IMG/VR virus record: IMGVR_UViG_3300031857_001332
Span: 1-24,375 of that record
Length of the DNA: 24,375 nt
Strand: one strand, 5' to 3'
From: a virus
The position numbers and the translations under genes were made by a program. Positions 1 to 24,375 of the stretch are shown piece by piece. The first letter of the stretch is position 1. Every line of letters begins with the position of its first letter. The notes beneath the pieces were generated by a model. The model did no database searches. It was given only the letters and a program-made list of their open reading frames with translations, and was not told the origin of the DNA.

Positions 1-937
1 CATTTACGCCTGTTCCTTTAGTGTAAATATTTACCCAAATAGATTGACTATTATTTAAAGTTAAGGATTGATTGGCAGAAGTTGCTCCAGTTGTAGAACC
101 AAAAGCCCAGCTATTTGCAATCCTAATATAAGATGCTGAAATGGGATAAGGTAAAATAAACGGTTGAACGTAATTAGATGAGCCACCCATACTGAAAGCA
201 GTTGTACCTTGGTAAGGTAAACCATTATCATAATAAGACCTTATGTTTGTTGTTGTTGCATTTGACTGCATGGCAGTAGTTAAGCCATTATGAGCTGCTG
301 TTAATGTCGAACCACTTAATCCAAAAGAAATACCGTTTAAATCACTAAACTGAATTGTTTGTAAATTTCCGCTTGTAGTTCCTGCACTTACGTTTATTGC
401 ACCACCACCACCGGGGGCAGCCACCGAAATAGCTAATCCGTTTGAATTTAAAGTAATTGAAGCGTTGGTTGCTGAAGTTCCAATACCTGCATAACCTGAA
501 GCGTTTAAACTAATACCTGAACTATTAACAGTCCAAACTACATTTGTTTGAGCCGTGTTTAATCCTACCCCATCAGTACTTGCACGGGCTGTTGTTAAGT
601 AAGCACCAGCCGATTGTAAAGCCGTTGTTATATTAGAAGCTAATCCAAAAGAAATTGTTGATCCGTTTGTTGAAGCTGATAAACTTGAAGCAGCTACTAA
701 AGATAAAGTGCCTTGTGAGCCGTTTAATTGACTAACGCCAGCGCCACCGCCACCGCCTGCTGAGAAAATAACCGTACTTCCATTAACTGAAAGCGTCATG
801 TTATTTCCACCTTGTAAATAAATATCGTTTCCCGATATTGTAGAAGCTCCTAAAGTGTTACCAGCTAACCCAAATGAAGGTGAAGTGATAACTGTTTGAC
901 TTGCTGGTATGCTTCCAAAATTTGTAGTATTTGCCAT
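1..937 (-). CDS. Tail fiber protein, N-terminal part (cut by window edge)
   Basis: An open frame starts at 937, one base after the stop of the upstream fiber gene, and runs off the left edge with 312 codons and no stop. The protein is rich in Ser, Thr, Asn, Gly and Ala and nearly free of Cys. It has glycine linkers at about residues 61-65 and 176-179, and short beta-strand repeats. An ISFGL block occurs twice, near residues 95 and 203, each followed by a stretch ending in TALQS or TAMQS. Low-complexity beta repeats and glycine hinges are typical of receptor-binding fibers of phages. The region after residue 235 (Tyr/Phe/Trp richer) looks like the start of a more globular domain. The receptor is unknown. 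The fiber assignment is by composition and position, not by a catalytic motif. Confidence 0.75.
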   Translation of the reverse strand, partial: MANTTNFGSIPASQTVITSPSFGLAGNTLGASTISGNDIYLQGGNNMTLSVNGSTVIFSAGGGGGAGVSQLNGSQGTLSLVAASSLSASTNGSTISFGLASNITTALQSAGAYLTTARASTDGVGLNTAQTNVVWTVNSSGISLNASGYAGIGTSATNASITLNSNGLAISVAAPGGGGAINVSAGTTSGNLQTIQFSDLNGISFGLSGSTLTAAHNGLTTAMQSNATTTNIRSYYDNGLPYQGTTAFSMGGSSNYVQPFILPYPISASYIRIANSWAFGSTTGATSANQSLTLNNSQSIWVNIYTKGTGVN

Positions 938-938
938 G

Positions 939-2240
939 TTATGCTCCTATTAAACCTATTGTTCTTAAATCTGTCATTAATGCAGCTAATCTTTGAGCCA
1001 CCTCTGTTAAAGTCGCTGTGCTAGTATTAAAAGTTGTTCTATTTAATGTCCCTGTTGGTGCTGTTGTATATCCACTTGGTTGAACTACCGGTGTGGCTCC
1101 CCAAAAAGCACCCTTTTGATTAGATGCGTTAAATATTCTGCTACCTGTTGTTGTGTTTGTAATTATGTTTACACCATCTGCAAGGGTTATATTTCCACTT
1201 ACATCAATTCTCATTCTCTCAACACCATTTGAATAAAATACTGGGAAAAAACCACCACTATGAGTATATATTGAAAACTCACCACTCAGCTCATTTAGTT
1301 CTAAATATGCCCTAGATACTGAGTCAGCAGTGTTTCTAAAGTTTATAATTGATTTACTATTACTATCAAATGGCTTTAAATTTATAGTAGCCGTTGTGTT
1401 TGTGCTTATTCCTTGAAGCGTAAGTTTAGTATTTATATAAACATCACCCTTTGACATTATAGCCCAATTATTCGTACTAGAACAATTTGTAGATATTACA
1501 GGTGGCTCTATAAAAAGCGTTGTAGTATTTGTAAACACCTTACCGGCAACTACACTTGTATAAGTAGGTGCTGTTATATACCAATTTCTCTGCGTTGTGA
1601 TGGCTGTATTTCCAGCCCATTCAGTTGAGCCCGAATCAAAATAAAGCCCAATCCTTTCACTAGCACTTGTTTGATTTGTTAATGCTGGTTTTAAAAACCT
1701 AATGAAATTTTGCGCTGCTACAAAGTTTTGATTAGTAACATTAAATGCTGCAACATTATTAAACCTAAATTGAATAGATTGTGCATTATTTAAAAGTAAA
1801 TCTGTATTATCTCCAAAAATAGTATAATTTGTGTTTGTTGGTAATGCTTGCTGAAACCACAAAGCTGGGGAATTAACTCCAATATTACCGAACTGAATAG
1901 TACCACTATTCGATGTGAATAAAGGGTCAGTACTCAATACAGCCGTTGTCCCCGTTCCTGTTACACTATACTCTCCTAATACTCCAGCGTTGTTATAAAG
2001 GATACGCGTGTTAGTTCCTGAGGTTATTGTGGAAGTTCCAACGGTTAAACCGCCACCGCCCCCACCAACGCCACCGTAAAAGGTTAATCCAGAAATAGCA
2101 GTAGAGCCGTCCCCGATAATATATTTACCATCAGTACTCCTATAAACTATTTGACCGCTTAATAAAACTACAGCAGCATTAGTTGTAAACCACGCAGCAT
2201 CCTGATAGCCTAATCTGACATTAGCATTTACTGTACTCAT
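939..2240 (-). CDS. Tail fiber / receptor-binding protein
   Basis: This is a 433-residue structural protein. Residues 20-55 resemble the N-terminal module found in many phage fibers, with a VYRSTDGKYIIGDG segment, followed by a Gly-rich hinge at about 56-64. The middle is beta-rich and contains an NGVERMRIDVSGNI-type segment (about 340-355), common in fiber and chaperone-associated tail proteins. The C-terminus (about 410-433) is a short amphipathic helix of the type that trimerises fibers. The start overlaps the connector gene by 4 bases. A second fiber follows after one base, so two adsorption proteins are made in series. I see no intramolecular chaperone motif and no enzymatic motif. Confidence 0.8.
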   Translation of the reverse strand: MSTVNANVRLGYQDAAWFTTNAAVVLLSGQIVYRSTDGKYIIGDGSTAISGLTFYGGVGGGGGGLTVGTSTITSGTNTRILYNNAGVLGEYSVTGTGTTAVLSTDPLFTSNSGTIQFGNIGVNSPALWFQQALPTNTNYTIFGDNTDLLLNNAQSIQFRFNNVAAFNVTNQNFVAAQNFIRFLKPALTNQTSASERIGLYFDSGSTEWAGNTAITTQRNWYITAPTYTSVVAGKVFTNTTTLFIEPPVISTNCSSTNNWAIMSKGDVYINTKLTLQGISTNTTATINLKPFDSNSKSIINFRNTADSVSRAYLELNELSGEFSIYTHSGGFFPVFYSNGVERMRIDVSGNITLADGVNIITNTTTGSRIFNASNQKGAFWGATPVVQPSGYTTAPTGTLNRTTFNTSTATLTEVAQRLAALMTDLRTIGLIGA

Positions 2241-2809
2241 CCGAAATATCTTCTTAAAAATTTAACATCCACTCCCTGTTCACCTGTCTTATCAAAGGAA
2301 ATATCACTAGAACTGCTAGTATTAGAGTTAGGAAATAATTTACTACAATCCCAATTAGCACAGCAATACTCAGAAAATAAATCGCTATTCTCACATAAAT
2401 ATCCCTGTAACATTTTAGTATAGTGCATAGCATTGTTTTTACACTTTGCTTCGAGTCTACTTTCTTTTCCTTGATCTGCATTGCTTAAGTTTTCCCCATT
2501 TTGTTGAACGTTTCCTATGTTAGCTATTTTAGTTCCAATGAAAGGTAAAGCCTCTACAGTTACTAGCCATACCATACAATCTCTAATTTTTTTACATAAA
2601 ATTAATTCATTTGGGTAACTTGCTAAAGTATCGTCTGCTATAATTTTAGTGATTAAATCATTGTATAAATTAGTTCCTATTACCCCTTGTATATGTACAT
2701 CCTCAGCTATCTTCATAAAAGGATAGAGAGTAACCATGTCTATATTTTTGCCTAGTGGTGAGTTATCTTTAAGATATTGCTCATCTATAAAGTATGCTGT
2801 GTTAGCCAT
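2237..2809 (-). CDS. Head-tail connector/adaptor (DUF6712-like)
   Basis: This is a 190-residue protein, mainly helical at the N-terminus, beginning with a TAYFIDEQYLKD segment and continuing into a DVHIQGVIGTNLY segment. I recognise this pattern from small adaptor proteins next to portals in Bacteroidetes phages (the DUF6712 type, from memory). Such proteins sit below the portal ring and join head to tail. The C-terminal third has several Cys (ENSDLFSEYCCANWDC), unusual for a virion adaptor; they may be structural or bind metal. The gene overlaps the portal gene by 8 bases and the fiber gene by 4, so translation is probably coupled. The position directly after the portal supports the call. 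Confidence 0.65.
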   Translation of the reverse strand: MANTAYFIDEQYLKDNSPLGKNIDMVTLYPFMKIAEDVHIQGVIGTNLYNDLITKIIADDTLASYPNELILCKKIRDCMVWLVTVEALPFIGTKIANIGNVQQNGENLSNADQGKESRLEAKCKNNAMHYTKMLQGYLCENSDLFSEYCCANWDCSKLFPNSNTSSSSDISFDKTGEQGVDVKFLRRYFG

Positions 2810-4043
2810 TTATCGGTGAAGTTGGGTTTGTACCAGTTGGTGTAAATACTGTGAATGGTAAAATATCTAATTGAACTGGGGTTTTATTAAAATCTAAAAT
2901 CTTTTGAAGTGATTGAATTAAAAAGTTCCTATCCGCTTCCATACTTACCTTATCAAAAATCTGATAAGCTACTTGTAACTCAGTATTGCCTCCTAATTGA
3001 CCTGACACTGAAACTCCAGCCAATAAAGGACTAGTTAATTGGTGACCTGTAAGAATCTTTTTATCGCATAACTCAGCTAGTAAAAGTAATTGTTTATCTA
3101 GTCCACTAGTTTCAATAGGCATAATATCTGGAGCTAACTCCTTACCGTCTGAAAAAGTCACCACGTGTTTACCTGCATTCTTAGCACCTCTAAACTGAGC
3201 TTTTACATTAGCCATTATTTCATCCCTGTCATTCTCGCTTGCTGGTAGCTTATAAAATTTTAACCATAAGCTAGGGTTCATTCCATTCTCTAAGTTACTA
3301 GAATGATAAATACCCATTTGAAAGTCTGTGTAAATCCAAGTAATAGCACCTACATAAGATGGCACTCCGTAATAATCTAAATCTCCTACTTTTTCATAAA
3401 CTAGTTGATTCATGCTTTGCTTATTGTTCTTATTAAAGGCTGCAATAGGCATAGGTTTAAATCCCGGCTGTCTGTATTTAAGCCAATCCTTAGAATAGTA
3501 GTAAGTGTCCACTTCATTGTCAGCGTTCATCTTACCAGCTCTAATATGTTTAACAGGGACGTATTTAAGAGTAACTATCTTAGTGAAATCCATGTTATAA
3601 ATTACTTCATAACAGAAAGCTCCAAACTTTTGTAAGTCATTAGCTAATTTCATGGCTAAAATATCACCCCTGTCTTTACCGTTAGGATTCTTTAATAGTA
3701 AATCTAAGTCTAACTTAACATTAGATGGTAGTGAATTATATGCCGCTATTGATTCATCTTTGGTTTTAGTGCCTTTAATAATAAAGCCCTCACCGTGAGT
3801 CATCTTAGTTTTGGTCTTTAGGATTGAATTATGAATAGCCGATCCGTATGGTAAGTCAGCTAATTGTAAAGGATACTCGTTATTTTCCCCGTATAAAACC
3901 CAATCAGTATTTTTCTTTTCAATTATTTGTGGAACTTCAGGAATTGCAGAAGCAAATACCGACATATTAGAACCACTCGATTGAACTACTTTAGGGCTTA
4001 CTGCCTTACCTAACGCTTGTTTTAAATCTTTTATTAAACTCAT
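2802..4043 (-). CDS. Portal protein
   Basis: This 413-residue protein would form the dodecameric DNA channel at the capsid vertex and the docking site for terminase and tail. The evidence is overall layout. A variable N-terminus contains a WVLYGENNEYPLQL segment. A helical clip region follows, with DRGDILAMKLANDLQKFG. Then comes a LKYVPVKHIRAGK strand segment, and a C-terminal part with LTSPLLAGV and ELQVAYQIFDK, as in portal proteins that lack strong sequence motifs. Length is in the usual 400-500 range. The gene overlaps the upstream 135-residue gene by 4 bases. It is oddly placed: it is far downstream of terminase and behind the capsid and tail-tube genes. I am confident of the family by pattern, but it has not been tested by profile search. 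Confidence 0.75.
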   Translation of the reverse strand: MSLIKDLKQALGKAVSPKVVQSSGSNMSVFASAIPEVPQIIEKKNTDWVLYGENNEYPLQLADLPYGSAIHNSILKTKTKMTHGEGFIIKGTKTKDESIAAYNSLPSNVKLDLDLLLKNPNGKDRGDILAMKLANDLQKFGAFCYEVIYNMDFTKIVTLKYVPVKHIRAGKMNADNEVDTYYYSKDWLKYRQPGFKPMPIAAFNKNNKQSMNQLVYEKVGDLDYYGVPSYVGAITWIYTDFQMGIYHSSNLENGMNPSLWLKFYKLPASENDRDEIMANVKAQFRGAKNAGKHVVTFSDGKELAPDIMPIETSGLDKQLLLLAELCDKKILTGHQLTSPLLAGVSVSGQLGGNTELQVAYQIFDKVSMEADRNFLIQSLQKILDFNKTPVQLDILPFTVFTPTGTNPTSPING

Positions 4044-4447
4044 CCTTTAAATGTTTTTGAACTCTTTGTATTGCTATCTCCTACGAAAGTAGTGATAGGA
4101 TTAGCACTTGAATTACGAACCCAAACCTTGCCCGTTTCTACCGTTGCTAGTGCATTAGCTTTAACTAAACTAACTGGGCTAGTACTAGCCATTTCAAACA
4201 CAGTATAAGACCAGAAACCAGCCTCTAATTTAATCGTCCCGTTGTAAAGGTTTTGGGTGTTTGATTCTGTAATTGTGAACATATTGTATCTGTCTGTATT
4301 GGTACTCATTTCAAATGCTGTAAATGCTATTATTTCACCCGTTGTATCATTAACGAACTCAAATAACCAATCATGCGAGGTTGTGGTAGCCCTTTCATTT
4401 AAGGTTAAAACAACCGTATTAGCTTGGCCTTTTGTGATGTAAATCAT
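4040..4447 (-). CDS. Beta-rich phage structural protein, function unknown
   Basis: This is a 135-residue all-beta protein without transmembrane or catalytic motifs. Segments such as HDWLFEFVNDTTGE, GFWSYTVFEM and VETGKVWVR match a small protein I know only as a recurrent neighbour of structural genes in Bacteroidetes phages. Its role in the particle is not established to my knowledge. It is the first gene after the terminator at 4481-4515 and begins the portal-connector-fiber segment, overlapping the portal start by 4 bases. A virion decoration, head fiber or tail accessory role would fit. The start at 4447 follows an A/T-rich leader with no Shine-Dalgarno site. Confidence 0.6.
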   Translation of the reverse strand: MIYITKGQANTVVLTLNERATTTSHDWLFEFVNDTTGEIIAFTAFEMSTNTDRYNMFTITESNTQNLYNGTIKLEAGFWSYTVFEMASTSPVSLVKANALATVETGKVWVRNSSANPITTFVGDSNTKSSKTFKG

Positions 4448-4480
4448 TATAACTATAATACATTAATTGTGAACTGTTTT

Positions 4481-4515
4481 TAAATAGAAAACCCAACCTT
4501 ACAGGGCTGGGCTTT
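4481..4515 (-). terminator. Intrinsic terminator after tail tube gene
   Basis: Read on the minus strand, AAAGCCCAGCC and GGTTGGGTTTT form an 11-bp stem around the loop CTGTAA, followed by TTTTCTATTT. Two of the pairs are G-U, which pair only in the minus-strand RNA (the plus strand would have A-C mismatches), so the structure is directional. It lies between the tail tube gene and the 135-residue gene. Confidence 0.8.
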
Positions 4516-4536
4516 AATCTATGAAACAAAGTTATA

Positions 4537-5052
4537 TTAAGTGTTAGCTGTTAAACAAGCTGCGGTCATCGTGTTTGCTGGGCTAGGTTCTTCACCTACA
4601 AAAGTTAACACGTATTGATTAAGTTCGTTTTTAGCTGCTCCTGAACCACCTACCGAAGTAGTTAAGTTCATTCCGTTTGTCTCCCCCAAATACCAAATTA
4701 CATTATTTTGGTCGACAACCACAATAATTAAATTCTCTCTTTGAGCTAACAGTATTAATTTATCTCTTTTAGTTTTCTCCCTACGGTTTAATGTTAGGGT
4801 CACTGTTTGAGTGTATAAGTCACGACCTGCGGCCTGATTAAATTCTCCACTCTCTACATAGTTTGCGTTCCCTTTGTTGAACTCAAACTCATAAAGAACG
4901 CCACTCATTGAAAGCGTACTGATTTCATCACCGGGACTTGACAAACCGATTGAAGTGATATTAGACTTTTCTGTTACGTAAAAGCCTTTAAGACCTCCTA
5001 TATTATTGTCGCAACCAAGCGTTAAGCCAGAAGCTATATTTGAACAAGGCAT
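4537..5052 (-). CDS. Putative major tail tube protein
   Basis: This is a 171-residue, strongly beta-predicted protein. Segments such as YEFEFNKGNANYVESGEF, TVTLTLNRREKTKR, NLIIVVVDQNNVIWYLGE and YVLTFVGEEPSPA follow the pattern of tail tube proteins seen in Bacteroidetes siphophages: a beta-sandwich with an extended loop, and a terminal strand before a conserved Glu-Pro/Ala end. It would polymerise as hexameric rings around the tape measure. The gene stands alone between two intrinsic terminators, just after the major capsid gene, as expected for a highly expressed virion protein. Alternatives are a capsid decoration protein or another abundant structural protein. Confidence 0.6.
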   Translation of the reverse strand: MPCSNIASGLTLGCDNNIGGLKGFYVTEKSNITSIGLSSPGDEISTLSMSGVLYEFEFNKGNANYVESGEFNQAAGRDLYTQTVTLTLNRREKTKRDKLILLAQRENLIIVVVDQNNVIWYLGETNGMNLTTSVGGSGAAKNELNQYVLTFVGEEPSPANTMTAACLTANT

Positions 5053-5073
5053 ATTTTATAAATTTATTTAATT

Positions 5074-5107
5074 AAAAAATAGCAGGGAGTTAATTAAAAC
5101 CCCCTGC
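5074..5107 (-). terminator. Intrinsic terminator after major capsid gene
   Basis: On the minus strand GCAGGGGGTT and AACTCCCTGC form a 10-bp stem (one G-U pair) with loop TTAATT, followed by TATTTTTT. It lies 8 bases past the capsid gene stop. The G-U pair would be an A-C mismatch on the other strand, so it reads leftward. The tube gene start at 5052 follows shortly after, so partial read-through or a nearby promoter is needed; I see no clear promoter motif. Confidence 0.85.
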
Positions 5108-5114
5108 ATTATTA

Positions 5115-6026
5115 CTATGAGTAAAGAACAATCTCAGCACCTACACCGAAACCGAATCCGATTTTAAACTCAGTTATCATACGAACAGTTGGCTCACCTA
5201 AGATGCCTTTCATACTGATAATGTTTAATTCGTTTTCGTCGCTTACTAAGTCTGTAGCATACCACAAGTTTTGAGGGTCAGCGCATACAGCTCTGTAAGT
5301 TGGCATTCCTTCAGCTACTACAATTTTAAGGTCGATGTAAGTAAGTTCATAAGAACCTTGATTCCAACCAACCAACGCGGGGTTAGCAGTTACCAATGCT
5401 TGCTTATAAGCTCTTCCAACTACTGGGGAAACATAAAGAACTAATTTAGAAATATCTAAAGTGGTTGGGATTGCTGTGTAAATCTTAGTGATTTCAGCAA
5501 TACAAGTACCAGCTACTCCGATATTAGTGCTAGTAGCAGCTACGTCTACTACTGTAGCATCAGCAAGTAATTGCTTGATGATACCATCACACAAAGTTAC
5601 TGGAGAAGCTGAATCATCACCAGCCCAACAGATAACCTCAGTTTGTTGTGAGATACGATTAGAAACTAAATTCAATAAGAACTCGTTAAAGTCAGCAGGA
5701 ATATTCCCGTCAACATTACTGCCCGGTCTTAATTTTTCTGAAAGGTAAATCGACTCGTAATCTTTTTCGCAAATTTCGAGGTTAACCTTCAATGCACAGA
5801 CACTTAAAGTTTTCTGGGCTAGGGAAATAGTTCCTGTTGAAGCGAATGAACAAGAGTCATCAGCTAGGATGTTACCTAAGTTAAGTGATCCAACTTTAAC
5901 GCTGGATTTTACATTAGGGAAAAGACGGAAAGTAGATTTACTAGTTCCAGTCAATAACGCAGTTGTATAAAAACCATCTAGGTCTTTACCTGTGTAAGTT
6001 GTTGAATTTGATAATACAGTTGGCAT
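5115..6026 (-). CDS. Major capsid protein (HK97-fold type)
   Basis: This 303-residue protein is predicted to be the capsid shell subunit. The N-terminal arm (about 1-60) leads into beta strands. A helical stretch with LEICEKDYESIYLSEKL and DFNEFLLNLVSNRISQQTE would be the spine helix region. The C-terminal EPTVRMITEFKIGFGFGV...EIVLY ending is typical of capsid proteins of this group. The length suits a mature-type subunit of a small siphophage without a long delta domain. Scaffolding is probably supplied by the protease/scaffold gene immediately upstream (6 bases away). A strong terminator follows. The leader before the ATG is almost pure A/T, consistent with a Bacteroidetes-type ribosome entry. 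Confidence 0.85.
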   Translation of the reverse strand: MPTVLSNSTTYTGKDLDGFYTTALLTGTSKSTFRLFPNVKSSVKVGSLNLGNILADDSCSFASTGTISLAQKTLSVCALKVNLEICEKDYESIYLSEKLRPGSNVDGNIPADFNEFLLNLVSNRISQQTEVICWAGDDSASPVTLCDGIIKQLLADATVVDVAATSTNIGVAGTCIAEITKIYTAIPTTLDISKLVLYVSPVVGRAYKQALVTANPALVGWNQGSYELTYIDLKIVVAEGMPTYRAVCADPQNLWYATDLVSDENELNIISMKGILGEPTVRMITEFKIGFGFGVGAEIVLYS

Positions 6027-6032
6027 TTTTTA

Positions 6033-7004
6033 TTATTTGTTTTTATGTTTGTTTAAAATTGATCTTAATGCTTCGAATTTGCTTTCTTTAACTTCAGGCT
6101 CTTTTGCGCTAGTGATAGGCTGTGAAGCTGGTAGGTTAGAGAACTTTTGGTTTAGGGTTTCAATCATGCCTTTTAACTCATCAATTTGAGATTTCATTGC
6201 TGATTGAATTACTGCTACTTCTTCGTTAGATAATTCTCCTTCTGGTTCAGATGGTGAATCTTCAATAGCTGTAATGGTTCCGGCTGCAACTACAATAGTT
6301 GAACCGTTATCTAAATTAAATGTACCCTCGTTTACTGTAGTTCCGTCAGTTGCTGTAATAGTAACTTCTGCTCCTACTGTGAAGGTATCATCTTGGGTAC
6401 TTAGTGTATAAGCACCGTCGCTTGTTTTTACTTCCATTTTATATGTATGTTTAAATTTTTTCATTTCCATATCAAGAAAACCCTCAATAGAGAATCCTTT
6501 AACATTGCCAGTCTTAACCTCATCTGCCCAGAATTTAGAGTCACCTATGTAGGCTCCAATCATTGCAGTATTAATAGGGAAATCAAAACCTAAATCTTGG
6601 CTCTTATCATTTTTACCTGTTAACCATATTTCTTGGATAACAGCGTTCTTTAACTGTGAATCTTTTTTGTGTTGGTAGTTTAGGTTTACAGTCTTAGCCT
6701 GAGCTTGGAACTTGCGAACCATCTTAATTATTTCCTGCTCTGTGAATATTACATAGTACTCACCCATCTTAGGGTCGTTTCTGTAAATAGGTTGGTTAGG
6801 AATTAAGATAGCACCGTATAACATTTGCTTATCAGCATTGAAAGCAAAGTTTTTAATATTAGATAAGGCTACGAAGTTAGACTCGATTGCAGGGTAATCA
6901 ACACAAGAAATCATGTTGATGCCCTCATTCGATTCTAAACTTTCGTCAATCTTTATAAAGAATACGGGTAACCCGTTCAATGATGCCATACCCCTATAAT
7001 ACAT
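6033..7004 (-). CDS. XkdF-type capsid maturation protease with C-terminal scaffold-like tail
   Basis: The N-terminal half (about 10-180) resembles the XkdF family of phage serine proteases: PVFFIKID near 13, CVDYPAIE near 34, VNLNYQHKKDS near 107 with His112, and GFSIEGFL near 170 with Ser172. These are the plausible catalytic His and Ser. Residues 191-245 form a small beta domain of short Gly/Thr-rich strands. Residues 245-323 are acidic, then a helix likely to coil (SAMKSQIDELKGMIETLNQKF), then a basic tail, as in scaffold (delta) segments. Thus protease and scaffold appear fused in one chain. It lies directly before the capsid gene, as expected. The start may be Met6 (6989), preceded by an AGGGG-like stretch; I kept the longer frame. 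Confidence 0.75.
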   Translation of the reverse strand: MYYRGMASLNGLPVFFIKIDESLESNEGINMISCVDYPAIESNFVALSNIKNFAFNADKQMLYGAILIPNQPIYRNDPKMGEYYVIFTEQEIIKMVRKFQAQAKTVNLNYQHKKDSQLKNAVIQEIWLTGKNDKSQDLGFDFPINTAMIGAYIGDSKFWADEVKTGNVKGFSIEGFLDMEMKKFKHTYKMEVKTSDGAYTLSTQDDTFTVGAEVTITATDGTTVNEGTFNLDNGSTIVVAAGTITAIEDSPSEPEGELSNEEVAVIQSAMKSQIDELKGMIETLNQKFSNLPASQPITSAKEPEVKESKFEALRSILNKHKNK

Positions 7005-7030
7005 TTAGGAGTCGGCTTGTTTTTTGTTTA

Positions 7031-8623
7031 CTAGAACCTAGCTTGTTCTTCTACCCTAATAACTCTCCTTTGAACATCATTAATCTCTGACACCCTAACT
7101 ATTAATGGTTGGTTTACTCTATTGCCTGACTCATCAAATTGTGTGGAGTCCTGACTTCTTTGTGGTATTGGTTGAGCTGCTGGGTTAACTCCGCCACCTG
7201 TATTAATATCTCTTATTCCCCCACCGCTTGAACCACTTGGAGCCGATCCCGGATTGAACCTAGCTGCTAAAATCTTAGCTACTTGGGCAGCCGCAAATAT
7301 ACCAGCAGCAGCAGCAGCCGCAATTTTAAAGCCAGGAGGTGCAGTTGCAAAAGCTGATAAGGTAGCACGTGTTCCATCGATAGCCGCTTGACTTGCTTGG
7401 AATGCTTTGTTAACATTAAAAGCCTTTTTCTTAATTTCTAATTGACGCCTTTCGTCCCCTTCAGCAGCGTTTAACTGACCTTGAAAGAATAAGTCTGATA
7501 ATTCCTTAGCAGCCGCTATTGAGTCTTTTTCTATTTGTAGCTTAGTTTCCTCTTTAGTTCTTACTTTAACTTCAGCTTTTTTATCAGCTTCTTCTTGTGC
7601 CTGAGCTGACTCAGATAATCTATTTGCTAGTAGTTGGGCTTCCTGTTCATTATAAACCTTTACATAATCAACCCTCTTTTCAAGGTTCATTTTATCTAGT
7701 TCATCCTGTGCCCTCTGTTCAAAGTCTGCTTCTTCTTTAGCTTGGTCTTTTGCGTTCTTCCATGCTTTATACTTTTCGTCTATTTTCTTTTGCTCATAAG
7801 CATACCATTTATCATAGGACTCTTTATTCCTTTTCTCTATATCTTTCTTTTCCTCAATGTCTATAATCTTTCTTTCGGTAGTAGCTGCCTTTAACGCTGC
7901 TGTTGACTCTGTTAATTGCTTCTTTTCTTTTTCTGTTAATTCCTTACCTGACCTTATTGTTAATAGTAATTGATTTAAAATAGCCGTGTTAGTGTCAATG
8001 ATTGCTTGCTGTTTAGCCCTCTCAAATTCAACCGTACTTTTACCTGCTGCCTTTGCTTCCTTACCTAACCTGTCATACTCTGCGCTTTGAGCTGATAGAG
8101 CCTCTTTAGAATCTTCAGCCATCTTTATAGCCTTCTCACCCATCTCATCTAAAGCAGAGTTTGTAAGTCCTATGTTATCTGTTAACCAAGTTATGCCGTC
8201 ACCAATGGCTGAAATAATATCTCCAACAAACTGAAGTGATTTAGCTAAAATTCCTGAGCCTTTAGATAGTTCGTTAAAGTTTTGTACTAAGTACATTATT
8301 CCCTCAACGATTAAGAATATAGGAATAGCCTTCATTGCAGCTCCTAAACCTTTTAACGCTGTGCCTAATTTACCGGGGTCAGCATCAAGTAAACCTTGTT
8401 TAAATAAGCTCATTGAGTTATTTAACTTCTCAATTCCTGAGCCTTTTAAACTTTGGGTTTCGTCTTTTAAATCTTCTAACTTATCAGTTAACTCCGCTAC
8501 TCGTTTAGCAGCTTGGCCGTCACCATTTAGGGCTAAGGCTTTCATTTCCTTTAGCTCCTTTTTGATCGCTGATAACGCATTAACATCAGCGTTAACTTTT
8601 ATATTTACTGCTACATCAGCCAT
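7031..8623 (-). CDS. Tail tape measure protein
   Basis: This 530-residue protein is expected to set tail length and be ejected with DNA. It is rich in long charged helices (about 10-65 and 160-400) that should form coiled coils. A hydrophobic segment with PIFLIVEGIMYLV (about 101-113) is followed by further amphipathic helices, resembling the membrane-active part of tape measures. The C-terminal third has an Ala-rich stretch (about 430-455) and then a Gly/Ser/Pro linker. The gene is directly downstream of the frameshifted tail chaperone, the classical position. At 530 residues it is short, implying a tail of roughly 80 nm by the usual 0.15 nm per residue. Its start overlaps the 55-residue gene by 8 bases. 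Confidence 0.85.
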   Translation of the reverse strand: MADVAVNIKVNADVNALSAIKKELKEMKALALNGDGQAAKRVAELTDKLEDLKDETQSLKGSGIEKLNNSMSLFKQGLLDADPGKLGTALKGLGAAMKAIPIFLIVEGIMYLVQNFNELSKGSGILAKSLQFVGDIISAIGDGITWLTDNIGLTNSALDEMGEKAIKMAEDSKEALSAQSAEYDRLGKEAKAAGKSTVEFERAKQQAIIDTNTAILNQLLLTIRSGKELTEKEKKQLTESTAALKAATTERKIIDIEEKKDIEKRNKESYDKWYAYEQKKIDEKYKAWKNAKDQAKEEADFEQRAQDELDKMNLEKRVDYVKVYNEQEAQLLANRLSESAQAQEEADKKAEVKVRTKEETKLQIEKDSIAAAKELSDLFFQGQLNAAEGDERRQLEIKKKAFNVNKAFQASQAAIDGTRATLSAFATAPPGFKIAAAAAAGIFAAAQVAKILAARFNPGSAPSGSSGGGIRDINTGGGVNPAAQPIPQRSQDSTQFDESGNRVNQPLIVRVSEINDVQRRVIRVEEQARF

Positions 8624-8783
8624 TTTCTTCTGCTTCCTTTAGCCATTCATCACTCTCAGTTCCTTTTATAAAACCGCTAATAATCATAATGGAGTTTAAC
8701 TTCATCTTTATATAAGGTAATACAGTAATGTTCAACTGTATATTATCATCCTGTAAGCCCTGTGTTATATCTACCGTACTCAT
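8616..8783 (-). CDS. Small protein between tail chaperone and tape measure
   Basis: A 55-codon frame starts with ATG at 8783 (MSTVDITQGLQDDNIQLN) and ends with TGA at 8616. It overlaps the end of the chaperone reading frame by 38 bases and the tape measure start by 8. It fills an otherwise empty gap of about 120 bases. The sequence is a balanced soluble protein: a short polar N-terminus, a hydrophobic centre (VLPYIKMKLNSIMIISGF) and an acidic helix ending EWLKEAEENG. I do not recognise a family. Support comes from tight coupling on both sides and protein-like composition. It may be a tail assembly helper. Confidence 0.6.
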   Translation of the reverse strand: MSTVDITQGLQDDNIQLNITVLPYIKMKLNSIMIISGFIKGTESDEWLKEAEENG

Positions 8784-9512
8784 AAAATTCGTATAATTTT
8801 TTATTTTCTATTTCAAAACTCCTGTGTGTTAATGTTAGCACAAAGTTGGTTTGCATTACTTGTTCAATCCTTGTTACGTCCCCTTTTGCTAGGCAGTATA
8901 TGTAGGCGTACCATCCCCACTTTTTAACCTTAGCAGCCTCCGCCAATAAGGTATTCTTTTCTGCTTCTGTTTCTGGTTCATCTCCATCTTCAGTATCTGA
9001 AGTTGAAAATATACCGCTATGGTCTGAATACAGTTTCTTTCGATATTGCAAAAAAAAACAACCGTCCCATAAACCTGACCTACATTAACCTTATCCCTAA
9101 ATATGCTAGCTCTCTTTTCTGAAGTGATCGTGTCATAAGGTAAACTGTTATCCCTATAAAATACCCCCAAGATATTATGTAAGTTATTGATTGGATCCTC
9201 AAAGTATTGTTCTAAGTCAATCCACTCACCTACTGAAAAAGAACTCATCTTAACCATGTGGTAAGTAGTATCGTCTATCGTTAGTACTTCTTCAAAGTCT
9301 TTATCACTTGGTAGTTCATCACACCATCCTAAAGCTGCTACAATCCTATTAAGAGATTGCATATCGTACTTTCTTATTTCCTCTGTATCTTCATTGATTA
9401 GAATTGAGATAATCTCTAAAGCCCTAGATTTACTTTCTAAAGGTATTGAGTTAATTTCTTGGAACTGACTTACTGTAACTTCATTCCAACTGTCTGGTAC
9501 TTTAATTATCAT
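8746..9512 (-). CDS. Tail assembly chaperone, -1 frameshift fusion (gpGT-like)
   Basis: The product of reading the 9512 frame to about codon 153 and then shifting -1 on the T-run at 9050-9058 would have about 255 residues. The second frame (to 8746) lacks any start codon upstream other than a TTG inside the run. Its sequence looks genuine: an acidic linker (DTEDGDEPETEAEK), then a compact helical domain containing KKWGWYAYIYCLAKGD and a Phe/Tyr-rich end. Position directly upstream of the tape measure is where lambda-type G/GT chaperones lie; these bind the tape measure and recruit tube subunits. Either the shift is programmed, or the run length is a sequence error and one full-length gene exists. 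I favour programmed shifting because the heptamer is canonical and in the right phase. Confidence 0.7.
8889..9512 (-). CDS. Tail assembly chaperone, zero-frame product (gpG-like)
   Basis: The unshifted frame gives 207 residues. The first 153 form the chaperone N-terminal domain, starting IIKVPDSWNEVTVSQF, acidic and helical, with RALEIISILINED and a DLEQYFED segment. The remaining 53 residues after the T-run are basic and irregular (for example MNQKQKQKRIPYWRRLLRL), unlike the first part, as expected when the alternative frame is the conserved one. In lambda-type systems the short form is made in excess of the fusion. Start ATG 9512 overlaps the preceding gene stop by 4 bases. Confidence 0.7.
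   Translation of the reverse strand: MIIKVPDSWNEVTVSQFQEINSIPLESKSRALEIISILINEDTEEIRKYDMQSLNRIVAALGWCDELPSDKDFEEVLTIDDTTYHMVKMSSFSVGEWIDLEQYFEDPINNLHNILGVFYRDNSLPYDTITSEKRASIFRDKVNVGQVYGTVVFFCNIERNCIQTIAVYFQLQILKMEMNQKQKQKRIPYWRRLLRLKSGDGTPTYTA
9050..9058 (-). promoter_or_regulatory. -1 ribosomal slippery site
   Basis: Nine T (U in mRNA) lie at 9058-9050. In the zero frame the reading is GTT TTT TTT TGC, so 9057-9051 is the heptamer T TTT TTT in X XXY YYZ phase. Slipping back by one gives TTT TTT TTG CAA and enters the conserved downstream frame. I did not identify a convincing downstream stem-loop by eye. Confidence 0.65.
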
Positions 9513-10033
9513 ATTGTGTATAGCTTAGATTTATTTGAATATACTGTTAGCTTTCCATTAGTATCTAATATAGTAGTATAAGGCATAGCACTTCCATCTA
9601 TTGTGGTTGAAGGGCTGTTATTATCGTCTATTGTAAATTCGTATACTCCTGTGTTAGAAACTATTTTAAACACTACTTTAATAGGATAGTTCCATACGTC
9701 CCATGTGCAAGTAATAGCAATACCAGAGGCATCTAAATCTATTTCATAAACATCATAAAGACCGTCTATTATGAAGTCTGCCGTAACGGCTAACACCCTA
9801 ACAGCTTGCTTTCCTATTTCAGTTTTGTTATTATAAGTAGAATCTATTACCCTGTTAACTAAATTAGTTCCTGTAAAGTTTCTCACATCACCATTCACTA
9901 CTACGCCAGTACACCCAACTAAATGAACGTTATTAGCTCCAAATGAAATGTAATTAGCAGAGCCCCCCATGATAGTTGAGTTCTCGCCTAAGTTATTATT
10001 ACTGTCTCCTATTTTAAAACTATTATTAAGCAT
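9509..10033 (-). CDS. Beta-roll tail protein (tip or fiber accessory)
   Basis: I chose the ATG at 10033, which overlaps the stop of the previous gene by 8 bases, over an ATG 54 bases earlier that would overlap it by 62. This gives 174 residues. The N-terminus (about 6-55) is a run of short repeats rich in Asn/Gly (GENSTIMGGSANYISFGAN, VVVNGDVRNFTG). It looks like a left-handed beta-roll or trimeric beta-helix as in adhesin heads and fiber stalks. The C-terminal part is beta-rich with IDLDASGI and YEFTIDDNN. It follows the large tail protein and precedes the tail chaperone. It is probably a trimeric appendage of the tail tip; an exact counterpart is not known to me. Confidence 0.6.
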   Translation of the reverse strand: MLNNSFKIGDSNNNLGENSTIMGGSANYISFGANNVHLVGCTGVVVNGDVRNFTGTNLVNRVIDSTYNNKTEIGKQAVRVLAVTADFIIDGLYDVYEIDLDASGIAITCTWDVWNYPIKVVFKIVSNTGVYEFTIDDNNSPSTTIDGSAMPYTTILDTNGKLTVYSNKSKLYTI

Positions 10034-12308
10034 TACCCATATTGCCTCCGCCAATTGTATCACTAATTGAATATGTGCCGGGTACAAAAATTGAATAGTC
10101 AGTTAATTTAAGTAGTTCGCACATTGTAGTTTCTTCCATTAAAGGGTTATAATCTTCTATTTTGTTTACTAAATAATATCCTTGCTCTCCGTTTATTACT
10201 GTGAATATTGGATATCGTGGATCAAATATTGCTATATCGTGCGGTCTAAGTTTAAACCTTCCTCTTACTATCTTACTGTTCTTATCGCTAATACGATTAA
10301 CCCATTGTGAATAATACTTATTATAATTATTATTTGTAGTCCAAGTAGTAGGTAGTATTCCTTGAGGGGCGTAAATTCTTTTTACTTGTCCCCAAGCTAA
10401 ATCCAAAGTAGGACTATAAGGATTATCCGTCATTCCCACAGCAGGAATCGTTGTATAAACTATTTGCGAATTAGGTACTGTTCCGCCAGTTAACGTCCAT
10501 TGAGTGTTTGGTAAAGTAACATTCCCACCAACATATAATAACCTTATGTTAGGTTTACATGGTGTTATAACAGCGTTTGTCTTAGTTAGTATCTGTGGAA
10601 TGATAGCGGGGTAATTAGGGTTTACAGCGTATGGTGTAGCACTAAATCCTGACTCGTAAACATTCTCACTCTTAATGAAATCGTTTGTTATATCTTTCCT
10701 ATGTATTCCATAACTCTCTTTATATTCATCTTGATAAAGTTTATTGTAGTAGTCACCATCTTCCTTATCTTGAAATATTAGTTTGTTATTATCTAACTCT
10801 CCTAATGGAATTATCTCAACCCCGGCGCCAGTGTCATGTTCCCAAGTTCTTGAAGTTAGTAATCTGAATGTTGGCTCAGGTTCAATTAATAAATTATTAG
10901 GTATAGATTTATCAACCGTACATTGTAGATTAAACTTTTTAAATATCCATCTTACAAAGTCTGACTGTTTAACGTTTAAAGGTATTAATGTGTTTGGGTT
11001 TACTGAATCCCCCTCTACTATATTAGCACTTGCTAACTCTGCCGAGAAGTTTGAACCGCTTGATAAAGTAGAGTTTAACAACCAAGTTCCTGCCGATAGT
11101 GTCGTTTGGAATGTTGGATTAGTAAAAGTTATAACAACCTTATATGATAAGGTAGAATATAAAAATGTATCTACAATAGGAATTGAAACGTTAAACGTTC
11201 CTAATCCTACAGGTATTTGATTGACTTGTATTTGTCCAGTTGCCACTACTACGTTATTAGATGCAAGAACTGAATAAGTGATCGCTCCATTAATACCCCA
11301 ACAAAATGTTGTTGCATCTGCTGCGTTCCTTGTTATTGTAATATCTAAACCAACATTAACGTTAAGGTTATATTTAGCAGTTATTGAAGGCGTGAATGAT
11401 GGTGTGGCAAATATATTTCCAGTATCATAAATTTCAGTTTGAAATGCTATGTCTGTTTTTGTAGTTTCTGAGTAAGATAAGATACTTGAATTAAAAGTTA
11501 ATGACTTTGAAAATGTTTGTACTCCTGTTGCCTGAGCATAAAACTTAGAAGCGTTTATTAATGCTGATGATCGTATCGGTGGCTCAGTCGGAGGTATAAC
11601 CAATCTTTTAAAGAATGTACTATCTAAAAATGTTGAAGTCCAAGTATAACCAGCAGCGTTAAATATAGCGTATAAGTAAACCCTAGCATACATACACGCC
11701 CTTAAATGCGCAGGATTAACAAAGCTCATGTTAGAGTTATTAACACCCCAATCAATGAAGCCATAATAATAACCATTAGCCTGAACTCCCGGATTATTCC
11801 AAGAGTTTAATAAGTTAGTATAGTTTAAAGTGTGTGTCCAGTTTGCTACTCCTAATTCCGTTGGTGTTGCAGTTAAATCAATATCATCTAAGTAAAGGTT
11901 TTTTATCTTAGTGAACAATGTAACGACCTCGCCAATTATATTGCACCTGTAAATTACACTACTATTTGTTTCATCCTGTTCAATTCCTAATATTTGTAAG
12001 TGACCATCAAAGTTTAGTATCTCATCTACATAGTAGTAAGCCTTTACTTTTAGGTTAGGGTTGAACTTACTTAGTGATATATTAACATCGTAAACATTCT
12101 CAAAGAATAAATTAACTTCTGGTGATCCCGGTATTTTAATTGACTTTGAATAAGACCCGTTTATTGCGCTGTTAATATCCCTTACCTCAGATATTTGAAA
12201 TGTGATAGGCACAGGAATATTATCAAAATATGGACAATCAAGATTAAAATTGCCTGCTGGACTTCCAGTGTTTTGTTCATTGACTAAGATTAATCTAGTA
12301 TTAACCAT
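10026..12308 (-). CDS. Large tail-tip/baseplate protein
   Basis: This is a 760-residue protein. Its N-terminus (about 20-115) has the pattern FQISEVRDINSAINGSYSKS then IKIPGSPEVNLFFENVYDV. I know this from large tail proteins of Bacteroidetes phages that occupy the distal-tail/hub position. The long middle is beta-rich with few charged residues. The last third (about 540-730) has more charged residues and a KIVRGRFKLRPHDIAIFDP segment, followed by NGEQGYYLVNKIEDYNP, typical of hub or tip domains that close the tail. The C-terminus has a Gly-rich GGGN tail. It overlaps the upstream gene by 8 bases. I cannot assign an enzymatic activity; no lysozyme or peptidase motif is obvious. Confidence 0.65.
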   Translation of the reverse strand: MVNTRLILVNEQNTGSPAGNFNLDCPYFDNIPVPITFQISEVRDINSAINGSYSKSIKIPGSPEVNLFFENVYDVNISLSKFNPNLKVKAYYYVDEILNFDGHLQILGIEQDETNSSVIYRCNIIGEVVTLFTKIKNLYLDDIDLTATPTELGVANWTHTLNYTNLLNSWNNPGVQANGYYYGFIDWGVNNSNMSFVNPAHLRACMYARVYLYAIFNAAGYTWTSTFLDSTFFKRLVIPPTEPPIRSSALINASKFYAQATGVQTFSKSLTFNSSILSYSETTKTDIAFQTEIYDTGNIFATPSFTPSITAKYNLNVNVGLDITITRNAADATTFCWGINGAITYSVLASNNVVVATGQIQVNQIPVGLGTFNVSIPIVDTFLYSTLSYKVVITFTNPTFQTTLSAGTWLLNSTLSSGSNFSAELASANIVEGDSVNPNTLIPLNVKQSDFVRWIFKKFNLQCTVDKSIPNNLLIEPEPTFRLLTSRTWEHDTGAGVEIIPLGELDNNKLIFQDKEDGDYYNKLYQDEYKESYGIHRKDITNDFIKSENVYESGFSATPYAVNPNYPAIIPQILTKTNAVITPCKPNIRLLYVGGNVTLPNTQWTLTGGTVPNSQIVYTTIPAVGMTDNPYSPTLDLAWGQVKRIYAPQGILPTTWTTNNNYNKYYSQWVNRISDKNSKIVRGRFKLRPHDIAIFDPRYPIFTVINGEQGYYLVNKIEDYNPLMEETTMCELLKLTDYSIFVPGTYSISDTIGGGNMGNA

Positions 12309-13554
12309 GCTGATAAATATTCTTATAAGTTGGTTCTACTGTGATTGTTATTCCTTCGTTCTTTTTATTATAACTCTTATTAATAAGTATTGAAGGGGTT
12401 GTGTTCTTAACTGGAACTAATCCAATAGTCGAACCGTAATCAATATATAAAACTGGTGATGTAAATATTTCTCTATGGAAATTGAATTGATCCTCGCTTA
12501 ACCAATCTGTGTTAAGTAGTATTGATTCCTGACCAATAGAACTTAAACACTTCTCCCACATAGCATCCCTGCCATATCCCCAAGACGAACCGTTTAATGA
12601 GTTTGGATTCTGTCTGTAAAATGTTTTCTCGCTTGTCTCGGTAAGCTCTGACATCTTGTTAAAGTTCAATGTCTCGAAATTACCAGACTTAGCTAAGTAG
12701 TGAATAGTATAAACAGTAAATGTCGGTTCGCAGCCTACATATATCCTTGATATGTTTTGCCTTGCTGTTACAGGAGGCATTGTATAGCCATCTATTATAT
12801 CGTAGTATGCAACTGTTGCCCCCATTATAGAAGCTGCCCCTGATACTACAGTGTATAGAGAAGATGAAATATTAGTAAGTCCTTTATGTCCTACGTCAAT
12901 AGCCACATACTTATCTGTGTAAGTTGTTCCTGATTGATAAGGATTAGGTATGTCATAAACTCCTATTGCCGTTCCTCCTGAATCATACGTGTTAATCCTG
13001 AAAAACTCTAAGTCGTTATTCTCCGAGCTTAGCGCATAAATGAAATGGCTCTTATCTGGGAACGTAATCTTATTAGAAGTGTACCATCCAGTTAACGTAT
13101 TGTAAACGTCACTCGTAATATACTTAAAATTACTTGTAGAGTTCTTGTAAACATAATCTGACGAATCATAGTAAACCCAATCTAATGGCTTTGCTACTCC
13201 GTTCCAAATAATATAATCGTAGTTACTCCCCGCATGGTAAGAGGCAGAATAATACTCGCCAATATTAACACGTATCTTTCTAATTGCATCCGTACACCTT
13301 TGGAATCCATAAGTATTCTTAGGTACATAGTTTTGAATGAATTGATCGGTGAATACTTTAGCATCAAACCAAAGGTCAGATAACACAGGTCGTTTAGGAC
13401 AGTTATAGGTTTGAGAAGTGCCAGTTATTAAATCAGTAACTATCACTCTATAAGTAAAATCACTTACTGAAGTTTGATTAGAGGTTGCTCTAAACGCCTG
13501 TGCATTGTAGTTAGGTGTGTATGCTGCTGGTGTTTGTGTTACTGTGATTGCCAT
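12301..13554 (-). CDS. Distal tail/baseplate protein
   Basis: This is a 417-residue beta-rich protein, aromatic-rich (many Tyr, Trp and Phe), without signal peptide or membrane segment. The N-terminus (about 8-50) is a beta-strand region with an AYTPNYNAQAF start. The last third has a TETSEKTFYRQNPNS segment followed by WLSEDQF, a charged/aromatic pattern common in tail-tip proteins of this phage group. The gene begins at the base after the stop of the gp10-like gene and overlaps the 760-residue gene. Its place between tail completion proteins and the big tip protein suggests a structural tail-end component. I cannot name the exact ring. Confidence 0.55.
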   Translation of the reverse strand: MAITVTQTPAAYTPNYNAQAFRATSNQTSVSDFTYRVIVTDLITGTSQTYNCPKRPVLSDLWFDAKVFTDQFIQNYVPKNTYGFQRCTDAIRKIRVNIGEYYSASYHAGSNYDYIIWNGVAKPLDWVYYDSSDYVYKNSTSNFKYITSDVYNTLTGWYTSNKITFPDKSHFIYALSSENNDLEFFRINTYDSGGTAIGVYDIPNPYQSGTTYTDKYVAIDVGHKGLTNISSSLYTVVSGAASIMGATVAYYDIIDGYTMPPVTARQNISRIYVGCEPTFTVYTIHYLAKSGNFETLNFNKMSELTETSEKTFYRQNPNSLNGSSWGYGRDAMWEKCLSSIGQESILLNTDWLSEDQFNFHREIFTSPVLYIDYGSTIGLVPVKNTTPSILINKSYNKKNEGITITVEPTYKNIYQHG

Positions 13555-14070
13555 TTACTTTAATTCTTTTTCTAATTGTTTATCAATATCCAATGCCATT
13601 GCATCCCCTAACCCTTGTTCAAATTGTTTCTGCCTTCTAGTAGTTGGTATGGTAAAGAAGTTAGTAGGTTGTATTCCAAACATCCATATTGAACGTCTAA
13701 TTACAAATGAAGCACTCTTATCAATACCTTTAATCTTTAACCATCTTCTAAAGCCTGAGTCCTCCGGTGGCATCTTATCCTTAAAGGCATAACGTCTACC
13801 CTCAAATTTATCTACCTGTCCCTTTTGTACTTTCTTACTCTTACCTTTAAAACCTTTTATCTTACCCCTACCACTCACACCCGAATCAATATACTTACCG
13901 TATTCATTCATGTAGAATGATAGAGTCAATTCATTCTTATCTATCTTATACTTGATAGATTTCTTTAAGTCACCTGTGGCGTTGTTAGTTAATCTATTCT
14001 TGATCTCAGATACAACTTCTTTGCCGTACTTGTTTAAATACTTTTCAGTAAACTTATATTGCTCTGCCAT
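13555..14070 (-). CDS. HK97 gp10-like tail/neck completion protein
   Basis: This 171-residue protein begins with an N-terminal helix (KYLNKYGKEVVSEIKNRL), a short DLKKSIKY motif and a beta strand. A basic GRGKIKGFKGKSKKV loop and a GFRRWLKIKGI segment follow, and the C-terminal half has FVIRRSIWMFGIQPTNFF. This layout (helix, SI-strand, exposed YIDSG, then PT-FF before a closing helix) matches the HK97 gp10 group of head-tail or tail completion proteins. The start overlaps the preceding 58-residue gene by 17 bases. It likely sits between connector and tail tube. Confidence is moderate since the family is diverged. Confidence 0.65.
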   Translation of the reverse strand: MAEQYKFTEKYLNKYGKEVVSEIKNRLTNNATGDLKKSIKYKIDKNELTLSFYMNEYGKYIDSGVSGRGKIKGFKGKSKKVQKGQVDKFEGRRYAFKDKMPPEDSGFRRWLKIKGIDKSASFVIRRSIWMFGIQPTNFFTIPTTRRQKQFEQGLGDAMALDIDKQLEKELK

Positions 14071-14230
14071 GATTCTGACCTATTTGGTTTTGTCTTTCTC
14101 TAAGTCTTTTCATAGCCTCAGCAAACTTTTCCATGCCGTACTTATAAGCCTCATCTCTAGTTGAGAATTGATACTCACCTCTAGTACCCCATTTCCATAA
14201 GCCTGTTTCTCTTGACTGGTATGCCTTCAT
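14054..14230 (-). CDS. Small basic phage protein (58 aa)
   Basis: An ATG at 14230, one base after the stop of the 203-residue gene, opens 58 codons ending with TAA at 14054, inside the start of the gp10-like gene. The sequence is basic and helical at the C-terminus (YKYGMEKFAEAMKRLRERQ). It has an aromatic N-terminal part (GLWKWGTRGEYQFSTRDEA) that looks like a small folded, possibly nucleic-acid- or protein-binding, domain. Gap-filling position and tight spacing on both sides support a real gene. The family is not recognised beyond its appearance in phage tail regions. Confidence 0.65.
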   Translation of the reverse strand: MKAYQSRETGLWKWGTRGEYQFSTRDEAYKYGMEKFAEAMKRLRERQNQIGQNHGRAI

Positions 14231-14231
14231 G

Positions 14232-14843
14232 TTATATTATATTATCTACTACCGTTGTTACATTCGCAGTAATAGTATCGTTAATAGTTGTTAGAACAGT
14301 TACTAAATAAGAACCTCCACCGTTTACAGTTGCAAGCACATTACCATCTTGGTCTACAATAGTTACTGAAGTAGTATTGCCTCCCGGACTAACAAAAGAG
14401 CTTGCAGGTATATCACAGTAGTTACTATTTAATTCTGAATCTATTGTTACGTCTGCCTTCCAACCTGTTACCCAATCGGTGAACTCCTCCATGAATGGTT
14501 CAAGAACTGGATCACCCGTTAAGTCATAGTTATCTGATTCGTCCCTTAATATCTTTATTACATCGTTTAGTATCTGTTCAGTATCACTCCATACCTCAGT
14601 GGTTTGGTTATCATCTACGTCATTACGCTTAACTAAATCAAATACTAATATTCTAAATGTTCTTTGTTGTGTCTGGTCTAAAGTAGTTGAGTTGATAGGA
14701 ACAACAAACATACAGGGGTAGGTTATTTCCTTGTTCATTAGTTCTTCTATCTGCCATGCCTCACCAAACCCATAAGAGTTTAATTGATAGTGAGCATTCT
14801 TGATATCCTCAAATAAGTCTTTATAGTTGTTTATTGTAATCAT
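14232..14843 (-). CDS. Tail terminator/head-tail joining protein with beta C-terminal extension
   Basis: This is a 203-residue protein. Residues 1-115 have the alpha/beta pattern of tail terminator or completion proteins: an N-terminal helix (YKDLFEDIKNAHYQL), a strand (TYPCMFVVPI), a strand RTFRILVFDLVKR, and a helix WSDTEQILNDVIKILRDE. Then come an acidic loop and a WVTGWKADVTI strand. Residues about 150-203 are a separate Thr/Val-rich beta segment with TIVDQDGNVLATV, not needed for the core fold. It overlaps the minor head gene by 4 bases. The terminator call rests on pattern and position. Confidence 0.55.
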   Translation of the reverse strand: MITINNYKDLFEDIKNAHYQLNSYGFGEAWQIEELMNKEITYPCMFVVPINSTTLDQTQQRTFRILVFDLVKRNDVDDNQTTEVWSDTEQILNDVIKILRDESDNYDLTGDPVLEPFMEEFTDWVTGWKADVTIDSELNSNYCDIPASSFVSPGGNTTSVTIVDQDGNVLATVNGGGSYLVTVLTTINDTITANVTTVVDNII

Positions 14844-15229
14844 CCTTCTATGCCTAGGCTAGTTAGTTTCCTAATCTGTGTGATAGTTAACTCAGGGGTT
14901 AAAATTCTTTTACCTCTAAATCTTACCCATTTATGTCTACAGTTGTAAGAACCCTTGTATAACTTAACATCGTAGTTTAGGTAGTTGCTCAGTATGTCTA
15001 TATCGACTGAGCTTACTACCTTATCGTACTTTAGCATCTGTTTACAGAATGGTCTAGTCTTATCATCTAAAGGCCCAGAGTAATAATAGTATTCCTCATC
15101 TGGCTTAGGCTTGCGGTCTGCAAACTCATATTTAACTTCTTCTACTAAACTCTTTGAGATACCTTTCTCGAGCATCATCTTATTAATGTAATGCTCTAAT
15201 TTGAAAGTTGATATTTGGTTAACATTCAT
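14840..15229 (-). CDS. Minor head protein, short (Mu F / SPP1 gp7 C-terminal type)
   Basis: This is a 129-residue protein. The stretch YYYYSGPLDDKTRPFC (about 47-62), followed by a helix and a GSYNCRHKWVRFRGKR segment (about 93-108), is the signature of the C-terminal domain of minor head proteins of the Mu gpF/SPP1 gp7 group. The Cys/His residues in that domain are conserved. Family members are usually 250 residues or longer with a helical N-terminal half. Here only about 45 residues precede the signature, so this is a minimal or split version. It is placed directly after terminase, as is common. It probably acts at the portal/capsid entry. Confidence 0.7.
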   Translation of the reverse strand: MNVNQISTFKLEHYINKMMLEKGISKSLVEEVKYEFADRKPKPDEEYYYYSGPLDDKTRPFCKQMLKYDKVVSSVDIDILSNYLNYDVKLYKGSYNCRHKWVRFRGKRILTPELTITQIRKLTSLGIEG

Positions 15230-15259
15230 TAAATCTATAATACAATTAGTTGGGTCTGT

Positions 15260-16459
15260 TTATAGTCTACCCATCATGTAATTGAACTCACCTTTACTCT
15301 TATATTCCTTGTAACATTGGTAAGCTATACAGCAACTCATTACCCCGTCATCGTGAAAGCCTGAAGGAGCTGAGTATTTTATGTTTCTAGTCTTAGGGTT
15401 ATACTCATAAGTAAATACATTGAACTCTTTTATTAACCAATCAATGTTAGGTAAAGTGAATTGTTGGTTTTGAATAGCTACCTGTAAACCCTCAACGATA
15501 TCCTGTTTAGATTTTGAGGTAGTAACGAATGGTTTAATCTTTGGGTAAAGTTTTAACAGTTGCTCATAGATAACGTCCCCTATTGAATTAACCTCTATTA
15601 ATACGTGTGGATTGTATTGTTTAAGGATGGGGAGCATTGAGTTGATAATGTTCTGCCAACTGTTATGCCTCCAGCGTTCACAGTAAACTAAATGCCCGTT
15701 TTGATTAATGATAGATAGAACCGTGTAGTCATCTGCCCTACCTAAATCTATCCCAGCATAATAAGAACTTGATCCCGTTGGATTAGCTATTGTTAAATTA
15801 CTAAAGACTCCCGAACCGTTATCTACAAACTCAGCTAAGTACTCTTGTTTGAATATATGCTCTGGTAATGTATAACGGGCTGAGTCTATCTCATTAGGGT
15901 CTATGATTGGATTATCATAACTAGACATTCTAAAGGATTTAAACTGAGGGTCTACCCCATCTAGTGCATGAAGGTTATAAAACCAATTCCTACCTCTTGG
16001 AGTAGATAAGAATAGTACTTTCTTACCCATAACTAAAACGGTAGCTCTTAATACATTAGTCCATGCCGCTTCCATTTGCCATGCCGCCTCATCTATTATA
16101 AGATAATCAAATGTAAACCCCCTCATGTTATCGTAACGCTCTGAGCTAAAGAGTTGAATGGATGAACCGTTAACCTCGAGCTTTAACTTACTTGCATTGG
16201 TCTTTACAAAGGATGGTTCAAAAGCCTTAGCCATTTCATCAAAGACCTTTTCTGATTGTTTATAGATTGGACTTACCCAGCCTATCTTACAGCCGGGGTC
16301 ATTCATTGCCCAATAAAACGCTTGGTTCATTGCAAGCATAGTCTTACCGAACTGCCTGCCTATACTTAAAACATAATACTTGTAAGGTTCAAAGTTAATT
16401 GAATCATGTATTATCTTCTGGTTTTGGTGTGGGTTGTATAGTGTTACCAAAGTTTGCAT
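15260..16459 (-). CDS. terL: Terminase large subunit (ATPase and nuclease)
   Basis: This is a 399-residue DNA packaging motor. The Walker A motif GRQFGKT is at 34-40 and the Walker B motif YLIIDEAAW at about 119-127, with Asp123 and Glu124. The coupling motif LSTPRGRNW is near 151-159. The RNase H-like nuclease follows: YAGIDLGRADDYT with Asp238, then LIEVNSIGD (Glu289, Asp295), then FHDDGVMS (Asp370/371). These acidic residues would bind the metal ions that cut the concatemer. It is at the short end of the family but all motifs are intact. The start overlaps the small subunit gene by 56 bases; MQTLVTLYNPHQNQK is a natural N-terminus, so I kept it. Confidence 0.95.
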   Translation of the reverse strand: MQTLVTLYNPHQNQKIIHDSINFEPYKYYVLSIGRQFGKTMLAMNQAFYWAMNDPGCKIGWVSPIYKQSEKVFDEMAKAFEPSFVKTNASKLKLEVNGSSIQLFSSERYDNMRGFTFDYLIIDEAAWQMEAAWTNVLRATVLVMGKKVLFLSTPRGRNWFYNLHALDGVDPQFKSFRMSSYDNPIIDPNEIDSARYTLPEHIFKQEYLAEFVDNGSGVFSNLTIANPTGSSSYYAGIDLGRADDYTVLSIINQNGHLVYCERWRHNSWQNIINSMLPILKQYNPHVLIEVNSIGDVIYEQLLKLYPKIKPFVTTSKSKQDIVEGLQVAIQNQQFTLPNIDWLIKEFNVFTYEYNPKTRNIKYSAPSGFHDDGVMSCCIAYQCYKEYKSKGEFNYMMGRL

Positions 16460-16853
16460 TTATAGTTCCTGTGTGTTCGTTCTTAGTTTCTGACTTCTCA
16501 ACTAAGCCGTTAAGTCTTTGGGTTATTGATGGGTTGTAAAAGCCCATCATGCCTCCAGTAATTTGTTGTTCTCTGATTTCTAACCTTATACGTGAACAGA
16601 TAACCTTAAAGTCATTATAATATTGTAAGTTGTTATCAAAGTAATTAGATACATCTCCATGATTTTCAAAGCAATAGCGTTTAAAACCTTCTAATGTATA
16701 AGGTAGTACGGGGTAATCAGTCATTCGGTGTCCGTCCTTACCTACGTATTGTATCTTAGGCCATTCTTTAGCTTGATCCTTTAGAGATAGTTTATAGTTA
16801 TCCCATGCTTGTTTAAGTTCTTCAGGGGTTTTAAATATCCTTGTTGGGTGCAT
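16404..16853 (-). CDS. Terminase small subunit (DNA-packaging gp3-like)
   Basis: This is a 149-residue protein with an N-terminal FKTPEELKQAWDNYKLSLKD helix and a DYPVLPYTLEGFKRYC motif (a helix-turn region near 47-62). The central helix carries DFKVICSRIRLEIREQQITGG, and the C-terminus is polar and disordered. This is the pattern of the P22 gp3-like/gp3_package group of small terminases, which recognise DNA and recruit the large subunit. It is directly upstream of the large subunit. Its start codon shares a base with the stop of a 51-residue membrane protein gene (TAATG). Confidence 0.75.
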   Translation of the reverse strand: MHPTRIFKTPEELKQAWDNYKLSLKDQAKEWPKIQYVGKDGHRMTDYPVLPYTLEGFKRYCFENHGDVSNYFDNNLQYYNDFKVICSRIRLEIREQQITGGMMGFYNPSITQRLNGLVEKSETKNEHTGTINANFGNTIQPTPKPEDNT

Positions 16854-17008
16854 TAGTTTGTTTCTTTAAAAGCAAAAAATTTAACATATTGAACGGTAAT
16901 AAATAAAGGTATTACAGATTGCCAACTTAACCCAAAATAATCAAAATAGTAATATGTTACTACTGACTGAATTGCTACTGATAATACCCCAACTATAAAA
17001 TCCTTCAT
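16853..17008 (-). CDS. Small membrane protein (51 aa)
   Basis: A 51-codon frame starts with ATG at 17008 and ends with TAA at 16853, both joined to neighbours by TAATG overlaps. Two hydrophobic segments (about 4-21 and 28-47) are separated by a short YFDYFGLSW loop, suggesting a double-spanning inner-membrane protein. It could be holin-like by size and topology, but no lysis gene is in the window to support that. Tight coupling on both sides and membrane composition argue that it is a real gene. Confidence 0.7.
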   Translation of the reverse strand: MKDFIVGVLSVAIQSVVTYYYFDYFGLSWQSVIPLFITVQYVKFFAFKETN

Positions 17009-17124
17009 TAGTTTACAAATAATATGCCTAGGTATTGAACCATTGGGCTGTTAATATAGATTGCTTGTATCATTACATATTCTCCAAGGCATTGTGTCCC
17101 CGTCTGTAGTTTCTTCTTCTTCAT
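17008..17124 (-). CDS. Very small protein (38 aa)
   Basis: An ATG at 17124 opens 38 codons (MKKKKLQTGTQC at the start), ending in a TAATG overlap with the 51-residue gene. A basic N-terminus is followed by a moderately hydrophobic segment (EYVMIQAIYINSP and QYLGILFVN). Spacing to the upstream gene stop (17136) is 11 bases. A competing 33-codon frame (17051-17152) overlaps it and has an acidic repeat, but lacks the stop-start coupling. I favour this one. Confidence 0.45.
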   Translation of the reverse strand: MKKKKLQTGTQCLGEYVMIQAIYINSPMVQYLGILFVN

Positions 17125-17135
17125 CCCATTCATTC

Positions 17136-17357
17136 TCAATCTCTTTGAGCATTTAAGTAGGTTTGTAATCTTGTTATTACTCTCTCAACACATCTTGAAC
17201 AACCGTGTCCGCTTTCGTATGGTAGGTTTACCCCCGGTATTAGTTCGTGTCTATGTTCGTTGTATATGTTAAAAATCTTATGCGTTATGTGTAATGGTGC
17301 TACTCCTAATGGTAATACACTATCTATTAGTTGTTTAACTTCTTCCTTCCAAGTCAT
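17136..17357 (-). CDS. Small Cys-containing phage protein (73 aa)
   Basis: This is a 73-residue soluble protein with no recognised family. An N-terminal helix (WKEEVKQLID) is followed by a helix with ITHKIFNIYNEHRHEL. A GHGCSRCVERVITRLQTYL segment has two Cys (Cys-X2-Cys) next to a helix, possibly a half zinc site. It overlaps the upstream membrane protein gene by 4 bases. Small proteins of this sort are common between terminase and regulatory genes of phages. Confidence 0.6.
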   Translation of the reverse strand: MTWKEEVKQLIDSVLPLGVAPLHITHKIFNIYNEHRHELIPGVNLPYESGHGCSRCVERVITRLQTYLNAQRD

Positions 17358-17632
17358 ATCTTATCAAATGTTAATTTTAACAACCTACTAAATATCTCAG
17401 CACTTATTGATACGATGCATGCTATTAGAAAGTTCTGGTAATATGCTAACCCAATCCAAAAGCCTGAACACATTGAACAGTTGATTAGCTTCTGAATCAC
17501 TTGAAGTGTTAATCCTTTAGGAGTTGATAGATTGCCTACTGTTAAAAAGTTCTTAATGAATTGTATTGATCCGGCTCCTGTGGTGAATAACCAAGTGGCT
17601 GCTAGTATTCCTATAAAGTTGATTGTTTCCAT
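17354..17632 (-). CDS. Small membrane protein with CxxC motif (92 aa)
   Basis: This is a 92-residue protein with three hydrophobic stretches: about 5-20, 42-65 (containing CSMCSGFWIGLAYY) and 66-82. It ends with an amphipathic helix. The Cys-X2-Cys followed by Gly-Phe-Trp inside a membrane segment is a pattern I know from small phage membrane proteins of unknown function. It starts two bases after the stop of the upstream gene and overlaps the next by 4. It may be involved in membrane remodelling or lysis; this is inference only. Confidence 0.6.
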   Translation of the reverse strand: METINFIGILAATWLFTTGAGSIQFIKNFLTVGNLSTPKGLTLQVIQKLINCSMCSGFWIGLAYYQNFLIACIVSISAEIFSRLLKLTFDKI

Positions 17633-17634
17633 AA

Positions 17635-17922
17635 TTATACTTTTATACTTAAATTTCTATGTGGCTGATAATATGATAACTCGATTCCGTTTTCCTGAAA
17701 CATTTTTGCCGCTTCGTTAAAAGCATCATATCCCCAATAATGTTTTGTATCTACTAAAACAAACTCTCCTTTTTTTCTTAGGTGCCACTTTGTTTTAAGA
17801 ATAGAATTTATTTCTCTAATACATTTTGAAACTGCATCTTTATGCCTTAACTCATTATCTGCCTCTTCATTTCTTACAGTATTAATACTATTCAATTCTT
17901 CTATTGTGATTGGCTTTTCCAT
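17635..17922 (-). CDS. Hypothetical phage protein (95 aa)
   Basis: This is a 95-residue soluble protein that I do not recognise. The N-terminal half is charged helix (ITIEELNSINTVRNEEAD) and includes ELRHKDAVSKCIREINSIL. The C-terminal half is alpha/beta with FVLVDTKHYWGYDAFNEAAK followed by NGIELSYYQPHRNL. It overlaps the sigma-like gene stop by 22 bases. No motif indicates an enzyme. Confidence 0.6.
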   Translation of the reverse strand: MEKPITIEELNSINTVRNEEADNELRHKDAVSKCIREINSILKTKWHLRKKGEFVLVDTKHYWGYDAFNEAAKMFQENGIELSYYQPHRNLSIKV

Positions 17923-18485
17923 TGTTCTATCTTTGTTTTAACCTCGTTTATTAATTTGTTAATATTCTGGTAGTTAGATTCATAACCTACTAAGTCTGTT
18001 AATCCTTTGGCTATGTCCCTGCTACTCATTCCTAATTCAAAGTACTGGTGAAATATCTCTTTATCCCACCCCGGTAAACTTTCTTTAAACACTACCAAGT
18101 TAACATAGTTCTCTGCCATTGATTTATTCAAATGACTTACCACGTCTATTAATTCTTTAGTGGCTTGGTTTGTTTCCTCACAGTTTAAATATATCTCGTT
18201 TAAGGATTCATTGTCAACTACTTGGTGTCCTTCTATTATCTCTAACTCCTTACCGTTGTACAACTTGTTAAACTTTGATCTCTTACCTTTAAACTCCCAC
18301 TTCATTTGAGTAACAAATACCTTTATAAATTCCTCATCCTTTTCAGGTATTGCGTCCCAGTTAGTTATCTTCAAGTATGTTTCACTAATCAAGTCATCAG
18401 CCATTAACTCATTCTTTACTCGGCAGATATTCCGGGCACAATGTTTAATGTACTTATGATTCTTAGATAGTAATTCATTTAACAT
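17901..18485 (-). CDS. Sigma-70-like (ECF-type) RNA polymerase sigma factor, putative
   Basis: This is a 194-residue protein with the two-domain layout of small sigma factors. Residues 8-75 resemble region 2: HKYIKHCARNICRV, then MADDLISETYLKI (compare the A-E-D-L-x-Q-E motif that contacts core polymerase), then a helix FIKVFVTQMKWEFKGKRSKF as the -10 binding region. Residues about 140-190 resemble region 4, with FHQYFELGMSSRDIAKGL as a helix-turn-helix and a basic last helix. The linker between (80-135) is longer than usual. It lies before the structural genes and could redirect host polymerase to late promoters. Alternatives are another HTH regulator or a packaging co-factor. Confidence 0.55.
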   Translation of the reverse strand: MLNELLSKNHKYIKHCARNICRVKNELMADDLISETYLKITNWDAIPEKDEEFIKVFVTQMKWEFKGKRSKFNKLYNGKELEIIEGHQVVDNESLNEIYLNCEETNQATKELIDVVSHLNKSMAENYVNLVVFKESLPGWDKEIFHQYFELGMSSRDIAKGLTDLVGYESNYQNINKLINEVKTKIEQWKSQSQ

Positions 18486-18793
18486 TAGAAGTATTTAATA
18501 TCAATACTTAACTCACTCCCCTCAATCTTTCGGTCTGGTTTGTAAAAACTTACTACCCTTTGACCTTCCTTAGTTTTGTTATCAATAATAAAATGCTCAC
18601 AAACTTCATCCTCTACTATCATTATCTTCTTGAACCTCCAAGTGTTACGCTTAGCTAAGTGTTCAATGAACTTATCGTTATAACCTAGCTCCTTTAGTTT
18701 CTTTCTAAAGATACCTTCCTTTTGCTTCATTATCTCATTAGCAATCCTATCGACCTCGTTCTGTATGTTTGGCTGTTCTTCTGTAATGTTCAT
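18485..18793 (-). CDS. Hypothetical phage protein (102 aa)
   Basis: This is a 102-residue charged protein, not recognised. Helices (NEVDRIANEIMKQKEGIFRKK then FIEHLAKRN) lead into a beta-rich end with KIMIVEDEVCEHFIIDNKT and VVSFYKPDRKIEGSELSIDI. It sits between the GT25-like gene (4-base overlap) and the sigma-like gene (a TAATG overlap). Its coupling to the sigma-like gene makes a partner or regulator of that factor conceivable, but nothing in the sequence proves it. Confidence 0.55.
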   Translation of the reverse strand: MNITEEQPNIQNEVDRIANEIMKQKEGIFRKKLKELGYNDKFIEHLAKRNTWRFKKIMIVEDEVCEHFIIDNKTKEGQRVVSFYKPDRKIEGSELSIDIKYF

Positions 18794-19362
18794 AGTAGCT
18801 TACTTTTATCTAAATGCTCATCGTTGTACTTGGTGTGATTCTTTGCGTTATCGCTGTAACCATCCCTTTGATGAGCTATGTATTTAGCTGTTACAAATAT
18901 ACTTAAATTTTGTTTACTTAACCATCTATCATAGTGGTTAATTCCATCCCATGTTAATAACTTATCATAGCTGTTAGCATTTACAATATAGAAGTGTAAG
19001 CCACAGAATTTACTTATCTTATCCCAATACTCATTGTGCTTTGTTGTTCCCCCTCTATTATAAACGCCTCCCATTAATATATCCCAACTGTCTGGCAAAT
19101 TATCTAAACACTTATTAAAGTATTCAATAGTCTTTTCCTTAGCCTGAAATACTATATCATCTTCCATGATACAAATGTACGGCAGTCCCTGTTCCTTAGC
19201 TAACTTAATACAGTTAGTATGAGCTTGGCCTATTCCCTGTTCTGGTTTTAAGTGAGGAATCCCATCTATAACCATAGGCTTTAATCCAATCCACTTTACT
19301 TCCTCTTTAAAGAGTTCGTATCTATCTGTACGTTGGGGTAGGTTTATAACGCAGCTAACCAT
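18790..19362 (-). CDS. GT25-family glycosyltransferase
   Basis: This is a 190-residue transferase of the GT25 type (LPS beta-galactosyltransferase and collagen galactosyltransferase group). An INLPQRTDR motif at 6-14 is the classic N-terminus. GIGQAHTNC at about 43-51 is the Gly-X3-His segment, and YICIMEDDIVF at 62-72 holds the acidic metal-binding residues. A C-terminal GLHFYIVNANSYDKL block is typical of the family. There is no membrane segment, so it should be cytoplasmic. It is last of the six transferase genes. The sugar donor and acceptor cannot be read from the sequence. Confidence 0.8.
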   Translation of the reverse strand: MVSCVINLPQRTDRYELFKEEVKWIGLKPMVIDGIPHLKPEQGIGQAHTNCIKLAKEQGLPYICIMEDDIVFQAKEKTIEYFNKCLDNLPDSWDILMGGVYNRGGTTKHNEYWDKISKFCGLHFYIVNANSYDKLLTWDGINHYDRWLSKQNLSIFVTAKYIAHQRDGYSDNAKNHTKYNDEHLDKSKLL

Positions 19363-19996
19363 GTAATAAATTATGAATGTGTTTCATTGCCCAAACGTCT
19401 TTAGTCCTATCTAAATCATCGCTCTTACAACGGTAGTGGTAAAGATAAGGGTTCTTCATTCTTTGATCATGTGAGCTGTTATAAGGAAATACATCCCATC
19501 TCGCTGCATCCGTTGGGTGAACGCCTGCTCTCTCTAAATAAACCCCTATTAAACAGTCTTCAGAGTCTGTAGGGTAGTCATCAATAGTTCTTAATATATT
19601 AACTAGATCGGTAGATAAAACAAAACCGCATCCAGATGCAAAGCCTCCGCCTAACTTACCGTTGTAAACTTTTGTTTTTGGTAGAGTAGATATATATTCT
19701 TTTAACTTTTGCTTATTAACGTAACTTGATGCGTTGGTTCTAAATATATAATCATAAGCACAGTTAGAATCAAATATCCAATCTAAAGCTAACTTAAACC
19801 TGTAGTTGTTCATATTGGCTTCCTGTGGACACTTAACATATAAGTCTTTACCATATTGTTTGAACTCATTGCCTGAGTAGTAATATATTGTATCTACCCC
19901 CTCAACATCTATTGAATCCCAAGTTTCCTTTTGTCCCTTGATTATTTTATCAAAGGGTGGTATATGGGTGGCTTGCACCATTATTAAAATCTTCAT
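19355..19996 (-). CDS. GT31/fringe-like glycosyltransferase
   Basis: I chose ATG 19996 (MKILIMVQATHIPPF), 22 bases after the previous stop, over a start 48 bases earlier that overlaps the previous gene. The result is 213 residues. Features like galactosyl/fringe-type GT-A enzymes are GQKETWDS at 21-28, YDYIFRTNASSYV at 81-93, GGGFASGCGFVLS near 116-128, and EDCLIGVYL at 146-154, the family's catalytic acidic motif. The usual DxD after the FRT segment is replaced by NASS, as in some bacterial relatives. No membrane anchor is present, unlike eukaryotic members. It overlaps the GT25 gene by 8 bases. Confidence 0.6.
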   Translation of the reverse strand: MKILIMVQATHIPPFDKIIKGQKETWDSIDVEGVDTIYYYSGNEFKQYGKDLYVKCPQEANMNNYRFKLALDWIFDSNCAYDYIFRTNASSYVNKQKLKEYISTLPKTKVYNGKLGGGFASGCGFVLSTDLVNILRTIDDYPTDSEDCLIGVYLERAGVHPTDAARWDVFPYNSSHDQRMKNPYLYHYRCKSDDLDRTKDVWAMKHIHNLLHG

Positions 19997-20018
19997 ATTA
20001 TTATCCAATCTTTTTTTG

Positions 20019-20756
20019 TCATAATTTTCCGTATACTGATTCAAATAGTTTTAAGAACTTAGGTAGCTTTTCTTCATGCTTTACATTTACATTCTCACAG
20101 TGAGCATCTATCATTTGACCTTCAGGTGTAATCATTCCATTGCCACGATCTGTTCTACCTAATGCGTAACAAGTACCCGGCTGTCTACCTCTTAATACAT
20201 TTGTAATAGGTAAGCCTGAAGCCTTTAATCTTTTAGTTAATAAATCCCAGTCATAGTTCCACCACGTTTCCCAATCTTCTTTGTATGGAGTCCCTAACCA
20301 ATCAGCATCACGTTTAAAATCCGCTACACTATTCTCAGTTAGTAACATTACCTTTTGCCATTTATCCGCAGTCATTCCAATATATCCCATTGGATAAAAA
20401 GAGTAGTCCGTTAAGTCATGGCCGTAACTTGTAATCTCATCCATGTTAGGATGCCAGTAATCAGATAGTGGAAGTAAATCCATATCACTAATCATTAAAT
20501 ACTTATCAGGTTGGAACCCAAAGAAACGTGCAGCGTATAACCTTGATGCCTGTGATATTGTTTCCTGTCTAATCCCTTCCATCTTAGGAACTACTACCGT
20601 GTAATCACTTTTAATATTAGCCCTATCTACGTCATCAGTAATCATTGTGCATACTGACCAACCGTAAGATTTCCAAGCCTTATAAATATAAGGGGAATAA
20701 AACCAATAGTCTGGGTTGTTATTTGTGCTTACTACTATAATTTTCTCGTACTCCAT
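20019..20756 (-). CDS. GT-A-type glycosyltransferase-like protein
   Basis: This 245-residue protein starts with a strand (KIIVVSTNNNPDYWFY). The nucleotide-binding strand-loop contains KYLMISDMDLLPLSDYW at about 85-101, whose DMD is the likely metal-binding motif. A later WWNYDWDLL segment and AHCENVN near the end are typical of sugar-acceptor parts of these enzymes. There is no signal peptide or membrane helix. It is in the transferase operon, overlapping the 61-residue gene by 38 bases. The family number is uncertain and the acceptor unknown. Confidence 0.6.
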   Translation of the reverse strand: MEYEKIIVVSTNNNPDYWFYSPYIYKAWKSYGWSVCTMITDDVDRANIKSDYTVVVPKMEGIRQETISQASRLYAARFFGFQPDKYLMISDMDLLPLSDYWHPNMDEITSYGHDLTDYSFYPMGYIGMTADKWQKVMLLTENSVADFKRDADWLGTPYKEDWETWWNYDWDLLTKRLKASGLPITNVLRGRQPGTCYALGRTDRGNGMITPEGQMIDAHCENVNVKHEEKLPKFLKLFESVYGKL

Positions 20757-20904
20757 TTATTTCACCGTTTATAATTGTTATTAATATTTCATTACCTAGC
20801 TCATCCTTAATAGTTAGTAGATGGCTTATGTCAGTTGAATGCTCTAAATATATTACCTGAGTATTAGCGTGTATTCCATTTATGTTTACAATGCTATGAT
20901 TCAT
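20719..20904 (-). CDS. Small beta-rich protein in transferase operon (61 aa)
   Basis: This is a 61-residue frame starting at 20904, overlapping the stop of the transferase upstream by 11 bases and the next transferase by 38. It is beta-rich (HSIVNINGIHANTQVIYL, then LTIKDELGNEILITII) with no membrane segment or known motif. Composition is protein-like and the frame links two genes that would otherwise be about 140 bases apart, so I accept it, though it could be spurious. Confidence 0.55.
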   Translation of the reverse strand: MNHSIVNINGIHANTQVIYLEHSTDISHLLTIKDELGNEILITIINGEINGVRENYSSKHK

Positions 20905-21745
20905 TTACCCAATAAAATATGTTAGGATATTTCTTTTCTAAAGATAATAAATCTTCGTAATCATTCCAATACTTTCTAAGGAATTTAAACAAAGCAGTTT
21001 CGTACCAGCCACTTGCTCCAATGTGACCGCAAATAGTATTTGTTTCTTCTGGTATGTTTAAGTCTAAATAAGTAGGTACTTCATTATGCCAATCATTTAA
21101 GAATGTGTTAGCCATTCCTAACAAGTAGTGCTGAGTTATTGATTCACTTCCTTTGTTTGCCCATGCCGGATATACTGTTTCATTTAAAAAAGTTTGATCG
21201 GCTCCCTTTCTTTTATAATCAATGTGTTGGTTAAGTTGCAATAGTTTATCCCAACTGTCTGGCATTCTCAAAGTCCACGTATCAGTCTTTATTCCTATCA
21301 TGCCTCCAAGTAAAGGAATGTTATGTGATACACTGTCTGTAATAGCGTGCATGGCACTACCTTTGTTTAACCAGTACTGAACGCATTGAGCTTCTTTCTT
21401 AGTGGTTGGGCTGTCTAAGTCTCTACAAAGTACATGAGTGAATTTAGGCTTATCCCACTCTTTGCCACCTTTGTTTAAATAAACGGGTTTTAATCTCCAA
21501 AGCATTGCCTTGCATAAAGGCTCAGGTTCGTTAACATAAACTTCTAAATCCTTTATCCCATCAAATAATTCCTTAAACGCTTCGTAGGTTTCTTTATCAG
21601 TATTTAATACCGTAGTCCATTCAGGATAAACTATTCTATTCATCCTAATAGAAATCATTAAGCCTCTTAAATAGCTGTTAAAATCAAAACAATTATCTTG
21701 ACGTTCTTTATTGTAACCAAATAGTGCGTAACTAATAGCTTTCAT
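20894..21745 (-). CDS. GT-A-type glycosyltransferase-like protein
   Basis: This is a 283-residue soluble protein. The N-terminal MKAISYALFGYNKERQD start is followed by a Rossmann-like region (YPEWTTVLNTDKETYEAF). FTHVLCRDLDSPTTKKEAQ (about 102-120) contains RDLDS, the likely metal/nucleotide-binding acidic motif. After it come HAITDSVSHN and GGMIGIKT (about 147-154), a pattern of acceptor-side loops in small GT-A enzymes. This group is found in capsule and phage gene clusters. It overlaps the GT2 gene by 4 bases and the 61-residue gene by 11. Confidence 0.6.
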   Translation of the reverse strand: MKAISYALFGYNKERQDNCFDFNSYLRGLMISIRMNRIVYPEWTTVLNTDKETYEAFKELFDGIKDLEVYVNEPEPLCKAMLWRLKPVYLNKGGKEWDKPKFTHVLCRDLDSPTTKKEAQCVQYWLNKGSAMHAITDSVSHNIPLLGGMIGIKTDTWTLRMPDSWDKLLQLNQHIDYKRKGADQTFLNETVYPAWANKGSESITQHYLLGMANTFLNDWHNEVPTYLDLNIPEETNTICGHIGASGWYETALFKFLRKYWNDYEDLLSLEKKYPNIFYWVNES

Positions 21746-22311
21746 TTGTTGCTAATATAATCATAATAATACAATATTTTATCTATGTAAACTTCTTTCT
21801 TAAGAAGTTCTGACTTTAAAAGTCTTTGTGAATATTCTGAATCCTCACCAAAATCTTTGTCAGGAAACTTAACAGCCTTAGCTACTTCACTCTTAACCAC
21901 GTTTAAATGGTTCGTGTTTCGCTCATACTTAATTGGATTGGTAGTTGTTTTCCATTCAGAGTATTTAATGCTATGCTCAAATAACTCAGGGATTCCCCCG
22001 TCGATGGTTATCTCACCCCTCAAAGATAAACAGTCTGGTTTACTTTCAAGTGCTTTTAAAATGGTTTTAATATAATCCTTAGCTATTCTATCGTCACTAT
22101 CAATAAAGCATAAGTACTCACCTTTAGCCCAACTTAGTAACTCGTTTCTGTAATGTCCTATTGATTTTTCCCCATTGTTTAAATAAGGGTAAACCTCTAC
22201 CACATCATGCTTACCGTAACCTATTTGTGAGTTAATATCATCGTGTAATAGTTGGAACTTCTTATGATGTTTCTCGTGGATAGGAATTAATATACTTAAA
22301 AATTCGCTCAT
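21742..22311 (-). CDS. GT2-family glycosyltransferase
   Basis: This is a 189-residue compact GT-A enzyme of family 2. FLSILIPIHEK opens the Rossmann-like part. GHYRNELLSWAKGEYLCFI with DSDDRI (71-76) is the classical RN...A-G-E-Y-x-F-x-D-S-D-D signature that binds the divalent metal and nucleotide-sugar. There is no C-terminal membrane domain, in contrast to polymerising GT2 enzymes. It is shorter than typical (about 250 or more), suggesting a minimal catalytic domain. It overlaps genes on both sides by 4 bases. Confidence 0.8.
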   Translation of the reverse strand: MSEFLSILIPIHEKHHKKFQLLHDDINSQIGYGKHDVVEVYPYLNNGEKSIGHYRNELLSWAKGEYLCFIDSDDRIAKDYIKTILKALESKPDCLSLRGEITIDGGIPELFEHSIKYSEWKTTTNPIKYERNTNHLNVVKSEVAKAVKFPDKDFGEDSEYSQRLLKSELLKKEVYIDKILYYYDYISNK

Positions 22312-22679
22312 TTTATTTCTAATTCCTCTCCAGTTAAGGTAAAATAAAGGTTTTGTAATTGGTGTACGTATTCTATCTTATATTCATCTATAATCCACCC
22401 CTCATCGTTTCCTGCATCTAAGTAAAATCTATGTTCAGTCCAAATAAAACTACCTTTAGAAAATGAGTTTTCGAACCCTTTAGTTGGATTTTTAGGTTTC
22501 ATAAACCCAAACTTTATCAACCATTCTTCGGTTAATGGGATGGGTTCTATGTGCATTTGTACCATGTCTTTTTTATCTAAAGACTCACAAACAGCCCCAT
22601 CATAATCAAACCATAACACCCTAACTGGTACAGTATCAACTTGTACTAAATTACCAATCCTTAATTCATTTGCTTTCAT
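22308..22679 (-). CDS. Conserved small phage protein (123 aa), unknown function
   Basis: This is a 123-residue protein starting MKANELRIGNLV, with EPIPLTEEWLIKFGF and a C-terminal YVHQLQNLYFTLTGEELE. I know this pattern as a widespread small protein of Bacteroidetes phages and prophages, with no established function. It has no catalytic or membrane motif. It lies between two transferase genes with 4-base overlaps on each side, so it is co-translated with them here, although in other phages it occurs without them. Confidence 0.75.
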   Translation of the reverse strand: MKANELRIGNLVQVDTVPVRVLWFDYDGAVCESLDKKDMVQMHIEPIPLTEEWLIKFGFMKPKNPTKGFENSFSKGSFIWTEHRFYLDAGNDEGWIIDEYKIEYVHQLQNLYFTLTGEELEIK

Positions 22680-23371
22680 AGTCCAAAGTTAATAGCTCTA
22701 CGTTTGTTAAATAGTTCCTTATCGTAATCCCAAGCTAATTGATTCTTTTGGTAAAGACCATCATCCCTTAAAGAAGTTGGATGCTGACAAGCCGGGTGAT
22801 CGTGCCTGAATAAAACATCAGGGCTTTTAATTAACTTACCTAGCATCTTAGCCACCTCAGTTGCTTCGTTATCACAATAGAAACTTTTATACTCAGGATG
22901 GTAAATTGTTTGTGTTCTATCCCAATAATTTATACCTAGTATCTCCATTGTGTTTATACGTGGTTGGCTAGAGTCATAATACCATAAAGAGGCATCTAGG
23001 CTATTAGGCATAGCTTCTCTTATAATTGAATCCCAACCTTGTTTAACACAGGTTTGGTCATCGCTTAAACTAACCACAATATCCCAATATTCCATTTGAC
23101 TAAAGATTAATAAATCTCTATTAATGGCATGGATTTTAGACTTGCTAGCTCCGTAATAAATGTGAGGTTCTTTTAAAAGTTCTCTTAATTTTAAAGTAAA
23201 CTCATGGCCACAAAGCTCATCGTCAGTATCTAAACTAATTAACCACTTAATCCTTGATGGGTTATTAGCTAAATCTTTAGCCTTTCTTAGAGCTTCAAGG
23301 GCTTGACTAGGTCTGTTTCTAGTAGTTAGTTTAACAACTATCATTTTCTCTATCAAGCCTTTATATTCCAT
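22676..23371 (-). CDS. GT2-like glycosyltransferase
   Basis: This is a 231-residue protein with a GT-A layout: IVVKLTTRNRPSQALEALRK at the N-terminus, IKWLISLDTDDEL (41-53, the first acidic motif), and then WDIVVSLSDDQ (96-106) followed by QGWDSIIREAM (111-121). This pair of acidic loops is common in transferase-like genes of phages. I used ATG 23371; a TTG at 23380 extends the frame by three codons, and an internal Met at residue 10 is also a possible start. It is the first transferase of the block and follows the HNH gene by about 25 bases. Confidence 0.7.
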   Translation of the reverse strand: MEYKGLIEKMIVVKLTTRNRPSQALEALRKAKDLANNPSRIKWLISLDTDDELCGHEFTLKLRELLKEPHIYYGASKSKIHAINRDLLIFSQMEYWDIVVSLSDDQTCVKQGWDSIIREAMPNSLDASLWYYDSSQPRINTMEILGINYWDRTQTIYHPEYKSFYCDNEATEVAKMLGKLIKSPDVLFRHDHPACQHPTSLRDDGLYQKNQLAWDYDKELFNKRRAINFGL

Positions 23372-23396
23372 TGAGTTCAAAATTAGTTATTTTTTT

Positions 23397-24095
23397 TTAT
23401 CTGTTATTATTATTTATTAACACAGCTCTGTTCTTTTCTCGCATTGCTTCACGCTCCTTTAAGTTCATATCATGTAGAAATGTTTTAATCTTAGCCTTTC
23501 GTTTCTTTTTTAGCTTATACCTATCTACTACTTTAACCTTATTCTTTTTAACTTTAATAGGCGTATAAGAATAGTGTTTAGGTTCGTTTGTTTTTAATCT
23601 CTTAGCTTTCTTTTGTGGTTTAGTGTGAACGTCTTTATGGCATTGCTTACATAGAATCTGGATATCGGACTCTAGTTCATTCATAAATCTAACATAGGTT
23701 AAATGGTGGCCGTGTAATTCAACCCCACTTATAGAGCAAATCTCGCATTTATTACCCCTATCTAGTTTAATCTTGTTTCTAAAGTTAATCCACTTGGCCG
23801 ATTTTAGATATTCATTGTAGGCTTTTTTCCTATCTGAATGATACGTTTTAGATTTTAACACTCGGCTTTTAACAGGTAGCTTATCTTCTCTATAAATAGA
23901 TGAGCCAATTCTGTTATACTCTTTTATTACAAAGATTGAAATCTTTTTTTTAGACACAATATCATTTAGATTCTCTAGTATGATATACTGATTTACTATG
24001 TCTTTATGTTTTAGACTTAATAATTCAGCTTTGTGAATCATGGTTATCACTTTAACCATCCGTTTTATTCCTGTCTTGTATGATACTGTGTTCAT
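23397..24095 (-). CDS. HNH endonuclease
   Basis: I take ATG 24095 (232 residues). A start further upstream (24158) would add 21 mostly Phe/Leu residues, which is an artefact of the T-rich leader. The HNH domain is at about 97-160: YLKSAKWINFRNKIKLDRG leads in; Cys117 and Cys120, then HGHHL (128-132), then Cys149, Cys152, His153 and His157 make a zinc-HNH nuclease. A long basic tail (about 160-220, many Lys) may bind DNA. HNH genes near terminase often help packaging; this one is separated from it by the transferase block. It could also be a homing-type nuclease. Confidence 0.8.
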   Translation of the reverse strand: MNTVSYKTGIKRMVKVITMIHKAELLSLKHKDIVNQYIILENLNDIVSKKKISIFVIKEYNRIGSSIYREDKLPVKSRVLKSKTYHSDRKKAYNEYLKSAKWINFRNKIKLDRGNKCEICSISGVELHGHHLTYVRFMNELESDIQILCKQCHKDVHTKPQKKAKRLKTNEPKHYSYTPIKVKKNKVKVVDRYKLKKKRKAKIKTFLHDMNLKEREAMREKNRAVLINNNNR

Positions 24096-24291
24096 AATGC
24101 TAAACTGCTTTAAAAGAAAAAGTAAAAAGAAAAACAACCGTAAGAAAAACAAAAACAAAAAAGAAAAAGCCCCCTAGGAAAACTTTTCTGTTTTTAATAT
24201 TATTGACTCGATCCAAACTAGTGACTAGTAAGTTGCTCCTTTGGTTACCTTCCTTTGGCTTAGAAGGGTTTAAAATAAGTCTATTGGTCAT
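24096..24291 (-). promoter_or_regulatory. Leader region with T-rich tract and short palindrome
   Basis: This is a region of about 200 bases between the right-edge terminator and the HNH gene. It holds a T-rich tract on the minus strand (about 24111-24170) and the palindrome ACTAGTGACTAGT at 24217-24229. A promoter for the leftward operon must lie nearby, but I cannot find a clean Bacteroidetes -7/-33 motif. A 63-codon frame fills the space but looks like an effect of the T-rich tract. Confidence 0.35.
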
Positions 24292-24347
24292 AAAAAAAAG
24301 AACCCCTAATATACTTAGCCTGACCAGAGGCGTCGGTATAAAAGGGG
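24292..24347 (-). terminator. Intrinsic terminator at right edge
   Basis: Read leftward, CCCCT then TATAC pairs with GTATA then AGGGG. The two mismatches between them form a 2x2 internal loop. An inner GCCT/AGGC stem carries the loop CTGGTC. TTCTTTTTTTT follows, giving a long hairpin plus U-run. It likely ends transcription of a gene outside the window to the right, before the late operon. Several open frames cross it, so a coding role is not fully excluded. Confidence 0.65.
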
Positions 24348-24375
24348 AGTAAATTAAATATCTTATGTAATCTGG

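Follow-up and report, generated by a model that had tools for sequence, protein, structure and literature searches.

We begin with the window, that is, the whole stretch of viral DNA that was analysed (IMG/VR record IMGVR_UViG_3300031857_001332, positions 1 to 24,375; 24,375 nucleotides). On its minus strand lies a gene that is split between two reading frames, with an N-terminal (N) half in the zero frame and a C-terminal (C) half in the -1 frame (Table 1). The zero-frame open reading frame (ORF; 9512-8889, minus strand, 207 aa) crosses a run of nine Ts (T9) after 154 codons, and the first start candidate of the -1-frame ORF is a TTG that overlaps the same run. The coordinates, the run length and the phase had been given in a preliminary description of this DNA, and all of them are correct when the ORFs and the run are re-read from the sequence. 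A single T9 is not unusual in an AT-rich window such as this one, where 6 T8 matches are observed and 7.9 are expected from shuffles; this junction is more than chance because it is conserved across relatives. There may be a further ORF of about 55 codons (window 8620-8800, minus strand), which would begin within the last part of the C half and extend as far as the start of the probable tape measure gene.

Table 1. The split gene, its junction and the gene that follows it in the window.
Feature	Position	Strand	Basis
N-terminal half, zero frame, 154 codons, last codons TTT TTT	9051..9512	-	ORF; common to all relatives; pLDDT 93.5 when folded alone
T9 slip run, zero-frame reading GTT TTT TTT TGC	9050..9058	-	Sequence; T9-T11 in the corresponding position of 139/139 loci with a -1-frame C half
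In-phase heptamer T TTT TTT within the run (present in any T9, in any phase)	9051..9057	-	Sequence
C-terminal half, -1 frame (TTG CAA TAT CGA ...), stop included	8746..9051	-	ORF; C halves of relatives align in the -1 frame; natural in-frame fusions have a homologous C part
Zero-frame tail past the run, 53 codons + stop, end of the unshifted product	8889..9050	-	ORF; tail length varies among relatives
Next gene, probable tape measure protein, 530 aa	7031..8623	-	Weak match, PHROG phrog_3336, E 0.0018

A frame break shared by 139 loci

Two independent metagenome contigs (L001 and L002) carry the identical T9 in the same gene. In L003, a relative of 31% identity, the run at this position is T10 and the C half is again in the -1 frame; when fused, its translation and that of the window align straight through the junction. 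A profile built from the window gene and L003 gives 80 loci (for the wider profile, A3, the best 80 of at least 490 relatives), and the C half is in the -1 frame in 73 of the 73 loci where both halves can be located, the window included. Profile HMMs of the N and C halves find 134 loci with a -1-frame C half, every junction being T9, T10 or T11, and three loci from Bacteroidota MAGs and two more distant loci in Bacteroidota genomes show the same arrangement. The collection holds 139 loci with a -1-frame C half, some of them near copies, in 48 clusters at 70% identity, taken from viral contigs, Bacteroidota genomes and one cultured Nonlabens phage. In this phage (P12024L) the same T9 is present and the gene is annotated as two ORFs, P12024L_40 and P12024L_41. 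Queries with L003 and other relatives find P12024S/L, while a tblastn search of 50,697 phage records with the fused protein of the window gives no match, and a first profile scan of genome contigs (A2 alignment) returned no relatives. One locus (L143, 1851-2553) has a further frame break inside its N half besides the T9, for which error and decay are both possible.

A frame break conserved across homologues is one of the features expected of transcriptional slippage. The programmed -1 shift at the T run, giving an N-C fusion, that the preliminary description proposed is supported by all 139 loci, and from this comparison of sequences we take recoding at T9 to be real beyond reasonable doubt. 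Homopolymers are error-prone, and a sequencing or assembly error, or a gene in decay, might be thought to produce such a break. We give this explanation practically no weight: 139 loci, which come from many assemblies and include a cultured phage, show the same break, both halves are under protein-level constraint, and an error at the T9 is refuted by its conservation.

The constraint is seen in the substitutions between related loci, counted in each half's own frame. Codon position 3 takes 55% of them in the N half, 55% in the C half beyond the overlap and 44% within the overlap; both halves evolve as proteins, each in its own frame. The product of the second frame had been described as looking like a real chaperone domain and the zero-frame tail as not doing so, which agrees with a residue conservation of 0.70 in the C half versus 0.53 in the tail. 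Among relatives the zero-frame tail ranges from 18 to 88 codons, and tails in the third frame are short after the run, with a median of 2 codons. Neither length is used as a signal here. The long zero-frame tails are likely a by-product of the acidic linker composition, and the short third-frame tails are dropped, as the immediate stop TTTTTTATG is also found in most T7-family loci (described below) and probably follows from residue motifs.

The constancy of the break also bears on the idea of a phase-variable (contingency) gene, in which replication slippage would switch the C half on and off. Homopolymers do mutate, and T10 and T11 variants exist, but the C half is in the -1 frame in all 139 run-bearing loci, with none in frame through the T run. 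Moreover, length and phase are uniform within 33 of the 34 multi-member clusters, and even in the remaining one the -1 relation is kept. We regard a phase-variable gene as very improbable.

Run length and codon phase

The next question is which property of the run is held by selection. Among the 139 loci, 125 junctions are T9, 12 are T10 and 2 are T11, and none has eight Ts or fewer. If the Ts beyond the in-phase heptamer are counted on its upstream (u) and downstream (d) sides, the pairs are (0,2), (1,1), (2,0) or longer ones, with a sum that is always at least 2; when u and d are paired at random over the 48 clusters, the sum reaches at least 2 throughout in 0 of 100,000 shuffles, a figure that overstates independence as the clusters are related. 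For the same reason the tree is a better guide than the shuffles, and it needs at least 8 phase changes, several of them between well-supported sisters (e.g., L018/L115 and L079/L076). The preliminary description had taken the phase T TTT TTT as a feature of the site and proposed aligning relatives to see if run and phase are conserved. The run is indeed conserved; the phase is not, since a total length of at least nine is kept while all three phases of the run occur. Outside the junctions such runs are rare in these loci: the remaining 430 kb of coding strand contains 3 T9 runs, and 27% of the Phe codons found elsewhere in the genes are TTC.

An A or T run of about nine or more at the junction, whose length is kept independently of phase, is what transcriptional slippage leads one to expect, and both features are found. 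What a ribosomal slip leads one to expect is found in part: the in-phase X XXY YYZ heptamer is present (T TTT TTT, 9057-9051; 139 of 139 loci, as in any T9), but the constraint in the T9 family is not limited to a heptamer of fixed phase. Since any T9 holds one in-phase T TTT TTT, the heptamer alone cannot separate the two mechanisms. A conserved length with a free phase is, as we read these alignments, the signature of transcriptional slippage, and it argues for slippage by the polymerase rather than for a ribosomal slip of the lambda type.

In-frame fusions and a sister family

In a wide scan, 25 loci among the matches listed have N and C in one unbroken frame, and no long T run at the junction (the longest is a T5, at one locus). 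Fused relatives with no slippery site had been named in advance as something that would refute a programmed shift. Such relatives do exist, but the run is absent from them; with fusions lacking the run and split genes carrying it, the frame break and the T run go together, and the link between them is strengthened. A 293-aa ORF in Flavobacterium phage 23T (L087, 3713-4594) resembles a remote in-frame fusion of both halves with no T run; it was first set aside as a chance match, and with the 1.5e-5 later obtained by the N profile it is too weak to count.

A more distant sister family is likewise built of these two halves, with the C half in the -1 frame (hhalign probability 95.8%, E 7e-9, 224 columns; loci L177, L178 and L182-L216). 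Of 399 genomes sampled within a single Bacteroidota family, 90 contain it, a frequency that suggests a widespread prophage or tail-like element. Its junction reads CAT (once TAT) TTT TTT, followed by A or rarely T, and the run is T7 in 31 and T8 in 4 of the 35 intact loci read (a few of them duplicates), always in one phase. This, in our view, is the pattern that selection on a ribosomal heptamer produces, and it is not the pattern of the window's family. At two loci of the T7 family (L192 and L214) the sequence suddenly ceases to resemble the others immediately ahead of the heptamer and contains stops, which looks like an interruption of the gene at that point.

Polymerase or ribosome

With a probability of about 0.72, we propose that programmed transcriptional slippage lets one gene give two proteins. 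The host RNA polymerase would transcribe the T9 and, in part of the mRNAs, the U run would realign with the gain of one U (or the loss of two). Ordinary translation of the slipped mRNAs would join the N half to the -1-frame C half in a protein of about 255 aa, and the unslipped mRNAs would give the N half with its unconserved tail (207 aa). RNA polymerase holds a hybrid of 9-10 bp (PMC5009743), and A or T runs of nine are prone to slippage in bacteria (PMC1088944; PMC5009743); nine is also the length at which selection acts against A or T runs within coding regions, as seen in a large proportion of bacterial genomes (PMC1088944).

Alternatively, the ribosome may be the slipping machine, with two tRNA-Phe moving back one base at T TTT TTT in some translations, in the style of lambda G/GT. 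Slips of this kind are established in tail chaperones (PMC5009743), the distant T7 family looks exactly like such a site, and with the in-phase heptamer in every member the slip could occur at the same place. It leaves unexplained, though, the two extra Ts that are always present and complementary on both sides of the heptamer: a T9 has no more in-phase double-slip registers than a T7, and no T7, T8 or mixed heptamer is found in the 139 loci. The RNA around the run bears on the same alternative. In the window the RNA downstream of the run is predicted to fold slightly more stably than shuffled sequence (z -1.81), as a stimulator might, and the upstream stretch is not. This is not conserved. 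Over 79 clusters (90% identity) no conserved RNA structure is found near the T9, the mean z values of -0.03 upstream and -0.12 downstream being shuffle-like, and few Shine-Dalgarno (SD)-like cores (7 over the 79 clusters) occur within 25 bases upstream of it. An upstream or downstream stimulator is thus not seen as a family feature, and Rfam and tRNA searches of the window return nothing. Some phage frameshifts need no stimulator (PMC5009743). Taking the two sides together, we judge a purely ribosomal shift the main rival, a possible but rather unlikely explanation.

Both mechanisms might also act at the site; the length constraint would then come from the polymerase, and slippage by the ribosome would raise the yield. 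Each T9 carries both signals, and both may occur at one site (PMC5009743), but nothing in the sequence requires the ribosomal part, and we hold this combination to be improbable.

The protein and its possible role

The family corresponds to phrog_32199/38404, whose function is unassigned in PHROG, and Pfam gives no meaningful match for it. One natural fusion, L090, is predicted with a pLDDT of 92.7; the alignment used for it (A5) spread the N halves badly and the model is still confident. In this model one helix (159-174) spans the junction region. Sequence and fold searches of the PDB with the natural N-C fusion and the window's N half matched no family, a result that leaves room for a relative, and all significant matches in a viral library are uncharacterised or unnamed phage proteins.

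The preliminary description called the gene a tail assembly chaperone placed just before the tape measure, as in lambda. In the window the split gene is directly upstream of the probable tape measure gene, itself recognised by a weak match; among the relatives examined, P12024L included, the gene lies between terminase and neck-type genes, most often beside terminase, and in P12024L the tape measure is about 6 kb further on. The name itself agrees with the G/GT-like arrangement and finds no counterpart in fold matches or in the unnamed family. An N product and a -1 fusion would come from one locus here as in lambda G/GT, a likeness of genetic arrangement only. By analogy a tail-chaperone role is plausible; the arguments for it are the G/GT-like gene logic and where the gene lies in the window, and homology is not among them. 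If the analogy holds, the pair would probably act in tail assembly, the N product being the more abundant of the two and the fusion a rarer linker.

Comparison with known systems

In lambda, G/GT is made by a -1 ribosomal frameshift (Xu, Hendrix and Duda 2004; PMC5009743). The likeness lies in a short N product and an N-C fusion made by a -1 shift in the head-tail gene block, and, for the window, in the place next to a (here probable) tape measure gene. Unlike lambda, the T9 family conserves at least nine Ts in any phase rather than a fixed heptamer, matches no known chaperone in sequence or fold, adjoins terminase in most relatives examined, and includes in-frame fusions.

The nearest parallel for a change of mechanism is dnaX, where Thermus thermophilus uses polymerase slippage at nine A/T and E. 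coli uses ribosomal slippage (PMC5009743); homologous genes slip by a different mechanism in each lineage, and we propose the same for the T9 and T7 families. Thermus dnaX differs in that the slip gives the shorter product and the gene is that of a cellular DNA polymerase. Longer fused variants made by polymerase slippage are known from Citrobacter rodentium tssM1, at an A11 in a gene of a tail-like apparatus where both variants are needed (PMC4256274), and from Shigella spa13/mxiE (PMC5009743). These genes are precedents for slippage in secretion machines, but tssM1 has an A run, and tssM1 and spa13/mxiE are single genes and not a family-wide phage site. IS elements, some expressed through slippage at 9A/9T (PMC1088944), are alike in being mobile-element genes with nine-base runs, and differ in encoding transposases instead of virion assembly proteins.

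On balance we lean to the reading that phages of Bacteroidota make one homologous two-domain assembly protein by three routes, namely polymerase slippage at T9-T11, a ribosomal slip at a fixed T7 and in-frame fusion. If this is true, RNA polymerase and not the ribosome would set the product ratio in the largest group. Frame-shifted tail chaperones have so far been treated as a ribosomal phenomenon, and the open-access literature describes their recoding as ribosomal (-1, -2 or +1). We found no report of transcriptional slippage in a tail-chaperone gene in the open-access literature searched, subscription journals being mostly outside it, and the T9 family would be the first such case there for a G/GT-like gene pair. 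A large and widespread phage family with apparent polymerase slippage, ribosomal-type and fused relatives would offer a natural experiment on how one recoding mechanism replaces another. As a practical rule, gene callers will split such genes, as happened in Nonlabens phage P12024L.

Two further features of the window lie away from the split gene. A block of genes on the minus strand (18790-23380) includes several glycosyltransferase-like proteins (GT25, GT2 and galactosyltransferase-like), which is unexpected on a short phage contig. An HNH-like ORF carries a second nine-base run at its 3' end (23390-23398), which is A9 when read on the coding strand.

Follow-up and report, generated by a model that had tools for sequence, protein, structure and literature searches.

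What does a phage build with six different transferase-like genes packed side by side, and on what acceptor? The question is raised by an IMG/VR virus record 24,375 bases long (the whole stretch analyzed, referred to here as the window), which carries at 18790-23380 on the minus strand a cassette of six putative glycosyltransferases (GTs), interleaved with two small proteins to which no function was assigned. The original prediction, made from the sequence alone, had read the cassette as a multi-step cytoplasmic pathway that builds an oligosaccharide, perhaps on a virion protein or DNA, and not on host lipid.

Results

The Cassette Lies Upstream of the Terminase Genes

All main genes of the window lie on the minus strand, in the order HNH-endonuclease, GT block, sigma-like protein, terS, terL, head and tail genes and, at 939, a 433-aa ORF; the GT block is 2 kb upstream of terS/terL (Table 1). 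The open reading frames were found at the positions given in the original prediction, all on the minus strand, and the two small proteins of its block correspond to orf123 and orf61. Also as it described, the eight frames of the block are packed with start/stop overlaps, neighbors sharing 4-38 bases, a pattern that would be expected for a translationally coupled operon. Strand and neighbors together suggest a late operon; promoter- and terminator-like sites were no more frequent in the window than in shuffled sequences.

Table 1. Features of the cassette and its surroundings, with predicted functions and the basis of each prediction
Feature	Position	Strand	Basis
HNH-endonuclease gene	23397-24158	-	
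GT_F, GT-A-like glycosyltransferase, first core gene	22676-23380	-	PHROG 14945, SDD motif
orf123, small conserved phage protein	22308-22679	-	PHROG 10066 (unknown function), 1e-26
GT_E, GT2 glycosyltransferase, second core gene	21742-22311	-	Pfam, PHROG, blastp
GT_D, GT-A-fold transferase (GT8-like), third core gene	20894-21745	-	AlphaFold2 model, RDxD motif
orf61, small protein between GT_D and GT_C	20719-20904	-	Copies in relatives
GT_C, GT-A-fold transferase (glycogenin-like), fourth core gene	20019-20756	-	AlphaFold2 model, invariant Asp
GT_B, GT31-like galactosyltransferase-type, variable position	19355-20044	-	Weak Pfam match, B3GALT6
GT_A, GT25-like glycosyltransferase, variable position	18790-19362	-	Pfam GT25 over cut-off
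orf102, small protein	18485-18793	-	Only a weak PHROG match of unknown function
Sigma-like protein downstream of cassette	17901-18485	-	PHROG 1740 sigma factor, 0.009
Terminase small subunit	16404-16853	-	PHROG 606, 1e-9
Terminase large subunit	15260-16459	-	PHROG 2, 2e-47

GT_F has alternative ATG codons at 23371 and 23344, the latter being favored by the family alignment as the likely start; for GT_B, the likely start is 19996. Copies of orf61 with 45-46% identity sit between D and C at three related loci (L050, L051 and L114). The sigma-like protein, which has a 40% identical relative at the equivalent position in L128, is a possible late regulator. Matches of the portal and head proteins to Nonlabens phage P12024, at 27-28% identity, hint at a Bacteroidota host.

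Profiles and Motifs Point to Transferases

Profile and structure searches agreed with the proposal of six transferase-like genes, all six of whose products are predicted to be active. GT_A matched Pfam Glyco_transf_25 (4e-6; 27.3 bits versus a cut-off of 24), and relatives of 41-46% identity carrying a MEDD motif are encoded at four related loci (L127, L128, L129 and L132); tblastn of a phage collection yielded remote matches only. A PDB sequence match of GT_A to a designed repeat protein looked spurious and was set aside. GT_E matched Pfam Glycos_transf_2 (7e-7; 29.7 bits versus a cut-off of 23.3) and a glycosyltransferase PHROG (8e-34). GT_F matched its phage glycosyltransferase PHROG at 4e-8 and has, besides the motif, the conserved columns; relatives of it are encoded by 451 candidate stretches in IMG/VR.

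GT_B was the weakest case. Its match to Pfam Galactosyl_T (0.002; 18.4 bits) fell below the cut-off of 23, and the best PDB sequence match was beta-1,3-galactosyltransferase 6 (B3GALT6, GT31), with an E value of 0.0075. Where the canonical DxD would be expected stands TNASS. No relatives were found by tblastn of the phage collection or with GT_B as IMG/VR query, and the sole one known is remote (L149); because it has TNLST at the equivalent site, the lack of a DxD is a feature of the family and not a lesion. Of the six, GT_B is the one whose activity is least certain.

A GT-A fold with a DxD-type motif is therefore suggested by motif and profile for GT_A, GT_E and GT_F, and by a weak GT31 profile with an atypical motif for GT_B; assignment of these four as GTs is supported by profiles, in the case of GT_B weakly. 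With GT_C, GT_D and GT_F, Pfam gave no GT match and PDB sequence searches nothing meaningful. As claimed originally, none of the six has a membrane segment (the maximum 19-residue Kyte-Doolittle mean is at most 1.23), and genes for sugar-nucleotide synthesis, a flippase or a polymerase are absent from the block.

Models Place GT_C and GT_D in the GT-A Fold

For GT_C and GT_D, the remaining two of the six, which matched none of the family profiles, structures were predicted with AlphaFold2 from alignments of 34 and 37 sequences, yielding a mean pLDDT of 94.7 and 90.3, respectively. The best fold match of GT_C was glycogenin (Z 13.5, rmsd 3.6, 190 residues), blood-group transferases matching also. 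That of GT_D was LARGE1 (Z 12.3, rmsd 3.9, 222 residues), followed by GlyE, LgtC and glycogenin at Z scores of about 11.8; the GT_D model also resembles 2p73, a capsid-glycan transferase of chlorovirus PBCV-1 (Foldseek 6.6e-4). Two aspartates of GT_C (D91 and D93) are invariant in its 34 sequences, as are R108, D109 and D111 of the RDxD motif in the 37 sequences of GT_D. These high-confidence models place both proteins in the GT-A fold, nearest to GT8-type enzymes. By tblastn of the phage collection, neither GT_C nor one of its relatives matched anything, and GT_D found remote matches only.

The nucleotidyltransferases IspD, TarI and GlmU scored similarly to GTs in the fold searches with GT_D. 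We nevertheless prefer to read GT_D as a GT, a decision resting on more than the fold, because it carries the RDxD motif, its top matches are of GT8 type and it is surrounded by GT genes.

GT_F, GT_E, GT_D and GT_C Form a Conserved Core

About 190 related loci were gathered from IMG/VR searches with TerL, GT_D, GT_C and GT_F, the terminase large subunit serving as anchor for related contigs. Synteny was counted in contigs picked by GT_D only, in a motif-seeded search, after removal of redundancy at 90% identity. Every related record is a fragment, read from sequence alone, so genes that appear to be missing may lie outside the contigs.

GT_E was upstream of GT_D in 33 of 33 contigs and was itself preceded by GT_F in 28 of the 33, while GT_C followed downstream of GT_D in 19 of the 23 contigs with enough flank. 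Among phages bearing this core, identity of GT_D to that of the window was as low as 39%, and the TerL proteins encoded next to the block belong to two families or more; in relatives, the block adjoins head or terminase genes. Because the order F-E-D-C is kept across phages that differ so widely, this co-linear core, new here, is most likely a selected unit. The comparison of presence and absence across related phages that accompanied the original prediction as a proposed check thus gave a conserved order, with exchange of the flanking genes.

GT_D appears to be nearly restricted to phages. When 84,980 species genomes of bacteria and archaea were scanned, one relative was found, in an Ignavibacteriae genome bin, and searching 395 genomes from the same phylum with a profile added only three further matches, all partial and within longer frames. 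The single relative overlaps a relative of GT_C as a gene pair, amid ordinary-looking chromosomal genes, which suggests that GT_D and GT_C act together.

These results bear on the idea that the cassette is not one pathway but a loose assortment, in which each GT was acquired independently and works by itself on a target of its own. GT_A, GT_B and many flanking genes do come and go among relatives, and GT_F and GT_E are also found apart from D and C. Against this stand the ordered core in widely diverged contigs, with GT_E in every one, and the D-C pair kept in a bacterium, and we consider a loose collection very unlikely.

Genes around the Core Are Exchanged

In relatives, the core is surrounded by genes for GT4-like and GT2/GT7-like proteins, TylF, a hexapeptide acetyltransferase and a Polysacc_synt_2 dehydratase, and is also flanked by MptE/CST-I-like and Stealth-like proteins. 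FkbM methyltransferases were present in 18 of 41 contigs, and a probable class I methyltransferase, a weak assignment, in 25 of the 41. Two related loci illustrate the exchange: the DNA of L005 and L008 is 98.5% identical over a stretch that starts just below the cassette and reaches into terL, and 78% identical over GT_E/GT_D. Between these stretches L005 encodes an acetyltransferase, a dehydratase and a different GT-like protein, whereas L008 encodes GT_C and what is probably a methyltransferase. Similarly, L128, which is near the window in several backbone genes, retains F, E and A, with D, C and B replaced by another ORF and an FkbM-like methyltransferase (labeled by eye). Genes around the core are thus exchanged, and the outer positions occupied by GT_A and GT_B are variable. 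From these exchanges, the outer part of the glycan would be modular; the variation might serve evasion or attachment.

The Acceptor: Virion Protein, DNA or Host Surface

Over its full length, GT_E is a homolog of the N-terminal half of Che8 gp108 (blastp, 30% identity, 3e-20), of LittleE gp15 (34% identity, 1e-31) and of Zapner gp106 (blastp values for the three spanning 3e-20 to 1e-31); with a GT_E profile, these three proteins scored 144-154 bits. By profile search the family is specific: in 395 bacterial genomes of a single phylum the same profile had no match at 1e-15, in a search run without an internal positive control. Che8 gp108 opens a run of three GTs, and LittleE gp15 lies directly 3' of the major capsid gene. 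Glycosylation of the Che8 capsid and tail tube is reported in PMC12363180, as is that of virion proteins of Che8, Corndog and Myrna (Freeman et al. 2023, as cited there). Che8 gp110 is one of two GTs termed essential for capsid glycosylation (PMC12363180); no relatives of gp109 or gp110 were detected among the window proteins at an E value of 0.01. In Corndog, an O-methyltransferase and three GTs lie between portal and protease, and modification of the capsid has been proposed (PMC4351075). Of the two acceptors put forward originally, a virion protein is therefore the likelier candidate, ahead of DNA.

Were DNA the acceptor, genes outside the cassette would supply a modified base, to which the six enzymes would attach a glycan, branched or linear, as a block to restriction. 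GT_A gave some hints of this, matching the TET-associated GT family at 1.4e-4 and, weakly, a T4-type HMC glucosyltransferase PHROG (0.006), and Pyle et al. in 2024 reportedly described hypermodification of DNA by virus GTs, with a diversity of glycans. The former match is below threshold (22.3 bits versus a curated cut-off of 27.5), and no TAGT-family transferase exceeded that cut-off. A search for TET/JBP oxygenases matched neither the 30 related records nor any control, and carries no weight either way. A thymidylate-synthase-type hydroxymethylase was missing from all 30 records (fragments, a set without the window itself), the control being matched in 9 of 14. Given as well that members of the GT_E family lie beside capsid genes and occur in phages whose virions are glycosylated, we regard DNA glycosylation as unlikely.

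Remodeling of a host surface glycan, on undecaprenyl-PP or the lipid A core, for superinfection exclusion or release, appears equally improbable. Cytosolic peripheral GTs can remodel such glycans without membrane segments, and many bacterial GT2, GT8 and GT25 enzymes use lipid-linked acceptors, which would fit this alternative; so would the D-C pair in a bacterial chromosome and the integrases in 5-6 of 31 records, from which some carriers may be temperate. Yet among the 31 records (the window and 30 related contigs, all fragments) none had an initiating phosphoglycosyl transferase (PF02397; control 9 of 14) or a flippase (PF01943; control 13 of 14). Sugar-nucleotide pyrophosphorylase/NTP transferase was likewise found in 0 of 31, with positive controls, and a single epimerase occurred across the set. 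Of prophage Gtr features, a membrane segment was lacking in every cassette protein of the window. The cassette also lies among packaging and structural genes, and a surface change would be of little use to a lytic phage.

A stepwise cytoplasmic glycan pathway on a phage target, in preference to host lipid, is hence the best-supported reading. In this the original prediction is upheld by the conserved core order, by the 0 of 31 records with lipid-linked initiation or a flippase, and by the homology of GT_E to Che8 gp108.

Discussion

Gene order, folds, family relations, core conservation and outer exchange are all observed, and they lead us to a reading that we consider reasonably probable: the locus is a glycan-assembly cassette, in which the core F, E, D and C builds a short oligosaccharide on a virion protein, while the outer part is exchanged. 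We infer the following order of sugar addition. Late in infection, the GTs would be made alongside the packaging proteins, with which they appear to share an operon. One of them would directly prime a side chain of a virion protein, using a host nucleotide sugar, and F, E, D and C would build up the rest of a core of at most four sugars, stepwise, in the cytoplasm; candidate acceptors are a capsid, decoration or tail protein. In the window, candidate virion proteins are a head protein of 303 aa (5115-6026) and a Ser/Thr-rich protein of 135 aa (4040-4447). GT_A and GT_B would then finish or cap the glycan, and in other phages its variation would come from other GTs, methyl- and acetyltransferases and a sugar dehydratase.

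More tentatively, and with somewhat less than even confidence, we suggest that the phage-restricted core F-E-D-C makes a conserved virion glycan core across many uncultivated lineages, with a swappable outer decoration that varies in an antigen-like manner, as a counterpart of the chlorovirus capsid glycan. Direct evidence for glycosylation of phage virions was found only for a few mycobacteriophages. If the suggestion is true, phages own dedicated glycan pathways, and the core is a sequence marker for finding them. The exchange of outer genes between otherwise near-identical phages makes glycan variation, and its selection outside an animal host, directly testable, and GT_C and GT_D would give biochemistry two transferase families that Pfam lacks.

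Several features of the window recur in known systems. The runs gp108-gp110 of Che8 and gp106-108 of Zapner are likewise tight groups of several GT genes that include a homolog of GT_E. They differ in that the three GTs of Che8 lie at the genome end, include no D, C or F relatives and have the GT_E-like domain as part of a longer protein, whereas in the window there are six GTs and the terminase genes lie downstream. Corndog gp35-gp38 (an O-methyltransferase, two GTs and a GlcNAc transferase) resembles the present loci in combining GTs and a methyltransferase among virion genes; likened by arrangement, it is a close architectural parallel (PMC4351075), although with fewer GTs than the window. 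LittleE has a run of four GTs (gp15, 17, 18 and 21), starting with the GT_E homolog after the major capsid gene, but there are no D or C relatives among them, and a kinase gene is interleaved. The arrangement of Corndog and LittleE, i.e., soluble GTs among virion or packaging genes, is present in the window.

Chlorovirus PBCV-1 (A064R, A111/114R and others) has an organelle-independent pathway in which multiple GTs assemble a glycan with a conserved core on its major capsid protein (PMC7826918). PBCV-1 is a eukaryotic virus with multidomain enzymes, and the analogy is one of function only, with sequence relation no part of it; the likeness lies in a virus-encoded pathway of multiple GTs and in the fold of 2p73, which resembles that of GT_D.

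Genes Neighboring the Packaging Module and the Cassette

Between phage contigs L120 and L005, terS and terL (terminase small and large subunits) could not be aligned, although both flanks are ~90-98% identical. Because of this mismatch, the packaging genes too seem to have been exchanged, unless an assembly chimera is responsible. Contigs L036 and L039, whose proteins downstream of terL are identical to those of the window, both end within terL, below the glycosyltransferase (GT) cassette; such breaks would be expected where the region upstream differs from strain to strain, or could arise by assembly chance. Several TerL relatives, both with and without the cassette, encode a sigma-factor-like protein, possibly the regulator of late genes, upstream of their terminase genes.

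In L126 (GT_F and GT_E) and L127 (GT_F, GT_E and GT_A), the cassette lies on the strand opposite to the head genes; in L127 it is located between orf135 and the family of the 303-aa head protein, i.e., within the head module. Overlapping relatives of GT_D and GT_C, without other cassette genes, occur in L195, an Ignavibacteriae genome bin, flanked by chromosomal-looking genes (for a Fur-like regulator and an iron-sulphur oxidoreductase-like protein), perhaps the trace of an uncommon gene-transfer event involving a phage and a bacterium.

Coordinates of features discussed
Feature	Locus	Position
Portal	window	2802-4043
Head protein	window	5115-6026
Sigma-factor-like protein	window	17901-18485
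Sigma-factor-like protein	L022	8147-8584
Sigma-factor-like protein	L029	3577-4017
Sigma-factor-like protein	L032	2194-2640
terS/terL	L120	9151-10727
terS/terL	L005	8126-9701
Contig end in terL	L036	1-365
Contig end in terL	L039	1-159
GT_D-GT_C pair	L195	4175-5765

The window's portal and head proteins match those of Nonlabens phage P12024 (27-28% identity), which suggests a Bacteroidota host.
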